64,000 nucleotides of DNA, taken from Clostridia bacterium (GTDB lineage: Bacteria; Bacillota; Peptococcia; DRI-13; SM3-B62). The notes under the pieces are model-generated. The model was not told the DNA's origin. It was given only the letters and a program-made list of their open reading frames with translations, and searched no databases. The DNA is taken from the NCBI GenBank assembly GCA_018432615.1, contig JAHDSQ010000017.1, positions 1-64,000 on the forward strand. Reading direction: 5' to 3'. Of this stretch, positions 1-64,000 are shown one piece after another. The position numbers and the translations under genes were made by a program. The stretch's first letter is position 1; the number at the start of each line of letters is the position of its first letter.

Positions 1-14
1 AAAAGGTGAGTAAT

Positions 15-83
15 ATGCATTGTACAGCTAAGTATAAACTTAAGTATTCACTAGATGAGATTTTGAGAGAATCCATTCCTTGA
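15..83 (+). CDS. Possible 22-aa peptide ORF at window edge
   Basis: A short reading frame starts at an ATG preceded by AAAAGGTGAG, a fair ribosome binding site, and ends at TGA. It would encode 22 residues with no recognisable motif. A small hairpin, CCACTT-AAT-AAGTGG, follows at 88-102 without a T run. The frame could be a chance ORF or a tiny gene whose upstream context is cut off by the window edge. From here to 242 nothing else is clear apart from a possible -10 box TATAAT at 214-219. Confidence 0.18.
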   Translation: MHCTAKYKLKYSLDEILRESIP

Positions 84-242
84 TTTTCCACTTAATAAGT
101 GGTTAAAAGGACCGCTTTACTGCTTTCTGCAGTGGAATCATTTATGAATTTCAAAATTATCGGATAAAGGAAATTCCTCTCATGTGCCGAAAACTTGGTT
201 AGCATCGCCAAAATATAATACGAAAGACAAGGAGGGAAACTT

Positions 243-740
243 ATGAGAAGTATTAAATCATTGGTTGCCGGCATAGTCATTGGAGCTTTATTGTTCGGCA
301 GTAGCCCAATTTTCGCGCTGTCCGGGATAAGAAATATTGCTGTAACATACCAGAATATTAAATTAACCGTTGACGGAAAAACCGTTCAAACAGATGCGGA
401 ACCGTTCCTGTATGATGGCCGCACCTATGTGCCCATCAGGGCTGTGTCAGAGGCGTTGGGTGCAGGAGTTAAATGGAGCGCCACGACAAGCACAATCGAA
501 ATCACAAAATCTCCATCGACAACCACCACATCTTCCACGTCGACGTCGGTACCATCTTCTGTTGTCCAGCGGCCGGTGGCCACGGAAAAGCAGAATGTAA
601 CCGTATATATAACAAAAACAGGATCAAAGTATCATACCAGCAATTGCCGGTACCTAAGCAAAAGCAAGATACCGATAAGCCTCAGTACCGCTAAAACGCA
701 GGGATATGGGCCATGTAGCGTATGTAATCCACCGAGATAA
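243..740 (+). CDS. Secreted stalk-domain protein with Cys/His C-terminal motif
   Basis: A 165-aa exported protein. Residues 1-26 form a signal peptide (basic start, hydrophobic core ending near IFALSG). Residues 30-85 match the copper amine oxidase N-terminal-like stalk domain found in many Firmicute surface proteins; the typical stretch YDGRTYVPIRAVSEALGA is present. A Ser/Thr-rich linker (about 90-112) follows. The tail carries a YHTSNCRYL motif and a CSVC pair, resembling the small Cys/His cluster module seen at the end of secreted nuclease-like and Ada-like proteins, so it may bind a metal. Start chosen from AAGGAGGG upstream of ATG. The domain calls are family knowledge; the substrate is unknown. 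Confidence 0.75.
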   Translation: MRSIKSLVAGIVIGALLFGSSPIFALSGIRNIAVTYQNIKLTVDGKTVQTDAEPFLYDGRTYVPIRAVSEALGAGVKWSATTSTIEITKSPSTTTTSSTSTSVPSSVVQRPVATEKQNVTVYITKTGSKYHTSNCRYLSKSKIPISLSTAKTQGYGPCSVCNPPR

Positions 741-929
741 ATCCTTATTGCCAAATTTATCAGGGAATCACTTCCTTTATGCCAACAGCCATGCTCGTTG
801 ATGCAAGCTAATTCTGCAAAGTTACGGAATGATAAGATTCTCAATTTATTAATGATTTTTGATATAGGTTAAGTTCTAATGAAATTGTGATACGCCGGTT
901 AGTCAAATCAAGCCGCAGTCATGAAAGGT

Positions 930-956
930 AACCGTGATCCGGATCACGGTTTTTTG
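930..956 (+). terminator. Rho-independent terminator
   Basis: A perfect 11-bp inverted repeat, AACCGTGATCC/GGATCACGGTT, is followed by a T run (TTTTTT) on the plus strand. It lies 190 bp past the stalk-protein gene and before the oppositely oriented yczE-like gene. The 741-929 gap holds nothing else that I recognise. Confidence 0.7.
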
Positions 957-1001
957 CTATCTGAAACGGATTCTTGCTTAGTTTTGATAAGCTTAGCTTA
1001 T

Positions 1002-1691
1002 TTATGATTTTGCTTTTTCAGAAACATCCTTTTTCTTGGCGGACTGCGCAAGATAGTGTTTAAGAGCATTATAGTCATCCCAGATAACACGATGATGGAT
1101 ATCTGATGCTTTCTTGCGGGCAAGATAGAATCCGGATTGGATGGCAAAACCTATTAAAACTGCCGTCAGCGCAGTGCCGATACCGATAAGTCCCCCCAGA
1201 AAATACGCTGCTACCAGAACAAGAGTCTCAATACAGAGCCGTATTTTCCAAACAGGCTGCCGAAACTTTTTTATCAACCCCAGCATGAGGCTATCACGTG
1301 GGCCCGAACCCAACTGAGCTAACATATATAAGCATGACCCCCATCCCATGAATAGGATACCGAAAAAAAGCATCGCCCACATCTGCCAAGCTGTAGAGGC
1401 CAAGGGAACAAGTTCGTAATTCCTAAGAAAGTCAATCAAATAACCGACGAAATAGGTGTTAATTATTGTGCCCCAACCGGGATATTCTTTTAAAAAGGCA
1501 GCAAGAATTAAAATAACAACCCCTACTAACTGACTTATCTGTCCAACCTTTAGACCGGTAATATTGGAAAGGCCTAAATGAAAGGCATCCCAGGGTGATG
1601 CTCCGGCTCCCGAATGTATAGTCAGAACTATACCGAGGCTGAGTAGGCAAACACCTAATGCTAATAGAATGATACGACCTAATATCTTCAT
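1002..1691 (-). CDS. YczE/YitT-like integral membrane protein
   Basis: A 229-aa polytopic membrane protein with about five hydrophobic helices. It begins with KILGRIILLALGVCLLSLGI and contains SGAGASPWDAFHLGLS and GSGPRDSLMLGL, the repeated small-residue/PWD and GPRD motifs of the YczE (YyaS/YitT-related) family. The soluble C-terminus is basic. Family members are uncharacterised or weakly linked to transport and export. Start supported by GGGAGT upstream on the minus strand. Monocistronic, with its own promoter just upstream. No function can be assigned from the sequence. Confidence 0.75.
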   Translation of the reverse strand: MKILGRIILLALGVCLLSLGIVLTIHSGAGASPWDAFHLGLSNITGLKVGQISQLVGVVILILAAFLKEYPGWGTIINTYFVGYLIDFLRNYELVPLASTAWQMWAMLFFGILFMGWGSCLYMLAQLGSGPRDSLMLGLIKKFRQPVWKIRLCIETLVLVAAYFLGGLIGIGTALTAVLIGFAIQSGFYLARKKASDIHHRVIWDDYNALKHYLAQSAKKKDVSEKAKS

Positions 1692-1723
1692 AGTGTACTC
1701 CCAATCTTTTTAGTATACTTGCC

Positions 1724-1751
1724 ATTCTACCACTTTTATGAGATTTTGTAA
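1724..1751 (-). promoter_or_regulatory. Sigma-A-type promoter of the yczE-like gene
   Basis: Read on the minus strand: -35 TTACAA (1746-1751), 16-bp spacer, -10 TAGAAT (1724-1729) with an extended TG in front. It sits 33 bp upstream of the start codon. Confidence 0.5.
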
Positions 1752-1847
1752 GCATTAACAAATCAGTCCGGAAGTTTGTAAAGGACTTTTAAACATGGTA
1801 ACATTAAATTACAAAAACGAACGGCGAATATCGTATCGATGTGAGGT

Positions 1848-2783
1848 ATGATAATGAGAAAAACAACCAAACCCTATGATTTTTATCCGGAGCGGCAAGA
1901 AATCGATGCTTGGTTGGAAGGCATCATGACTGAGGGTAAGAGCATTGGTTATGATGCGGAAGCCATTGAGCTGACAGGATATGCCCCGAACTTTGGCGTT
2001 CGGCATCTGCGGGATTTCAAGTACATCCGTTTCAGCCCGGCAGGTAGGGATGAGTTTTATGCTTATTGGCAGCCGGCCTTATCAGGCCCTGCGCCCCTGC
2101 TTGTCCACTTGCCTGCATATTCGGCAAACATAAGCTCTCAGCCGGACTTAGTTGTTCAGGGGTACAATATTCTTCACATCAACCCCTTGGGATATATGAC
2201 CCCCTTAGGGCCTGATTTCAGCAAAGCAAGAGATCGTTCGTGGCCTGTTCTACCGGATACGGTGCAAAGCGGCGGAAAGAGGGGTTACCGGGACTGGCTG
2301 ATAAACTGTGTAATTGCTCTGCGTTGGGCACAAGAACAGCAGGAATGCCTTAAAGACAGGCTCTCTTTTTTCGGTACCAGCCAAGGAGGTGGAACTGCCT
2401 TGCTTTTAGCTTCTCTCTATCAGAATAAGGGGATAAGATGTGCGGCAGCCGATGTGCCCTTCCTGACAGATATCCCCACCGCCATAAAACACGGAGGTAA
2501 CGCTTACGATGCTGTACGGGAGGTGTTGGCGGGAATGGAAAATGAAAGCCGGGGATGGTACGGGCTGGGATTGATAGATACCCTTTCTCATGTACATCGC
2601 CTTGGTTCCCCGGTACTGCTTACTGCCGCCGGTAATGATAACTCCTGTCCGCCAGCAGCGATAGAAAACTTATTCAAGAAGCTTTCCGGCACAAAGTTGT
2701 ATTGTTACCTGGACGGACAAAAACATGGCTACACCAAGGAGTTTGGGCCGCTGTCTGCGAGTTGGTTCAGATTATATGCATAA
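1848..2783 (+). CDS. Alpha/beta hydrolase, acetyl-xylan-esterase-like
   Basis: A 311-aa soluble alpha/beta hydrolase. The nucleophile elbow G-T-S-Q-G is in the middle of the protein (FFGTSQGGGTALL). A late Asp (AAGNDNSCPP) and a His (DGQKHGYTKEF) complete a plausible Ser-Asp-His triad. The order and the phrase after the elbow (CAAADVPFLTD) resemble the AXE1/cephalosporin-C deacetylase family, which hydrolyses acetyl esters; the substrate here is unknown. No signal peptide, so cytoplasmic. Two in-frame ATGs occur, at 1848 and 1854; GAGG at 1843-1846 is better spaced for 1854, so the true protein may be two residues shorter. Followed by a strong terminator, so transcribed alone. Confidence 0.75.
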   Translation: MIMRKTTKPYDFYPERQEIDAWLEGIMTEGKSIGYDAEAIELTGYAPNFGVRHLRDFKYIRFSPAGRDEFYAYWQPALSGPAPLLVHLPAYSANISSQPDLVVQGYNILHINPLGYMTPLGPDFSKARDRSWPVLPDTVQSGGKRGYRDWLINCVIALRWAQEQQECLKDRLSFFGTSQGGGTALLLASLYQNKGIRCAAADVPFLTDIPTAIKHGGNAYDAVREVLAGMENESRGWYGLGLIDTLSHVHRLGSPVLLTAAGNDNSCPPAAIENLFKKLSGTKLYCYLDGQKHGYTKEFGPLSASWFRLYA

Positions 2784-2798
2784 GGGTAAAAAATTCAT

Positions 2799-2827
2799 AA
2801 AAGACCGGGACAACTGCCCGGTCTTTT
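2799..2827 (+). terminator. Rho-independent terminator
   Basis: An 11-bp stem, AAAAGACCGGG/CCCGGTCTTTT, with a 7-nt loop. The A-rich and T-rich flanks make it work in either direction. It separates the hydrolase gene from nifJ. Confidence 0.8.
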
Positions 2828-2889
2828 GTGATAGAATATCTACATATAAAAACAATGACTTCAACAAAAAGAGCTAACGGAGGAAAACT

Positions 2890-5800
2890 ATGAGTAAAAT
2901 TATGAAAACAATGGACGGAAATGAAGCCGCCGCCTATATATCGTATGCCTTTACGGAAGTAGCCGCCATCTATCCGATCACACCTTCATCTCCTATGGCG
3001 GAGCTTGTTGATGCCTGGTCGGCCCAGGGGAAGAAAAACATCTTCGGACAGGAAGTACAACTGGTTGAAATGCAATCTGAGGCTGGTGCTATCGGTGCGG
3101 TCCACGGTTCTTTGGAGGCCGGGGCATTAGCCACATCATATACAGCCTCACAAGGTTTACTCCTGATGGTGCCGACCATGTACCGCATCGCAGGACAGCT
3201 TCATCCCGCTGTACTGCATGTAAGTTCACGTACGGTTGGAACTCATGCCCTTTCCATTTTCGGGGATCATTCGGATGTTATGAGCTGTAGGCAAACAGGC
3301 TTTGCCTTGCTGTCCTCGGGAAGTGTTCAGGAGGTCATGGATCTTGCCGGAGTGGCGCATCTTGCGGCTATTAAAGGCAGTGTGCCGTTTCTCCATTTCT
3401 TTGATGGCTTTAGAACTTCTCATGAGCTTCAGAAAATCGAATGTCTGGATTACAGTAATTTGGCTAAGTTGCTGGACCAGGAGGCGCTGGAAAGATTCCG
3501 CAAAAAATCTTTAAATCCGGAAAGGCCTGTCCAGCGCAGTACGGTGCAAAATCCTGATGTTTTCTTTCAAGCCCGAGAAGCCAGCAATCGATACTACGAC
3601 CGATTGCCTGAGCTGGTAGAAGAATATATGGGTGAGATAAACAAACTGACAGGAAGAAACTACAAGTTGTTTAATTACTATGGGGCTCCTGATGCCGAAA
3701 ACATCATCATCGCCATGGGCTCTGTAAGCGGTACGGTTGAAGAAACCGTAGATTATTTGCTTGCTAGAGGCGAAAAAGTGGGCTATGTGCAAGTGCATCT
3801 TTATCGGCCCTTTTCCGCAAAACACCTTTTAGCGGCGATTCCGCAGACAGTAAAAAGAATAGCTGTGCTGGATAGAACGAAAGAGCCCGGGGCAGTCGGC
3901 GAACCGTTGTATGTGGATGTATGTGCGGCCTATGGAGAACTTAGGAACAGACCGGAGATGGTGGCAGGCAGGTACGGCCTGTCTTCCAAGGATACTACGC
4001 CTGCGCAAATTGTGGCTGTATTCGATAATTTGAAGCAGAAAACGCCAAAAAATCACTTTACAGTCGGCATCAATGATGATGTCACGAACTTGTCCTTAAG
4101 CGTTGGCGAGGAGCTTGATATTGTATCGCAGGACACTGTCAGCTGCAAATTCTGGGGGCTTGGTTCGGATGGAACTGTGGGAGCAAACAAAAATACTATC
4201 AAAATTATTGGTGAACATACGGATTACTATATCCAGGCATATTTTGAATACGACACCAAAAAATCCGGAGCGGTGACGAAATCCCACCTTCGTTTCGGGA
4301 AAGAACCTATCCGTTCCAGTTATCTAGTGAAAAAGGCTGATTTCATAGCCTGTCACAATCATTCATATCTTGATAAATACGACATTGTTTCGGAGCTTAA
4401 GGATGGCGGGACATTTCTTTTAAACTGCGGTTGGTCCGAGGAGGAACTGGCGGAAAGAATGCCCGCAGAAATGAAGAGATTCCTGGTTAACCACCGGATT
4501 CGTTTTTATACCATTGATGCTACCAAAGCCGCACAAGAACTTGGCTTAGGCAACCGTATCAACATTGTCCTGCAGGCTGCGTTTTTTAAGTTGGTCAATA
4601 TCATCCCGGTTGATGAGGCCACGGAATATATGAAACAGACCATCCAACAAACATACGGCAAACTAGGGGAAAAGGTTGTCCGTATGAACTATGCCGCAGT
4701 TGATAAAGGTTTGGCAGAAGTCAGAGAGGTCAAGGTGCCCCAAGAATGGCGACAGGCTGTTGCGAAGAAGCGCACAGAAGAGGAGGCACCTGACGTTATT
4801 AAAAGAATCCTTATTCCGATCAGTGCACAGGAAGGAGATAAACTTCCCGTAAGTGCTTTTGTGGGTATGGAAGACGGCACCATCCCCTTAGGAACGGCCG
4901 CTTATGAAAAAAGAGGGACGGCACTTGATGTGCCTGTCTGGCAGCCGGATAACTGTATCCAATGTAACCAGTGTTCCTATGTATGTCCCCATGCGGCCAT
5001 TAGGCCGGTTCTTTTGGATGAGCAGGAAACAAAAAATGCCCCTAGGGGCTTTGAAACCAGAAAGGCGAAAGGAAAAGGGTTGGAACAGTACAATTACAGA
5101 ATGCAGGTAAGTGATTTGGATTGTTTGGGCTGCGGAAGCTGTGTTGAGGTCTGTCCTGCTAAAGAAAAAGCTCTTGTCATGACCCCGCTGGAAGGAAAAC
5201 GGCTTGAGACGGAAAACTGGAATTATGCCTTAGGGGTTTCTGTTAAAGAGACGGGGTTGAATGTGGCTACGGTAAAAGGAAGCCAGTTTAAACAGCCGCT
5301 GTTGGAATTCTCCGGGGCATGCGCAGGCTGTGGCGAAACCCCATATTACAAGCTTATTACCCAGCTTTACGGTGACAGAATGTATTTGGCTAACGGGACC
5401 GGCTGTTCTCAGGCTTGGGGAGCCGCGTTTCCTTCCGTTCCTTACACCGTAAACAAGGAGGGTCATGGACCGGCCTGGTCTAATTCACTGTTTGAAAACA
5501 ATGCGGAATTCAGCCTGGGCATGTGTTTGGCTGTCAACCAGCAAAGAAATAATTTACGGATGAAGGCAGAAGCTCTCTTGAAAGTGACAGATAAGGGTGA
5601 AGTTAAAAATGCGATTAGTCAATGGCTGGATAACTTTAATAATGGGGAAACATCGAAGGAAAGTAGCAAGGGACTGGTCGCGGTTCTAAAAAACAGTGGT
5701 TTGTCGGGAAAGGCCATGAAAATAGCGCAGGAAATCATTAACAACAAGGAGCATCTAGTCAAAAAGTCAATGTGGATGATCGGAGGCGACGGCTGGGCTT

Positions 5801-6414
5801 ACGATATCGGGTATGGAGGCTTGGATCATGTTTTCTCCTCGGGTGAGGACGTGAACATCTTTGTGGTGGATACGGAAGTATATTCAAATACCGGCGGACA
5901 ATCCTCTAAGGCGACTCCGTTGGGTGCTGTGGCTCAATTTGCGGCTTCCGGGAAAAAGAGCGCGAAAAAGGATCTGGGGAGTATGGCTATGAGCTACGGT
6001 CATGTTTATGTCGCCCAGGTGGCTATGGGAGCAAACCAAGGACAATTGTTAAAAACATTGCAGGAAGCCGAGAGCTATCCGGGTACTTCGCTGATTATCG
6101 CTTACGCCCCCTGTATTGCCCATGGAATCAAGGCCGGAATGGCAAAGGTTCAGCAGGAAATGAAACGTGCTGTTGAAGCTGGCTATTGGCATTTATATAG
6201 ATATAACCCGCTTTTGAAAGAGCAGGGAAAAAACCCGTTTGTTATAGATTCAAAAGAACCTACAGCTGACTTCAGAGAGTTTTTAATGGGGGAAATCAGG
6301 TATTCGTCCTTAGAAAAAACATTTCCTGAGGAAGCAAAGGTATTGTTTGAAAAGGCAACAAAAGAGGCTAAGGAAAAATACGCTCTCTATAAACAGCTCG
6401 CAGAACAGAGCTGA
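2890..6414 (+). CDS. nifJ: Pyruvate:ferredoxin (flavodoxin) oxidoreductase
   Basis: A 1174-aa homodimer-type PFOR that oxidatively decarboxylates pyruvate to acetyl-CoA, reducing ferredoxin, in the cytoplasm of anaerobes. The full domain order is visible: N-terminal pyrimidine-binding domain (AAAYISYAFTEVAAIYPITP), domain II, the gamma domain (KFWGLGSDGTVGANKNTIKI), an EKR linker, two [4Fe-4S] motifs (CIQCNQCSYVCP and CLGCGSCVEVCP), then the TPP domain with CAGCGET, GDGWAYDIGYGG and the Mg/TPP site VDTEVYSNTGGQ. The length matches the family. GGAGG precedes the start. It is followed 50 bp later by the fusion ligase gene with no terminator between them, so the two may be co-transcribed. Confidence 0.97.
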   Translation: MSKIMKTMDGNEAAAYISYAFTEVAAIYPITPSSPMAELVDAWSAQGKKNIFGQEVQLVEMQSEAGAIGAVHGSLEAGALATSYTASQGLLLMVPTMYRIAGQLHPAVLHVSSRTVGTHALSIFGDHSDVMSCRQTGFALLSSGSVQEVMDLAGVAHLAAIKGSVPFLHFFDGFRTSHELQKIECLDYSNLAKLLDQEALERFRKKSLNPERPVQRSTVQNPDVFFQAREASNRYYDRLPELVEEYMGEINKLTGRNYKLFNYYGAPDAENIIIAMGSVSGTVEETVDYLLARGEKVGYVQVHLYRPFSAKHLLAAIPQTVKRIAVLDRTKEPGAVGEPLYVDVCAAYGELRNRPEMVAGRYGLSSKDTTPAQIVAVFDNLKQKTPKNHFTVGINDDVTNLSLSVGEELDIVSQDTVSCKFWGLGSDGTVGANKNTIKIIGEHTDYYIQAYFEYDTKKSGAVTKSHLRFGKEPIRSSYLVKKADFIACHNHSYLDKYDIVSELKDGGTFLLNCGWSEEELAERMPAEMKRFLVNHRIRFYTIDATKAAQELGLGNRINIVLQAAFFKLVNIIPVDEATEYMKQTIQQTYGKLGEKVVRMNYAAVDKGLAEVREVKVPQEWRQAVAKKRTEEEAPDVIKRILIPISAQEGDKLPVSAFVGMEDGTIPLGTAAYEKRGTALDVPVWQPDNCIQCNQCSYVCPHAAIRPVLLDEQETKNAPRGFETRKAKGKGLEQYNYRMQVSDLDCLGCGSCVEVCPAKEKALVMTPLEGKRLETENWNYALGVSVKETGLNVATVKGSQFKQPLLEFSGACAGCGETPYYKLITQLYGDRMYLANGTGCSQAWGAAFPSVPYTVNKEGHGPAWSNSLFENNAEFSLGMCLAVNQQRNNLRMKAEALLKVTDKGEVKNAISQWLDNFNNGETSKESSKGLVAVLKNSGLSGKAMKIAQEIINNKEHLVKKSMWMIGGDGWAYDIGYGGLDHVFSSGEDVNIFVVDTEVYSNTGGQSSKATPLGAVAQFAASGKKSAKKDLGSMAMSYGHVYVAQVAMGANQGQLLKTLQEAESYPGTSLIIAYAPCIAHGIKAGMAKVQQEMKRAVEAGYWHLYRYNPLLKEQGKNPFVIDSKEPTADFREFLMGEIRYSSLEKTFPEEAKVLFEKATKEAKEKYALYKQLAEQS

Positions 6415-6464
6415 AATGATAAACAGAGTAAAGAGAAAGAACAATAGTATTTAGGAGGAACGTT

Positions 6465-8996
6465 ATGAAAATAGCATTTTCAACCCTTGGTTGCCCCGAC
6501 TTCTCTTGGACAGATATTTATACAATGGCGAAGGATCTCGGGTTTGACGGCATCGAAATTCGCGGGCTGGGTAAAGACATTTTTGCGGTGAGGGCTCAGC
6601 CCTTTAAGGAAGATCAGATAGCCCTAACGGAGAAAAAACTTTCCGCCCTGCGGCTTAAGATATCCTGTCTGTCTTCCGATTGTTGCTTGAAGTATGCAGA
6701 TAAAGCCGAAGAAAATCATCAGGAAATCTTGCAGTATATTATGTTGGCGTCCAAACTGAATACCCCGTATATACGTATTCTCGCCGATGATAAACCCCAC
6801 CCCGACGGCGAGGTAGATGACAAAGTCGTTATTGCTGCGCTACATCGATTGATTCCAATAGCGGAACAGCATAACGTAACGTTACTGGTGGAAAGCAATG
6901 GGGTCTATTCTGATACCTCCAGGTTGCGCAGTCTGCTTGAGCATATTTCCAGTGATGCGGTTGCTGCTTTGTGGGATTTCCATCATCCTTATCGGTTCGC
7001 CGGAGAAACCCCCGGACAGACAGTGCAGAACCTCGGTGCCTACATTAAATATGTACACATTAAAGATTCCCTGGTTGTAGACGGAGAAATCCAATACCGG
7101 ATGATGGGCGAAGGGGATATGCCTATAGACGATATGATGCTCGCTTTACAATCCATCAACTATGACGGGTTTATTTCATTGGAATGGGTCAAACGCTGGG
7201 CTCCTGACCTTAACGATGCCGGCATCGTATTTCCCCATTTTGTAAACTATATGAGCCGCTATATCGAGAACAAGACCGTGAGAAGCCGTCTTTTTGATAA
7301 TAAGACCAAGACAGGCAAGTATGTGTGGGAAAAGGACACTTTGTTGGATCTGACTTTTCCTCAGGTGCTGGATCGTATGGTGGAAGAGTTTCCCGACCAA
7401 TATGCATTCAAATACACCACTTTGGATTATACCAAAACATATGCTGAGTTCCGAGAGGATGTGGACACCTTTGCCCGCTCCCTGATCGCCTTAGGGGTGA
7501 AACCGGGGGATAAGGTTGCCATTTGGGCCACCAATGTTCCCCAATGGTTTATTACTTTTTGGGCCGCGACGAAGATAGGCGCGATTTTAGTTACGGTAAA
7601 TACGAGTTATAAGATTTATGAGGCCGAATATTTGCTGCGCCAATCAGATACACACACGCTGGTAATGATTGATGGGCATAAGGATTCTGATTACGTAGGC
7701 ATTATTAAAGAGTTATGTCCCGAATTGGAAACAGCCGAACCGGGAACGTCCCTTCACATAAAAAGGCTGCCATTTTTGCGTAATATCATAACAACAGATT
7801 CACGGCAAAAGGGGTGCTTGACATGGAATGAAGCTGTAGCACTGTCCGAGCGCGTCCCCTTGGAGATGGTGTATTACCGTGCTTATTCCATGAATAAACA
7901 TGATGTTTGTAATATGCAGTATACCTCCGGCACCACCGGGTTTCCCAAGGGTGTTATGCTGACCCACTATAACGTGGTGAACAACGGCAAGACCATCGGG
8001 GACTGTATGGACTTTTCCACGGCGGATCGTCTGTTAATTCATGTTCCGATGTTTCATTGCTTCGGTATGGTGCTGGCTATGACAGCAGCCATGACCCATG
8101 GTGCTACTATGTGTCCGATTCCCGCCTTTTCACCTAAACTGGCGCTGGAATGTATTAATAAAGAGAAAATTACAGCGTGTCACGGGGTACCTACCATGTT
8201 TATTGCCATGCTGGGGCATGAGGATTTTGACAGAACCGACTTCTCTTCGTTAAGAACCGGCATCATGGCCGGTAGTCCCTGTCCAATCAAGGTCATGCAA
8301 GATGTAGTCGACAAGATGAATATGAAGGAAATTACTATCGTTTATGGTCAGACGGAGGCATCCCCCGGTTGTACCCAAAGCCGGGCCGACGATCCTATCT
8401 CACTTCGCGTAAACACGGTAGGTCGGGCCCTGCCGGGGGTGGAGTGCAAGATAGTAGATCCCGTTACCGGTGAGGATCTGCCGGATGAAGCGGACGGCGA
8501 ATTCGTAGCCCGGGGTTACAATATTATGAAGGGTTACTACAAGATGCCTGAGGCAACGGCAGCCGCAATAGGTGAAGACGGTTGGTTGCACACTGGAGAT
8601 TTGGCCAAGCGCGATGCCGATGGTAACTTTAAGATAACAGGACGCATCAAGGATATGATTATTCGAGGCGGCGAAAATATTTACCCTAAAGAGATCGAAG
8701 ACTTTATTTATACCCATCCGAAGGTTGTGGACGTCCAGGTTATCGGTGTGCCTGACAAACAGTACGGAGAGGAAATTATGGCCTGTATCATCTTAAAAGA
8801 CGGTGTGACCATGACCAAAGACGAGCTGAAGGAATATGTCCGCTCCCATATGGCCAAGCATAAGACACCGCGCTATGTTGATTTTGTCAGCGAATTCCCC
8901 ATGAATGCAGCCGGTAAAATCATGAAGTATAAAATGCGCGAGTATGCTGTGGAAAAACTTGGACTGCAGGATGACGGCAACATTGAAACTGCCTGA
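6465..8996 (+). CDS. Fusion: sugar-phosphate isomerase-like TIM barrel + AMP-forming acyl-CoA ligase
   Basis: One uninterrupted 843-aa frame holds two enzymes. Residues 1-275 form a xylose-isomerase/AP-endonuclease-2-type TIM barrel, with all four usual metal ligands visible in LLVESN, ALWDFHH, VHIKD and SLEWVK. Residues 290-835 form a complete ANL-superfamily adenylate-forming ligase: P-loop YTSGTTGFPKG, YGQTEASP, GWLHTGDLAKRDADG, the hinge GRIKDMIIRGGENIYP, and the C-terminal catalytic Lys in NAAGKIMK. The ligase half resembles medium/long-chain fatty-acyl-CoA synthetases. AGGAGG lies before the ATG. The joined activity is unknown; perhaps a hydroxy- or sugar-derived acid is isomerised and then activated. 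The neighbouring nifJ supplies CoA-thioester context only. The domain calls are secure; the combined role is inference. Confidence 0.88.
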   Translation: MKIAFSTLGCPDFSWTDIYTMAKDLGFDGIEIRGLGKDIFAVRAQPFKEDQIALTEKKLSALRLKISCLSSDCCLKYADKAEENHQEILQYIMLASKLNTPYIRILADDKPHPDGEVDDKVVIAALHRLIPIAEQHNVTLLVESNGVYSDTSRLRSLLEHISSDAVAALWDFHHPYRFAGETPGQTVQNLGAYIKYVHIKDSLVVDGEIQYRMMGEGDMPIDDMMLALQSINYDGFISLEWVKRWAPDLNDAGIVFPHFVNYMSRYIENKTVRSRLFDNKTKTGKYVWEKDTLLDLTFPQVLDRMVEEFPDQYAFKYTTLDYTKTYAEFREDVDTFARSLIALGVKPGDKVAIWATNVPQWFITFWAATKIGAILVTVNTSYKIYEAEYLLRQSDTHTLVMIDGHKDSDYVGIIKELCPELETAEPGTSLHIKRLPFLRNIITTDSRQKGCLTWNEAVALSERVPLEMVYYRAYSMNKHDVCNMQYTSGTTGFPKGVMLTHYNVVNNGKTIGDCMDFSTADRLLIHVPMFHCFGMVLAMTAAMTHGATMCPIPAFSPKLALECINKEKITACHGVPTMFIAMLGHEDFDRTDFSSLRTGIMAGSPCPIKVMQDVVDKMNMKEITIVYGQTEASPGCTQSRADDPISLRVNTVGRALPGVECKIVDPVTGEDLPDEADGEFVARGYNIMKGYYKMPEATAAAIGEDGWLHTGDLAKRDADGNFKITGRIKDMIIRGGENIYPKEIEDFIYTHPKVVDVQVIGVPDKQYGEEIMACIILKDGVTMTKDELKEYVRSHMAKHKTPRYVDFVSEFPMNAAGKIMKYKMREYAVEKLGLQDDGNIETA

Positions 8997-9010
8997 GATA
9001 AGGATATAAT
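8983..9010 (+). promoter_or_regulatory. Sigma-A-type promoter of purC
   Basis: -35 TTGAAA (8983-8988, inside the end of the preceding gene), 16-bp spacer, -10 TATAAT (9005-9010). It implies that purC is transcribed independently of the nifJ/ligase genes. Confidence 0.6.
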
Positions 9011-9052
9011 ATAGACGGCGCAAAAAGATAGCGATACGGAGGTTGTTTAATA

Positions 9053-9736
9053 ATGGAGAAAATTTATGTTGGCAAGACAAAAGATGTTTACAGAAAAGAA
9101 GACGGGAACTACTTATTAAAATTTAAGGACGATGTTACGGGAACAGACGGGGTATTTGATCCGGGAGCCAATACGGTGGGACTGTCAATTGCAGGGGCAG
9201 GTAAGGCAGGTCTCAAATTAACAAAATTATTTTTTGAAAAAATCAATGCGGCAGGAATCCCGACTCATTTTATAGCGGCAGACATTGAGAATACCACCAT
9301 GACAGTAAAACCGGCCAAGATTTTCGGACAGGGCGTAGAAGTCATTTTGCGCTATAAAGCGGTTGGCAGTTTCCTTAGAAGGTACGGCGAGTATTGCAAC
9401 GAGGCTGATGACCTTGACGGTTATGTGGAAGTAACCTTAAAGGACGACGAAAGGAATGACCCGCTGATTACCGACGAAGCCTTGGAAATGCTAGGAATAA
9501 TGACTAAAGAAGAGTATAGAGTCTTAGTTGATATGACTAGAGAAATCGGGGAAATCGTCAAAGCAGAAATGGCCAAGAAGGACTTAGAGCTTTACGATAT
9601 TAAATTTGAGTTTGGACGTGTAGGTGAGAATGGGCAAGTGGCCTTAATAGATGAGATTTCGGGAGGAAACATGCGGGCTTATCGGGGCGGTAAGTATGTT
9701 GAGCCCTTGGAATTAGAAAGAATAATGATGGAGTAA
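9053..9736 (+). CDS. purC: SAICAR synthetase (phosphoribosylaminoimidazole-succinocarboxamide synthase)
   Basis: A 227-aa enzyme of de novo purine synthesis that joins CAIR and aspartate, using ATP, to form SAICAR. Recognised by YVGKTKDVY at the N-terminus, DDVTGTDGV, the central EVILRYKAVGSFLRRYG and the late DIKFEFGRV...LIDEISGGNMRA motifs. The length is typical of the short bacterial form. It stands alone here with its own promoter and is followed by tRNA genes, not by the rest of a pur operon; purA lies 16 kb downstream. GGAGG precedes the ATG. Confidence 0.92.
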   Translation: MEKIYVGKTKDVYRKEDGNYLLKFKDDVTGTDGVFDPGANTVGLSIAGAGKAGLKLTKLFFEKINAAGIPTHFIAADIENTTMTVKPAKIFGQGVEVILRYKAVGSFLRRYGEYCNEADDLDGYVEVTLKDDERNDPLITDEALEMLGIMTKEEYRVLVDMTREIGEIVKAEMAKKDLELYDIKFEFGRVGENGQVALIDEISGGNMRAYRGGKYVEPLELERIMME

Positions 9737-9800
9737 ACAGAAGCACAATATAGTGAGAAAATAGTTGAAACAACAGGTTAAAACAGGGTAAAACTAGGAT

Positions 9801-9829
9801 TTGATTTTTTAGGCCGGAGTGTGTATAAT
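9801..9829 (+). promoter_or_regulatory. Promoter of the tRNA-Ser/tRNA-Arg group
   Basis: -35 TTGATT (9801-9806), 17-bp spacer, -10 TATAAT (9824-9829). The -10 ends 22 bp before the first tRNA. Confidence 0.7.
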
Positions 9830-9851
9830 GTTATGTGCACGTCTTCACCGT

Positions 9852-9946
9852 GGAGAGATGGCCGAGTTGGCTGAAGGCGGTCGCCTGCTAAGCGATTATA
9901 CGGGCTTAAACCTGTATCGAGGGTTCGAATCCCTCTCTCTCCGCCA
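9852..9946 (+). tRNA. tRNA-Ser(GCT)
   Basis: A long-variable-arm (class II) tRNA. The acceptor stem GGAGAGA/TCTCTCC closes with an encoded CCA at 9944-9946. The anticodon loop in CGCCTGCTAAGCG gives anticodon GCT (codons AGC/AGU). The GGTTCGAATCC T-arm is present. Confidence 0.93.
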
Positions 9947-9960
9947 CTTTTAGTTGTTGT

Positions 9961-10037
9961 GTGCCCGTAGCTCAGCTGGATAGAGTATTTGACTACGAAT
10001 CAAAGGGTCGCAGGTTCGAATCCTGCCGGGCACGCCA
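9961..10037 (+). tRNA. tRNA-Arg(ACG)
   Basis: A 77-nt tRNA with acceptor GTGCCCG/CGGGCAC, encoded CCA, and T-arm GGTTCGAATCC. The anticodon stem TTTGA/TCAAA encloses anticodon ACG. Its A34 is the classic substrate for deamination to inosine by TadA, whose gene lies about 230 bp downstream. Confidence 0.93.
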
Positions 10038-10105
10038 TTTTATTAACTGAATCCGGTCAACTGCCGGTGATTATCGGTGAGTGGCCGTTTTTCTCTCGTT
10101 TTGTA

Positions 10106-10135
10106 TTGATTTGCAGATAAAAGAATAGTTATGTT
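10106..10135 (+). promoter_or_regulatory. Possible promoter of tRNA-Arg(CCT) and tadA
   Basis: -35 TTGATT (10106-10111), 18-bp spacer, -10 TATGTT (10130-10135), ten bases before the tRNA. The -10 is imperfect. A GC-rich stretch followed by TTTTT at 10055-10092 may partly terminate the upstream tRNA transcript. Confidence 0.35.
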
Positions 10136-10145
10136 ATTTTTGAGT

Positions 10146-10224
10146 GCGCCCGTAGCTCAGTTGGATAGAGCGGCGGATTCCTAATCCGCGTCTGCCGCAG
10201 GTTCGAGTCCTGCCTGGCGCACCA
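10146..10224 (+). tRNA. tRNA-Arg(CCT)
   Basis: Acceptor GCGCCCG/CTGGCGC (one C:T mismatch), with an encoded ACCA end. The anticodon stem GCGGA/TCCGC holds the loop TTCCTAA, giving anticodon CCT (codon AGG). Forty bases upstream of tadA. Confidence 0.9.
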
Positions 10225-10264
10225 TTTTAATACCTGTAATTATTGAGAAACAGGGGATATTTTC

Positions 10265-10723
10265 ATGGATTATGAACAATATATGAGAGAAGCTATGCAG
10301 GAAGCGAAAAAAGCGCTGGCCTTAGGGGAAGTTCCCGTGGGCGCAGTAGTGGTTTTAAACGATGTGATCATCGGACGTGGCTACAACCGCAAGGAAAACG
10401 ACCACGATCCTACTTCCCATGCGGAGATTATCGCTTTGCGGGAGGCTGCTAAAAGACAAAAGAGTTGGCGACTCAACGGAGCAACTCTTTTTGTGACTCT
10501 TGAGCCATGTCCGATGTGTGCCGGAGCCATGCTGCAAAGCCGTATTGAACGAGTTGTCTTCGGAGTTGATGATCCTAAAGCGGGGGCGGCGGGAACTTTA
10601 ATAAATCTGCTGCAATTTCCCGGTTTTAATCACGAACTGAAGATAGTGGCGGGTGTGTTGGAAAAAGAGGCACAGGAACTACTACAGGGTTTTTTCAGCA
10701 ACATGCGAAAAGAAAAGTCCTAG
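10265..10723 (+). CDS. tadA: tRNA-specific adenosine-34 deaminase
   Basis: A 152-aa zinc deaminase that converts A34 of tRNA-Arg(ACG) to inosine, so that one tRNA reads CGU, CGC and CGA. The zinc/catalytic residues are visible: HAE (His52, Glu54) and PCPMC (Cys82, Cys85). The length is normal. The gene follows two tRNA-Arg genes, one of them its own substrate. A weak purine-rich ribosome site (CAGGGGATATTTTC) precedes the ATG. A strong terminator follows, so tadA closes this transcript. Confidence 0.95.
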   Translation: MDYEQYMREAMQEAKKALALGEVPVGAVVVLNDVIIGRGYNRKENDHDPTSHAEIIALREAAKRQKSWRLNGATLFVTLEPCPMCAGAMLQSRIERVVFGVDDPKAGAAGTLINLLQFPGFNHELKIVAGVLEKEAQELLQGFFSNMRKEKS

Positions 10724-10731
10724 AAAACCAT

Positions 10732-10757
10732 AAACCTGCCTTGCGAAGGCAGGTTTT
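10732..10757 (+). terminator. Rho-independent terminator after tadA
   Basis: An 11-bp perfect stem, AAACCTGCCTT/AAGGCAGGTTT, with a GCG loop and a T tail. Confidence 0.85.
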
Positions 10758-10847
10758 GTATAATAAGCATTCCCTATTTCGATAAGGGAACAAAATTTCA
10801 CAATTTGCGTCAGGGGATATAGAATAAATAATAATGAAGGTGATAGG

Positions 10848-11543
10848 ATGTTAAAAAAGATGATGCTGGTAATTTTGGTTATTGGAGCGGCAGCTGTACT
10901 GTTTGCCGGTTGCAATTTATTAAATCGCGAGGATACTCAGAACACCGATCCCGTCAAAGGGAAATTAACTTATGAAGCCATTGAGTCCGACTCCGCAAAA
11001 TTTACAGAGTTGAACAAAGACGACTTCAAGAAGTGGTACGAGGAAAACTATGAGAATGAAGGAGTTTATTCCTTGTCCTTGGATGATAAAACATACGTCC
11101 TGATAAGTGCCGGGGAAAAACCCACCGGTGGCTATGATATTGAAAATGTGGTTTTGATCGGGGAGGAAAATGAAATATCCGTAGCGGCAGAGATTTCATC
11201 CCCTGCCGCCGACGAGATTGTTACCATGGCCCTTACGTATCCCCATGTTTTGTTAGCAATACAAGAGGATGCAAGACCCTTTGTTCTAAAAGAACTTAAG
11301 ATAGCAGACGAGAACAAAAAAGATTCAGGGACATACGTAGGGCGAATAGATAATAACTCCATAGAAATCAAAATCAGCGGGGTTCCGGAAGAAAACGCTC
11401 ATCGTGCTTTCCAGCTTAGTGAAGAGCTCAAAGAAAATCTGGACTCTCTGGGGATCCATGAGGGAGATGCGGTTTTATTTGCGTACACGACTAATGATCA
11501 GGTGCGTCCTGTTATTATTGAAATCGAAAAGATAAAAAATTAG
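10848..11543 (+). CDS. Lipoprotein with PrcB-like domain
   Basis: A 231-aa predicted lipoprotein. The signal peptide ends in a lipobox, VLFAGC, with Cys about residue 22. The middle part (roughly 60-145) carries the phrase EKPTGGYDIENVVLIGEENEISVAAEIS read in pieces, typical of the PrcB C-terminal domain (small protease-complex-associated beta domain). The C-terminal 70 residues look like an additional small beta domain, with GTYVGRIDNNSIEIKI. Probably anchored outside the membrane; no enzyme motif is seen. GAAGGTGATAGG precedes the ATG. Confidence 0.65.
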   Translation: MLKKMMLVILVIGAAAVLFAGCNLLNREDTQNTDPVKGKLTYEAIESDSAKFTELNKDDFKKWYEENYENEGVYSLSLDDKTYVLISAGEKPTGGYDIENVVLIGEENEISVAAEISSPAADEIVTMALTYPHVLLAIQEDARPFVLKELKIADENKKDSGTYVGRIDNNSIEIKISGVPEENAHRAFQLSEELKENLDSLGIHEGDAVLFAYTTNDQVRPVIIEIEKIKN

Positions 11544-11566
11544 GCAAGAAATTTCTTTGAGTTTTG

Positions 11567-11575
11567 TGGTATAAT
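11567..11575 (+). promoter_or_regulatory. Extended -10 promoter of tRNA-Ser(CGA)
   Basis: TGGTATAAT is a perfect extended -10 element, with no good -35 at 17 bp. Between it and the tRNA, a CCTTAAC (11589-11595)/GTTAAGG (11624-11630) inverted repeat may form a leader hairpin. Confidence 0.5.
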
Positions 11576-11637
11576 ATTTTTCAGTTGTCCTTAACTTACA
11601 GTCCGACAATATGAGGGCTATAGGTTAAGGCTGTTGA

Positions 11638-11727
11638 GGAGAGGTGGCCGAGTCCGGTTGAAGGCGCACGACTCGAAATCGTGTGACTGTAACAGGTCCG
11701 TGGGTTCGAATCCCACCCTCTCCGCCA
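11638..11727 (+). tRNA. tRNA-Ser(CGA)
   Basis: A class II tRNA with acceptor GGAGAGG/CCTCTCC and an encoded CCA. The anticodon stem CACGA/TCGTG with loop CTCGAAA gives anticodon CGA (codon UCG). Long variable arm; T-arm GGTTCGAATCC. Its 3' side borders a patch of decayed genes. Confidence 0.93.
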
Positions 11728-11743
11728 TATGATATCGAGGTTT

Positions 11744-11767
11744 CACGTTTTTTAAACGTGGAGCTTT
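11744..11767 (+). terminator. Terminator after tRNA-Ser(CGA)
   Basis: Stem CACGTTT/AAACGTG followed by GAGCTTTTTTT. Confidence 0.65.
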
Positions 11768-11787
11768 TTTTATTTAAAAGGTAGCAT

Positions 11788-11918
11788 TTATATGCCTTCG
11801 CTTCGCCGCGGTTTTTGCCGTCGACCGATGTTGCGTAGTATAATTGTGGCAAAAACCAGGAGCCGTGCAGCATGGTATTCTCCATTAATGCACGAGTTAA
11901 CCTTATTTATCCCGTCAT
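11788..11918 (-). pseudogene. Remnant of a gene start, perhaps a site-specific recombinase
   Basis: On the minus strand an excellent ribosome site, AAGGAGGTGA, precedes ATG at 11918, but the frame stops after three codons (ATG ACG GGA TAA). If one lost base is restored the frame would begin MTGINKVNS and run on about 35 more codons to a stop at 11788. MT-INKV starts are common in large serine recombinases of Firmicute mobile elements, but the continuation does not show recombinase motifs. I therefore call it only a decayed gene start. A fragment of this kind beside a tRNA fits a former integration. Confidence 0.3.
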
Positions 11919-11939
11919 GGTCACCTCCTTCAAAACATG

Positions 11940-11963
11940 AAAAAACCGCCCCGAAGAGCGGCT
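11940..11963 (-). terminator. Minus-strand terminator of the DUF3990/XRE transcript
   Basis: Read leftward: GAGCCGCTC-TTC-GGGGCGG followed by six T. It lies downstream of the decayed third gene of the DUF3990/XRE cassette. Confidence 0.6.
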
Positions 11964-11981
11964 CAAATTGAAATAAGTGAT

Positions 11982-12190
11982 CTAATCGGTAAACGTGACA
12001 GGCCGAAAATGGTTGATATCAAGACTCGCATTCAGGGCGTTGGGCATGGATTTTAGAAGCTGATGGCAATGCCGTTCCACGTCATCATCGGATAATGGTA
12101 CAGCGTAATTTTATGTGACCCGTCGCTGATCTCAAGCATGCTGGATATGCTTGCAAAGAGTTTCTCAAAAGACAAATAAATATCATTCAA
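11982..12190 (-). pseudogene. Frameshifted small gene downstream of the XRE gene
   Basis: Starting at TTG (12188-12190), which overlaps the stop of the XRE gene, a frame encodes 45 residues containing KLFASISSMLEISDGSHK and ending at TAA (12053-12055). Reading continues in another frame with LLKSMPNALNASLDINHFR and ends at TAG (11982-11984). The two parts join smoothly if one base is added near 12057, so this looks like a recently broken gene of about 70 codons, third in the DUF3990/XRE operon. I do not recognise the family. A TTG start without a clear ribosome site implies coupled translation. Confidence 0.5.
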
Positions 12191-12824
12191 ACAAATCTTC
12201 TATCTTGCACCCCAGCGCTTGCGCCAGGCTCTGCAGCGAAGACGCCTGTGCTTTATTAATATCATTTTGCTTCTGCTCATAAAGTTGAATCATACGCAGG
12301 GCAACACCCGAGGTTTCAGCAAGCTCCTTCTGCGAAAGTCCCCGCGCCTTCCGCAGCCGACTTAAATTGGTTTCACTTTTCTTTTTGCTCTCAATCAAAA
12401 CTTCATCCGCTACGGAAACAAACTTATTTATATCGGCCTCGTGAAGGGTAGGGTACATATTCAACAGTTCGGCAAAAGGCAAAGCTTTATGGATTTCTTT
12501 AAAGCTGTATCCCGAATACCATTGATAATATGCCAGCGCCCAAGCAGCCCAATAGACCGGCGAACGCTCAAAGTGCGGCGCAGGAATTACATCCACAGAC
12601 TGACCGGTTGTAATCAAAATGACTTCGCGGGCAAGTTCAACCCCGCTTTTTCCTGCAATATATGTTGGATTACCTCTGCCGAATTCATCCACAAGCCCGG
12701 ACTGCAAGAACAACATGAAGAATTCATCCGGTTCGTAGTTCAGATCGGAAACTGTATAGACCATCATCGCCGCAAGGGTTTTCTGTGCTTTATTCAGGTA
12801 GGATTCTTTGTAAGCGCGGGTCAT
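12183..12824 (-). CDS. XRE-family HTH protein, probable antitoxin/repressor
   Basis: A 213-aa protein. The C-terminal 65 residues are a clear XRE helix-turn-helix (LRKARGLSQKELAETSGVA, then QSLAQALGCKIEDLF). The N-terminal 140 residues form a separate helical domain that I cannot name with certainty; in similar loci a DUF3791-type domain sits beside DUF3990 proteins. It overlaps the DUF3990 gene by 35 bp, so the two are translationally coupled. GGAG lies ten bases before the start. The twin palindromes at the operon promoter suit this protein as an autorepressor. The toxin-antitoxin role is inferred from family context and layout. Confidence 0.75.
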   Translation of the reverse strand: MTRAYKESYLNKAQKTLAAMMVYTVSDLNYEPDEFFMLFLQSGLVDEFGRGNPTYIAGKSGVELAREVILITTGQSVDVIPAPHFERSPVYWAAWALAYYQWYSGYSFKEIHKALPFAELLNMYPTLHEADINKFVSVADEVLIESKKKSETNLSRLRKARGLSQKELAETSGVALRMIQLYEQKQNDINKAQASSLQSLAQALGCKIEDLFE

Positions 12825-13479
12825 CGTTTTTCATCTCCTCTCTAAGGATATCCAGCACGTACAGGTCGTTCTTTAATGTCTTAAGATCTCTTTTCCTGCT
12901 TTGATATTCCTGGCGGGCAAGGTTGTCTCTGCTCATTCGCTTAATGTGATATTCCTGATAGCTTGCCGCTTCATAGCCTTCAAAATGGATTTGCTCAAAA
13001 GCCTTTGGAGAAATCAAAACCACTTGCTCGCCAAGGGCTCCAAGACGCATAGCCTCGCTTAAATCTCGCAAAGAAAGGATTCCGCTGATAAAATCCTCCG
13101 CAAAGGAGAAATATGAATCATCAGCCCTGTAGCCTATAACGTAATCCTTTCCTGCCAGAACCGGCATAAAAGTCTGAATGACATATTCTTGCGCCTGCAA
13201 GGCAAGTGCCGCAGACATATCAAAAGTGCGGTTTTTAAGCAGCAGAGCCAGCCAATTCAATATGTGATAACTACCACCGGAAAGGTGAAGCAAAGAAAGC
13301 CCTTCGGTATTGAGGGTATACTTGTTGGCAAAACCGTCCTTTTGGGTCGGGCAGGCCCATTCTTTGGCTAAGTCCAGACTTTCTGTGCAATAAAATCCCT
13401 GCCCGTAATCATTATATGACTTACCTTTGCCAAGCTCGGGCTGCTTCACGATTTGAGGCGAGCCGTGATATATAATCAT
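12790..13479 (-). CDS. DUF3990-family protein, ADP-ribosyltransferase-like, possible toxin
   Basis: A 229-aa protein beginning IIYHGSPQIVKQPELGKGK, with YNDYGQGFYCTES soon after. This H-G-S ... G-x-G-F-Y-x-T pattern is typical of DUF3990, a family whose fold and motifs resemble ADP-ribosyltransferases (H-Y-E/DarT-like group). A possible late catalytic Glu lies in LGALGEQVVLISPKAF (compare ARTs with Q-x-x). AGGAGG precedes the start. It is the first gene of a leftward operon with the XRE gene, behind a promoter flanked by two operators. A toxin role is likely but inferred; a phage-defence role is also possible. Confidence 0.7.
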   Translation of the reverse strand: MIIYHGSPQIVKQPELGKGKSYNDYGQGFYCTESLDLAKEWACPTQKDGFANKYTLNTEGLSLLHLSGGSYHILNWLALLLKNRTFDMSAALALQAQEYVIQTFMPVLAGKDYVIGYRADDSYFSFAEDFISGILSLRDLSEAMRLGALGEQVVLISPKAFEQIHFEGYEAASYQEYHIKRMSRDNLARQEYQSRKRDLKTLKNDLYVLDILREEMKNDDPRLQRILPE

Positions 13480-13502
13480 AGTGAAGTCCTCCTGTTAAAG
13501 AG

Positions 13503-13555
13503 TATCGCCATAACGATACCACATTATACGCTTTAAGTATATCGCTGTAACGATA
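13503..13555 (-). promoter_or_regulatory. Twin-operator promoter of the DUF3990/XRE operon
   Basis: Minus-strand -35 TTACAG (13545-13550), 16-bp spacer, -10 TATAAT (13523-13528). Two 16-bp operators, TATCGTTACAGCGATA (13540-13555) and TATCGTTATGGCGATA (13503-13518), differ at two central bases. Each has perfect TATCG/CGATA arms. One covers the -35, the other the transcription start; their centres are 37 bp apart. This is the expected arrangement for autorepression by the XRE protein. Confidence 0.8.
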
Positions 13556-13611
13556 CTTTGTCAATAGAGAAAGCTTCGATTACTATTTTAGACAATAAAA
13601 ATACTATTGTG

Positions 13612-13640
13612 TTGAAAAAAACCCAAAATTAGTCTATAAT
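13612..13640 (+). promoter_or_regulatory. Promoter of modABC
   Basis: -35 TTGAAA (13612-13617), 17-bp spacer, -10 TATAAT (13635-13640). Confidence 0.7.
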
Positions 13641-13642
13641 TG

Positions 13643-13666
13643 CGTTATACGCAGAGAAACATAACG
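13643..13666 (+). promoter_or_regulatory. ModE-like operator at the modABC start site
   Basis: A 24-bp element with arms CGTTATA and ACATAACG begins two bases after the -10 box, so a bound protein would block the start site. As I recall it, the Escherichia coli mod operator has the same arms and the same overall length. A ModE-type molybdate-sensing repressor is the natural candidate; none is encoded in the window. Confidence 0.6.
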
Positions 13667-13741
13667 GCATGATAAACCAATTTACTTAACGTCCGGGAAG
13701 GGCAGATAATAAAAGGTAGAGGACGGGAGGAGAAGTCTGAA

Positions 13742-14524
13742 ATGAACAAATTGAAGTTAATGCCAATTTTGATTATTTGCATAGGTATCTTCTTGATTTT
13801 TGGCTGTGTCAACAATGTGGAACAAAAATCAGAAGAGCAGAAAAAATTATTCGCTTATGTGGGGGCAAACTTAAAAAATCCTGTCAGTGATCTTGCTGAA
13901 ACCTATGAGCAAGAAACCGGAGTTAAGGTTGAAGTAACCTTTAACAACTCCGGTGCCCTGTTAAGCCAATTGGAGACGATGAAAAAGGGAGATATTTATA
14001 TGCCCGGGGGCATGACTTTCGTGGAGGCGGCAAAACAAAAAGGGCACCTCGAAAAGGTTGTTGGGCCTATCGCTTATCATACACCGGTCATAATCACGCC
14101 CAAAGGTAATCCCCAAAAAATTACCACAATTGAGGACTTGGCTAAAGAAGGGGTAAAATTGGTTATTCCCGATATAAATGCTACGGCTATCGGAAAGACG
14201 GCGATGAAAACTTTTAAAAAGCTGGGAATTGCCGAAGCGGTGGAAAAAAATATCTTGGCAAATGTGGAGACTCCGGCTAAAGTGCTGGCTGCGATTACTA
14301 TGGGGCAGGGAAATGCCGGGATAGTCGAATACAGTAATACTTACAAGGATAGAGAGAAAATTGAAGTGATAGAGATCGATCCCAAAGTTAATGAAATCGA
14401 CGAAATACCGATCGCTGTTTTGAAATACTCCGCAGACAAGGAGGCTGCCGCTGCATTTATAGAGTATGTCCGAGAAGAAGGACCGGCGGTGTTCGAAAAA
14501 TATGGTTTCAAAACAAAAAAGTAA
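13742..14524 (+). CDS. modA: Molybdate ABC transporter substrate-binding lipoprotein
   Basis: A 260-aa extracytoplasmic binding protein. The lipoprotein signal ends FLIFGC (Cys about residue 22). The mature part begins KKLFAYVGANLKNPVSDLAE, followed by VEVTFNNSGALLSQLE, the ModA pattern for oxyanion binding. The middle holds VVGPIAYHTPVIITPKGNP and PDINATAIGKTA, typical of ModA/WtpA. It delivers molybdate (or tungstate) to ModBC for molybdoenzyme cofactor. First gene of modABC behind a ModE-like operator. Tungstate specificity cannot be excluded. Confidence 0.9.
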   Translation: MNKLKLMPILIICIGIFLIFGCVNNVEQKSEEQKKLFAYVGANLKNPVSDLAETYEQETGVKVEVTFNNSGALLSQLETMKKGDIYMPGGMTFVEAAKQKGHLEKVVGPIAYHTPVIITPKGNPQKITTIEDLAKEGVKLVIPDINATAIGKTAMKTFKKLGIAEAVEKNILANVETPAKVLAAITMGQGNAGIVEYSNTYKDREKIEVIEIDPKVNEIDEIPIAVLKYSADKEAAAAFIEYVREEGPAVFEKYGFKTKK

Positions 14525-15323
14525 GGCAGAAAAAAGAAGAAAACCAAGTCCCTTTTATTGTTTTTTCTGGTTAATTCTCATTTCCCTTGTTATGTTTCTG
14601 GCTGTCCTTATTTACGGACTCATCTCTTACGGCAATTGGGGAGCCATCATGGCCATCATCAGGGATCCGGAGTTTCATTTTTCGTTAACGTTTACCCTGA
14701 GGACGTCCATGATAGCGACATTTTTTGCCGCATTGGCCGCCATCCCCAGCGGCTATCTTCTTGCGCGTTGCAAAAAACCGGGCATGGTCCTTATAGATAC
14801 GCTGCTTGATATTCCTATTGTGCTTCCTCCCTTGATTAGCGGAATTGCCCTGCTGATCCTTTTTGGTCCTTTGCTGGGCGGGTACTTAACTAAACTTGGC
14901 TTGGATATGGTTTTTTCTCCGCGAGGTGTTGTGGCAGCCCAATGGTTTATTGCCACCCCCTATGCAATTAAAGCCATTAAGCAGGCTTTTGAAGCTGTTG
15001 ATTCCCGTATGGAGAATGTAGCACGGACCCTGGGTTTTAGGCCGGCTATGGTTTTTTGGCGGGTAACGATTCCGCTGTCAAAAAACGGGCTTATTAGCGG
15101 GATGATTATGGCTTGGACCAGAGCCCTGGGGGAATTTGGCGCTACGGCCATGTTGGCCGGCATTACGCGCATGAAGACGGAAACACTCTCCGTTGCCATT
15201 TTTCTCAATATGTCGATAGGGGAGCTTGAATTTGCTGTCTCTACAGCAATTGTGATGCTCGTGATATCGCTTGCGGTGCTTATTGCATTAAAGGTTTTTT
15301 TGAGAAATGAGGTTAAAGTATGA
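14502..15323 (+). CDS. modB: Molybdate ABC transporter permease
   Basis: About 273 aa, with five to six membrane helices and the permease EAA loop (ENVARTLGFRPAMVFWRVTIPLSKNGLISG) that docks on ModC. The cytoplasmic start is very basic (KQKSKAEKRRK). Start chosen at ATG 14502, overlapping modA by 23 bp; an in-frame ATG at 14466 would only lengthen the basic tail. The sequence TRALGEFGATAMLAG is characteristic of ModB. It overlaps modC by ATGA, so the three genes are translationally coupled. Confidence 0.92.
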   Translation: MVSKQKSKAEKRRKPSPFYCFFWLILISLVMFLAVLIYGLISYGNWGAIMAIIRDPEFHFSLTFTLRTSMIATFFAALAAIPSGYLLARCKKPGMVLIDTLLDIPIVLPPLISGIALLILFGPLLGGYLTKLGLDMVFSPRGVVAAQWFIATPYAIKAIKQAFEAVDSRMENVARTLGFRPAMVFWRVTIPLSKNGLISGMIMAWTRALGEFGATAMLAGITRMKTETLSVAIFLNMSIGELEFAVSTAIVMLVISLAVLIALKVFLRNEVKV

Positions 15324-16411
15324 AACCGGTCCTCTTTGAAGTACAGGACTTAAGTGTCCGAGCAGGAAATTTCATGTTATCTGACATTTCTTTTTCTTTG
15401 GAAGCAGGGCAGTATTTTATTGTTTTGGGTCCGACCGGCTGCGGAAAAACTATGTTGCTCGAAACATTAGCCGGCTTACGCAATCCAATCCGGGGTGAAA
15501 TATTTTTGCAGGGTCAAGCGATTACTTCCTTACCGCCTGAAGCCAGACAGTTTGGATTTGCTTATCAGGACAGTTTGTTGTACCCGTTTCTGACTGTAAA
15601 AGAAAACATTTTTTTTGGAGCCAGAGCTCAAAAAAGGCATCAAGAACAGGAAATTTTGCACAGAGCAGACAACCTTGTCGAGGTCATGGGCATCGCTGCT
15701 TTATTGGACCGGTACCCCAGTTCCTTAAGCGGGGGGGAAAAACAACGTGTTTCCTTAGCCAGAGCACTACTGACCTATCCTCCTCTTTTGTTGCTTGATG
15801 AACCTCTTGCCTCTTTAGATCCGCAGACACACCGTTCTATGCAGGAATTATTGCGGGAGATCCATAGAAAAGAAGGATTGGGCATAATTCATGTTACCCA
15901 CGACTTTAATGAAGCTTTACAACTTGGGACAGATTTGCTGGTCATGAATCATGGAAAAGTATTACAGCAAGGCAAACCGTCAGATGTTTTTTTACAGCCC
16001 TCATCGCTAGATATAGCAAATTTCTTATTGGGTGAAAATTTATTAGAAGGGACTATAGAATGGCGAGAGGGAAGAGCCTGGTTTAAACAGGACGGCAGCG
16101 ATTTGGCTATTGGACCCTTAGATGTTGGCAAAATACCAAAAAAGGAAGCCAAGAAGATAACCTTGCTGATTAGGGCAGGGGATCTTATGCTTAGTCGCCA
16201 GAACGAGAACGAGCATACTGGACATAATAGTTGGTGCAGTGTGATAGAACGGATTGAATTTAACAGTACCCATATTGAAGTTGTATGTGCGGGACAGGGG
16301 CGATATAGAGTGATATTATCCAGATCTGAATGGAAACGGCTGGATTTGCAGATAGGGTCACCGGTTAGGATCTCTGTTCATACCGATGATATCCACATAA
16401 TACAAAACTAA
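15320..16411 (+). CDS. modC: Molybdate ABC transporter ATPase
   Basis: A 363-aa ATP-binding subunit that powers ModB. Walker A GPTGCGKT (residues 37-44), signature LSGGEKQ (136-142), Walker B LLLLDEP (about 156-162), and an H-loop in IIHVTHD. The C-terminal 130 residues form a TOBE-like regulatory domain (RAGDLMLSR..., VVCAGQGRYRVILS). Starts in the ATGA overlap with modB. After it comes a degraded GGDEF gene, so it ends the operon; no clear terminator is seen. Confidence 0.93.
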   Translation: MKPVLFEVQDLSVRAGNFMLSDISFSLEAGQYFIVLGPTGCGKTMLLETLAGLRNPIRGEIFLQGQAITSLPPEARQFGFAYQDSLLYPFLTVKENIFFGARAQKRHQEQEILHRADNLVEVMGIAALLDRYPSSLSGGEKQRVSLARALLTYPPLLLLDEPLASLDPQTHRSMQELLREIHRKEGLGIIHVTHDFNEALQLGTDLLVMNHGKVLQQGKPSDVFLQPSSLDIANFLLGENLLEGTIEWREGRAWFKQDGSDLAIGPLDVGKIPKKEAKKITLLIRAGDLMLSRQNENEHTGHNSWCSVIERIEFNSTHIEVVCAGQGRYRVILSRSEWKRLDLQIGSPVRISVHTDDIHIIQN

Positions 16412-16433
16412 GATATGGGGGTGCGTGAGGATA

Positions 16434-16772
16434 ATGAGCTCGAGAAATGTATGCAAAATTCAGTCCGGCATTTACAGGAGTCGTATACTGATAATATCGG
16501 CAATAGCGAGGCTCGGTGGAGACGAATTTGCCATAGCTCTACCCCATCTTGACAATGACGACAAGATAAGGGTTATTGGCGATTAAATTTTAAGAGCATT
16601 GGAAGAAAACCTTGAAATTGAAGAGATGTCTGTACAAATCAAAGCAAGTGCCGGTTTTAGCGTCTTCCCCCGTGACGGAGAGAATCTTGGGGAACTATTA
16701 AAAAAAGCGGATATAGCCATGTACAAGGTCAAAGATCAAGGAAAAAATGGCTACTGTATTTACAAAGAATAA
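16434..16772 (+). pseudogene. Truncated GGDEF (diguanylate cyclase) remnant
   Basis: In one frame from ATG 16434 the DNA reads through GGDEFAIALPHLDNDDK to a TAA stop at 16584-16586, then continues in the same frame with ASAGFSVFPRDGENLGELLK and KADIAMYKVKDQGKNGY to TAA at 16770-16772. These are the A-site and the C-terminal half of a diguanylate cyclase domain. The front half (the D-x-FK-x-hND region) is absent and replaced by unrelated sequence, and the internal stop breaks what remains. The catalytic GGDEF itself is intact. Non-functional as it stands. Confidence 0.8.
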
Positions 16773-16790
16773 CAGTCAGAGCTGAATTCC

Positions 16791-16819
16791 TTGCGTAATG
16801 TCGGCAAGTGTGATAAAAT
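16791..16819 (+). promoter_or_regulatory. Promoter of the rpsF-ssb-rpsR operon
   Basis: -35 TTGCGT (16791-16796), 17-bp spacer, extended -10 TGATAAAAT (-10 at 16814-16819). Confidence 0.55.
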
Positions 16820-16888
16820 TTCATGTTGTAGTGTCCCTGCTCTGTCACTTGACAGGGCCGTTAGTCCAGGGGGAGGAGGTGAATGTGG

Positions 16889-17176
16889 ATGCGGAACTAT
16901 GAATTGATGTATATCATCAGGCCGGATTTTGACGAAGAAAAGGTTGCTGAGGTAATTGAGAAGTACAATAACCTGATTGCCAACAACGGAGGCGAGGTTG
17001 TTACCGCCGACAAGTGGGGCAAGAGACGTTTGGCCTATGAGATCAAAGATTTTCATGAAGGCATCTACGTCCTGGTTAATTTCAACGGTGTGCCTGATAC
17101 GTCCCGTGAAATTGACAGGGTGATGAAAATAAGCGATGATGTCATTCGTTTTATGATTATTAACAAGGATAAATAA
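16889..17176 (+). CDS. rpsF: 30S ribosomal protein S6
   Basis: A 95-aa S6 protein of the small-subunit platform, where it pairs with S18. The start RNYELMYIIRPDFDEEKV and the phrase WGKRRLAYEIKDFHEGIYVL are diagnostic. Two in-frame ATGs occur (16883 and 16889). AGGAGGTGA at 16874-16882 touches the first, so the second, which also gives the conserved MRNYE start, is chosen. First gene of rpsF-ssb-rpsR. Confidence 0.95.
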   Translation: MRNYELMYIIRPDFDEEKVAEVIEKYNNLIANNGGEVVTADKWGKRRLAYEIKDFHEGIYVLVNFNGVPDTSREIDRVMKISDDVIRFMIINKDK

Positions 17177-17249
17177 TCAAGGCAAAAGGTTCTTATCTTC
17201 GGAGAGGCCGATGGAGAGGCCGATCGCATATTATTAGGTGGTGATTAAC

Positions 17250-17645
17250 TTGTTGAATCGAGTGGTCCTGATTGGACGATTGACAAAAGACCCGGAGCTC
17301 AGATACACACCAAACGGTGTAGCAGTAGCGTCTTTTACTCTGGCTGTTAATAGGTCAAGGCCTAACCAACAGGGGGAAAGAGAGGCTGACTTTATTCCTA
17401 TCGTGGTTTGGCAAAAGCAGGCCGAGAATTGTGCAAATTACTTGGGAAAAGGCAGGATGGTTGCGGTTGATGGTCGTTTGCAGGTACGCAACTATGAGGG
17501 CAAAGACGGGGTGCGTCGTTGGGTTACCGAAGTTATTGCCGAAAATGTGCGTTTTCTGGACAAGAAGGATTCGTCATCGGAAACCGCGGGTGCGGGTTCT
17601 TTTGGTAACGAGGTTGAGTTCAGCGATGACGATATTCCCTTTTAA
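17250..17645 (+). CDS. ssb: Single-stranded DNA-binding protein
   Basis: A 131-aa SSB that coats single-stranded DNA as a tetramer. An OB fold occupies residues 1-105 ([50 protein letters not shown]). A short acidic tail ends in FSDDDIPF, the tip that recruits replication and repair partners. Start taken at TTG 17250, giving the family-standard [10 protein letters not shown] with AGGTGGTGA seven bases upstream; a GTG at 17238 lies inside that site. Second gene of rpsF-ssb-rpsR. Confidence 0.95.
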
Positions 17646-17685
17646 ACCTATCCTCTCCTTAAATTCTTAAAAAGGAGGAAAAAAG

Positions 17686-17916
17686 ATGAAACGTGAACGG
17701 GGGCGTCGCCCGCGTAAGAAGGTGTGTAGCTTTTGCGTTGACAAAGTAGATCACATCGACTATAAGGAAACAGGACGCCTGCGCAAGTATATTACCGAAA
17801 GAGGGAAAATACTTCCTCGCCGGATATCTGGAAACTGCGCTAAGCATCAGCGTCAACTAACAGTTGCTATTAAGCGTGCGAGAAATGTGGCATTGTTGCC
17901 TTTCTCAGCAGAATAA
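17686..17916 (+). CDS. rpsR: 30S ribosomal protein S18
   Basis: A 76-aa basic protein that binds S6 on the 30S platform. [10 protein letters not shown], then [18 protein letters not shown], then [14 protein letters not shown] identify it. The Cys pair (CSFC) and the later NCAKH suggest the zinc-binding form of S18. AAGGAGG precedes the ATG. Ends the ribosomal operon core. Confidence 0.96.
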
Positions 17917-17926
17917 AAGTCATAAG

Positions 17927-17950
17927 GAGGGGGCGACAGCTCCCTCTCTT
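17927..17950 (+). terminator. Hairpin after rpsR, weak terminator
   Basis: Stem GAGGGGGC/GCTCCCTC (one G:T pair) with a GACA loop, followed by TCTTAGTTT. The T tail is broken, so read-through into the yybS genes is likely. Confidence 0.4.
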
Positions 17951-17982
17951 AGTTTATCGGGCACTAGAGAAGGAGTTATTTC

Positions 17983-18060
17983 TTGAAAGTAGAAGATATA
18001 ACTAAGATTAAGCCTAAAATACGGAGGGGCGAGCTAGTTGAAATCGCAAATGAACACTAA
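17983..18060 (+). CDS. Putative 25-aa peptide overlapping the yybS start
   Basis: TTG start preceded by AAGGAG at a normal distance, and a 25-codon frame (KVEDITKIKPKIRRGELVEI...) ending at TAA 18060, 23 bp inside the yybS-like gene. The peptide is charged and has no known motif. The ribosome site of the next gene (GGAGGGG) lies inside it, so its translation could control yybS. It may be a real small gene or a leader peptide; conservation is not known to me. Confidence 0.35.
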   Translation: MKVEDITKIKPKIRRGELVEIANEH

Positions 18061-19015
18061 GGCGCTGGTAGAAGGGTCGCTTGCGGCGGCGTTGACCGCT
18101 ATTTTGGCTTTGGCGGGGATCTATTTTCCTTTCATGCGCTTGTTGACGAATTTGATATGGACCATTCCGATTCTTCTGGTCATCGTTCGCTATAGGTTCC
18201 TAACGGGCTTAATGTCGATATTTGTGGCAGGGGTTTTGATATCGATTATGTCAAGTCCGATGGAAGCCCTCTTTTTGCTGTTGCAATTCGGTGGGCTTGC
18301 TTTGGTTTACGGTTATTTCCTGAAGAAAAAAGCTAAAGCGGGCTTTACTATCATTACAGGTACCGCTGTGGTGCTTATTTCTATTATCGCGACACTGTTT
18401 TTGTCTTACTTGCTCTTTGGCTTTGTCTCCGTCGATTTTGCCGGGGCATTTAAAGGGAGCGTGGACGAGGCTTTAAAGATGTATAAGGAGATGGGGATAC
18501 TCGAACAGTACATGAGTCCGGGAGTTACTGAAGAAACGATCAGACAGGATTTATATGCTGCGGCGGATTTGGTTATAATGTTATTTCCTGCATTGTTGTT
18601 CATCAGTTCTCTGTCCATTGCCGTTGTCAACTACTTGGTTGCGCAGAAGGTGTTTGCTCGCTTGAAGATAGAGATACCTAAGTTACAGGCTTTTATGTAT
18701 TGGCGGTTGCCCTGGTGGATAATTTGGGGGTTTATTGTGGGCTTTGGGGCGAATATCTTGGGAGGACAGTTTGCTAACGAGACACTAAAGACAGTGGGTA
18801 TGAATATCATGCTGGCGTATTTCCCGGTATTCATTGTGCTGGGCTGGGCAAGTGTGAGGTATTTATTGCATAAATACCTGCAGGATTCCTTACCCTTCAA
18901 GTTTCTCTTATATTTTACAGTTATCTTTTTCTTCAGTTATGCTATGATAATCCTAGGCGTATTAGGTTTGTTCGACTTGATTTTTGATCATCGGCATCCA
19001 AGTGGGAAAGAATAA
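18038..19015 (+). CDS. yybS: YybS family (DUF2232) membrane protein
   Basis: A 325-aa integral membrane protein with about eight hydrophobic helices, placed between rpsR and gdpP exactly as yybS is in many Firmicutes. The N-terminus ALVEGSLAAALTAILALAGIYFP is typical of DUF2232, and the late helices include WWIIWGFIVGFGANILG. TTG start (18038) with GGAGGGG ten bases upstream. The function is unknown; a transporter-like (ECF S-component-like) fold has been suggested for relatives. Co-transcription with gdpP is likely (44-bp gap). Confidence 0.8.
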   Translation: MKSQMNTKALVEGSLAAALTAILALAGIYFPFMRLLTNLIWTIPILLVIVRYRFLTGLMSIFVAGVLISIMSSPMEALFLLLQFGGLALVYGYFLKKKAKAGFTIITGTAVVLISIIATLFLSYLLFGFVSVDFAGAFKGSVDEALKMYKEMGILEQYMSPGVTEETIRQDLYAAADLVIMLFPALLFISSLSIAVVNYLVAQKVFARLKIEIPKLQAFMYWRLPWWIIWGFIVGFGANILGGQFANETLKTVGMNIMLAYFPVFIVLGWASVRYLLHKYLQDSLPFKFLLYFTVIFFFSYAMIILGVLGLFDLIFDHRHPSGKE

Positions 19016-19059
19016 AGGACAAAGGATAAAGACGCCGAGACTTAAGGTGGTGTCATTGT

Positions 19060-20529
19060 TTGAGAGACAGCAGGCACTTAAAGATTGATAATAGGAAAAG
19101 AGATATGAGGCCTGCCCTGGCCTTTATTCAACTTGACAACATGGAGGATGTACTAAAAGCCATGCCTGTTGATGACAGACCGTATCTGGTGGCAACCGTT
19201 GAGAAGTTCCTTGTCGAATGGGCCGGGGAGTTGGAGGGGTATCTGGAGACGCTCCGGGAGGGGCGATATGTTGTTTTCTGCGCTGCCAGACTGATACTGG
19301 AGGCGGAAAAAAATGGTTTTACCATTTTAGACAGAGTAAGGGAGCTAAAACTGGAAAATGAACACCCCATTACCTTAAGTATTGGTATTGGTCTGCAAGA
19401 AGATAATATGGGCAGATTGGGAAGGATGGCTCATAATTCGCTTGAATTGGCCCTGGAAAGAGGAGGAGATCAGATTGTAGTTAAATCACCTTACAGGACC
19501 AGGTTTTATGGCGGGAAATCAATGAGCATTGAAAAAAAGACAAAGGTAAAAGCACGGGTCATGGCTACCGCGCTGAGGAACATGCTGCTTGAAGCCGGTC
19601 GGGTCATGGTCATGGGACATGCAATGGCTGATTACGATAGCTTGGGGGCGGCTATCGGAATTGCGTGTGCAGCGGAAAGCTTTGGGAAAGAAACAAGGAT
19701 TATTGCAGATGAAAGTGATCCCGCCGTCAAAAGGCTTCGTTCCCTTTTGTACGGAGAAACGGAAAGCTTAAAGCTTGTCAAGCCCGGCAGTTCAAATGTA
19801 AAGGTGGGGGATAACACCTTGTTGGTCGTTGTGGATACCAATAAGCCCTCTTTACTTGCCGATAAAGAGTTGTTGCAGCGGGCAGATCAGGTTGCGGTCA
19901 TTGACCATCACCGCCGAGGGGCGGAAGGGATTGAAAAGGCCCGTTTGTTTTATGTGGAGTCTTACGCATCGTCAACCTGCGAGTTGGTCACGGAATTATT
20001 GCAGTACTACGGGGACCAGGTAGAATTGGGCAGGAACGAGGCTATAGCTTTATTAGCAGGAATTACCGTTGATACGAAGAACTTTATGCTGCAAACTGGT
20101 GTCAGGACCTTCGAAGCGGCAGCATTTTTACGGGAAACCGGGGCAGACCCCGCTGTAGTGCGGGATCTGATAAGTGAGGAGATTTCCACTGTTATAAAAA
20201 AAGCGGAGGTCATCAGTAGAGCAAAAATCCTTTACGGACATATCGCTCTTGCGGTTGGTAGGGATATCAGTAGTGAGGCTCAGACCCTGGCTGCGAAAAC
20301 AGCTGATACGATGCTGGATATTAAGGATGTGCATGCCTCGTTCGTATTGTGGCCTTATGAAGGAGGGTCAGTGGTCAGTGCCCGGTCCCATGGCGAAATA
20401 AATGTTCAATCTATCCTTGAGAAAATGGGAGGGGGCGGACATATGACAGTTGCTGCAGCCCAGATTAAGGAGCCTCCCAATATGGTGGAAAAAAGCCTTT
20501 TAAAAATATTGGAAAAAGAGTTTCGCTAA
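19060..20529 (+). CDS. gdpP: GdpP-type cyclic-di-AMP phosphodiesterase, lacking membrane and PAS domains
   Basis: 489 aa; predicted to hydrolyse c-di-AMP to pApA. Residues about 15-145 form a degenerate GGDEF domain (no GGDEF signature). Residues about 180-320 are the DHH domain, with [19 protein letters not shown] and VIDHHRR. Residues 350-485 are DHHA1, with [15 protein letters not shown]. All DHH metal-ligand motifs are kept. The usual two membrane helices and PAS domain (full form about 650 aa) are missing, and the gap to yybS is only 44 bp, so they are not hidden upstream. TTG start with AAGGTGG. The order yybS-gdpP-rplI-dnaB is conserved. Confidence 0.88.
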
Positions 20530-20543
20530 GGAGGAAAGAGATT

Positions 20544-20993
20544 ATGAAAGTAATCCTGAGCAACGATGTGAAGGGAACAGGCAAAAAAGGGGATGTAGTG
20601 AAAGTAGCGGAAGGCTATGCCCGGAATTTTCTTTTGCCCAAAGGACTGGCGAAGGAAGCCACCCCCGCCAATATCAAAGAGCTGGAACGTCAGCAAGAGT
20701 CTTTTGCCAGACAAAAAGAGGAGTTGTTAAAGAGGGCCAAAGAGTTGAAGGAACGCGTGGATGGAGTTAGAGTCAAGATTCAAGTCAAATCAGGGGAGGG
20801 CGGACGTCTTTTCGGCTCCATCAATACTAAGGATATTGCCGAGGCTGTAGAAAAAGAGCATAGTCTGGTAATTGATAAAAGGAAGATTGAATTAAAGACA
20901 CCAATCAAAGACCTGGGCGAACATCCGGTTATGGTAAGGCTACATCCCGAGGTCTTGGCTACCGTTTACATAGACGTAACTGCAGTGGAGTGA
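20544..20993 (+). CDS. rplI: 50S ribosomal protein L9
   Basis: A 149-aa L9 of the large subunit. N-terminal domain [29 protein letters not shown] (read in pieces), a long connecting helix (residues 40-75), and a C-terminal domain with [21 protein letters not shown] before the ATG, 14 bp after gdpP. Standard length. Confidence 0.96.
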
Positions 20994-21012
20994 AAGGGGA
21001 CAACCTTAAGTC

Positions 21013-22953
21013 ATGAAAAACGGAGTAAAGGCGTATAAATTCGTCGAATACAAGAAGCTTAAAAAAAGGTTCAGCAAGGATGAACTTGTAAGGCGAAAAA
21101 TTGACAGACTGCTGGAACTGGTAGCGAGGATTTTCGGAGCGGATAAAATGGTCTTGAAGGCAACGAAGCTTGGTGTTATTAAGCACCTGCGTTCCGGCGA
21201 TGTCTCGAAAAAGGCCTTGGCTTTAAAGAGACTGCTTTATGAGGACCCAACAGTAGTTATGACTGACGAAGATCAAAATTACGAAGTTTATCTTAAAAAC
21301 ATGGAAGAGATGATTGCGGATCTTTTGGCGAAAAGGTCTTTTGAAGATCAATTGGAACAGCTTGTGGCCCAAAAAATGCAAGAAAAGCATGAAGAATATG
21401 CAAATCAAATCAGATTACAGGTGGTTAGTGAATACAATCCAAACCCGGAAAATGCCCAAACCCTCAAACGCATGGCGATTCTAGAGAAGATGAACAGCCT
21501 GGGCTTAGCCGGCTCGGCTTTGGAAGTGCTGCGTCCTCAGTCTTTGGAAGAAATCATTGGGCAGAGTCAGGGGGTTAGGTCGCTTTTGTCAAAAATGTCC
21601 AGTCCTTATCCGCAGCATGTATTGATTTACGGACCTCCCGGTGTAGGTAAAACAAGCGCTGCCCGTTTGGTGCTGGATACGGTGAAACGGCTGTCTCATT
21701 CGCCTTTTAAAGAGGATGCTCCCTTTGTTGAGGTTGACGGGGCAGCTCTGCGTTGGGACCCGCGGGATGTTACCAACCCATTGTTGGGTTCGGTACATGA
21801 TCCGATTTACCAGGGGGCCCGGAAAGATTTTGCCGATACGGGGGTCCCTGAGCCCAAACTGGGGCTGGTGACCGATGCCCACGGAGGGGTCTTGTTTATC
21901 GATGAAATAGGGGAAATGGATCCCATGATGCAAAACAAGTTGCTTAAGGTGTTGGAGGACAAGAGGGTCTTTTTTAATTCGGCCTACTATAATCCCCATG
22001 ACAACGGAATCCCTCTTTATATCAAGAAACTGTTTGAGGAAGGTGCGCCGGCAGACTTTATCCTAATCGGTGCTACCACCTGCGATGCGTCTGAGATAAA
22101 TCCCGCCATTCGTTCCCGTTGTGTCGAGGTATATTTTGAACCTCTGACACCGGCGGATATTGAAATAATAGTCGCCAATGCGGCTAAGAGATTGGCTGTT
22201 GAGCTGGAAGAAGGAGTAAAGCAGATAATCAGCGAATATACGATTGAGGGACGTAAAGCGAATAACATTTTAGCCGATGCCTATGGCTTGGCCTTGTTTC
22301 GGGATAATGCCAACGGTGCAAAGGGTGCAAAGCAAAAGAAACCGCTCATTACCAAGGAAGATGTGTATGAAGTTATACAGGTTTCACGGCTCTCGCCCTT
22401 CGTCACGGTGAAAAGCTCCGAGAAGAGAGAAGTAGGACGGGTTTTAGGTCTAGGGGTTGCGGGCTATTTAGGTTCAGTGATGGAAATTGAGGCGGTGGCC
22501 TTTCCGGCTAAAACCGAAGGAAAAGGGAAGCTGCGTTTTAATGATACAGCCGGTTCGATGGCCAAAGACTCAGTATTTAACGCATCTTCAGTATTAAGGA
22601 GTTTGACAGGAGAAGAATTAGCCAATTATGATCTGCATGTCAACATCGTCGGCGGCGGGCGCATTGACGGGCCGTCGGCAGGTTTGGCCATTTGCCTGTG
22701 CATTTACAGCGCCGTTACCGGAAGGAGATTGCGACAGGACGTTGCCGTTACAGGTGAGCTGTCCATTCAAGGACGTGTCAAACCGGTAGGCGGTATTTTT
22801 GAAAAAATATATGGAGCCAAACAATCAGGGGCTAAATGTGTTATTATTCCCGAGGATAACAAGACAGATGTGCCGATGAGCTTAAGGGGAATCGAAGTAG
22901 CGCCGGTAAAGACCATCCGGGAGGCTCTGGATTATATCCTGGAGAAAGAATAG
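21013..22953 (+). CDS. lonC: Lon-family ATP-dependent protease LonC
   Basis: A 646-aa protease. The N-terminal 190 residues are helical and charged, unlike the LonA N-domain. The AAA+ module follows (Walker A GPPGVGKTS, Walker B VLFIDEIGEMD, sensor and arginine-finger region INPAIRSRCVEVYF). The protease domain has the Ser in GGGRIDGPSAGLA and the Lys in VGGIFEKIYGAK, the Ser-Lys dyad of Lon. No transmembrane hairpin interrupts the AAA+ module, which separates it from LonB. Its position between rplI and dnaB is common in Clostridia. Likely role: stress- or sporulation-linked proteolysis. Confidence 0.88.
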   Translation: MKNGVKAYKFVEYKKLKKRFSKDELVRRKIDRLLELVARIFGADKMVLKATKLGVIKHLRSGDVSKKALALKRLLYEDPTVVMTDEDQNYEVYLKNMEEMIADLLAKRSFEDQLEQLVAQKMQEKHEEYANQIRLQVVSEYNPNPENAQTLKRMAILEKMNSLGLAGSALEVLRPQSLEEIIGQSQGVRSLLSKMSSPYPQHVLIYGPPGVGKTSAARLVLDTVKRLSHSPFKEDAPFVEVDGAALRWDPRDVTNPLLGSVHDPIYQGARKDFADTGVPEPKLGLVTDAHGGVLFIDEIGEMDPMMQNKLLKVLEDKRVFFNSAYYNPHDNGIPLYIKKLFEEGAPADFILIGATTCDASEINPAIRSRCVEVYFEPLTPADIEIIVANAAKRLAVELEEGVKQIISEYTIEGRKANNILADAYGLALFRDNANGAKGAKQKKPLITKEDVYEVIQVSRLSPFVTVKSSEKREVGRVLGLGVAGYLGSVMEIEAVAFPAKTEGKGKLRFNDTAGSMAKDSVFNASSVLRSLTGEELANYDLHVNIVGGGRIDGPSAGLAICLCIYSAVTGRRLRQDVAVTGELSIQGRVKPVGGIFEKIYGAKQSGAKCVIIPEDNKTDVPMSLRGIEVAPVKTIREALDYILEKE

Positions 22954-22995
22954 GCCTTTGTAATAATACGAATTACCGATAATATCCGGAATGCG

Positions 22996-24345
22996 GTGAG
23001 AAGAATGAGTGTTTTACTGGAGAAAATACCCCCGAATAATCAGGAAGCCGAACAAGCGGTGCTTGGCTCGATGATGCTGGAAAAGGAAGCGGTATACACC
23101 GTAATGGAGATTCTACTTCCTGAAGACTTTTATAAAGAGTCACACCAGCTCATGTATAAGGCGCTGCTCAATCTTGATGCCAATGGAGAACCCATTGACA
23201 TGATTACGGTGACAGAAGAGCTACGACAACAGAACAACCTCGACAAGGTCGGAGGGGTAGGATATATTGCGACGATTGCCAACACTGTTCCTACTGCTGC
23301 CAATGTACGCTATTATGCCGATATTGTGGTGGAAAAAGCCATTTTGCGGAAGCTTATCAGGTCGACGACAACAATAGCCAATCGTTGTTATGAGGATAAG
23401 GAAGATACCTACCAACTCCTTGATAATGCCGAAAAAATGATTCTGGAAATCGCCGGAAACCGCAACTCGGGTTCGCTGGTTCATATTAAACAGGTTCTCG
23501 GCGACGCGCTGGAGCGCATTGAGGAACTGGCAAAGCAGAAGGGTAATATCACAGGGATACCGTCCGGGTTTTCTGATTTGGATCGTATGACTTCCGGCTG
23601 GCAGCACTCGGATTTGATTATTCTTGCTGCCCGTCCGGCCATGGGGAAGACTTCTTTTGGTTTAAACATTGCCTTCAATGCTGCGGTAAAAGCCCAAGTC
23701 CCGGTAGCAATTTTTAGCCTGGAAATGTCCCGGGAACAGCTGGTACAAAGACTTATGAGCTCTGAAGGGATGATTGATCAGCATAAATTAAGGACAGGGC
23801 GTCTGCATGATGAAGAATGGCTGCGTTTGACTAAAGCGGCTCAACCCCTATCAATGGCGAATATTTTCATCGATGATACACCGGCCATTTCCGTTTTGGA
23901 GCTTAGGGCTAAGGCCCGGCGACTTAAGGCAGAAAAAGGGCTGGGACTGATTGTCCTTGATTACATTCAGCTGATGCAGCAGGGCAGACGCAATGAGAAC
24001 CGTCAACAAGAAATTTCCGAAATATCTCGTTCGCTGAAAGCTTTGGCCAGGGAACTAGATGTTCCCGTTATGGCACTTTCCCAGCTATCACGGGCGGTTG
24101 AGCAGACACAGGGGAAAAAACCGGCCTTGAGTCATCTCCGGGAGTCGGGGGCGCTGGAGCAGGATGCGGATATGGTTATGTTTATTTATCGTGATGAGTA
24201 CTATCATCCGGACACCGAAAAGCCGGGTATTGCGGAAGTTATCATTGCTAAACACCGCAACGGACCAACCGGAGCGGTAGAACTTGGATTTATGAAAGAA
24301 TTCACGAAATTTATTGACCTTGACAGAGTACATTCACCGGAATAA
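22996..24345 (+). CDS. dnaB: Replicative DNA helicase
   Basis: A 449-aa hexameric 5'-3' helicase that unwinds the replication fork. N-terminal domain begins PPNNQEAEQAVLGSMML. The RecA-like C-domain carries Walker A ARPAMGKTSFG, VAIFSLEMS, Walker B LIVLDYIQLM, and ALSQLSRAVEQ. GTG at 22996 or ATG at 23005 may start it; the ATG gives the common MSVLLEKIPPN start. No intein. Ends the rpsF-dnaB block, about 150 bp before the next promoter. Confidence 0.95.
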   Translation: MRRMSVLLEKIPPNNQEAEQAVLGSMMLEKEAVYTVMEILLPEDFYKESHQLMYKALLNLDANGEPIDMITVTEELRQQNNLDKVGGVGYIATIANTVPTAANVRYYADIVVEKAILRKLIRSTTTIANRCYEDKEDTYQLLDNAEKMILEIAGNRNSGSLVHIKQVLGDALERIEELAKQKGNITGIPSGFSDLDRMTSGWQHSDLIILAARPAMGKTSFGLNIAFNAAVKAQVPVAIFSLEMSREQLVQRLMSSEGMIDQHKLRTGRLHDEEWLRLTKAAQPLSMANIFIDDTPAISVLELRAKARRLKAEKGLGLIVLDYIQLMQQGRRNENRQQEISEISRSLKALARELDVPVMALSQLSRAVEQTQGKKPALSHLRESGALEQDADMVMFIYRDEYYHPDTEKPGIAEVIIAKHRNGPTGAVELGFMKEFTKFIDLDRVHSPE

Positions 24346-24397
24346 TTCGTAATACACGAATAAAAAATCGAATAATCCTAATTGCCTTCGTGTTTTG

Positions 24398-24519
24398 TTG
24401 ACTTTGCATAAAAATCCTGATAAAATAAGAGACGCACGATGGTCAGGTAACAATGAGCTCAAGTAGTAACTGTTGTAAGCGGTAGCACTATTTGAGTTTA
24501 TTTTGTGCGTCTTGTTTTT
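24398..24519 (+). promoter_or_regulatory. Promoter and structured leader of the FAD-dehydrogenase gene
   Basis: -35 TTGACT (24398-24403), 17-bp spacer, -10 TAAAAT (24421-24426). The transcript start region can fold: an outer stem GACGCAC (24431-24437)/GTGCGTC (24505-24511) encloses a 10-bp inner hairpin CTCAAGTAGT (24458-24467)/ACTATTTGAG (24487-24496, one G:U). The outer stem is followed by TTGTTTTT, as in an intrinsic terminator. It may be an attenuator or an unclassified riboswitch-like leader. The start-site position relative to the outer stem is uncertain. Confidence 0.45.
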
Positions 24520-24549
24520 CGTAGCCTCAGACAGCAAGGAGTGTTGGGT

Positions 24550-27253
<2,704 letters not shown>

Positions 27254-27394
27254 GCGAGGATGTCTGTAAAACCTCAACTACAGAAAGCTATCTTAAGAAC
27301 ACAAAGAACCCGCTGTTGGCTTGCAATTTGGGGATAAATATAATAAGATGTGATAAACTTTAAAACAGTAGCTAAGAAAAGGAGGCTTGTAAGA

Positions 27395-27934
27395 ATGGGA
27401 AAAGAACTCAAGGGAACAAAAACAGAAAAGAACTTATGGGAAGCGTTTGCGGGAGAATCCCAGGCCAGGAACAAGTATACATATTTTGCTGCCGTAGCAA
27501 AAAAAGAAGGATACCAGCAAATAGCGGAGCTGTTTGAGGAAACAGCCCATAATGAGAAAGAACACGCAAAAATCCACTTCAAACTGCTCCAAGGAATAGG
27601 CGATACCATAGCAAACCTTAAAGATGCGGCTGCCGGGGAAAACGAAGAATGGACAGGTATGTATCCCCGTATGGCCAAAGACGCTCGCGAAGAAGGCTTT
27701 GAAGATATTGCCAAGATCTTTGACGGTATTGCAGTGATAGAAAAAGAGCATGAAGAAAGATATAAGAAACTGCTGGAGAACATTGAAAAGGGAGTTGTCT
27801 TCAAAAAAGATTCACAGGTTAAATGGAAGTGCAGGAACTGTGGACATATCCACGAGGGGAACGAGGCGCCGGAGGTTTGTCCTGTATGCGATCATCCGCA
27901 AGCCTTTTTCGAGGTTAAAGCGGAAAATATTTAA
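27395..27934 (+). CDS. rbr: Rubrerythrin
   Basis: A 179-aa peroxide-reducing iron protein of anaerobes. The ferritin-like four-helix part has the ligands in FAGESQARNKY and AHNEKEHAK, repeated as AREEGFEDIAK and AVIEKEHEERY. The C-terminal rubredoxin-like zinc/iron site is WKCRNCGHIHEG and CPVCDHP. Start at ATG 27395 after AAGGAGG. Transcribed alone (strong terminator after it). Role: scavenging hydrogen peroxide to protect oxygen-sensitive enzymes such as PFOR. Confidence 0.95.
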   Translation: MGKELKGTKTEKNLWEAFAGESQARNKYTYFAAVAKKEGYQQIAELFEETAHNEKEHAKIHFKLLQGIGDTIANLKDAAAGENEEWTGMYPRMAKDAREEGFEDIAKIFDGIAVIEKEHEERYKKLLENIEKGVVFKKDSQVKWKCRNCGHIHEGNEAPEVCPVCDHPQAFFEVKAENI

Positions 27935-27956
27935 ATACCTTTACAATATGAGCAAT

Positions 27957-28003
27957 AAGAAAGCCCAAGGAGCAGAAGAAACTGCTCCTTGGGCTTTCTT
28001 ATT
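27957..28003 (+). terminator. Strong rho-independent terminator after rubrerythrin
   Basis: A perfect 19-bp stem (AAGAAAGCCCAAGGAGCAG and its complement) with a 6-nt loop. The A-rich and T-rich ends allow termination in both directions. Confidence 0.9.
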
Positions 28004-28004
28004 G

Positions 28005-28050
28005 GGGAAACAGGAAATACGTAAAATGAACGATAGGGAAACAGGAAATA
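28005..28050 (+). promoter_or_regulatory. Tandem repeats, candidate LuxR-type binding region of operon 1
   Basis: GGGAAACAGGAAATA occurs twice (28005-28019 and 28036-28050), exactly 31 bp apart or about three helical turns. The first copy runs on into GAAATACGTAAAAT (28014-28027), a 14-mer repeated exactly upstream of the second E1 operon at 37062-37075. Confidence 0.5.
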
Positions 28051-28132
28051 TCGTTAAATAGGATGATTGCAGCAGCAGAAGACAGTTATGATAATAAGAC
28101 TAAGAAAATATCTTCGTGGAGGTGTTCGTCTG

Positions 28133-29113
28133 ATGAGTTATTCCAATCAAGAACTGCTAAAAATGTATGAACAAATGCAGTTCAGCCGCTTATTTGAAGA
28201 AAAGCTTATTGCCCTGATTAACGAGGGAGGACTGCCGGGATTTTATCATTTGGCTATCGGACAAGAGGCGGTCCAGGTAGGCGCGGTAAGTGCCATGAGC
28301 AAGGAAGACTATTTCTTGGCAACCCATAGGAGTCACCCCGCTTTGGTAAACTTGCTGGATACGAATAAGTTTATTTGTGAGCTATTAGGAAGATACGAAG
28401 GCTATAATCAGGGAAAAGGCTGGGAGCATATTTCCAGCAAAAAGGAAAAGGTTTTACCCGCCAGTGGAGACCTGGGAGTTGGGGTTCCTCTGGCAGTCGG
28501 ATTTGCCTGGGCCTTAAAGGCACAAAAAAAAGAGGGGGTCGTCATCTGTCTGTGTGGTGACGGGGCAACGAGTGAAGGCAATGTGCATGAAGGAATGAAT
28601 ATGGCGGCTCTTTTCAAAGTGCCGATTGTATTCCTGATTGAAAATAACCAATGGGCCATCTCAACACCTTATGCCAAACAGACTGCCGCAAAAAACCTGT
28701 CCACCAGGGCGGCTTCCTACGGCATGACGGGAGTGACCATCGACGGCAATGATGTGGAAAAGGTCAGGGAAACCGTAGAGGAGGCCATTAATAAAGCCCG
28801 CAAGGGTGAACCGAGTGTGATAGAAGCCGTTACATACAGATGGAAGGGACACTTCGAAGGTGAACCGGGACTCTATCGTAATCCTCAAGAGGTGGAAGAA
28901 GCAATGAAAAACTGCCCGGTGAAAAAGCTAAAAGAAAAGCTAATGGCGCAAGGTACGCTCACCGTTGACATGGTTGAAAAAATCGACCAGGACATAGTGG
29001 CAAGAATAAAGGCGGCTTTTGATTATGCCGCTAAATCGCCGTTGCCTACCGAAGAACAAACGGTAGACTACAAGATGGTTTACGCCACATATTTAGGAGG
29101 TGATTTGCAATGA
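28133..29113 (+). CDS. 2-oxoacid dehydrogenase E1 alpha subunit, module 1
   Basis: A 326-aa TPP-dependent E1 alpha subunit that decarboxylates a 2-oxo acid and hands the acyl group to lipoyl-E2. GFYHLAIGQEAVQVG at the N-terminus, the TPP/Mg motif CGDGATSEGNVHEGMN ... ENNQWAIS, and YRWKGHFEGEP near the end are clear. In the loop that normally reads SMHI, this copy has GKGWEHISS, one residue shorter than its paralogue at 37196. Start at ATG 28133 (GGAGGTG). It overlaps the E1 beta gene by ATGA. The substrate is not readable; the downstream buk/ptb genes suggest branched-chain or other C4-C5 oxo acids. Pyruvate or acetoin are alternatives. Confidence 0.88.
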   Translation: MSYSNQELLKMYEQMQFSRLFEEKLIALINEGGLPGFYHLAIGQEAVQVGAVSAMSKEDYFLATHRSHPALVNLLDTNKFICELLGRYEGYNQGKGWEHISSKKEKVLPASGDLGVGVPLAVGFAWALKAQKKEGVVICLCGDGATSEGNVHEGMNMAALFKVPIVFLIENNQWAISTPYAKQTAAKNLSTRAASYGMTGVTIDGNDVEKVRETVEEAINKARKGEPSVIEAVTYRWKGHFEGEPGLYRNPQEVEEAMKNCPVKKLKEKLMAQGTLTVDMVEKIDQDIVARIKAAFDYAAKSPLPTEEQTVDYKMVYATYLGGDLQ

Positions 29114-30084
29114 GAACGATTACATATGCCCAGGCAACCCTTGAGGCTATGGCGGAGGAAATGAGACGGGACGAAAAGGTATTCTTTATGGGTGAAGACG
29201 TGGCTATGATGGGCGGGGCTTTTGGACAGAGCATGGGTCTTTTGCAGGAATTTGGGGAGGAAAGGGTAATTGACACACCCATCTGTGAATCCGGCATTGC
29301 CAACTTTGCCAATGGTGCGGCTATGGCAGGGATGAGACCGGTCATCGAGATCCAGTTTGCTGATTTTCTGGGGTTGGCCTTTGATGCCGTTTCCAATCAG
29401 GGGCCAAAGTTTCGCTATATGTCGGGCGGAGAGTGGAGCGTCCCAGTGGTTGTAAGGTCACCCCAAGGAGGCGGATTTGGAGCTGCTTGTCAGCATTCCC
29501 AGTGCGTTGAAGCCTGGTTTATGAATCTGCCGGGTTTAAAGATTGTAATCCCCACAACCCCTTATGATGTAAAAGGACTATTGAAATCAGCCATACGTGA
29601 CGATGATCCTGTCTTGTTTTTGGAGCATAAAGCCTTATATGCTGTCAAAGGGGAGGTTCCGACAGAAGAATACACCGTACCCCTTGGGGAAGCAAGAATT
29701 GTCAGGGAAGGGAAGGACATTACGATTATCGCCATTCAAAGTATGGTTTATCAAGCCCAGGAAGCTGCGGTGGAACTTGAAAAAGAGGGTATCAGTGTAG
29801 AGATAATCGATCCGCGGACGGTAATTCCTCTTGATAAAGAGACTATCTTTACCTCAGTCAGAAAGACGGGCAGGGTTGTGATTGCTCATGAAGCCCCTAA
29901 GAGGGGCGGTGTCGGTGCAGAAATAAGCGCAGTTATCACAGAGCACTGCTTTGGGGACCTGAAGGCTCCAATCATGAGAATAGGGGCCCTTAACATCCCC
30001 TTGCCCTTCGGTCTTCCTGAAAAATACTGCTTGCCTCATAAGGGGCGTATCATAAACAGTGTACAAGAACTAATTAACGGATAA
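29110..30084 (+). CDS. 2-oxoacid dehydrogenase E1 beta subunit, module 1
   Basis: A 324-aa partner of the preceding E1 alpha. ITYAQATLEAMAEEM, FFMGEDVAMMGGAFG, the PICESGIANFANGAAMAG segment that carries the TPP-activating Glu, and EIIDPRTVIPLD with GRVVIAHEAPKRGG mark the transketolase-type beta subunit of PDH/BCKDH/acetoin dehydrogenases. Translationally coupled to E1 alpha (ATGA). Followed by a hairpin and then buk. No E2 is encoded in this module; the E2-E3 pair at 33454-35854 must serve it. Confidence 0.9.
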   Translation: MRTITYAQATLEAMAEEMRRDEKVFFMGEDVAMMGGAFGQSMGLLQEFGEERVIDTPICESGIANFANGAAMAGMRPVIEIQFADFLGLAFDAVSNQGPKFRYMSGGEWSVPVVVRSPQGGGFGAACQHSQCVEAWFMNLPGLKIVIPTTPYDVKGLLKSAIRDDDPVLFLEHKALYAVKGEVPTEEYTVPLGEARIVREGKDITIIAIQSMVYQAQEAAVELEKEGISVEIIDPRTVIPLDKETIFTSVRKTGRVVIAHEAPKRGGVGAEISAVITEHCFGDLKAPIMRIGALNIPLPFGLPEKYCLPHKGRIINSVQELING

Positions 30085-30096
30085 ACATAAGATGAT

Positions 30097-30133
30097 AGCC
30101 CGGAGTTCCTGTTCAAGACAGGCTCTCCGGGTT
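30097..30133 (+). other. Intercistronic hairpin between E1 beta and buk
   Basis: GCCCGGAG/CTCCGGGT arms enclose a second stem CCTGT/ACAGG. No T run follows, so it is probably an mRNA-stability or processing element, not a terminator. Confidence 0.45.
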
Positions 30134-30158
30134 GATTAAAAGAGGAGCAAGCAAAAAG

Positions 30159-31229
30159 ATGGAGCAAAAAGAAAGGATTCTAGTCATCAATCCGGGGGCA
30201 ACCTCTACAAAAATCGCAGTTTTCGACGAGAACGAGAACGTGTATAAAAAGAATATTGAGCATAAAAAGACAGACCTGCAGGAATATCAAAAGATTTTTG
30301 AGCAATATACTTTTCGGTTATGCAAAGTACAAGAATCCCTGGCAGAGGAGAGAATTGATATTTCTTCGATTTCAGCTGTTGTCGGGCGGGGAGGGCTCTT
30401 AAAACCCTTACCGGGAGGGACATATCCGGTGAATGAGAAAATGGTCCAAGAACTTGAACTGGCCGCCAGGGGACAGCATGCTTCGAATTTAGGAGCCGTA
30501 TTGGCTTACAATATAGCAAGGGCGCTGGGTGTTCCCTCCTTTATTGTGGATCCTGTTTCAGTTGACGAAATGTGGCCTTGTGCCAAGTTGTCCGGGTTGC
30601 CGGAGCTCGAACGGGAGAGCATGTCGCATGCCTTAAACATCAAAGCTGTGGCCAGAAAAACGGCAGAAGGTCTGAATCGGAGCCTGGGTGAGTGCAACTT
30701 CATTGTCGGGCACCTTGGAACAGGCATATCTGTAGCCGCGCTGAGAAAAGGCAAGATGATAGATACATGCAATGCGAAAGATGACGGGCCCTTCTCCGTC
30801 GATCGCTGCGGCTCTTTGCCTGTTAGCCGTCTCATTGATATCTGTTATTCCGGTCAATATACAAGAGAAGAATTACAAAAGAAGATTAACGGGGAAGGGG
30901 GTATATATGCTTACCTCAAAACGAGGGATGTAAGGGAAGTCGAAAAATTGGCCCGGGAAGAAGTGGGAAACGCCCGACTTGTCCTGGAGGCTTTTTGTTA
31001 TCAGGTGGCTAAAGAGATTGGAGCAATGGGAGCCGTTCTGGAGGGAGAGGTGGACAGGATTATCCTCACCGGAGGAATAGCGCATTCCCGCAGGATAATT
31101 GAAGATATCAAAAAAAGGGTGCGGTACTTGGCCGATGTTGTTGTTATTCCGGGTGAGGAAGAGCTTGAAGCCTTGGCCTTGGGGGCATTGAGAGTATTAA
31201 AAGGCGAGGAAAAGCCCCGGGTCTACTGA
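30159..31229 (+). CDS. buk: Butyrate (branched-chain fatty acid) kinase, module 1
   Basis: A 356-aa ASKHA-family acid kinase. It converts butyryl- or branched acyl-phosphate plus ADP into the acid plus ATP. The nucleotide-fold start VINPGATSTKIAVFDE, VVGRGGLLKPLPGGTYPVNE, GHLGTGISVAALRKGKMIDT and LTGGIAHSRRI define the family. Start at ATG 30159 after AGAGGAG. Order here is buk then ptb, the reverse of module 2 and of the common clostridial ptb-buk. Set behind E1 genes, it most likely conserves the thioester energy of the dehydrogenase product as ATP. Confidence 0.92.
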   Translation: MEQKERILVINPGATSTKIAVFDENENVYKKNIEHKKTDLQEYQKIFEQYTFRLCKVQESLAEERIDISSISAVVGRGGLLKPLPGGTYPVNEKMVQELELAARGQHASNLGAVLAYNIARALGVPSFIVDPVSVDEMWPCAKLSGLPELERESMSHALNIKAVARKTAEGLNRSLGECNFIVGHLGTGISVAALRKGKMIDTCNAKDDGPFSVDRCGSLPVSRLIDICYSGQYTREELQKKINGEGGIYAYLKTRDVREVEKLAREEVGNARLVLEAFCYQVAKEIGAMGAVLEGEVDRIILTGGIAHSRRIIEDIKKRVRYLADVVVIPGEEELEALALGALRVLKGEEKPRVY

Positions 31230-31251
31230 TAGCGGGAAAGGAAAAAGTAAA

Positions 31252-32154
31252 ATGTGCTATAAAAGCTTTGCGGAAATGACTTCAAAAATTCAGGGGTCAG
31301 AAATAATAAAAAAAGCAGCTGTAGTGAAGGCTGAGGATAAGCATACCATAGAGGCCGTACTGATGGCCAATCAGGATAGGCTTATCGACCCTATCCTGAT
31401 TGGGAATGCCGGAAAGATACTTGAAACACTTAATAGTTTCAAAGCAGCAGACGAGGGGATAGAAATACTTGATGTCAGCAATGCGGAAAAAGCCGCCGAA
31501 AAAGCAGCACAGCTTGCCCGGGAGGGAAGCTGCGATCTAATAATGAAAGGATTAATTGAAACAGCGGATCTCATGAAAGTAATTCTCAAAAAAGAAAATG
31601 GGCTAAGAACGGAAAGAATTCTTACCCATCTTGCCTTTTTTGAAGTTCCCACCTATCACAAAATTTTGGCATGTACCGATACGGGGCTGGCTATGTATCC
31701 GGATTTACAGCAAAAAAAACAAATAATAATAAATGCCGTCCTTAGCCTAAACAAAATGGGTTATCAGAGACCAAAAGTAGGAATATTATCGGCAGTAGAA
31801 AAAATAAATCCCAAAATGCCGGAGAGCGAAGAGGCCGGTAAGCTCAAGGAAATGTATGTTGCAGGCCTATTCCCTCCCTGTATATTGGAAGGACCAATTT
31901 CTTATGATCTGGCTGTTAATAAGGAAGCGGCAGAAACAAAGGGGTTTCAAAGCCCGGTAGCCGGAGATGTGGATATTCTCGTTATGCCAAATATCACGAC
32001 CGGTAATGTTTTGGGTAAAGCCCTGGTATTTTCCGCCGGGGCAAAAATGGCCGGATTTATAACCGGAGCAAAAATCCCGATAGTTTTGACCTCAAGGGCT
32101 TCCTCTGCTCAGGATAAATACTTTTCCATCCTCTTGGCGGTTACGTCCTCTTAA
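31252..32154 (+). CDS. ptb: Phosphate butyryltransferase, module 1
   Basis: A 300-aa phosphotransacylase that exchanges CoA for phosphate (acyl-CoA + Pi to acyl-P + CoA). Recognised by CDLIMKGLIETADLMK, THLAFFEVPTYHK, NAVLSLNKMGY, EGPISYDLAVNKEAA, and MPNITTGNVLGKALVF. Twenty-two bp after buk. Its stop lies 14 bp inside the 3' end of the convergent luxR-type gene. Second-to-last step of the proposed oxo-acid to ATP route. Confidence 0.92.
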   Translation: MCYKSFAEMTSKIQGSEIIKKAAVVKAEDKHTIEAVLMANQDRLIDPILIGNAGKILETLNSFKAADEGIEILDVSNAEKAAEKAAQLAREGSCDLIMKGLIETADLMKVILKKENGLRTERILTHLAFFEVPTYHKILACTDTGLAMYPDLQQKKQIIINAVLSLNKMGYQRPKVGILSAVEKINPKMPESEEAGKLKEMYVAGLFPPCILEGPISYDLAVNKEAAETKGFQSPVAGDVDILVMPNITTGNVLGKALVFSAGAKMAGFITGAKIPIVLTSRASSAQDKYFSILLAVTSS

Positions 32155-33238
32155 TATGACAGCCGACTTTTTGTACAATGGCCGTACGGTTTTTTACATT
32201 CAGTTTTTTACGAATATTGTCCAGGTGAGTACGTACCGTATTGGCACTGATATAGAGCATCCTAGCTATTTCATTGTTGCTCAACCCCAAAGAAACCAGA
32301 TTAACCACTTCCGTCTCCCTGGGAGTGAGGTTGTAGAGAAGAGAAAAGTCACCGGAAGAATTCTGTCTTTCGGGGGCAGATTTTACAACATACACATAAT
32401 AGGAACTTTTTAACCCCCAATATTTATTAGGAATCAAAACCGGAATAACTTTAAAATTGTAACAATCCAAAGATATGGAAATTTGGGAAGAAGGATTTGG
32501 AGGAGAGAAAAAAGCGCCGCTGAATATTTTGTCCATTACAGCTTTGATAGGATTGGAACATGTGTTACCGTTAAGAATCTCTTTACAATACCAAAGTGCA
32601 ATCTCATTGCTTTTTGTCACCTGTAAGTTATTGTCCAGGACAACCAGACCTATGGGCAGTTGCGAAATAATACTGGTGGCAAACAGTTTTTCATGGATTA
32701 ACTGAGCCGTGTCAACGTGGTTAGCAAGATGAGCGGAAATATGGGCTGCAAGCTTTTCTAAGATGACCCTTTCCCTCATGGTAAAGTCGCCTTCTTCCTG
32801 CGAACGGAAAATACCGATTGCGCCCAGTAATTTGTTTTTGTGCTTAAGAGGCATGGCCAGCTCAGTATAGATGTTTTGCATTTTTAAAAAGTCGTTATAA
32901 AACTCAGTTTCTTCAAACCGTTCACGTGGCATAAGGTCTGTGACAGAAAAGCAGTTTTGCGTTAATAAAAATTGGGGACCCACATTGCGTGGGTGGAAGA
33001 TATCTGTTTTAAAGTAGTGTTCATTATATTGCTGGTAGTATCTGTTGCTGACATTCAGGCCGACAGGGCAACAAAACTCTTCCCTGGAATCGACCAGAAA
33101 GAAATTACTGTGCTGAAAGGAAAACAGAAAAGAGAGGGCTTTTAGCACCTGAAATTGATAATTATGAGTGTCCTCTTGAATGAGGGAAATGAACCGGAGA
33201 ATTTTTTCATAGTCATCTTTTTGGAGTAACATATTCAT
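32141..33238 (-). CDS. LuxR-family regulator with GAF-like sensor, copy 1
   Basis: A 365-aa regulator. Residues 1-180 resemble a GAF domain (ELAMPLKHKNKLLGAIGIFRSQEEGDF read in pieces); 185-285 a PAS-like segment (QLPIGLVVLDNNLQVTKSNE). The C-terminal LuxR HTH reads LTPRETEVVNLVSLGLSNNEIARMLYISANTVRTHLDNI in pieces. No phospho-acceptor domain, so probably activated by a ligand. It faces away from the E2-lpd operon, sharing a 210-bp intergenic region that holds the TACG-N8-CGTA motif. Paralogous to the gene at 35873. Confidence 0.82.
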   Translation of the reverse strand: MNMLLQKDDYEKILRFISLIQEDTHNYQFQVLKALSFLFSFQHSNFFLVDSREEFCCPVGLNVSNRYYQQYNEHYFKTDIFHPRNVGPQFLLTQNCFSVTDLMPRERFEETEFYNDFLKMQNIYTELAMPLKHKNKLLGAIGIFRSQEEGDFTMRERVILEKLAAHISAHLANHVDTAQLIHEKLFATSIISQLPIGLVVLDNNLQVTKSNEIALWYCKEILNGNTCSNPIKAVMDKIFSGAFFSPPNPSSQISISLDCYNFKVIPVLIPNKYWGLKSSYYVYVVKSAPERQNSSGDFSLLYNLTPRETEVVNLVSLGLSNNEIARMLYISANTVRTHLDNIRKKLNVKNRTAIVQKVGCHIKRT

Positions 33239-33329
33239 AATAATACCCCGAATATAAAAAATCTCTTTAATCTTTATTATAGCAAGAGTATTTAATATTT
33301 AAAAGGTTGACGGTAAAACGACAAGAAAA

Positions 33330-33345
33330 TACGTAGTTTGCCGTA
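33330..33345 (+). promoter_or_regulatory. TACG-N8-CGTA motif upstream of the E2-lpdA operon
   Basis: TACGTAGTTTGCCGTA, an inverted repeat with 4-bp arms, about 110 bp upstream of the E2 start and in the gap that separates it from luxR copy 1. It matches the spacing of the motif before operon 3. Confidence 0.45.
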
Positions 33346-33453
33346 GAGAAAGCTGATAAAAATAGGTATCTCTAAGTATGGAATGGGAAAAAGGCACCTG
33401 AGAAAATGGATTAAAAGAAAAAGCCGAACATCAAAAGAAACGGGGGAATGGAG

Positions 33454-34440
33454 ATGTCAATTGAGGTGCATATGCCAAAGCTGGGCATGACTATGCGGGA
33501 AGGCACCCTTGTAAAATGGCTGAAAAAGGAGGGTGAGCAGGTTCAAAAAGGAGAGGCGCTTGCGGAGATCACTTCAGAAAAGATAACAAATACTATCGAA
33601 GCGCCGGCCTCCGGGGTTTTAGAAAAAGTGCTCTATCCTGAGGGAGAGGTCGTAGAGATAGGAAAGGTGATTGCCTTTCTTTCTGAACAAGTTGTCGAAG
33701 ACACCGTTTCTGCAGCCAGGGAAGAACCTGTTACCGAAACAAAGGAAAGCGAGGATACAGCGGACTATGAAATAAGGCCGCTGGGCCCGTTGAGAAAGGT
33801 TATCGGGGAAAGGATGACAGAAAGTCTGCGCAGTGTTCCCCAAGGAACATTAACAACCAGGGCAGATATGTCAGGCTTGATTGCTTTAAAAGAAGAATAT
33901 GCAGCCTTGGGGCAGAAAGTTACCTTTACCGATCTTTTTATCAAGACAGTAAGCGTTGCCTTGTTGGATAATCCAATAATAAACTCCTCCCTTCGGGATG
34001 GTAAGGTATATACGTTTAAATCAGCACATATCGGAGTAGGAGTTGGTACGGATGAGGCTTTATTTGTTCCCGTAATCAAGAACGCCGATAAAAAAGGTGT
34101 TGTGGAAATATCTCAGGAATTAAAGCAGTTATCCCAGAAAGTAAAGGATGGAAGTATAGGCATGGAGGAGATGAGCGGAGGAACTTTTACCATCAGTAAT
34201 CTGGGAATGTTTGATGTTGATATCATCACTCCCGTTATCAATCCTCCGGAATCAGCTATTTTGGCCATTGGAGCAACCAGACAAGAGGTGGTGGTTGATA
34301 AAGAAGGGCAGATGGTAATTAAACCGTTGACAACACTATGTCTGACTGCAGATCACACCCTTGTGGACGGGATAACGGCAGTGGAGTTTTTGGCAAAAAT
34401 CAAAGAGGTTATGAGAAGCCCTCAGATATATTTGAGATGA
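33454..34440 (+). CDS. Dihydrolipoamide acyltransferase (E2), short form
   Basis: A 328-aa E2 core enzyme that accepts the acyl group from E1 on a lipoyl arm and passes it to CoA. Lipoyl domain at residues 1-78, with the modified Lys expected at Lys43 in ITSEKITNTIEAP. Catalytic domain from about 105, ending in the active-site DHTLVDG. The usual peripheral-subunit-binding domain between them, which docks E1/E3, is not visible; the linker is only about 25 residues. Start at ATG 33454 (GGGGG seven bases upstream). It heads the E2-lpdA pair that must serve both E1 modules. Confidence 0.88.
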   Translation: MSIEVHMPKLGMTMREGTLVKWLKKEGEQVQKGEALAEITSEKITNTIEAPASGVLEKVLYPEGEVVEIGKVIAFLSEQVVEDTVSAAREEPVTETKESEDTADYEIRPLGPLRKVIGERMTESLRSVPQGTLTTRADMSGLIALKEEYAALGQKVTFTDLFIKTVSVALLDNPIINSSLRDGKVYTFKSAHIGVGVGTDEALFVPVIKNADKKGVVEISQELKQLSQKVKDGSIGMEEMSGGTFTISNLGMFDVDIITPVINPPESAILAIGATRQEVVVDKEGQMVIKPLTTLCLTADHTLVDGITAVEFLAKIKEVMRSPQIYLR

Positions 34441-34456
34441 AGCGGAGGAAACAGCA

Positions 34457-35854
34457 ATGAAAGAAGAATACAACGTGGCTGTTTTAGGCGGTGGCCCCGG
34501 TGGTTATGTAGCGGCTATTCTGGCAGCTCGTCTGGGGGCAAAGGTGATTTTGATCGAAAAAAACAAGCTAGGGGGCACTTGCCTAAACGCAGGGTGTATT
34601 CCCACCAAAGCCCTCCTGAAATGCGCCGCTGTCCATGCCGGGGTAGCTTCTGCGGGCCGGTACGGTGTAGAATACGAATCGGTTTATTTTGACTTTAGAA
34701 AAATGATGGAGTTCAAAAACCGTGTTGTGGACCAGTTAGTGGGAGGAGTTAATCAGCTAATCAAAGCCAACAAAATCGACCTTATCATCGGAGAAGGTCG
34801 GATAATTAATCGGCAGAACATTTTAGTGAAGACTCCTGCCGGCAACGAAAAAATAAACGCTCAAAACATTATTGTGGCCACAGGGGCGCAAGAAGTGACT
34901 ATTCCCGGTTTTGAACCAGATGGCGACCAGGTTTTAAACAGCACCCAAATACTTTCCTTGCAAGAACTGCCCCGCAGATTGACGATTATCGGTGGCGGCG
35001 TTATTGGGGTGGAGTTTGCATCACTCTTCAACAGTTTGGGCGTAGAAGTCACCATCCTTGAACTAACAGATCGTCTCATTCCTACCGAAGACGAAGAGAT
35101 ATCGCAGGTCCTCCAGGGATTTCTGGAGAAAAAAGGTGTTAAGATACAGCTCAATATTTTGGCCCAAAGCGTAGAAAAACAAGCAGAAGGAAATCTGCTT
35201 GTTCGGGCCAAGCCGCCTGATGGTTCGCTACAGGGGGTGAACTGTGATAAACTTCTGGTTTCTGTAGGAAGAAAGGCCTGTTTTCAAAATACCGGTCTTA
35301 TCGAATTGGGTGTACGTATCAAGGAAGACCGGATTGTAACTGATGAACATATGCAAACCAACATTTCCGGCATATATGCTGTAGGTGATATAACACTCAG
35401 CGAACAATTGGCCCACGTAGCCTACATGGAAGCACGTACGGCGGTCTTCAATATTAAGGGAGAAACTTGCAACGCAGATTATACTGCTATTCCTCATTGC
35501 ATCTATACCAGTCCGGAGGTTGCCGGTGTCGGTCTTTCCGAACAGAAGGCCAGGGAGCTTTACGGCGATGTAAAAGCGGCGCGTTTCCCCTTCTATGGCA
35601 ACGGTAAGGCAATTATTGACGGACATAACGAAGGTTTTGTTAAAATCGTTTTTCGCGACGATTCACAAGAGATTGTAGGGGCATCGATAATCGGGACTAA
35701 AGCGACGGAGTTGATTACAGGGGTGACTTTGGCCGTACAGAAAAAAATGAAAGTCATGGATATCGTCAACACCGTCTATGCTCATCCCACCCTCTCCGAG
35801 GCCTTGGGCGAGACAGCTCTAGCAGCGGCGGGGCTCAATCTTCACTCCGTGTAG
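34457..35854 (+). CDS. lpdA: Dihydrolipoamide dehydrogenase (E3)
   Basis: A 465-aa flavoprotein that reoxidises dihydrolipoyl-E2 with NAD+. FAD fold VAVLGGGPGGYVAAILAA, redox disulfide GGTCLNAGCIPTK (Cys42, Cys47), NAD-binding RLTIIGGGVIGVEFAS, second FAD site ISGIYAVGDI, and the C-terminal catalytic His in YAHPTLSEALGE. Sixteen bp after E2, with GGAGG. It converges on luxR copy 2. Confidence 0.95.
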   Translation: MKEEYNVAVLGGGPGGYVAAILAARLGAKVILIEKNKLGGTCLNAGCIPTKALLKCAAVHAGVASAGRYGVEYESVYFDFRKMMEFKNRVVDQLVGGVNQLIKANKIDLIIGEGRIINRQNILVKTPAGNEKINAQNIIVATGAQEVTIPGFEPDGDQVLNSTQILSLQELPRRLTIIGGGVIGVEFASLFNSLGVEVTILELTDRLIPTEDEEISQVLQGFLEKKGVKIQLNILAQSVEKQAEGNLLVRAKPPDGSLQGVNCDKLLVSVGRKACFQNTGLIELGVRIKEDRIVTDEHMQTNISGIYAVGDITLSEQLAHVAYMEARTAVFNIKGETCNADYTAIPHCIYTSPEVAGVGLSEQKARELYGDVKAARFPFYGNGKAIIDGHNEGFVKIVFRDDSQEIVGASIIGTKATELITGVTLAVQKKMKVMDIVNTVYAHPTLSEALGETALAAAGLNLHSV

Positions 35855-35872
35855 AGTAATGAAATAATGAGA

Positions 35873-36967
35873 TTATTTGAAGTCTTGAATCATACCCGTT
35901 TTGTATAGTATGGACGTGCGGCTACTAACATTGAGCTTATTAAAGATGTTATCTACATGTGTTCTTACAGTGTGTACGCTTAAGAAAAGAGTGTCGGCTA
36001 TTTCCTTGTTGGAAAGACCCTGGGCAATCAGTTTTATGATTTCTACTTCCCGATTTGTCAGGTTGTAGCAGACGGATAATGATTCAAGATTGTTTCGTTC
36101 ATCTGGTGTCTTTTTAATCAGGTAGAGAAGATAATATGTTTCGATACCTTTGTAGGTGTTAGGGACAATCGAAGGGACTATTTTCATGCTGTAGGAATCA
36201 AAATCGTTATAGATTACTGTTGAGGAATCCATGGCTTGAAAAGAGATATTAGGAAGGATGTTGATTATTACCTCGTTAATCGGGTCAATGGTTTCTTTTT
36301 GGTTTAAAAGATCGAGACAATAGATTTTAGCCATTTCATTGCTGTTAACAACACTCCAATTACTATCCAAAACAATTAAACCTAAGGGCAACTGGGCTAC
36401 GCAATTCTTGTAAATCTGTCGTTCTTTTTTAATTTGAGTCGTTTCCAAGTATTCGTTTAAGTGAAAGGAAATGTGGTGGGATATATTGCCAATGATTTCA
36501 CGTTCATGGGAAGTGAAATCACCCTCTTTCTTCGGGCGAAAAATGCCGACGCCTCCGATCAGTCTTTTTCCAGCCTTTAAGGGCAGGGCGAGTTCGTAGA
36601 ACAAATTGTCTTTCTTTAGAAAATCCAAGTAATACTCGGTATTTTCAAACTCTTTGAGCGACATCAGGTCTGTAATGGTGAACGAGTTTTTGTTGAACAT
36701 TAAGCGAGAGGAAACATTAATAGGATGAAAGATATCTGTTTTAAAATAGTATTCCGCATACATCTGAAAGAGGTTATTACTTATGTTAAGGCCCAAAGGA
36801 CTGGTAAACTTACCCTGGTCATTAATCAGGAAAAAAGTTAAATGATTAAAAGTGAAGATTTCGGAAAGATACTTTAGTACCCTATAACGATAATCATCCC
36901 GGTCATCCTGAATTACGGAGATAAAATGCAAAATATTTTCATAATCCCGGAGAGAGAGAACGCTCAT
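35873..36967 (-). CDS. LuxR-family regulator with GAF-like sensor, copy 2
   Basis: A 364-aa paralogue of the regulator at 32141, colinear over its whole length (shared YYFKTDIFHP, TITDLM/SVTDLM, EGDFT..ER, QLP.GL.VLD, LT.RE.E). GAF-like part at the N-terminus, PAS-like centre, and a LuxR HTH ending SNKEIADTLFLSVHTVRTHVDNIF. Divergent from E1 operon 2, with the GAAATACGTAAAAT motif between them. AGGAG precedes the ATG on the minus strand. Likely activates the adjacent operon in response to an acyl-CoA, oxo acid or amino acid; the ligand is not known. Confidence 0.82.
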   Translation of the reverse strand: MSVLSLRDYENILHFISVIQDDRDDYRYRVLKYLSEIFTFNHLTFFLINDQGKFTSPLGLNISNNLFQMYAEYYFKTDIFHPINVSSRLMFNKNSFTITDLMSLKEFENTEYYLDFLKKDNLFYELALPLKAGKRLIGGVGIFRPKKEGDFTSHEREIIGNISHHISFHLNEYLETTQIKKERQIYKNCVAQLPLGLIVLDSNWSVVNSNEMAKIYCLDLLNQKETIDPINEVIINILPNISFQAMDSSTVIYNDFDSYSMKIVPSIVPNTYKGIETYYLLYLIKKTPDERNNLESLSVCYNLTNREVEIIKLIAQGLSNKEIADTLFLSVHTVRTHVDNIFNKLNVSSRTSILYKTGMIQDFK

Positions 36968-37061
36968 AGTTATACTCCTCTCTACTTAACACTAAAGGAT
37001 ACATGTTACAACAATTATATCAAATATTCCTTTCAATTTATACCCTGTGCGTGTTGTTTAA

Positions 37062-37081
37062 GAAATACGTAAAATATCGTA
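37062..37081 (+). promoter_or_regulatory. GAAATACGTAAAAT / TACG-N8-CGTA motif upstream of operon 3
   Basis: GAAATACGTAAAAT at 37062-37075 is identical to 28014-28027. With the following bases it forms TACGTAAAATATCGTA (37066-37081), an inverted repeat of TACG/CGTA with 8-bp spacing as at 33330. It lies between luxR copy 2 and E1 alpha copy 2. A TTGACA occurs at 37133-37138, but no good -10 follows at 17 bp, which would fit an activator-dependent promoter. Confidence 0.5.
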
Positions 37082-37195
37082 TGCATTAGTGATGCAGATA
37101 AGTAATCTATGGGATGAGAAAAGAGGTGATTTTTGACAAAATGATATAGTAAGCGGGTTAAAAAACATCAAAATAAATGTTTTGGGGGTGTAAGG

Positions 37196-38176
37196 ATGAA
37201 TTATTCAAAGAACGAGCTGCTCGGATTTTATGAACAGTTGGTACAGGGGCGCAGATATGAGGAAAAAATACTTGGATACGTTAATGAGGGCAAACTGCAA
37301 GGCTTTTTTCACTTGGGGATAGGACAGGAAGCCGCGCAGGTAGGAGTGGTTAACGCTTTAGGCCACAATGATTATCTGGTACCGACACACCGTTTCCATC
37401 CCGGTCTAGCCAACAAGCTGGATTTGAAAACATTGACGGCGGAGCTTTTGGGCAGAAGCAACGGGTATAACAAAGGGAAGGCCTTCACCTTTCATATTTC
37501 TAGTAAAAAAGAGCGGCTATTACCGGTTAACGGTATGTTGGGAGCAGGAATTCCTGAAGCGGTCGGGTATGCCTGGGCCTTGAAAATGGATGAGAAGGAT
37601 GCGGCCGTGGTTTGTGTTCTAGGTGATGGGACAACCAGCGAAGGCAATGTTCATGAAGGGATGAATATTGCTGCTATTTTAGATGCACCAATAGTATTCT
37701 TTATTGAGAATAACGGATGGGCAATATCTAATCCTGTTTCTGAGCAAACCAAAATAGAGGATCTTTCTACACGGGCGATAGCATATGGAATGCCGGGGGT
37801 AACGATTGACGGGAACGATGTCATAACAGTAAAAGAAACTCTTGAAAAAGCTCTTGCCGAGGCGAGAAAAGGGCGGCCCAGCATCGTAGAAGCTAAGACT
37901 TACCGTTGGCGTGGGCATTTTGAAGGAGACCCCGGCTTTTATCGTGATCCCCAAGAACACGAAGAGGCAATGAAAGATGATTGTATCAAGCGTCTTGAGA
38001 AAATCCTGTATGGGCAAGGAGCAACGGACAAAGAGCTTGCCGAGATCGAGGTAAGAGTTCAACAGAGAATTGACGAGGCTTTTGCTTATGCAGAAAAGTC
38101 TCCCTTACCTACAGTTGAGGAAACACTGGATTATGATCAGGTTTATGCTACAAATCTGGGAGGTGACTTATTATGA
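37196..38176 (+). CDS. 2-oxoacid dehydrogenase E1 alpha subunit, module 2
   Basis: 326 aa, a paralogue of the gene at 28133, with the same start (YSKNELLGFYEQ versus YSNQELLKMYEQ), GFFHLGIGQEAAQVG, TPP motif LGDGTTSEGNVHEGMN...ENNGWAIS, and YRWRGHFEGDP. The loop near the active site reads GKAFTFHISS, one residue longer than in module 1, so substrate choice may differ. GGGGGTGTAAGG precedes the ATG. It overlaps E1 beta by ATGA. Confidence 0.88.
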   Translation: MNYSKNELLGFYEQLVQGRRYEEKILGYVNEGKLQGFFHLGIGQEAAQVGVVNALGHNDYLVPTHRFHPGLANKLDLKTLTAELLGRSNGYNKGKAFTFHISSKKERLLPVNGMLGAGIPEAVGYAWALKMDEKDAAVVCVLGDGTTSEGNVHEGMNIAAILDAPIVFFIENNGWAISNPVSEQTKIEDLSTRAIAYGMPGVTIDGNDVITVKETLEKALAEARKGRPSIVEAKTYRWRGHFEGDPGFYRDPQEHEEAMKDDCIKRLEKILYGQGATDKELAEIEVRVQQRIDEAFAYAEKSPLPTVEETLDYDQVYATNLGGDLL

Positions 38177-39144
38177 GAGAGATTGCTTTTTCTCAGGCAA
38201 TTATGGAAGCGCAAATGGAAGAAATGCAAAGGGACAGCAACGTGTTTTTGATTGGTGAAGACGTTGCTAAAATGGGCAGTGCTTTTGGACAAAGCGCCGG
38301 CCTCTACGAAAAGTTCGGCTCAAAGAGGGTTTTCAATATGCCGGTTGCAGAATCGGGATATGTAAATTTTGGTGTCGGTGCGGCCATGGCAGGAAAGCGA
38401 CCTATCGTGGAGATGCAGTTTGCTGATTTCATAGTTTTGGCCTTTGATGCGGTAGGGAATCAGGGACCCAAACAACGCTACATGTCTGGTGGCGAGTTGA
38501 GTGTTCCGATGACGGTAAGGGCCCCCCAGGGCGCGGGCTTTGGAGCTGCTGCTCAACACTCCCAGTGTGTTGAGGCTTGGTTCATGAACTTCCCCGGTTT
38601 AAAAATAGTGATGCCGTCTACCCCGTATGACGGTAAAGGATTGCTGAAAACAGCCATACGTGATAATGACACCGTCCTCTTTCTGGAACATAAAGCCTTA
38701 CTAAGCATCAAGGGAGAGGTTCCGGAGGAAGAATACACTATACCCCTTGGCGAGGGCAAAATCGTCAGGGACGGCACCGATGTCACAATCATTGCCTTGC
38801 AGGCCCAGGTGTATCAGGCTCTGGAAGCTGCGGAAGAACTGGCTAAAGAAGGTATAAGTGCAGAAATCATCGACCCCCGCACGCTAATACCGTTGGATAA
38901 AAAGCTTATCGGAGAATCCGTAAAAAAGACAGGGCGTGTTGTTATTGTTCATGAAGCTCCCAAAAGAGGCGGCTTTGGCAGTGAAATCAGTGCCGTAATA
39001 GCTGAAAACTTTTTCGACAGTTTGCGTGCTCCTATCATAAGAATCGGAGCAGCTAACATTCCGCTACCCTTTGGGATGCCGGAACAATACTGTTTACCAA
39101 ACAAGAATAGTATAGTGCAGAGTGTGAAGGAGCTTTTAAAATAG
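38173..39144 (+). CDS. 2-oxoacid dehydrogenase E1 beta subunit, module 2
   Basis: A 323-aa paralogue of the gene at 29110. IAFSQAIMEAQMEEM, FLIGEDVAKMGSAFGQS, PVAESGYVNFGVGAAMAG with the active-site Glu, and EIIDPRTLIPLDKK with GRVVIVHEAPKRGG. Coupled to E1 alpha by ATGA. A terminator-like hairpin follows before ptb, so expression of the downstream kinase genes may be separately tuned. Confidence 0.9.
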   Translation: MREIAFSQAIMEAQMEEMQRDSNVFLIGEDVAKMGSAFGQSAGLYEKFGSKRVFNMPVAESGYVNFGVGAAMAGKRPIVEMQFADFIVLAFDAVGNQGPKQRYMSGGELSVPMTVRAPQGAGFGAAAQHSQCVEAWFMNFPGLKIVMPSTPYDGKGLLKTAIRDNDTVLFLEHKALLSIKGEVPEEEYTIPLGEGKIVRDGTDVTIIALQAQVYQALEAAEELAKEGISAEIIDPRTLIPLDKKLIGESVKKTGRVVIVHEAPKRGGFGSEISAVIAENFFDSLRAPIIRIGAANIPLPFGMPEQYCLPNKNSIVQSVKELLK

Positions 39145-39166
39145 TTTACTAATGGAGAATAGCGGG

Positions 39167-39216
39167 AAAGGGGGGTTTGACTTGATTATGATTTAAGCCT
39201 GTCAAAGTCCCTTTTT
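39167..39216 (+). terminator. Terminator or attenuator between E1 beta and ptb, module 2
   Basis: Arms AAAGGG...TTTGAC (39167-39181) and GTCAAA..CCCTTT (39201-39214) with a T run through 39216. The stem has a small internal bulge. No obvious promoter is seen in the 30 bp left before ptb, which suggests partial read-through. Confidence 0.55.
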
Positions 39217-39248
39217 CTTGTACATTAGGATGGTAGAGGGGATGGATA

Positions 39249-40175
39249 ATGGTTTATAAAAACTATCAGGAAATCATTACACATATTCAAAAGCGAAACA
39301 GACCAAGTCGAGTAGCTTTGGTTGCCGCCGAAGATGTCAATTCCCTAAGAGCGGTGCAGATGGCCGTTCAAGAAAAAATCTCCGTTCCTCTTCTTATTGG
39401 CAATAAACAAAGAATAAGGGATTTAATGAGGCAAATGGGGATTGCTCCCGAAAAGCAGCAGATTGTAGATACAGCTTCAAACGACAATTATGCTCAAGTG
39501 GCAGTGGATATCTTGCATGCCCAAGAGGCCGACTTTTTAATGAAAGGAAAGATAAAAACGACTGATTTGCTCAAGCCTGTTGTTGATAAAAAGAATGGTT
39601 TACAAAAGGGGTGTTTGATTTCCCATCTTGCTTTCTTTGAAATGCCCTCTTTTCACAAACTGTTGATTATCAGCGATGGGGGAATTGTTCCATATCCGGA
39701 TCTTTGGCAAAAAAAGCAGATTATCATAAATGCTGTTGAATATCTTCGCCACAGTGGATATGAAAAACCCAAAGTTGCGGTACTGGCAGGCGTTGAACAG
39801 GTGAATGAAAAAATGCCGGAAACCCTGGATGCCGCGGAATTGAAAAAAATGAACCGGCGAGGGGAAATTGACGGCTGTATTATTGAAGGGCCCATCTCTT
39901 ATGATTTGGCTATATGCGAAGAGGCGGCCAGAATCAAAGACTATACCTGCTCTTTGTGTGGGGATTTTGACGTTCTGATTGTTCCCAATTTGGTAGCCGG
40001 AAATATCCTTTCTAAGGCCTTAGTTTATCATGGTAAAGCGAAAATGGCCGGAATAGTTGTAGGAGCAAAAGCGCTTATTGCGCTGTCTTCTCGCGGGTCA
40101 TCTGCTGAAGAAAAATACCTTTCTCTGGTTTTAGCAGCAGCGGCACATTCTGCTGTGGTAGTACAGGGAGGTTGA
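39249..40175 (+). CDS. ptb: Phosphate butyryltransferase, module 2
   Basis: 308 aa, a paralogue of the gene at 31252. ADFLMKGKIKTTDLLKP, SHLAFFEMPSFHKL, NAVEYLRHSGYEKPK, EGPISYDLAICEEAA and VPNLVAGNILSKALVY are the family motifs. It carries out acyl-CoA + Pi to acyl-P + CoA. Here ptb precedes buk, the usual clostridial order, and overlaps the upstream edge of the buk ribosome site (GGGAGG). Confidence 0.92.
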   Translation: MVYKNYQEIITHIQKRNRPSRVALVAAEDVNSLRAVQMAVQEKISVPLLIGNKQRIRDLMRQMGIAPEKQQIVDTASNDNYAQVAVDILHAQEADFLMKGKIKTTDLLKPVVDKKNGLQKGCLISHLAFFEMPSFHKLLIISDGGIVPYPDLWQKKQIIINAVEYLRHSGYEKPKVAVLAGVEQVNEKMPETLDAAELKKMNRRGEIDGCIIEGPISYDLAICEEAARIKDYTCSLCGDFDVLIVPNLVAGNILSKALVYHGKAKMAGIVVGAKALIALSSRGSSAEEKYLSLVLAAAAHSAVVVQGG

Positions 40176-40180
40176 TTAGA

Positions 40181-41245
40181 ATGGGATATCTGATTTTAGT
40201 TATTAATCCGGGTTCAACCACAACAAAGCTTGCCGTTTATAACAATGAAAGAGAAAAGGTAAGTTCCAGCATAGAACATAATTCGCAAGAGTTGCAAGCT
40301 TTGGGGTCGATTATTAATCAACTGTCTTTGCGTATAAAGGCAGTGGTGGATTTTCTTGATAAAAACAACATCAAGACTACCGAGCTTTCGGTAATTGCAG
40401 CTCGGGGTGGGCTCTTGCCGTCGGTAAAATCCGGCGCTTATGTGGTAAATGAGAAAATGGTAAAAACATTAATACAGGCTCCGGCAGGAGAACATGCTGC
40501 CAATTTGGGCGCTGTTATTGCCCGTGAGATTGCCAGTCCTTTGGGCCTTAAGGCGTATATCTATGATGCGGTTGCAATAGATGAGATGGAGGAGGTTGCC
40601 AAGTTCACCGGTCTTAGCGGTGTGACCAGGTCAAGCCTGGTTCATAACCTGAACATGCGAGCGGCTGCACGTGAAACCGCAGTGAAGGATAAAGTGAACT
40701 ACAATCAGGCCACCTACGTTATTGCTCATCTAGGGGGAGGAATTTCAATTGGTCTTTTAAAAAAGGGAAGGATGATAGATGTTGTTTCTGATGATGAAGG
40801 GCCTATGTCTCCGGAGAGGGCCGGGAGAATCCCTGCTTTGCAAATGTTGGGAATATGCTTAAAAAATCAAGAAGAAAAGGATGTCATGCAAAGAAAATTA
40901 CGGGGACAGGGAGGTCTTGTTTCTCATTTGAATTCCAACAACGCACAAGAGGTTGAAAAAAGAATTCAGGACGGCGATATGTATGCCGCAAAAGTTTACA
41001 GGGCGATGGCTTATCAAATCGCAAAAGGGATTGGAGAGTTGGTTGCCGCGGCAAGTGGAAAGGTCGATAAAATCATCTTAACAGGAGGGATGGCAAACTC
41101 CAAAATGTTGACGGGATGGGTAAAAAAGCGAATTGTTTCTTTTGCTCCCGTTACAATCATTCCCGGTGAAAACGAAATGCGGGCATTGGCACAAGGTGCT
41201 TTTCGGGTATTAACAGGCCAGGAAAAAGCTCGCCAATACAAATGA
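40181..41245 (+). CDS. buk: Butyrate (branched-chain fatty acid) kinase, module 2
   Basis: 354 aa, a paralogue of the gene at 30159. Start LILVINPGSTTTKLAVYNN, IAARGGLLPSVKSGAYVVNE, AHLGGGISIGLLKKGRMIDV, LTGGMANSKML. Start chosen at ATG 40181, eight bases after GGGAGG; an in-frame TTG at 40172 lies inside that site. Final ATP-yielding step of module 2. No clear terminator after it. Confidence 0.92.
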   Translation: MGYLILVINPGSTTTKLAVYNNEREKVSSSIEHNSQELQALGSIINQLSLRIKAVVDFLDKNNIKTTELSVIAARGGLLPSVKSGAYVVNEKMVKTLIQAPAGEHAANLGAVIAREIASPLGLKAYIYDAVAIDEMEEVAKFTGLSGVTRSSLVHNLNMRAAARETAVKDKVNYNQATYVIAHLGGGISIGLLKKGRMIDVVSDDEGPMSPERAGRIPALQMLGICLKNQEEKDVMQRKLRGQGGLVSHLNSNNAQEVEKRIQDGDMYAAKVYRAMAYQIAKGIGELVAAASGKVDKIILTGGMANSKMLTGWVKKRIVSFAPVTIIPGENEMRALAQGAFRVLTGQEKARQYK

Positions 41246-41419
41246 AGTGAGTCAATAATTTATTTTGTCTTGCTACCCCAGCAAGAGTTATGCCAAAAAA
41301 ATAAATAATACACATAGTTGTAAATTTTAGAACAAAACAATACAATAAACGTCACATTTATGGTATTATTTCTGGTAAGAGTAAAATTATGTTTGTATGT
41401 CTTGTAGGGAGGAGTAAGA

Positions 41420-41800
41420 ATGAATAAAGAAGCTCTGAAACATTGGCGTTTTGTCATGACCATGAGATGGCTGGCCAGAATAACAAGTATTCTTTCGATG
41501 GGGACTATACTGGTGATGTTTGCTCGCGGGGAAGAGATAAAAAATCTTGCTAGCAACAGTTTCGGACAGTGGGTTATGATTTTTCTTGTACCGGGGGCTT
41601 TAATATTCGGCATGTTGCTCGGATGGTGGAAGGAGATGCCAGGGGGGGTTATTGCCGTAGGCAGTGCTTTGATGTATACCGTGGTCAAGTTCATGGTAGA
41701 AGGCACCTGGAACGGGGAATTTGAGTACATTTTCTTTGCGATACCGGGAATGTTGTTTGTGGCCACTTGGGCTTTGGATATTGAAGAATTGTATGATTAA
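41420..41800 (+). CDS. Small integral membrane protein, unknown function
   Basis: 126 aa with about four hydrophobic helices (WLARITSILSMGTILVMFA; WVMIFLVPGALIFGMLLGW; GGVIAVGSALMYTVVKF; YIFFAIPGMLFVATWAL). The last helix is followed by an acidic end, DIEELYD. No charged catalytic motif. GGGAGGAG precedes the ATG. I do not recognise the family with confidence. The upstream 174-bp gap shows only a TGGTATTAT-like -10. Confidence 0.6.
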   Translation: MNKEALKHWRFVMTMRWLARITSILSMGTILVMFARGEEIKNLASNSFGQWVMIFLVPGALIFGMLLGWWKEMPGGVIAVGSALMYTVVKFMVEGTWNGEFEYIFFAIPGMLFVATWALDIEELYD

Positions 41801-41848
41801 AGAGAAATGGGCAAACTACTATTGAGAAAATAGTAGGGAGGATTTCAA

Positions 41849-42166
41849 GTGAAAAGGGTAAGCGGTAATTTGTTTGTTGCCAGGAATATGGTGTATTATA
41901 TACTAGGGGTCCTGGAATTGTTGCTTGCCTTTCGTTTTATCTTTAAACTATTGGGAGCAAATCCGGGCAGCGGTTTTGTTTCCTTTATTTATTCCCTCAG
42001 CGGAGTGTTTTTATCACCTTTTCAAGGTATATTCAGATCGGTGGTAACGAAGGGGATAGAGGCCAGGGCAGTATTTGAACCGGCTACGTTGATAGCCATG
42101 GCTGTTTATGCTCTGGCTGCTTATGGCATTGCGAAGCTTATGGAGATAAAAAAAACCTCCCCATAA
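41849..42166 (+). CDS. YggT family membrane protein
   Basis: A 105-aa protein with two to three membrane helices and the YggT signature: YYILGVLELLLAFRFIFKLLG, then FIYSLSGVFLSPFQGIF, then a final helix AMAVYALAAYGIAKLM. Family members are linked to osmotic tolerance and cell division clusters; the role here is unknown. GGGAGG precedes the start; 48 bp after the previous membrane protein gene, probably co-transcribed. Confidence 0.75.
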   Translation: MKRVSGNLFVARNMVYYILGVLELLLAFRFIFKLLGANPGSGFVSFIYSLSGVFLSPFQGIFRSVVTKGIEARAVFEPATLIAMAVYALAAYGIAKLMEIKKTSP

Positions 42167-42196
42167 ATGTTTGTTAAATAGATGGAGGTGTTAATT

Positions 42197-43126
42197 ATGT
42201 CAGCGTATCAATTTGTTTATGGGCCAGTTCCTTCCAGGAGGATGGGACTTTCTCTTGGCATCAGTCCTATACCCAAGAAGGTATGTAATTACTCGTGTGT
42301 TTATTGCCAATTAGGAAGGACACGGGGAATGACTAACGAGCGGCGGTCGTTTTACCAGGTGGAGGCGCTTGTTAAGGAATTCAAGGATTATATTAAGAAA
42401 GGCGGAGTGTTTGATATTGTGACGCTCGTCGGCGAGGGAGAACCGACCTTATTTGCCGATATGCACGATCTTATTAAGGAACTCAAAAAAAACACTACAA
42501 AACCGATTGCAGTGATTACCAATGGTGCACTTTTGTACGAAGAGGAGGTAAAAGCCGGGCTGAAGGAAGCAGACCTCGTTTTGCCTTCGCTTGATGCTTA
42601 TGATGAAGAGACCTTTATAAAAATAAACCGCCCTTACGGTACAATTAGATTCGACGATGTTTTCCGGGGACTTAAGGATTTCTCCCATGAGTATGAAGGT
42701 GAATTATGGATCGAAACTATGCTGGTCAAGGGAATCAATGACAGCGAAGAGGGTTTACAGAAAATGAAGGAACTATTAACGGAGGTTTCATACGACAGAC
42801 TATTTATCAATAGTCCGGTTCGGCCTCCGGCGGAGAAATGGGTCGAACAGCCATCAGAGGGGACCATGGCCAGAGCCCAGGAGATTTTGGGAGGTACACT
42901 CATAAATGTTTTGGCCTCTGAGGGATTTGCCAGTGGGGTAGAGGACCATTATGAGGCGGTGTTAAGCATTATCGGCAGGCACCCCATGAATCAGCATGAA
43001 GTCAGAAGCTTCTTAAATTCAAGAAGTTGTGATAATATAGAGGAAATATTCAAGAGACTGACACGGGACGACGGTGTAGAGACTATAGAATACAAAGGAT
43101 ATAAAACCTTTAGGCTGAAGTATTGA
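42197..43126 (+). CDS. Radical SAM protein (COG0731 type)
   Basis: A 309-aa radical SAM enzyme. YGPVPSRRMGLSLGISPIPKK read in pieces leads to the [4Fe-4S] motif CNYSCVYC. TLVGEGEPTLF is the GEP motif that binds SAM, and VITNGALL the next strand. The C-terminal 60 residues (HPMNQHEVRSFL...TIEYKGYKTFRL) form a small helix-turn-helix-like domain. COG0731 members include wyosine-type tRNA enzymes in archaea, but bacterial ones are uncharacterised. Start at ATG 42197 after GGAGGTG. Confidence 0.85.
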   Translation: MSAYQFVYGPVPSRRMGLSLGISPIPKKVCNYSCVYCQLGRTRGMTNERRSFYQVEALVKEFKDYIKKGGVFDIVTLVGEGEPTLFADMHDLIKELKKNTTKPIAVITNGALLYEEEVKAGLKEADLVLPSLDAYDEETFIKINRPYGTIRFDDVFRGLKDFSHEYEGELWIETMLVKGINDSEEGLQKMKELLTEVSYDRLFINSPVRPPAEKWVEQPSEGTMARAQEILGGTLINVLASEGFASGVEDHYEAVLSIIGRHPMNQHEVRSFLNSRSCDNIEEIFKRLTRDDGVETIEYKGYKTFRLKY

Positions 43127-43141
43127 TAAGGAAGAAGGCTA

Positions 43142-44023
43142 ATGATAATGAAAAGACCGGTCAACAGGGTAGCGGCAATTCATGATTTATCCGGCTTTGG
43201 CAGGACGTCCCTTTCCGTGGTCATTCCTATTCTATCGACCATGGGGGTTCAGGTATGTTCCCTTCCCACTGCCGTCTTGTCAACGCACACAGGAGGTTTC
43301 AAAGAATATAGCTTAGTGGATTTAACAGACTCCATGGAAGGATTTATTTCACACTGGCACAAGCTGGGATTGGAATTTGATTGTATTTACAGTGGTTTTC
43401 TTGGATCAGCCCGGCAAATAGAAATAATCACCGGTTTTATCAATGCCTTTTCGGGGAACTCTCCCCTAGTCGTCATTGATCCGGTTATGGGGGATAATGG
43501 TAAACTCTATCAGACGATGGACAAGGAAATGGTTAAAAACATGAAAGGATTCATAAAAAAGGGTGATGTAATCACTCCGAACTATACGGAGGCAGCTTAC
43601 CTTCTGGATGAAAAGTACAGCGACCGTATTAACGAAAAAACCGTAAAAGAATGGTTGATAAGGCTTTCCGAAATGGGACCTCGTATCGTGATAATCACCA
43701 GCGTTCCTGAGGACGAAAGTAAGAACAAAACAAGTGTGATGGCTTATGACCGAGAGGACGAACGTTTCTGGAAGGTCAGCTGTGTTTATATACCGGCCCA
43801 TTTCCCCGGGACGGGCGATTGTTTTACAAGCGTTATTGTCGGTAGTCTGCTACAGGGAGATAGTTTGCCTATCGCCCTGGACAGAGGGGTACAGTTTATC
43901 ACCGCGGCAATCAGAGCCAGTTACGGTTTTAAATACCCGGAAAGGGAAGGAATCCTGCTGGAGAGGGTCCTGGAAAATCTCAATATCCCGGTCATTACAA
44001 GCAGTTATGAACTCCTAGAGTGA
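43142..44023 (+). CDS. Pyridoxal/pyridoxamine kinase
   Basis: A 293-aa ribokinase-fold vitamin B6 kinase making PLP or PMP. AIHDLSGFGRTSLSVVIPIL at the N-terminus, LPTAVLSTHTGG (substrate site), VIDPVMGDNGKLY, TPNYTEAAYLL, and the anion-hole/catalytic-base motif FPGTGDCFTSV. ATG 43142 and ATG 43148 are both possible starts behind AAGGAAGAAGG. Fifteen bp after the radical SAM gene. It converges on serC, a PLP enzyme. Confidence 0.9.
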   Translation: MIMKRPVNRVAAIHDLSGFGRTSLSVVIPILSTMGVQVCSLPTAVLSTHTGGFKEYSLVDLTDSMEGFISHWHKLGLEFDCIYSGFLGSARQIEIITGFINAFSGNSPLVVIDPVMGDNGKLYQTMDKEMVKNMKGFIKKGDVITPNYTEAAYLLDEKYSDRINEKTVKEWLIRLSEMGPRIVIITSVPEDESKNKTSVMAYDREDERFWKVSCVYIPAHFPGTGDCFTSVIVGSLLQGDSLPIALDRGVQFITAAIRASYGFKYPEREGILLERVLENLNIPVITSSYELLE

Positions 44024-44041
44024 CGCAAAAATTTTGTTAGA

Positions 44042-45130
44042 TCAATTATTTTTTTGGAAGGAAAGCATGAAATCACGCAAAGCCAAACAGTTTTCGTAAG
44101 TCACAGCGTTATAAGCGGAAGCCCGGCAGCCTCCAACAGAACGGTGGCCGTTTAATCCGACGAAACCGGCGTTCTTGGCTTCGGCTAAAAACTTTTTCTC
44201 CAGCTCCTCGTTGGCCAGGCGGAAGGCGATATTCATGTAAGAACGGCTTTCTTTTTCAGCGTGACCTTGATAAAAACCATTGCTCTGGTCGATTGCATCG
44301 TAGATCAGAGCTGCTTTTTTAACATTGAGCTCTTTCAGCCCTTCAAGGCCGCCGTTGTCCTTAGCCCAGGAAAGCACATTTTTCAGCATATAGATCCCGT
44401 AAGCCGGGGGTGTGTTGTAGAGGGAATTCTTGTCAGCATGTATATCGTAACGAAGCATGGTGGGAATGTCCTTCCTTGCTTCTTCGATTGAGTCCTTGCG
44501 AATGATGACAACGGTGACTCCCGAAGGACCGAGGTTTTTTTGAGCACCCGCGTAGATGAGGGCAAACTTACTAATATCAACGGGTCTGGATAGAATATCG
44601 CTTGACATATCTGCAACGAGCGGAATATTTCCGGTTTCGGGAAAAGAATGCCATTGGGTACCGTGGATGGTGTTGTTGCTGGTAATATGCAGATAAGCGG
44701 TATCGGGGGAAAGCGTTAACTCTTTTATATCAGGGATACTGCGGTATTTTTCGTTTTTTGTGCTTGCCGCTTCGTAAGCCTCCCCAAGTTTTTTTGCTTC
44801 AGCCAAGGCTTTTTCCGACCAAGCACCGGTCATGAGGTAGGCGGCCTTTTTTCCCTCCTTAAGGAAATTCATAGGAACCATGGTAAACTGTAGGCTTGCG
44901 CCGCCCTGAAGGAAAAGGACATCATATTCTGTAGGAATATTAAGCAGCTCAAACAGAAGGGATTTTGCGTCGTTATGAATTGCTTCATATTCCTTGCTCC
45001 GATGGCTCATTTCCATAACGGACATGCCGGAACCCTGGTAATTAACGAGCTCTTCTGCGGCCTTTTGCAATACGGAAAGGGGAAGGGCTGACGGCCCGGC
45101 ATTAAAGTTTTTTGCACGTGTTAAGGACAT
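44042..45130 (-). CDS. serC: Phosphoserine aminotransferase
   Basis: A 362-aa PLP enzyme that transfers the amino group of glutamate to 3-phosphohydroxypyruvate in serine synthesis. NFNAGPSALPLSVLQKAAEEL, QGSGMSVMEMSHRSKEY, LFLQGGASLQFTMVPMN, the PLP-Lys in YAGAQKNLGPSGV, and GHRSVGGCRAS near the end are standard. Start chosen at ATG 45130 with AGGGAGTG upstream; a GTG at 45139 is in frame. Convergent with the pyridoxal kinase gene, 18 bp apart. Confidence 0.95.
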   Translation of the reverse strand: MSLTRAKNFNAGPSALPLSVLQKAAEELVNYQGSGMSVMEMSHRSKEYEAIHNDAKSLLFELLNIPTEYDVLFLQGGASLQFTMVPMNFLKEGKKAAYLMTGAWSEKALAEAKKLGEAYEAASTKNEKYRSIPDIKELTLSPDTAYLHITSNNTIHGTQWHSFPETGNIPLVADMSSDILSRPVDISKFALIYAGAQKNLGPSGVTVVIIRKDSIEEARKDIPTMLRYDIHADKNSLYNTPPAYGIYMLKNVLSWAKDNGGLEGLKELNVKKAALIYDAIDQSNGFYQGHAEKESRSYMNIAFRLANEELEKKFLAEAKNAGFVGLNGHRSVGGCRASAYNAVTYENCLALRDFMLSFQKNN

Positions 45131-45262
45131 TAATATCACTCCCTGTATCTATTAAATAATAATAGTAATTTGATTTACGAATAAACATATATTACATTTA
45201 AAAATGCAGTATTGTCAATGAGGAAGAACTGTTTTATTCACAAAAAAGGTGCTTGCATGGCG

Positions 45263-45278
45263 GGTTTCACGTGAAACC
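45263..45278. other. parS-like centromere site
   Basis: GGTTTCACGTGAAACC is a perfect 16-bp palindrome. The Bacillus consensus for ParB/Spo0J binding is TGTTTCACGTGAAACA, so 14 of 16 bases match, including the whole GTTTCACGTGAAAC core. It lies just upstream of the M48 protease gene. Confidence 0.8.
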
Positions 45279-45290
45279 AAGGCTAAGAAA

Positions 45291-46496
45291 ATGAGACGGG
45301 GTGAATTATTGGAAACGAGATTTAATGGGTTGTGGATTCTTTTGTTACTGACAGCGGGATTATTTTGCCTTCTCTATCTTTGGTTTGCGATTTTCCCGGG
45401 GCAAGTAGCCCCTGAAACGTTCCAATATTTCAGTGAGAAACAGGTTAATGCGGGAAGGGATTACCAACGCTTGCCGCGGATTATTTCTATTCTTGGCTTT
45501 ATCCTGCAAATAGGGGTGCTTATTTGGTTTGCCTTTGGCAAAGAGAAAAACGGTATCGACGGTGGAGCGAGGAGTCCTTTGGGGTATGTCGTGCTGTTAT
45601 GGCTTGTGCTTAGATTAGCGGACTTGCCTTTTCAGTATTTTAGGGGTTATTACTGGCAAAAAAAGTGGGGGTTTTCAACTCAGTCGCTTTTTGCGTGGTG
45701 GAAGGACTATTTTTTAGAAGCAGGAATTGAGTTGGTCCTGTTTGCGGCAGGTTTGCTGATTCTATATTTTGTAATCGGACATTGGTCAAAAACTTGGTGG
45801 ATAATTATAACAGGCTTGTTTGCCTTGTGGCTTCTAATCCAGACTTACCTGTGGCCTGTTGCGATTTCGCCTCTTTTTAATGAATTTACACGCGTTGATG
45901 ATCCGGCCATTACCGAAATGGTGGGAGAGTTAGCTGAAAGAGCGGGCATAGAGGTAGACGAGGTTCTCATGATGGACGCGGGGCGCCGTACCACTAAGGC
46001 GAATGCTTACTTCACCGGTTTGGGAAGAACAAAGCGGATCGTATTGTATGATACCCTTTTGCAAAACTATCCTCCCAAACAGGTTAAGGCAGTTGTCGCC
46101 CATGAAATGGGGCATTGGAAACTGGGGCACATTGCTAAAGGGGTAGGACTTGGCATCTTAGGAAGTTTTATTCTTTGGTGGTTGGCCGGGATCATGTTAA
46201 GCAGGACGATTCCGTTTGGTTTTAGGTACGGACCGGAAGTTATGGGGATGGTTGTGCTGTTCATATTACTGAGTTCATTTATTAGTAGTCCACTGCAAAA
46301 CGGGATATCCCGTCACATGGAAAGAGAAGCCGATAGGTTTGCGATAATGCTTACGGAAGATGTCCAATCGTCGGTGGATTTACAGGTAAACATATCCCGG
46401 AAAAACCTATCCGACCTTGCGCCGGCACCTTTTATCGAATGGTTTGGTTACTCCCATCCGTCGGCGGTAAAAAGAATAGAGCAGATGAATTATTAG
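45291..46496 (+). CDS. M48-family membrane metalloprotease (Ste24/CAAX protease 1-like)
   Basis: About 401 aa. Several hydrophobic helices lead to the zinc motif HEMGH, with the third ligand Glu in HMEREADRF, the Ste24/HtpX arrangement. The length and the LPFQYFRGYYWQKKWGFS region favour the Ste24-like group over HtpX. Expected role: membrane protein quality control or peptide processing. The reading frame is open back to TTG 45249, but that would place the parS palindrome inside the gene. ATG 45291 (AAGG upstream) or TTG 45309 (GGGGTGA upstream) is likelier. Confidence 0.85.
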   Translation: MRRGELLETRFNGLWILLLLTAGLFCLLYLWFAIFPGQVAPETFQYFSEKQVNAGRDYQRLPRIISILGFILQIGVLIWFAFGKEKNGIDGGARSPLGYVVLLWLVLRLADLPFQYFRGYYWQKKWGFSTQSLFAWWKDYFLEAGIELVLFAAGLLILYFVIGHWSKTWWIIITGLFALWLLIQTYLWPVAISPLFNEFTRVDDPAITEMVGELAERAGIEVDEVLMMDAGRRTTKANAYFTGLGRTKRIVLYDTLLQNYPPKQVKAVVAHEMGHWKLGHIAKGVGLGILGSFILWWLAGIMLSRTIPFGFRYGPEVMGMVVLFILLSSFISSPLQNGISRHMEREADRFAIMLTEDVQSSVDLQVNISRKNLSDLAPAPFIEWFGYSHPSAVKRIEQMNY

Positions 46497-46511
46497 ACAC
46501 TGAATTTATTA

Positions 46512-46583
46512 TTGACAGCATCGCTTTGACTCTAGTATAATATATATTCATATTTGACAAGCCTAGTCACCTAGTGCTATAAT
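46512..46583 (+). promoter_or_regulatory. Tandem consensus promoters of veg
   Basis: Two copies of TTGACA-18 bp-TATAAT: 46512-46517/46536-46541 and 46554-46559/46578-46583. Both hexamers are perfect in both copies. The veg gene of Bacillus subtilis is likewise known for very strong promoters. Confidence 0.85.
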
Positions 46584-46614
46584 GATATAGTAATCCTGGA
46601 AGGAAGGTGATTGG

Positions 46615-46890
46615 TTGTCTGCGAGAAGAGTTTTGGCCGATATAAAACGAGATTTAGAACCTTATGTTGGATACAAGATTAAGTTAAGAGCTAATAAAGG
46701 CAGAAAAAAAGTCATCGAAAAAACAGGTATTCTTGAAAGCACTTACCCTAATATTTTTGTAGTGCGGCTTGAAGAAAAGCAAATTGAGCGGAGAGTATCT
46801 TATAGTTACGCCGATATTTTAACGGATGCGGTTCAGCTTACCTTCTTTCGTGACGAGCAAGATATAATATTTACAGCACGAAGCTGCTAG
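46615..46890 (+). CDS. veg: Veg protein
   Basis: A 91-aa small conserved Firmicute protein that stimulates biofilm gene expression in Bacillus subtilis. ARRVLADIKRDLEPYVGYKIKLRANKGRKK (read in pieces), GILESTYPNIFVV and SYSYADILTDAVQL are diagnostic. TTG start with GGAAGGTGAT. Monocistronic: two strong promoters before and a terminator after. Confidence 0.92.
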   Translation: MSARRVLADIKRDLEPYVGYKIKLRANKGRKKVIEKTGILESTYPNIFVVRLEEKQIERRVSYSYADILTDAVQLTFFRDEQDIIFTARSC

Positions 46891-46912
46891 CACAAAGCAG
46901 CTTATTTTTTTG
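46881..46912 (+). terminator. Terminator after veg
   Basis: Stem AAGCTGC/GCAGCTT with loop TAGCACAAA and a T7 run. It begins inside the last codons of veg. Confidence 0.8.
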
Positions 46913-47088
46913 CCCTTTTTTAGGGACAAAATACCATTTCCGTTTAATATTAAATAAGCGGGAAATACATCAAATGCCATAAATACCATAAGCCCAGAAA
47001 GTGGTCAAGGGCGAATTAGCAGATTTGTAGTAATAACACCAAAAAGATACAATCTTAGTATCAAATGTTATATTATAGGAGGGAGTTT

Positions 47089-48246
47089 ATGAAAGGGTCC
47101 AGAGATAAGAGAAGAAGGAAGACTCCATTATTGATGCCGGTATTGATGTTTTTTCTGTTTTTATGCATTTGTATCCCGGCCTATGCTCAGGAAGATGGAG
47201 ACAGTGGAGAGAACGCGACCGCTACCGTTATACATACCTTTCAGGTGCGAAGCATGGAAGAGAATGAGGAGACCTACGAGCTTTTAATCAATGATAACGT
47301 AGTTGTCAGATACAGAACGATGCATATGGGTTTCAGTGCCCGAGAAAGGGCTATGATAATATTAGAACGAGTTAAAAAGCTGGGCAGTACTTTGCAGAAT
47401 GCAAACATTGCGGCGGGTCAAATAAACGGAAGTCCTGTTATTATGGCAGGAGAAAATCTTTTAATAACCGTAACTGAAGCCGACTATAAGGCGAATAATT
47501 CCAGTGGCGAAGGTCTGGCCGGTGTATGGTTGAATAATATCCGCAAAACGCTTGAGGAGCGGGAAAAGGAAGCTTTGCAAAACGCAAACGAGGAAAGCGG
47601 GGGCAGCGGACAAGGCGGACAAGTAGGTAAACTCACAGAAGATATTATCAGAGAAACCGAAGATACCAACAGTGAACCAGGCGGGGAAGTTGAAAGAGAG
47701 ACAGAAAATGAAACCGGAAGAGAACCGGAAGCCGAGAGAGAAGAAGATGAGACGGAATATGAAACAGAAAATGAGCCAGACAAAGAACCCAAAGGAGAAA
47801 GTGAAAACGAACCCGCAGAAGAGGTAGAACAAGGGCAAGACGGGAGCATGACAGACACCACGGTTAGCTCCGAGGAAAACGAAATGTTGAGATTAATCAA
47901 TCAGGAGCGGGTAAAGGCAGGAATACCCGAATTGGCAATGGACACCGACTTGGTAGGAGTTGCCCGCCTTAAATCCCAGGATATGATAAACAATAACTAT
48001 TTTGCTCACACCTCACCGACGTATGGTGACCCCTTTAGAATGATGAGCAGTTTTGACATTGAATATCAATATGCGGGAGAGAACTTAAGCGGCAGTCCAG
48101 ACGTGGAATTGGCACACAACTCCCTCATGAATTCGCCGGGACACAGAAAAAACATTCTTAATTCCAATTACACTCATGTTGGGATAGGTATAGTTGACGG
48201 CGGGCCGTATGGTAAGATGTTTACACAACTCTTCGTAGGCAGATGA
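47089..48246 (+). CDS. Secreted CAP-domain (SCP/YkwD-like) protein with acidic linker
   Basis: 385 aa. The N-terminus is basic, then a hydrophobic signal (LMPVLMFFLFLCICIPAYA). Residues about 30-165 have no named domain. Residues 180-255 are a low-complexity Glu-rich linker built from repeated E-x-E-x-E and ENE units. The C-terminal 120 residues are a CAP domain (MLRLINQERVKAGIPEL, YFAHTSPTYGDPF, YAGENLSG, NSPGHRKNILNSNYTHVGIG) with the conserved His and Glu. Start at ATG 47089 (AGGAGGG). YkwD-type CAP proteins are often spore or cell-wall associated; the exact activity is unknown. Confidence 0.82.
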   Translation: MKGSRDKRRRKTPLLMPVLMFFLFLCICIPAYAQEDGDSGENATATVIHTFQVRSMEENEETYELLINDNVVVRYRTMHMGFSARERAMIILERVKKLGSTLQNANIAAGQINGSPVIMAGENLLITVTEADYKANNSSGEGLAGVWLNNIRKTLEEREKEALQNANEESGGSGQGGQVGKLTEDIIRETEDTNSEPGGEVERETENETGREPEAEREEDETEYETENEPDKEPKGESENEPAEEVEQGQDGSMTDTTVSSEENEMLRLINQERVKAGIPELAMDTDLVGVARLKSQDMINNNYFAHTSPTYGDPFRMMSSFDIEYQYAGENLSGSPDVELAHNSLMNSPGHRKNILNSNYTHVGIGIVDGGPYGKMFTQLFVGR

Positions 48247-48332
48247 ACCAGGAAATATTTTAGGCACAAAATCCTCATAACGGCATATACTTAAATGAAT
48301 TAATATGCCTTAGAGAGGAGGAAGTGTAGATC

Positions 48333-49877
48333 ATGTCCATTAATGTCACCACTAGAAGGATAAAGGTGGAAAACGTTATCGGTGAAGCGGTGAAGCAGGC
48401 AAACATTATTCGCGACATTACACTACCTGTGCCGGCTAAAAAAATAGAAAGCATCGATACTCAGATTCGAGACGTGAAAAGCAAAGTTATTGAGAACAAA
48501 GTAATTGTTGAGGCGATTCTGCATAAGCAAATATATTATGTGGAGTGCGTGACCGGCGATGTGCAGGAATACACAGTACCGGACGAAAAAATTACAGAGT
48601 TTGTCCATTTGGATGGTGTTGAGCCGGGAATGGATGTCAGGACGGTCGTCGATATTGAGTATTGCGATGTCGAAGCCATTGATATGGTAGGAGACAATAA
48701 CTGCCATACCAGATTTCAACAGACTTGTATAGTAAGGATAAAAGTAAAGGTTATTGAAATGCTGGAATTTGAAGTAGTTACGGATGTCTCAGGTGTAGGT
48801 ATCATCCCGACTTATCAGACAGTCGTTATTGACAATGTCATCGGTGCCGCCTGTGAGCAATATAACCTGAGTGACAGTTTTATTGAACTACCGGATGCTG
48901 CTGTTAAGATCAAGTCTGTAGATGCTGAGATTCAGGAGACGGAAGAGACGATTTTGCCTGACAAGGTAATCATCAAAGGGAAACTTCATAAGCAGATCTA
49001 CTATGTTGTGGAGCCCGGCAGGGAAGTGAGAGAAACCCATGCGGATGTGCCATTCAGCGTTTTTGTCCATATTCCCGGAGCCAAAAAGGGAGCCATGGTA
49101 ACCACAGATGTGCGTATCGAATACATCGATAATGAGCTGGTTGTCAGAAACGGAAGAAAGTATGTCAAGGAAACTGTTGTGCTGCAGATTTGTGCAAAGG
49201 TCACGGAACCAATTACTATCTGCATTGTCACGGCGGTTGCGGGCGCAGAATATGAAACCAGGACGCTGAGTATTGAAAATGCCGTTGGAGAAGGGCGCCG
49301 TCAGGTTAACATTTTGGCGAATTTTGTTACACCAACGGAGGCGCGCAAGGTAGCCAAGGTAGATGCCGAGGTGCGAGATTTAGAAGGCAAAGCTATTCCC
49401 AACAAAGTTATCATTAAAGGAGTACTGCATAAACAAATATACTACGTTTCGGCAGTGGATGATCAGTTGCGGGAAATATCCCTTAATGAGCCGTTTACTG
49501 AATTTATTCATATTGACGGTGTTCGTGAAAACGACATGGTTGATGTCACTGCCCGTATAGAATATGTCAATGTAGAAGCGGCAGCACCGACACCTACAAC
49601 CAACTGGCGACAGACAGCAGTTTTGGAAATCATTGCGAATGTAACACAGACAGAAGAACTTACAGTTGTGGTAGCAGTGAAAGAAGCTGATTTTTGTGAG
49701 CCCGGGGAATCCTTTGACTACGTTATTCAAAAAGGAGATACTCTTATGGCGATAGCAATCAGGTTCAACAAGCCGCTTAAGGCAATACTGGAAGCGAATC
49801 CGCAAATCAAGGATCCTAATATAATTTTTGTCGGCATGACAATAAAAATACCCTGTACCATCAAAGGTATGGGATAA
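48333..49877 (+). CDS. SPOCS (DUF3794) triple-repeat protein with LysM domain
   Basis: 514 aa made of three SPOCS domains (about residues 5-150, 160-305 and 315-455), each with the phrase HKQIYYV and an ending of the type IEY-N/DVE. A C-terminal LysM domain (VIQKGDTLMAIAIRFNKPLKAI...) binds peptidoglycan. SPOCS/LysM proteins occur in sporulating Firmicutes and are thought to sit in the spore coat or cortex region. No signal peptide, which suits assembly inside the mother cell. GGAGGAAG precedes the ATG. The inverted repeat GGCATAT/ATATGCC upstream (48282-48309) is of unknown meaning. Confidence 0.88.
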   Translation: MSINVTTRRIKVENVIGEAVKQANIIRDITLPVPAKKIESIDTQIRDVKSKVIENKVIVEAILHKQIYYVECVTGDVQEYTVPDEKITEFVHLDGVEPGMDVRTVVDIEYCDVEAIDMVGDNNCHTRFQQTCIVRIKVKVIEMLEFEVVTDVSGVGIIPTYQTVVIDNVIGAACEQYNLSDSFIELPDAAVKIKSVDAEIQETEETILPDKVIIKGKLHKQIYYVVEPGREVRETHADVPFSVFVHIPGAKKGAMVTTDVRIEYIDNELVVRNGRKYVKETVVLQICAKVTEPITICIVTAVAGAEYETRTLSIENAVGEGRRQVNILANFVTPTEARKVAKVDAEVRDLEGKAIPNKVIIKGVLHKQIYYVSAVDDQLREISLNEPFTEFIHIDGVRENDMVDVTARIEYVNVEAAAPTPTTNWRQTAVLEIIANVTQTEELTVVVAVKEADFCEPGESFDYVIQKGDTLMAIAIRFNKPLKAILEANPQIKDPNIIFVGMTIKIPCTIKGMG

Positions 49878-49895
49878 ATATTTAAACATGGGGTC

Positions 49896-49939
49896 AGGCT
49901 TGAAATATTCACTTATTGTGAATTTTTCAAGCCTTTTTG
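49896..49939 (+). terminator. Terminator after the SPOCS/LysM gene
   Basis: A 17-bp stem AGGCTTGAAATATTCAC/GTGAATTTTTCAAGCCT (one mismatch), loop TTATT, T5 tail. Confidence 0.85.
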
Positions 49940-49959
49940 TTTGTTGCTCTATGAGTAAT

Positions 49960-49989
49960 GTTTAAAAAAGCCTTTCAATGTTAATACTT
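49960..49989 (+). promoter_or_regulatory. Sigma-F/sigma-G-type promoter of spoIIR
   Basis: -35 GTTTA (49960-49964), 15-bp spacer, -10 GTTAATACTT (49980-49989). The consensus as I know it is GYWTA-N15-GGNNANAMTW; only one fixed -10 position (second G) differs. It is 29 bp from the start codon of a gene known to be sigma-F controlled in Bacillus. Confidence 0.6.
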
Positions 49990-50017
49990 TTAGTAGAAAC
50001 ATGGGGAGGTATTAAGC

Positions 50018-50626
50018 GTGAAAATTAACAAGCAAATATTATCCTTTATATTAGTCGGTCTATTGTTAATGTTTCTTTTTCAATGTATCAGCATTCAAGA
50101 AAGGGTTCCTTCTTTAATTAGACTCCACATACTTGCTAACAGTGATAATGCTTATGATCAAGACATGAAGTATAGGGTGAGGGATAAGGTGGTACAGGCA
50201 GTACGAGAGGAGTTTGCCAATTCTCGCAGTTTGGAGGAGTCGCGTACGATTCTTCTTAACAAGCTGAATGTACTAGAGGATTTGGCAGAGGAAGAGTTGC
50301 GGGAACTGGGATGTACTGCCGATGTTAAAGCATATTATGGTGAATACAGATTCCCCGTTAGGTATTACAGGACATTTTCTTTGCCTGCAGGCAGGTACGA
50401 AGCGGTGAGATTAGTGATAGGAGAAGGCCAGGGGGCAAATTGGTGGTGTGTGTTGTTTCCTCCCCTATGTTTTGTTGATGGACAGACAACTGTTGAGGGT
50501 GAAGAAGAGGAGGTCTCACAACAAATAGAAGAAGCACTGAACGTGGGGAAGGAAGTCAAAATAAAGCCGGCACTTAAAGTTGTTGAATTATGGGAAAAAA
50601 TCAAGCCGGATCCTTCAGACACATGA
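50018..50626 (+). CDS. spoIIR: Stage II sporulation protein R
   Basis: A 202-aa signalling protein made in the forespore and exported, where it triggers SpoIIGA to process pro-sigma-E in the mother cell. One N-terminal hydrophobic segment (ILSFILVGLLLMFLFQC), then the family core IRLHILANSDNAYDQDMKYRVRDKVV and NWWCVLFPPLCFVD. GTG start with GGGGAGGT. The candidate sigma-F promoter upstream agrees with its known timing. Confidence 0.93.
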   Translation: MKINKQILSFILVGLLLMFLFQCISIQERVPSLIRLHILANSDNAYDQDMKYRVRDKVVQAVREEFANSRSLEESRTILLNKLNVLEDLAEEELRELGCTADVKAYYGEYRFPVRYYRTFSLPAGRYEAVRLVIGEGQGANWWCVLFPPLCFVDGQTTVEGEEEEVSQQIEEALNVGKEVKIKPALKVVELWEKIKPDPSDT

Positions 50627-50813
50627 TTATCCGGTATTTTTACCGTATCAGGCAAAGAGGAGTACACATTGTTGGTGAAAAGCAGCATTGGTATTCCTTG
50701 TTTTATTTTTTGATAGAACTTACAATAGGGTTAAAGAATGCAAGCAGAGGTTAAGGATGTATGTAAGCAGTTAATGCTGGTGGATAGATAGATGTTGTGG
50801 AGGAGGGTATGTG

Positions 50814-52208
50814 ATGTCGGATAAAAAGTCGAATGAGTCATTGCGAAGACTTCCTGCGATGCATAAGATTTTAAATGCTGAGAAGGGAAGGGAATTAACA
50901 GAACAGTACGGTCGTCAACTGGTAGTGACGGCTGTTGACGAGGTGCTTGATGAAGTAAGAAAAAGCCTCTTATCTCTTGAGAAGAAAGAAAAGACCGGTG
51001 CTTCTTTAGACATGGTGCTGGATAGAGTTGAAAATCATTTGGCGGGATTAGCTCAGACCTCCCTGAGGAGAGTAATTAACGCGACAGGAGTGCTTCTGCA
51101 TACAAATATGGGAAGAGCAGTTCTGAGCAAAAAGGCACAGGAGGCCTTACTTGTGGCTGCAAGTGGCTATACTAACCTCGAATATGACCTGGAACGGGGA
51201 GAACGGGGCTCGCGTTATGAACATGTGGAAAAGCTTTTGCTTCGTTTAACTAAAGCAGAAAGCGCATTGGTGGTAAATAACAATGCCGGTGCCGTCTTAT
51301 TGGCGATTAATACCCTTGCAAAGGGAAAAGAGGCTATAGTATCCAGAGGCGAATTGGTGGAAATAGGCGGGTCCTTTCGAGTTCCTGAGGTTATGAAACT
51401 GGGAGGAGCGAAACTGGTTGAGGTAGGGACTACGAATAGGACGCATTTGGCCGATTACAAGCAAGCGATTAGTGATGATACGGCGGCTATTCTCAAGGTT
51501 CACACCAGTAATTTCCGCATCGTAGGTTTCTCAAAGTCGGTTGAGAGAAAGGAATTGCTTGAACTTGCGCATAGTAAGGAACTTCCCTTGATTGAAGATT
51601 TAGGGAGCGGCTCGTTCTTAGATTTTTCCCAGGAGGAAGCAACCGTTTTTGAGGTGATTGCCACAGGTGTTGATGTAGTGACCTTTAGCGGTGACAAGCT
51701 TTTGGGTGGCCCGCAGGCCGGTATTTTGCTGGGGAAGAAAGAATATATTGAGGCTATGAAAAAGAATCAACTGGCAAGGGCTCTGCGTGTTGATAAATTC
51801 ACTCTTGCAGCTTTGGAAGCAACCCTTTTGGAATACTTGTCTCCGGAAAAGGCGATGGAGAACGTTCCTCTTTACAGAATGTTGAACGCCCCGGTTGAAA
51901 TGCTTCGTGAAAAGGCAGAAGCCATAGCCACGGAAGTGAATCGGGGCCGGGAAAGGATTAAGGTTATTCCTATTCCGACAAAGGCGCAAATGGGAGGAGG
52001 AAGTATTCCCGGGCAGGAGTTCCCTTCGTATGGGCTGGATATAAGCTGTGAAGGGAAAAGTCCCATGGAGTTGGAAGGGCATTTTCGCAGTCTTCCGATT
52101 CCCATTATCGGCTATATTGAGCGTGAACGATATATCATGGATTTGCGTACCGTTTTACCCGGCGAGGAAGAAGTAATCATTAACGGGATTAGACTGGCAG
52201 GTGGATGA
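50814..52208 (+). CDS. selA: L-seryl-tRNA(Sec) selenium transferase
   Basis: A 464-aa PLP enzyme that converts Ser-tRNA(Sec) to Sec-tRNA(Sec) with selenophosphate. LRRLPAMHKIL at the N-terminus, RRVINATGVLLHTNMGRA, NNNAGAVLLAINTLA, the PLP-Lys in VTFSGDKLLGGPQAG, and the C-terminal MDLRTVLPGEEE are characteristic. ATG 50814 and GTG 50811 are both behind GGAGGAGGG. selB, selD and tRNA-Sec are not in the window; they normally sit nearby. Its end overlaps the convergent L,D-transpeptidase by 20 bp. Confidence 0.93.
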   Translation: MSDKKSNESLRRLPAMHKILNAEKGRELTEQYGRQLVVTAVDEVLDEVRKSLLSLEKKEKTGASLDMVLDRVENHLAGLAQTSLRRVINATGVLLHTNMGRAVLSKKAQEALLVAASGYTNLEYDLERGERGSRYEHVEKLLLRLTKAESALVVNNNAGAVLLAINTLAKGKEAIVSRGELVEIGGSFRVPEVMKLGGAKLVEVGTTNRTHLADYKQAISDDTAAILKVHTSNFRIVGFSKSVERKELLELAHSKELPLIEDLGSGSFLDFSQEEATVFEVIATGVDVVTFSGDKLLGGPQAGILLGKKEYIEAMKKNQLARALRVDKFTLAALEATLLEYLSPEKAMENVPLYRMLNAPVEMLREKAEAIATEVNRGRERIKVIPIPTKAQMGGGSIPGQEFPSYGLDISCEGKSPMELEGHFRSLPIPIIGYIERERYIMDLRTVLPGEEEVIINGIRLAGG

Positions 52209-52713
52209 TGTCTCCCGGGAAAATCAGGTCCGGATTAATATGTGGGTTTAGTCTGATGATTTCGTTTGCGCTTGTGCCGTGCATGCGTGCTATTGACCAG
52301 AGTGTATCACCTTTTCTTACGGTATAGCTTTTTCCGCCGTGCTGTTGCCCCTGGGCTCCCCTTGAGATTTCAACGCTTGTTCCAATAGGTATGAGGGGGA
52401 AAATTCCTTCGACGTCGTTATTATACATTCTGATACATCCCAGGGATACAGCTTTACCGATAGCACTGGGGTTGTTGTTGCCATGTATGCCGTAAGAGTC
52501 ATTGTTTAGACCCATCCAACGGGTACCAAAGACAGTGCCCTTTGTAAGTATTTTTTTATTAATGATTTTCCAATTTCCGATAGGCGATGGTGTAGCGGGC
52601 TTGCCGATGGCTATTCTATAAGAGCCGTATAAGCCGTTCCCTTTGTATAAGTGCAAGTATCGGCTGTTGAGATCAATTTTTATCGACATTCCACCTGACG
52701 ACAATTTGAACAT
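52189..52713 (-). CDS. L,D-transpeptidase (YkuD) with C-terminal LysM
   Basis: 174 aa. A YkuD domain (residues about 9-120) carries the active-site pattern HGNN...SLGCIRMYNND with the catalytic Cys. A LysM repeat (YTVRKGDTLWSIARMHG...) at the C-terminus anchors it to peptidoglycan. It would make 3-3 crosslinks in cell wall or spore cortex. No signal peptide, like other short spore-type YkuD proteins. Two starts are possible: ATG 52713, or ATG 52689, which has AGGTGG just upstream. Confidence 0.88.
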   Translation of the reverse strand: MFKLSSGGMSIKIDLNSRYLHLYKGNGLYGSYRIAIGKPATPSPIGNWKIINKKILTKGTVFGTRWMGLNNDSYGIHGNNNPSAIGKAVSLGCIRMYNNDVEGIFPLIPIGTSVEISRGAQGQQHGGKSYTVRKGDTLWSIARMHGTSANEIIRLNPHINPDLIFPGDIIHLPV

Positions 52714-52776
52714 CCTTTCTGAACGATGACTAATTTATAAATGATATGCTGAATCAAAAGAGTTTAAAACCGATTG

Positions 52777-52826
52777 TTAAGGGCATGTTAAGAAATTGTT
52801 AAGAGATGCTTAATCACCTGTTAAAT
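52777..52826 (+). promoter_or_regulatory. Pho box: five TTAA repeats at 11-bp spacing
   Basis: TTAAGG, TTAAGA, TTAAGA, TTAATC and TTAAAT begin at 52777, 52788, 52799, 52810 and 52821, each exactly 11 bp apart. PhoP of Bacillus binds direct TTAACA-like repeats with this period. The last repeat is near the -35 position of a weak -10 (TATATC, 52845-52850). Confidence 0.75.
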
Positions 52827-52891
52827 TTATTGAAAAAAGAGTAGTATATCAGCGTAGGTACAAACACAAAGCACAGGCATAATGAAAGGAA

Positions 52892-54568
52892 ATGGCAATC
52901 ATGGAAATAACTGCTCAGCAAATCATCTTTTACTTTTCAGGCGGATTGGCATTTTTCTTGTTTGGGATAAGGCAGATGTCGGACGGTTTAAAAGGCTTGG
53001 CAGGTGATAAATTACGAGCGTTGCTGGAAAAAGGTACAAAAACACCGCTGAGGGGAGTTATTACCGGAATGCTGGTAACAGCGTTGATCCAGAGCAGTTC
53101 GGGAACTACCGTATTAACTGTTGGTCTGGTAAACTCAGGTTTACTTACACTGCGACAGGCGGTCGGTATTGTCATGGGAGCCAATATAGGGACAACCATT
53201 ACCGCTTATTTGATTGGATTCAAATTGGAATATTATGCTTTACCAATACTGGCGACGGGTGCTTTGCTGATGCTGTTTAGCAAGAACAAAAAAGTCAGTA
53301 CAATCGGTAAGGTCTTATTTGGTTTTGGGATGCTTTTTCACGGCATGCAGACCATGGGAAGCGGGTTGAAGCCCTTGCGGAACATGCCATTCTTTGTTAA
53401 CGCCATGACAGGGATTGAGTCCCATGCCTTGATGGGGGTACTGGTTGGAACGGCATTTACCGGGATAGTACAAAGCAGTAGTGCAACTATCGGTGTTTTG
53501 CAGGAACTTGCTTACCAAGGAGCTATTACATACACTCAGGCCGTGCCTATCTTGTTTGGCGATAACATCGGAACGACCATTACTGCCTTGCTGGCTTCAA
53601 TAGGGACATCAGTGGCGGCAAAAAGGACAGCCTTATCCCATTGTATCTTTAATTTATTGGGTACTCTTATTTTCTTGCCGCTTTTTGTTTTAGGAATATT
53701 TCCGGAGATAGTGCGATTATTTACAGACTATATATACGTACTGCTACCGGGTGCTGAAGGAACCTGGCAGACTTTAAACATAAAAATGCAATTGGCGCAA
53801 ACTCACGGTGTCTTCAATATTAGCAATGCACTGATACAGTTGCCCTTTGTAGCAGTGTTAACAGCTATTGTGAGTAAGATTATTACGGGAGAGGATATCA
53901 TCGTTGAATTTGAACCAAAGTACTTGGAACCGAGATTTTTAGACAATCCCTCGGTTGCTTTGGCTCAAGCCGGTAGAGAGGTTCTAAGGATGGGGGACGT
54001 GGCCAAACAATCATTTGAGCATGCTATCACCTATTTCTTCACAGGTCTGGAAAATGAGGCGGAACAAACGGATAGTTTGGAAGAGGTAGTTGATAATTTA
54101 CAAAACAGGATTACGGATTATATCGTAAAGTTATCGGAGAAGCAGTTGTCGATTGAAGAGTCAAACTATGCATATATGTATATTCAGGCAGTAAATGATA
54201 TTGAAAGGGTCGGAGATCACGTTGAGAATATTGTTGAACTGACCCATGCCAGGAAAGAGCGTGGGGTTCGTTTTTCCATTGATGCCATGGCCGATATGAG
54301 GAAAATGATCGATAAGACTATGGAGACGTACCAGTGGGCCTTGGAAAGCTTGAAAAACAAGGATTTAAAGCTGGCGCAAAAAGTTGTTGAAAACGATGAC
54401 AGCATTGATGAAATGGAGAGGGATTTCCGCAGGGGCCACATTGATAGGCTGAATGCAGGTACTTGCAGTGGTGATGCCGGAGCCATCTATATAGACATTT
54501 TGAGCAATTTGGAGCGTATCGGGGATCATTCGGTCAATATTGCTCAGTACGTGATGGGGGCACGTTAG
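52892..54568 (+). CDS. Na/Pi cotransporter with PhoU-like C-terminus
   Basis: A 558-aa membrane transporter importing phosphate with sodium. Two inverted repeats with the QSSS substrate motif (LIQSSSGTTVLTVGLVNSG and IVQSSSATIGVLQELAYQG) and GANIGTTITAYLIG/GDNIGTTITALLAS partners; about nine helices in residues 1-330. The C-terminal 200 residues form two PhoU-like helical repeats (NDIERVGDHVENIV, LSNLERIGDHSVNIA). AAAGGAA precedes the ATG. Behind a five-repeat Pho box, so it is probably induced under phosphate limitation. Confidence 0.9.
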   Translation: MAIMEITAQQIIFYFSGGLAFFLFGIRQMSDGLKGLAGDKLRALLEKGTKTPLRGVITGMLVTALIQSSSGTTVLTVGLVNSGLLTLRQAVGIVMGANIGTTITAYLIGFKLEYYALPILATGALLMLFSKNKKVSTIGKVLFGFGMLFHGMQTMGSGLKPLRNMPFFVNAMTGIESHALMGVLVGTAFTGIVQSSSATIGVLQELAYQGAITYTQAVPILFGDNIGTTITALLASIGTSVAAKRTALSHCIFNLLGTLIFLPLFVLGIFPEIVRLFTDYIYVLLPGAEGTWQTLNIKMQLAQTHGVFNISNALIQLPFVAVLTAIVSKIITGEDIIVEFEPKYLEPRFLDNPSVALAQAGREVLRMGDVAKQSFEHAITYFFTGLENEAEQTDSLEEVVDNLQNRITDYIVKLSEKQLSIEESNYAYMYIQAVNDIERVGDHVENIVELTHARKERGVRFSIDAMADMRKMIDKTMETYQWALESLKNKDLKLAQKVVENDDSIDEMERDFRRGHIDRLNAGTCSGDAGAIYIDILSNLERIGDHSVNIAQYVMGAR

Positions 54569-54597
54569 AATGTTTTAAAGAGCGAGGTATGAAGTTT

Positions 54598-55347
54598 ATG
54601 GATTTTTGTGGGAAAAGTGTTGTTATCACAGGTGCCGCAAGCGGCTTGGGAAGAGCAATCACTAAGGTATTCGCCACATACAAAGCTGAACTCGCGCTAC
54701 TGGATATAAATATGGAGGGATTGCGGCAAATCAAGAACGAGTTGCAAACGCAGAAGGTTTTAACGTATGAAGTTGATGTGACAGACTATGAGAAGGTACA
54801 AAAAGCCGGCAAGAGAATTGTCAGTGATAATGGGCGGATTGATGTCTTGGTTAATTGTGCCGGCGGTGGGAAGGAATTTTTGCTCGGTTTTAGAGAATTG
54901 GATGAAATAACGTGGAACAAGCAAATAAACTTAAATTTAAACAGTATGTTTTATTGTTGTAAAATGGTTCTGGAACAGATGATAAAACAAAGGAGCGGAA
55001 AAATCATTAATGTTTCCTCTGTAGCCGGATTGCGGGGCGGAGGTTTATTAGGCCGGGGCGCATACGCTACGGCCAAGGCGGGTGTATTGGGTTTGACCAA
55101 AGCGTTAGCGCGGGAGGTGGGGGAATACGGTATTAATGTTAATACCGTCGCTCCGGGATTGCATTTAACGCCTCTAACAGGTGATGCACCTGCTGAGAAA
55201 ATAGAACTAATAAAAAACCAGCTGCCGCTCAAGTCTTGTGGCGATCCGGAAGAATTGGGTGAGTTGGTGGCCTTTCTTGCTTCGGAAAATGCCCAGTTTA
55301 TAACAGGTGCGGTAATAACTGTAGACGGTGGATACGCCATGCATTGA
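54598..55347 (+). CDS. Short-chain dehydrogenase/reductase
   Basis: A 249-aa classical SDR. Cofactor motif TGAASGLG, LVNCAGGG, the catalytic Ser in NVSSVAG, YATAK (Tyr/Lys), and VAPGLHLTPLTG. It ends in ITVDGGYAMH, typical of FabG-like reductases. Asp in LLDINMEG after the second strand favours NAD(H). The product is unknown. ATG 54598 is used; ATG 54589 is in frame but only one base after GAGG. It follows the phosphate transporter by about 30 bp. Confidence 0.85.
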   Translation: MDFCGKSVVITGAASGLGRAITKVFATYKAELALLDINMEGLRQIKNELQTQKVLTYEVDVTDYEKVQKAGKRIVSDNGRIDVLVNCAGGGKEFLLGFRELDEITWNKQINLNLNSMFYCCKMVLEQMIKQRSGKIINVSSVAGLRGGGLLGRGAYATAKAGVLGLTKALAREVGEYGINVNTVAPGLHLTPLTGDAPAEKIELIKNQLPLKSCGDPEELGELVAFLASENAQFITGAVITVDGGYAMH

Positions 55348-55604
55348 TTAAAAATGCATATCGTAAAAATAGATACAAAAAAATGTGCTAAATATGTGTT
55401 AAAATATCAATTTACATAGAAAAAAGCATTTAAAGTATGTTAGAATATAACTGTTGTGACGAGGGACATATGTCCAGGCGGTTTTTTATGAGAGTTTGAG
55501 TCGAATGAGAATGCTTTCGGACAAAGACGGTAGAGCAATCATAAATATAGAGACGGAGGGATATAGGGAATAATTATACTCCAAAGTAAATAGGTGGTAT
55601 GGTT

Positions 55605-56183
55605 ATGAACACAACTTCTGCTGGTAAAACAAAAACCAAACGTTATTCTTACTTCAAGCATTTTTGTGCTCTGTTTTTGATTTTGTTTCTTTTTTGGACA
55701 ACTCTTTCCGGCAAACTGGATGTTAAGCATTTGACCATTGGCGCTGTTACTTCTCTGGTTGTTGCTTGGGTGACACTTTCTTTATTGCGTTTGCCGTCGG
55801 GAGAAAATAAGGATGATTATTATTTAGCCTTCGATATTCCTATTCGAAGGCTTTTGGCGTATGTCCCTTGGCTGATTTGGGAAGTTGTTAAAGCCAATGT
55901 TCACGTGGCGCTGATAGTACTCAATCCGAAGATGCCGATTGAACCCAAAATGTTTAAGTTCACAAAGAAAATGGACAGTCCTGTTGCCCAGGTATTGCTG
56001 GCAAACTCGATAACATTGACACCGGGTACAATCACAGTAGATTTGCAGGACAATGTTTATATTGTCCATGCTCTTGACGAGGATTCGGAAAAGGCGCTGA
56101 CTCCGGATGAAGGAGAAGCTGTCATGCCTGAAAAGGTTGCCCGCCTTTTTCAGGAAAATGTGGTCGGGGGAAGGGGTGATTAG
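55605..56183 (+). CDS. mnhE: Cation antiporter subunit MnhE (MrpE/MbhA type)
   Basis: 192 aa. Two N-terminal helices (HFCALFLILFLFWTTLSG, LTIGAVTSLVVAWVTLSLL) and the MrpE core WEVVKANVHVALIVLNPKMPIEP, ANSITLTPGTITVDL. It is the first gene of a ten-gene operon for a multi-subunit Na+/H+ antiporter in the cytoplasmic membrane. Start at ATG 55605 (AGGTGG). The 257-bp gap upstream contains a 12-bp palindrome GGACATATGTCC (55464-55475) and no clear promoter. Confidence 0.88.
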   Translation: MNTTSAGKTKTKRYSYFKHFCALFLILFLFWTTLSGKLDVKHLTIGAVTSLVVAWVTLSLLRLPSGENKDDYYLAFDIPIRRLLAYVPWLIWEVVKANVHVALIVLNPKMPIEPKMFKFTKKMDSPVAQVLLANSITLTPGTITVDLQDNVYIVHALDEDSEKALTPDEGEAVMPEKVARLFQENVVGGRGD

Positions 56184-56186
56184 CAA

Positions 56187-56465
56187 ATGGATTTCACTTA
56201 TGTCTTTATGGCCCTTATTATCGGCTTGGCGGTAATTGCTGTTTTGATGCTTTATAGGGTACTGCACGGACCTACAGTGTTTGACCGTTTGAACGGACTT
56301 GCGGTTATCGGGACAGATGCGATTTTACTGTTAGTATTGCTCGGCGTCCTTAGCGGACGAGTCGATATGTTTGTAGATGTGGCCATTGCTTACTCCATCT
56401 TAGGGTTTATCAGTATGGTAATATTTGCGAAATACCTGGAGGGGAAAGGAGATGCTGACGGATGA
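56187..56465 (+). CDS. mnhF: Cation antiporter subunit MnhF (MrpF/MbhB type)
   Basis: A 92-aa three-helix subunit with the family centre VLHGPTVFDRLNGLAVIGTD and LSGRVDMFVDVAIAYSILGF (in pieces). It overlaps mnhG by ATGA. Three bp after mnhE. Confidence 0.9.
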   Translation: MDFTYVFMALIIGLAVIAVLMLYRVLHGPTVFDRLNGLAVIGTDAILLLVLLGVLSGRVDMFVDVAIAYSILGFISMVIFAKYLEGKGDADG

Positions 56466-56773
56466 AATATCTTGCCCTGCTATTTCTTTTAGGCGGATTC
56501 TTTTTCACTTTTGTTGCAGCCCTCGGCGTGATTCGCTTCCCCGATTTTTATACCCGCATGCATGCCTCCGGTAAAGGGGATACTCTTGGTGTTGCTTTGT
56601 CCCTTATTGGTTTGATATTCTATCTTGCCATTGAGGACGGGTTTACGTTAACCAGTGTAAAACTTTTGTTTATTTCAGTATTTATTTTCCTGGCTAACCC
56701 TATCGGTACACATGCCATTTGCCGGGCAGCTTACAAGTGCGGCTTAAAGCCATGGACCAGGGGGGGGGAATAG
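56462..56773 (+). CDS. mnhG: Cation antiporter subunit MnhG (MrpG/MbhC type)
   Basis: A 103-aa three-helix subunit: GGFFFTFVAALGVIRFPDFYTRMHASGKGDTLG in pieces, then NPIGTHAICRAAYKCGLKPW. The last codons run through a tract of nine G (56760-56768) to TAG. The same G tract serves as the ribosome site of the next gene, and a one-base slip in it would join the two frames. Confidence 0.9.
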   Translation: MKYLALLFLLGGFFFTFVAALGVIRFPDFYTRMHASGKGDTLGVALSLIGLIFYLAIEDGFTLTSVKLLFISVFIFLANPIGTHAICRAAYKCGLKPWTRGGE

Positions 56774-56778
56774 CTTTG

Positions 56779-57024
56779 ATGGAGTTGTATTTACTGGCAG
56801 GGATCTTGGTTTTGATGGTGATAACCGGGATTGGAGCCCTATTTGTCGATGATTTGTTGGCAGCAATAATCATGTTTAGCGCCTTTAGCTTCTTTGCTGT
56901 GTTATTGTATCTGACTCTGGGAGCGCCGGATGTGGCCTTCACAGAAGCAGTGGTGGGAGTTGTTTCGACGACTTTCTTTATCATAGCTTTGAACGGTTTG
57001 CGTAGGAGGTGTTCGAAAAGGTGA
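56779..57024 (+). CDS. DUF4040 subunit (MbhD type; part of MrpA C-terminal domain)
   Basis: An 81-aa, three-helix protein. LFVDDLLAAIIMFSAFSFFAVLLYLTLGAPDVAFTEAVVG (in pieces) is the DUF4040/MbhD core, which in classical Mrp systems is fused to the end of the large MrpA subunit. Here it is a separate gene, as in archaeal membrane-bound hydrogenases. ATG 56779 follows the G9 tract. It overlaps the next gene (GTGA). Confidence 0.85.
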   Translation: MELYLLAGILVLMVITGIGALFVDDLLAAIIMFSAFSFFAVLLYLTLGAPDVAFTEAVVGVVSTTFFIIALNGLRRRCSKR

Positions 57025-57323
57025 GAAAACTTTCTTATGTGAGCCTGCTGATCATGGTCTTTATCTTCCTTGCTACTGCTACCGGGCTACCGGTGTTGTT
57101 TGACAGCGAATCTCCGGCAGCCGTAAATGTCTCGCCCCGGTATATTGAAAAAAGCCATGAGGAAACGGGCTCTCTAAATTTTGTGACTGCCGTGCTGGCT
57201 GATTACAGGGGATATGATACCTTAGGTGAAACAACGGTTATTTTTACAGCCGGGGTAGCTGTGGTGCTCTTGCTTCGTGCCGGCAAGAAAAACGGGAACG
57301 ACAGTGAGGTGGATGGAGAGTGA
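57021..57323 (+). CDS. MbhE-like subunit (second part of MrpA C-terminal domain)
   Basis: A 100-aa protein with an N-terminal helix, an extracytoplasmic segment SPRYIEKSHEETGSLNFVTAVLADYRGYDTLGE (in pieces), and a C-terminal helix TVIFTAGVAVVLLLR. This is the MbhE part of MrpA. GTG 57021 is used, nine bases after AGGAGGTG and overlapping the previous stop. It overlaps mnhB by GTGA. Confidence 0.82.
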   Translation: MRKLSYVSLLIMVFIFLATATGLPVLFDSESPAAVNVSPRYIEKSHEETGSLNFVTAVLADYRGYDTLGETTVIFTAGVAVVLLLRAGKKNGNDSEVDGE

Positions 57324-57754
57324 ATAAAAGATTCGGCAGTGTAATACTGGATACAACCTTCAGATATCTTGTGCCCTTTATTTTGGTTTACGCCGTTTAT
57401 GTTCTTTTCCATGGTGAGTACAGTCCCGGCGGTGGATTTCAGGCGGGAGCGCTCTTTGCGATAGCGATTGTTTTGGACCGTCTTGTTCAAGGTGATAAGG
57501 CGCCGTTGAATATACATGGCAATTGGGCAGTTATCATCGCCGGAATAGGGGCTATGATTTATGCTCTGGTCGGCATAACTAGCATTTTAGCAGGGGGGAA
57601 CATGCTTGAGTACGGGATGTTGCCTTTTGTGCACGATGTTGTGGAAAGACATGTCTTAGGGATACTTGTCATTGAGATAGGTGTTACCGTTTGTGTGATG
57701 GCGACAATCGTTGCAATTTTTGATGCTCTGGCCAGAAGGGAAGATCTATTATGA
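57320..57754 (+). CDS. mnhB: Cation antiporter subunit MnhB (MrpB/MbhF type)
   Basis: A 144-aa, four-helix subunit: RYLVPFILVYAVYVLFHGEYSPGGGFQAGALFAIAIVL in pieces, the hallmark of MrpB. GTG start coupled to the previous gene; ATGA overlap with mnhC. Confidence 0.92.
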   Translation: MNKRFGSVILDTTFRYLVPFILVYAVYVLFHGEYSPGGGFQAGALFAIAIVLDRLVQGDKAPLNIHGNWAVIIAGIGAMIYALVGITSILAGGNMLEYGMLPFVHDVVERHVLGILVIEIGVTVCVMATIVAIFDALARREDLL

Positions 57755-58119
57755 TTAAGGAAATGTTATCAAGCCGTGTTATCTACTGGCTTATTCTTGT
57801 CATGTTTATGTTGGGACCTTTTGGTATGATCCTCCAGAAAAACCTGGTGAAGAAAATTATGGCTATGAATGTTATGCAGGTAGCTGTAATTGCTTTTTTC
57901 TTGGTTCTGGGTCAGAAGGAGGGTGCAACGCTGCCAATTGAGATTCAAGGGTTGATGGGCGCTGTCAATTATATCAACCCCTTGCCCCACGCCCTTATGC
58001 TTACGGCTATCGTTGTAAGCCTCAGTATTACAGGGGTGGCACTGGCTTTGTTGTTACTCGTACAAAAACAGTATGGGGAGCTAGAAGAAGATGAATTGAT
58101 ACGGAGGATGAATCAATGA
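57751..58119 (+). CDS. mnhC: Cation antiporter subunit MnhC (MrpC/MbhG, NuoK-like)
   Basis: A 122-aa NuoK-like three-helix subunit. KKIMAMNVMQVAVIAFFLVLG, then NPLPHALMLTAIVVSLSITGVALALLL (in pieces). In complex I relatives this subunit forms part of the proton path. ATGA-type overlap with the following large subunit. Confidence 0.92.
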   Translation: MIKEMLSSRVIYWLILVMFMLGPFGMILQKNLVKKIMAMNVMQVAVIAFFLVLGQKEGATLPIEIQGLMGAVNYINPLPHALMLTAIVVSLSITGVALALLLLVQKQYGELEEDELIRRMNQ

Positions 58120-59615
58120 TGGAACAACTCCCAGCACTATTAATTTTGATTCCCTTGTTGACGGCTCTGGCAAGTCCCCTCCTTTCCTATCTTTCAGGGC
58201 GCTTGGTGCGGTGTACGGCACTGGCGGCACTTCTTGCGGCAGTATTTTGTGCGGTAGGGATTTTGACTCGAGTGCTGTCTGAAGGGACGTGGCACTATAG
58301 GTTTGGCGGTTGGGAACCTCCCTGGGGAATTGAGTATGCTGTTGACCCCTTAGCAGGTGCTTTAGCTGTATTGATTACTTTTATCAATTTTATGGCTTTG
58401 ATATATGCCAAAACCGAGATGGAAGATGCTACCCGGACAAAAAAAGGTGTCTTTTATGCCCTGTTTTTGTTAACTACTGCCGGACTCTTGGGTATGACAG
58501 TAACCGGGGACGTCTTTAACCTCTACGTATTTCTTGAAATATCGTCTTTATCCACCTACGCTTTGATTGCTTCCGGTGGGAAAAGAGCTATTTTTGCCGC
58601 TTTTCGCTATCTGATTATCGGCACGGTGGGCGGAACCTTTTATCTCCTTGGTGTTGGTTATTTATATGCGGTGACAGGGACCTTGAACATGGCCGACATG
58701 GCTGTTAAGATTCAACCCTTGTTGAACACACCGGCCGTAATTGTTGCCATAGCCTCAATTGTGGCAGGTATGGGAATCAAAATGGCGCTTTTCCCCTTGC
58801 ACGGCTGGCTTCCTGATGCTCATACCTACGCACCCACCCCTATATCAGCCATCATATCAGGGATAATGATTAAGGTGCCTGCCTACGTTATCTTCCGGAT
58901 GTTATATTTCGTGATAGGTGCGGGTGAAGGACCGGTGCAACAAGCTTTGACGGTAATAGGCTGTATCGGCGCGGCTGGCATTATCCACGGTTCTATCATG
59001 GCTATTGCTCAAAAAGAATTCAAGAGGATTCTGGCTTATTCCAGCATGGCGCAAATCGGCTATGTTGCAGTGGGTCTTTCCATAGGGAATGTCTATGGAC
59101 TAATCGGTGCTTTATTTCACGTCTTAAATCATGCCGTTATGAAAAGTTGCCTGTTTATGGTGGCAGGTGCGGTTAAGTGGCGGACGGGTGAATATAGGAT
59201 TGATAAGATAATGCAGGTCAGCAAGAAGTTGCCTTTAACCATGTTTGCTTTTCTTGTGGCGGCTTTTTCCATGGTCGGGTTACCGCCCACCGCCGGGTTC
59301 TTCAGTAAGTGGTATTTGGTTCTGGGTGCCTTTGAGGCGGGGAAATGGCCCTTTATTGTCGTCATTATCTTAAGCGGGCTTTTGAATGCCGTTTACTTCT
59401 TCCGTATTATAGAGAACACTTTCCTGAGGAAAAAAGAAGGGGCAGAAGCAGAAGCAGAAGAGAAGGAAATACAAACAGCCACCGGTTTGGAGCTGCCCCT
59501 TACAATGCTGGTGCCTATTCTGATTCTAGGAGCCGGTGTACTGATAATCGGTGTATCAAACCAGCAGATTATTTCTCAGGTCATACAATATGCCTTACCG
59601 GGAGGTGGTTTTTAG
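58116..59615 (+). CDS. mnhD: Antiporter subunit MnhD 1 (MrpD/MbhH, NuoL/M/N-like)
   Basis: A 499-aa, about 14-helix ion-translocating subunit. Key Glu in NLYVFLEISSLSTYALIA and key Lys in GMGIKMALFPLHGWLPDAH; also HVLNHAVMKSCLFMVAGAV. Occupies the MbhH/MrpD position directly after mnhC. Near-adjacent to the second large subunit (stop and start touch). Confidence 0.92.
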   Translation: MMEQLPALLILIPLLTALASPLLSYLSGRLVRCTALAALLAAVFCAVGILTRVLSEGTWHYRFGGWEPPWGIEYAVDPLAGALAVLITFINFMALIYAKTEMEDATRTKKGVFYALFLLTTAGLLGMTVTGDVFNLYVFLEISSLSTYALIASGGKRAIFAAFRYLIIGTVGGTFYLLGVGYLYAVTGTLNMADMAVKIQPLLNTPAVIVAIASIVAGMGIKMALFPLHGWLPDAHTYAPTPISAIISGIMIKVPAYVIFRMLYFVIGAGEGPVQQALTVIGCIGAAGIIHGSIMAIAQKEFKRILAYSSMAQIGYVAVGLSIGNVYGLIGALFHVLNHAVMKSCLFMVAGAVKWRTGEYRIDKIMQVSKKLPLTMFAFLVAAFSMVGLPPTAGFFSKWYLVLGAFEAGKWPFIVVIILSGLLNAVYFFRIIENTFLRKKEGAEAEAEEKEIQTATGLELPLTMLVPILILGAGVLIIGVSNQQIISQVIQYALPGGGF

Positions 59616-61157
59616 ATGACGCCGGAGGTTTTATTAGATTATCGTCCCTTATGGGCAGTTTTGATATCACTTATTGCCGCAGTCCTGATAATGTTTCACG
59701 GCAAAAGACCTAACCTGCGGGAAGCCTGGACTATTATGGCCGCTTTCGGGAAGGCGATTATCGTTTTTTCCATGATTCCTGCGGTGCTTGCAGGTAAAAT
59801 CCCGGCAATAGAGCCGATCCACATAGCTAAAGGTATAACCTTGCATTTGCAGGCGGATCCCACGGGGATGGTGTTTGCGGTCCTGGCTTCGGTTTTGTGG
59901 ATATTGACTTCCTTTTATTCAATCGGCTATGTGCGCAAGCTGGAGGAAAAACATCAGACAGGATATTTTGCCAGCTTTGCCGTTTGCCTTTCCGCAACAA
60001 TGGGTATTGCCTTTGCGGGGAACCTTTTAACATTCTTTATTTTTTACGAGATATTGACTATCGCCACCTATCCTTTGGTAGTCCATAAAAGGAACAAGGA
60101 GGCTATCGACGGTGGCCGCAAATATCTAGCCTATACGTTGATTGCCGGGCAACTGCTTTTGATAGGTATTGTGTGGTCATACGTTCTTGCCGGAACAGGT
60201 GATTTCCAGCCGGGAGGATTTCTGGCCGGTGCAGCTGCGTCTGATACGGTTTTAAAGGTAATATTCTTCCTAATGATAGTAGGGACAGCTGTTAAAGCGG
60301 GTGTTATGCCGTTGCACGGTTGGCTTCCCACCGCCATGGTGGCTCCCACGCCGGTCAGTGCCTTGTTACACGCGGTTGCGGTCGTCAAAGCCGGTGCTTT
60401 TGGAGTAGTGAGAATTGTCGGGTTTGTATTCGGACCGGAACTCTTGGGAGAGCTAGGTGTTGCTGCAATTTTGGCCGGTGTGGCCGGTTTCACGATAGTT
60501 TGTTCTTCGGTTATTGCCATGAATCAGGATAATTTAAAGAGAAGGCTGGCTTTTTCAACCATAGGTCAGTTGTCTTATGTGGTTTTAGGAGCCGCTCTTT
60601 TAACACCGTTAAGTATGATAGGTGCCATCTTTCAAATAGTGGCTCATGCCTTTATGAAGATAACCCTGTTTATGGTTGCCGGAGCAATTCACGCTACGGC
60701 CCATCTTGATAATGTCAGTCAACTTGACGGGATAGGACGGAAAATGCCTTTTACCATGGGTGCTTTTACTGTAGGGGCTCTCGGTATAACAGGGATGCCT
60801 TTAATAGCGGGATTTATCGGCAAATGGAACCTGGCGCTGGGTGCGCTGGAAGCGGGGAAACCGATCTATGTAGCGATTTTGATTATCAGTGCGATGTTAA
60901 GCTCGGCTTATTTATTGCCGATAGTATATAAGGCATTCTTTAAGAAACCGTCGCTCGTGTCACATCATGATTCTCATGGAGAAGGTCATCACGACCATGG
61001 CGAGGCAAACAAGGCTATGCTAATACCATTGGTTATGACGGCAATCATATCTATCGTGCTGGGCGTGTATCCTAATGCCGGTGCACACCTTTATGACTTT
61101 GCGGTTATGGCGGTTCAGGGCATTGTATCAGGGCAAGTGATAGGAGGGGGATGGTAG
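59616..61157 (+). CDS. Antiporter subunit MnhD 2 (NuoL/M/N-like)
   Basis: A 513-aa large antiporter-like subunit. Glu in FFIFYEILTIATYPLV, Lys in GTAVKAGVMPLHGWLPTAM, and IVAHAFMKITLFMVAGAI are kept, so it should translocate ions. A His-rich loop (SHHDSHGEGHHDHGEANK) lies near the C-terminus before the last helix, perhaps metal- or pH-sensing. ATG follows the previous stop with no gap. Confidence 0.9.
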   Translation: MTPEVLLDYRPLWAVLISLIAAVLIMFHGKRPNLREAWTIMAAFGKAIIVFSMIPAVLAGKIPAIEPIHIAKGITLHLQADPTGMVFAVLASVLWILTSFYSIGYVRKLEEKHQTGYFASFAVCLSATMGIAFAGNLLTFFIFYEILTIATYPLVVHKRNKEAIDGGRKYLAYTLIAGQLLLIGIVWSYVLAGTGDFQPGGFLAGAAASDTVLKVIFFLMIVGTAVKAGVMPLHGWLPTAMVAPTPVSALLHAVAVVKAGAFGVVRIVGFVFGPELLGELGVAAILAGVAGFTIVCSSVIAMNQDNLKRRLAFSTIGQLSYVVLGAALLTPLSMIGAIFQIVAHAFMKITLFMVAGAIHATAHLDNVSQLDGIGRKMPFTMGAFTVGALGITGMPLIAGFIGKWNLALGALEAGKPIYVAILIISAMLSSAYLLPIVYKAFFKKPSLVSHHDSHGEGHHDHGEANKAMLIPLVMTAIISIVLGVYPNAGAHLYDFAVMAVQGIVSGQVIGGGW

Positions 61158-61158
61158 A

Positions 61159-61404
61159 ATGATGAAAGACGGGAACAAGAAGGTTTTGATTATAAGCGGA
61201 GTGATGATGGCGCTTGTTTTCCTCCTGGAGATACTTTTTGTCCATCCCCATGGTTACTTCTGGTGGCACGAACTTCTTGCTTTTGATTTGTTATTTGGTC
61301 TGGTCGGTTGCCTGGTTCTTATTTTTGCTGCCAAGGTAGTTGTAAGAACCATTGTTGAAAGAAACGAGGATTATTACGATGGAGGTGGCAGCGACGATGC
61401 TTGA
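61159..61404 (+). CDS. Small two-helix membrane protein in the antiporter operon
   Basis: 81 aa: helix KVLIISGVMMALVFLLEILFV, loop HPHGYFWWHE, helix LLAFDLLFGLVGCLVLIFAAKVVV, and an acidic end. Small proteins of this type occur between large subunits in Mrp-like operons of some anaerobes. Function unknown. It overlaps the next gene by 8 bp. Confidence 0.7.
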   Translation: MMKDGNKKVLIISGVMMALVFLLEILFVHPHGYFWWHELLAFDLLFGLVGCLVLIFAAKVVVRTIVERNEDYYDGGGSDDA

Positions 61405-63136
61405 TTTTCACCCGGGGTTTATCTTGATAATAGCAGGGCTGCTGGCTTGTTTCTTGCCTAATCGTGCCCGTCAGGTAATCATGGTCGGTGCTCCTTTGCT
61501 GGCACTTGCGGCTGTCTTTAGCCTTGAGCCGGGCATGACTCGGTCCGTCCCCTTTATCAATGGGATAGAACTGGTTTGGCTGAAGGTAGATAAACTGTCG
61601 TTAGTTTTTGCCATCATTTTTGGCATCGTTGCTTTGTTGGGCAATATATACTCATTGCATATTAATCAAGCCGGAGAAACTGCCGCGGCAATGTTTTATG
61701 CCGGTGGTTCCCTTGGTACTGTTTTAGCTGGGGATTGGCTGACTTTCATTTTCTTTTGGGAGTCTTTAGCGATATCCTCTACCTTTTTAATTTGGAACAA
61801 GAAGGAGCCTCAAGCGATAGCCGCAGGGTTCAGATATCTTTTGGTACACATGCTGGGTGGTAATTTGCTGTTGGCCGGTATATTCCTGAAAGTATCAGGC
61901 GGTGAGTTTGCTGTTACCGCATTAACGGGTGGGATTCCGGATGCCGCTTATTGGCTCATATTATTGGGTGTGGCAGTAAATGCCGCCATTCCTCCGTTGC
62001 ATGCTTGGTTAACCGATGCTTATCCTGAGGGGACGATAACCGGGGGCGTTTTCCTGTGTTCTTTCACGACCAAGGTTGCCGTATATGCCTTAATCAGGAT
62101 TTTCCCGGGAGCCCAGATTTTAGTGTGGGCCGGGGTTATCATGGCCATATATGGGGTAATCTTTGCGGTGTTAGAAAACGACGTTAGACGTTTGTTATCT
62201 TACCACATCATCAGTCAGGTCGGATTTATGGTGGCCGGGGCCGGGATAGGCACGGAAATGGCTATCAACGGTGCCGCAGCCCATGCTTTTTGCCACATTA
62301 TATACAAGTCACTTCTTTTTATGGGTGCGGGAGCCGTAATTTATGCCACCGGATTAAGAAAGCTTACTCAGTTGGGTGGACTTTTCCGGAAAATGCTGCT
62401 GGTGGCCATCTTTTTTGAAATAGGGGCCTTCGCTATTGCCGGTGTGCCTTATACAGCCGGGTTTATCAGTAAGTCGTTGATTCTTAGTGGTGCTGCCGCC
62501 AATGGTATGCCCACTGTGGAGATATTGCTTTATCTGGCCGGAGTGGGGACTTTCTTATCAATAGCTCTAAAACTTTTCTATTTGACATTCTGTGGTGAGG
62601 AGAAAGATATTGAAGTAAAAAGAATTCCTAAAAACATGTATGTAGCCATGGTCGGTGGTTCGTTCCTGTGCATACTTTTTGGAGTGCTTCCGGATCTTCT
62701 TTATTCAAGGCTTCCCTTTGTAGTTGCCTACCAACCATATACTCTGGATCATGTTGTTTCTATGATACAGCTTGTCTTGGGAACCTTTGTGATATTTTGG
62801 GTTTTTCTCCCGAAGTTGCATCCCCACGATCTTATTTCAATAGACACGGATTGGTTTTATCGCAAGCCTTTTGCGGCGCTTGTCCGAGTTACGGTCAAAG
62901 TGGTTTGTAATATCAGGGATTGGTTTGGAGAGAGATGCTGGGATATTCTCCATGGGACAACTCCGTTATTTGCCAACCCCCTCAAATGGTGTTACCAATA
63001 CGGTGTGGCTCCAAAAGCCCAAAAACCGGCGCCGGACGTGTACCATGAAGACAAGTATCGTTTTCCTCTGGGACTGACTGTATTGATGAGTGTCTTGGTA
63101 TTTTCCGTTACAGTGGCATATATCTGGCTGTATTGA
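61397..63136 (+). CDS. Antiporter subunit MnhD 3 (NuoL/M/N-like), TM7 Lys replaced
   Basis: A 579-aa large subunit with about 15 helices and an extended C-terminus. The Glu in FIFFWESLAISSTFLIW is kept, but the lysine normally before the PLHxWLxDA motif is Asn (GVAVNAAIPPLHAWLTDAY), followed by PEG as in the MbxH'/MnhD-like group. The late segment (KPFAALVRVTVKVVCNIRDWFGERCWDILHG in pieces) is an amphipathic tail. Start at ATG 61397 with GGAGGTGG nine bases upstream. Last gene of the operon. Confidence 0.88.
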   Translation: MLDFHPGFILIIAGLLACFLPNRARQVIMVGAPLLALAAVFSLEPGMTRSVPFINGIELVWLKVDKLSLVFAIIFGIVALLGNIYSLHINQAGETAAAMFYAGGSLGTVLAGDWLTFIFFWESLAISSTFLIWNKKEPQAIAAGFRYLLVHMLGGNLLLAGIFLKVSGGEFAVTALTGGIPDAAYWLILLGVAVNAAIPPLHAWLTDAYPEGTITGGVFLCSFTTKVAVYALIRIFPGAQILVWAGVIMAIYGVIFAVLENDVRRLLSYHIISQVGFMVAGAGIGTEMAINGAAAHAFCHIIYKSLLFMGAGAVIYATGLRKLTQLGGLFRKMLLVAIFFEIGAFAIAGVPYTAGFISKSLILSGAAANGMPTVEILLYLAGVGTFLSIALKLFYLTFCGEEKDIEVKRIPKNMYVAMVGGSFLCILFGVLPDLLYSRLPFVVAYQPYTLDHVVSMIQLVLGTFVIFWVFLPKLHPHDLISIDTDWFYRKPFAALVRVTVKVVCNIRDWFGERCWDILHGTTPLFANPLKWCYQYGVAPKAQKPAPDVYHEDKYRFPLGLTVLMSVLVFSVTVAYIWLY

Positions 63137-63343
63137 CTTAAAAGAGCGACGGACTTAAGCCCTGCCGGCGGCTCATTCTCTCCGAATTCGTAGTAACGGT
63201 GAGATGAGTTTGATAAGCGGGGCTTTTCATTATTCATAAAGGAGTTATTGCGGAAGAGTTATTGATAAAGAGGGTTGCCTGTGCTTCACAGGAAGGTTAT
63301 TATTAGCATGGAGTGGAAAACCTGAGTTCGGGGGATGAGCCTG

Positions 63344-64000
63344 ATGAAAAGGATAGTAGTGTCGGTTGTGTTTATTGTGTTGCTGTCGTTGGTGTTTGCC
63401 GGCTGTACAAAGGAAGAGGAGAAGGATGAGACGGCTCTCCAGCCGCCGGCAGGCGGAGAAATGACAGGGGAGGAAATAACAGGCGAAAAAGAAGAAAAAG
63501 AATTGCTGCCGCCGGAGCTTCCCGGGGCCGTGATAGTCATGATCGATAATTTTTCCAAAGCCCGTCCGCAAATCGGTCTGGATAAAGCCGATATTGTCTA
63601 TGAAATGATGGCGGAAGGCGGGATTACGAGATATATGGCGATATTCTACAGCAAAGGGGCAGATAAGATCGGACCTGTTCGCAGTGCCCGTTATTACTTT
63701 GTGGAGCTGGCCAAGGGCTATGATGCGCCTTTGGCACATGCCGGCGGCAGTCAGGAAGCCCTGTCCTTGGTATATCAGTTAAAGTTAAAGGACTTAGATG
63801 AAATATATAATGCCGGCAGTTATTTTTGGCGTGATAAGTCACGGAAGATGCCGCATAATCTTTATACCAGCACGGATGAATTAATCAGAGGGGCCAAAGC
63901 CAAAGGATATGAATTGATACCGTTGGAAGCCTTGCCGCTGAGCGAAGATTTCAGAGGGGAAAAACTGGAGCAAGGAGATGAAATCACCCTGGATTATTCG
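63344..64000 (+). CDS. DUF3048 (YerB-like) lipoprotein, cut by window end
   Basis: 219 codons are visible and open at the right edge. The lipoprotein signal ends SLVFAGC (Cys 21), then a Glu-rich linker, then the DUF3048 start: VIVMIDNFSKARPQIGLDKADIVYEMMAEGGITRYMAIF in pieces, and GPVRSARYYFVELAKGYDAPLAHAGGS. YerB-family proteins are secreted and uncharacterised. ATG 63344 with GGGGG nine bases upstream; ATG 63335 is also in frame. The 207-bp gap before it has a small hairpin CCTGTG-CTT-CACAGG (63278-63292) and no clear promoter. Confidence 0.85.
   Translation, partial: MKRIVVSVVFIVLLSLVFAGCTKEEEKDETALQPPAGGEMTGEEITGEKEEKELLPPELPGAVIVMIDNFSKARPQIGLDKADIVYEMMAEGGITRYMAIFYSKGADKIGPVRSARYYFVELAKGYDAPLAHAGGSQEALSLVYQLKLKDLDEIYNAGSYFWRDKSRKMPHNLYTSTDELIRGAKAKGYELIPLEALPLSEDFRGEKLEQGDEITLDYS

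Follow-up and report, generated by a model that had tools for sequence, protein, structure and literature searches.

A candidate PhoP operator of reversed polarity upstream of a Na/Pi symporter gene in a Clostridia bacterium

The window analyzed in this study is a stretch of 64,000 nucleotides from the genome of a Clostridia bacterium (contig JAHDSQ010000017.1). An array of short repeats lies in it between two divergent genes, one for an L,D-transpeptidase and the other for a Na/Pi symporter that carries its own PhoU domains. The features of this locus are as follows.

52189..52713, minus strand: gene of an L,D-transpeptidase (YkuD) with a LysM domain, the divergent neighbour, which we do not regard as the target of the array
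52775..52780, plus strand: candidate PhoP unit 1, TGTTAA (TTAACA on the minus strand); TGTTAA in 9 of 9 aligned relatives
52786..52791, plus strand: candidate PhoP unit 2, TGTTAA; TGTWAA in 9 of 9 aligned relatives
52797..52802, plus strand: candidate PhoP unit 3, TGTTAA; NKTWAA in 9 of 9 aligned relatives
52808..52813, plus strand: unit 4, GCTTAA; most relatives have a degenerate unit here
52819..52824, plus strand: unit 5, TGTTAA, coinciding with the -35 position; TANNAT follows after 17 bp in 8 of 9 genomes
52842..52847, plus strand: putative -10 of the Na/Pi promoter, TAGTAT, 17 bp after unit 5
52892..54568, plus strand: gene of the Na/Pi symporter (PF02690) with C-terminal PhoU domains (PF01895); TIGR00704, NF037997; 558 aa

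The first ATG of the symporter reading frame (52892) sits only 2 nt past an AAAGG (window 52885-52903). Translation probably starts instead at the ATG of 52901, with this AAAGG 11 nt upstream, where the relatives begin too. No Rfam family matched in the array region. Elsewhere in the window, four tRNA genes are found at 9852-11724 on the plus strand.

The five TTAA cores of the array (52777-52824) begin at 52777, 52788, 52799, 52810 and 52821 on the plus strand, and the period is exactly 11 bp. The sequence-only reading had described five TTAA-started units with a weak -10 behind them, and both points were borne out, the -10 matching TATAAT at four of six positions. That reading had also taken the hexamers TTAAGG, TTAAGA, TTAAGA, TTAATC and TTAAAT for the Bacillus consensus, and this assignment does not hold. 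The PhoP consensus reported for Firmicutes is TT(T/A/C)ACA (PMC6327384), and it is the minus strand of the array that carries such TTNACA-type units, reading TTAACA in four of the five. A matrix and a model trained on pst promoters also detect the array. By the measures of a sigma-A promoter, the spacing of 17 bp lies within the norm of 16-18 bp, while the -10 has four and the -35 two of six matches.

Compared with five TGTTAA units at an 11-bp period, the array has 28 of 30 matches. A Pho box contains at least two direct repeats at this period; the array contains five, and none of 300 dinucleotide-preserving shuffles of the 333-base upstream region reached its score. It is the top score of the 64-kb window, followed by its own shifted registers and then by a score of 21. 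We also searched the whole genome (3,164,657 bases, 70 contigs). The pattern TTAA-N7-TTAA-N7-TTAA occurred in the array, in three overlapping registers, and at one other place (C59:40896), and the control pattern did not occur at all. TGTTAA-N5-TGTTAA-N5-TGTTAA with up to 2 mismatches was found in the array only. With 3 mismatches, there were seven places besides the registers of the array itself, compared with three for the control, and one of the seven is the pstS promoter. The array is not a chance occurrence.

We then consider how far the array is conserved. A search with the Na/Pi protein in 25 genomes of the order gave a match at E <= 0.001 in 21, and 13 of them hold an orthologue of at least 66% identity. 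Upstream regions were scored in 29 cases, 24 from the genomes of the order and 5 from named contigs; of these 5, L037, L056 and L041 duplicate, going by length, contigs of G012, G013 and G009. The array precedes the orthologous gene in 10 of the 13 genomes, and its score exceeded all 300 shuffles in G000 (the genome of the window), G001, G002, G003, G007, G009, G011, G012, G013 and G024. The partial array of L050 likewise scored above 300 of 300 shuffles. The remaining scores were p = 0.003 in G006, where the units are poor, 0.010 in L046, where the array is partial, 0.077 in G005 and 0.97 in G008. No array was seen by eye in the 330 upstream bases of L047, L042-L045, L048, L049 or L051-L055.

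In the alignment of nine promoters (A2, made without the near copy G001), units 1-3 hardly vary, whereas unit 4 is degenerate; unit 5 is mostly TGTWMA-like and missing in G007. TANNAT stands exactly 17 bp past unit 5 in eight of the nine. The spacers vary between units and between genomes, and the units and the distance to the -10 are constant. The pattern TGTWAA-N5-TGTWAA-N6-KTWAA, allowing no mismatch, was found at 10 places in 24 genomes (G007 excluded), nine of which are the Na/Pi promoter. The array of five is therefore better called three strong units followed by a weak one and by a fifth that falls on the -35.

The pst promoters of the same order served as a comparison. Of 18 loci, 14 were scored; L109-L112 were dropped because the match begins inside the gene. 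These promoters have four TTWACA-like units on the coding strand at an 11-bp period, followed by 9 bp to the -10. This canonical geometry was found in 13 of 14, namely in 11 by script and in G011 and G013 once their frames, which the script had set two units upstream, were moved by 22 bases without a change of register; G024 showed no such fit and is not part of A1. The Na/Pi units are oriented opposite to the pst units of the same genomes, and lie 17 bp rather than 9 bp from the -10. The matrix of pst units preferred the reversed reading of the Na/Pi units in nine of nine genomes, with sums of 13.2 to 38.3 against -18.2 to 17.8.

The same relation was obtained with two home-made models, whose E-values are to be taken as rough. 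R1 was built from 13 pst promoters only and run over 25 genomes. In the genome of the window, it placed the pst promoter first (E 2.3e-7, a member of the training set) and the Na/Pi array second, on the minus strand (E 0.013). The ranking was the same in G001, with the array second (E 0.017), a result that is not independent because G001 is a near copy. The matches of R1 to the array were weaker in G012 (E 0.44) and G007 (E 0.46). R2, built from 9 Na/Pi promoters, matched pst promoters solely on the strand opposite to the gene (L105, L098, L099, L097, L108 and L106; E 0.002-0.77). In the K-12 record of Escherichia coli, phoA and pstS carry TGTCAC 16 bases before TATAGT and TATTTT, respectively, and the TCAC at -14 takes the same place as TAACA in the pst promoters of the order; in this comparison, it was we who chose the -10 elements and equated TCAYA with TNACA. 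A canonical activated Pho promoter has TTNACA units on the coding strand and 9 bp to the -10, and the Na/Pi array has neither. From the reversed units and the distance of 17 bp, we regard the array as a Pho box, but not as a canonical activated Pho promoter.

The genome of the window contains nine full and two marginal matches to OmpR-type regulators. The search for PhoP and PhoR that the sequence-only reading had proposed led to one pair, in contig C25:

G000:C25:61008-61706: candidate PhoP regulator, with a kinase gene directly downstream

The kinase scored 413.2 bits with the PnpS model, above the cut-off of 400, and 372.1 bits with WalK, below the cut-off of 725. The best models of the regulator are both below their cut-offs: YycF with 267.2 bits (cut-off 340) and PhoB with 250.9 bits (cut-off 296.2). 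The gene order regulator-kinase-pstB-phoU was found in five of nine loci read (G002, G003, G011, G012 and G013); the identity of pstB and phoU comes from a Pfam scan in G002 and elsewhere from likeness and PhoU matches. The pair lies in the same neighbourhood but without pstB-phoU in G000, G007 and G009, and in G024 the contig stops right after the regulator gene. Because pstB-phoU follows in five genomes, we take the C25 pair as PhoP-PhoR, the phosphate regulator, so that the cognate pair expected with a Pho box is present in the genome.

An orthologue of this PhoP (68-98% identical) is present in G001-G004, G007, G009-G013 and G024, and none was found at E <= 1e-62 in G005, G006 and G008. 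The array and PhoP occur together in 10 of 10 genomes, against 0 of 3 without PhoP (the weak array score of G006 being noted). Because the three genomes that have neither form one clade, this co-occurrence counts as one evolutionary event. The pstS search found none in G005, G006, G008 and G009; G009 has kept both the array and PhoP. Taking these results together, we think that the array very probably serves PhoP as an operator of the Na/Pi gene, be its action positive or negative. The earlier proposal of a Bacillus PhoP pattern with one extra unit stands in that the operator is of PhoP type; it does not stand as to direction, which is the opposite, or as to the number of units, since unit 4 is degenerate and unit 5 is the -35, 17 bp from the -10.

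A PhoP operator of reversed geometry makes the phosphate-starvation control predicted by that reading likely; the sign is possibly repression, which that reading did not consider. PhoP~P would bind in tandem, head to tail, to units 1-3 and weakly to units 4-5, upstream of and over the Na/Pi -35; tandem oligomers on direct repeats are reported for regulators of this family (PMC4832192). At pst, the same units in canonical polarity, ending 9 bp before the -10, give an activating geometry. At the Na/Pi promoter, PhoP~P would most likely block RNA polymerase, because the direction of the units is inverted and the -35 is covered by the last of them. The symporter, presumably of low affinity, would be made in plentiful phosphate and shut down as Pst switches on. 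That is, the units face opposite to those of the high-affinity importer Pst, and starvation turning the low-affinity transporter down is the likeliest reading.

Several points are consistent with this mechanism. G008, in which units 1-4 are gone and PhoP was not found, keeps the core TGTTCA-17 bp-TAAGAT (R2 positions 28-77, 21.9 bits), which suggests that the Na/Pi core promoter works without PhoP; the argument comes from one genome, 92% complete, and R2 found no match in the clade mates G005 and G006. NptA of Streptococcus pneumoniae is described as a low-affinity transporter with a role in high phosphate (PMC4913102), the pit gene of Sinorhizobium meliloti as repressed under phosphate stress, reciprocally to Pst (PMC8829014), and tagAB of Bacillus subtilis as repressed by PhoP~P (PMC6232261). 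We thus lean, by a little, toward a PhoP operator that represses the Na/Pi symporter in low phosphate, reciprocally to pst, and consider repression more likely than activation.

The main competitor is activation from the same operator. That is, PhoP~P on units 1-4 might recruit RNA polymerase and induce the Na/Pi gene at low phosphate, with a contact to alpha-CTD or sigma in a reversed mode; induction is also what the sequence-only reading implied. This is a real possibility, but one we hold to be the less probable. Three points tell against repression and for activation: units 1-3, the strongest, are placed upstream of the -35 and the core promoter, the usual place of an activator (in general terms, PMC4168254 puts the sites of positively regulated genes there); the -35 is poor in all 10 array promoters that were read, with 2-3 of 6 matches, which suits an activated promoter; and pitH2 of Streptomyces, a PhoP-regulated low-affinity transporter gene, is reported to need PhoP for expression (PMC7866108). 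In addition, one clade has lost the array, PhoP and pst together. However, activation has to contend with a polarity opposite to that of the pst, alkaline phosphatase and PAP2 promoters and of E. coli phoA and pstS, and with the core promoter of G008, which is unimproved but kept where PhoP was not found.

Repression by PhoP~P can be widened to a rule in which the polarity of a PhoP array sets the sign: within this order, a single regulator and a single hexamer would act forwards at pst for activation and backwards at the Na/Pi-PhoU gene for repression, giving a reciprocal switch between high- and low-affinity transport. The matches nearest to the consensus unit are those of the reversed array, which on this view might be the first to respond. 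We offer this generalization tentatively and regard it as rather unlikely. If it held, one could predict from the sequence alone, by the direction in which a tandem operator runs, whether expression of a phosphate gene rises or falls, which would correct the habit of taking every Pho box for an inducer; a transporter carrying its own PhoU domains would also be tied to PhoP control. The two aligned promoter sets in one clade, pst forwards and Na/Pi backwards, allow a direct test of the polarity idea.

The site might instead belong to a WalR/YycF-type regulator of cell-wall genes. The array matches the published box TGTWAH-N5-TGTWAH (PMC4168254), sharing its half-site and 11-bp period, the top NCBIfam model of the regulator is YycF (267 bits) over PhoB (251), and the neighbour is an L,D-transpeptidase gene. 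But both regulator scores are below their cut-offs, and the kinase, the sole one scored among the pairs, passes PnpS (413 against 400) and is far under WalK (372 against 725). The linkage of the regulator to pstB and phoU in five genomes and the presence of the motif before pstS also speak against WalR-WalK, and we judge it very improbable.

Still less probable is that the array acts on the divergent L,D-transpeptidase gene, although the TTAACA units point towards that gene and it shares the intergenic region in most genomes. On that side there is no good -10 at the canonical 9 bp (0-4 of 6), whereas the -10 on the Na/Pi side stands at a fixed distance; in G002, G003 and G007, the ldt start lies about 575-880 bases before the Na/Pi start, and the array remains with the Na/Pi gene. 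That the array is an 11-bp tandem repeat of selfish or accidental origin, with no part in regulation, like the dispersed TGTTAAACTAT repeats of G007 (75 pattern matches there, 38 forward and 37 reverse, including the Na/Pi array and a few unrelated ones), is hardly credible, since the spacers differ among units and genomes while the units and the -10 distance are fixed, and the strict matches in 24 other genomes are nearly all at one promoter.

Four units are usual in the PhoP boxes of Firmicutes. The array resembles the boxes of B. subtilis PhoPR and E. coli PhoB in its 11-bp direct repeats of a TTNACA-type unit, in the PhoP-PhoR pair with pstB-phoU linkage and in its phosphate transport gene. 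It differs from them in being reversed relative to the promoter, in having a -35 unit 17 bp from the -10, and in consisting of three strong units with a degenerate fourth. The repression of a gene unwanted in low phosphate, as proposed here, has its like in tagAB, which is a different target; control of a low-affinity phosphate transporter opposite to Pst has its like in S. meliloti pit, which belongs to the Pit family and is under a proteobacterial PhoB. Pho boxes themselves are known, and a conserved reversed array overlapping the -35 before a Na/Pi-PhoU symporter gene appears to be a variant of them. No reversed array before a Na/Pi gene was found in the literature searched, from which subscription papers were mostly absent, and this does not prove that none has been described.

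Other arrays were sought with patterns and with a model built on sequence only. The sequence-only reading had asked for such arrays, and they occur upstream of pstS and, probably, of a gene for a PAP2-family phosphatase. In the latter case, a canonical array with TATAAT stands directly before the gene in the genome of the window (L246:1402-1455, G000:C44:58401-58454; R1 E 0.48), which makes this a possible further Pho gene. A canonical four-unit array with a -10 precedes an alkaline phosphatase gene (PF00245) in G023 (L249:1195-1248, contig C29; R1 E 0.0089). Besides pst and Na/Pi, six R1 matches were examined (three in G000 and one each in G023, G013 and G012). Those at the PAP2 and alkaline phosphatase genes are plausible; the other four lie in or beside unrelated genes and were taken as chance.

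A strict reversed array was also found 100 bp upstream of a Pit phosphate transporter gene (PF01384) in G019 (L171:856-883, contig C42). It was considered as a further case of a low-affinity transporter under a reversed array and set aside as a lead only, because it is absent in G020, of the same genus, and in G015, and because about one strict match is expected by chance over the genomes, as estimated from 36 one-mismatch control matches outside G007.

In G007, 11-bp tandem repeats of TGTTAAACTAT/TGTTAAACCAT are dispersed over many contigs (e.g., C77:8747-8807 and C225:148-197; L180 and L207) and mimic PhoP boxes. In the pst promoter region of G024 (L108, C9:6747-6830), the R1 matches overlap on both strands. 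The same genome has a tandem Na/Pi duplicate (C22:9031-12480; L069 and L088), each copy being 76% identical to that of the window, with an array before the first copy only. Finally, two remote Na/Pi relatives from one genus (L084, G022:C64:45560-47179, and L085, G023:C37:105794-107413) have one in-frame TAG each.
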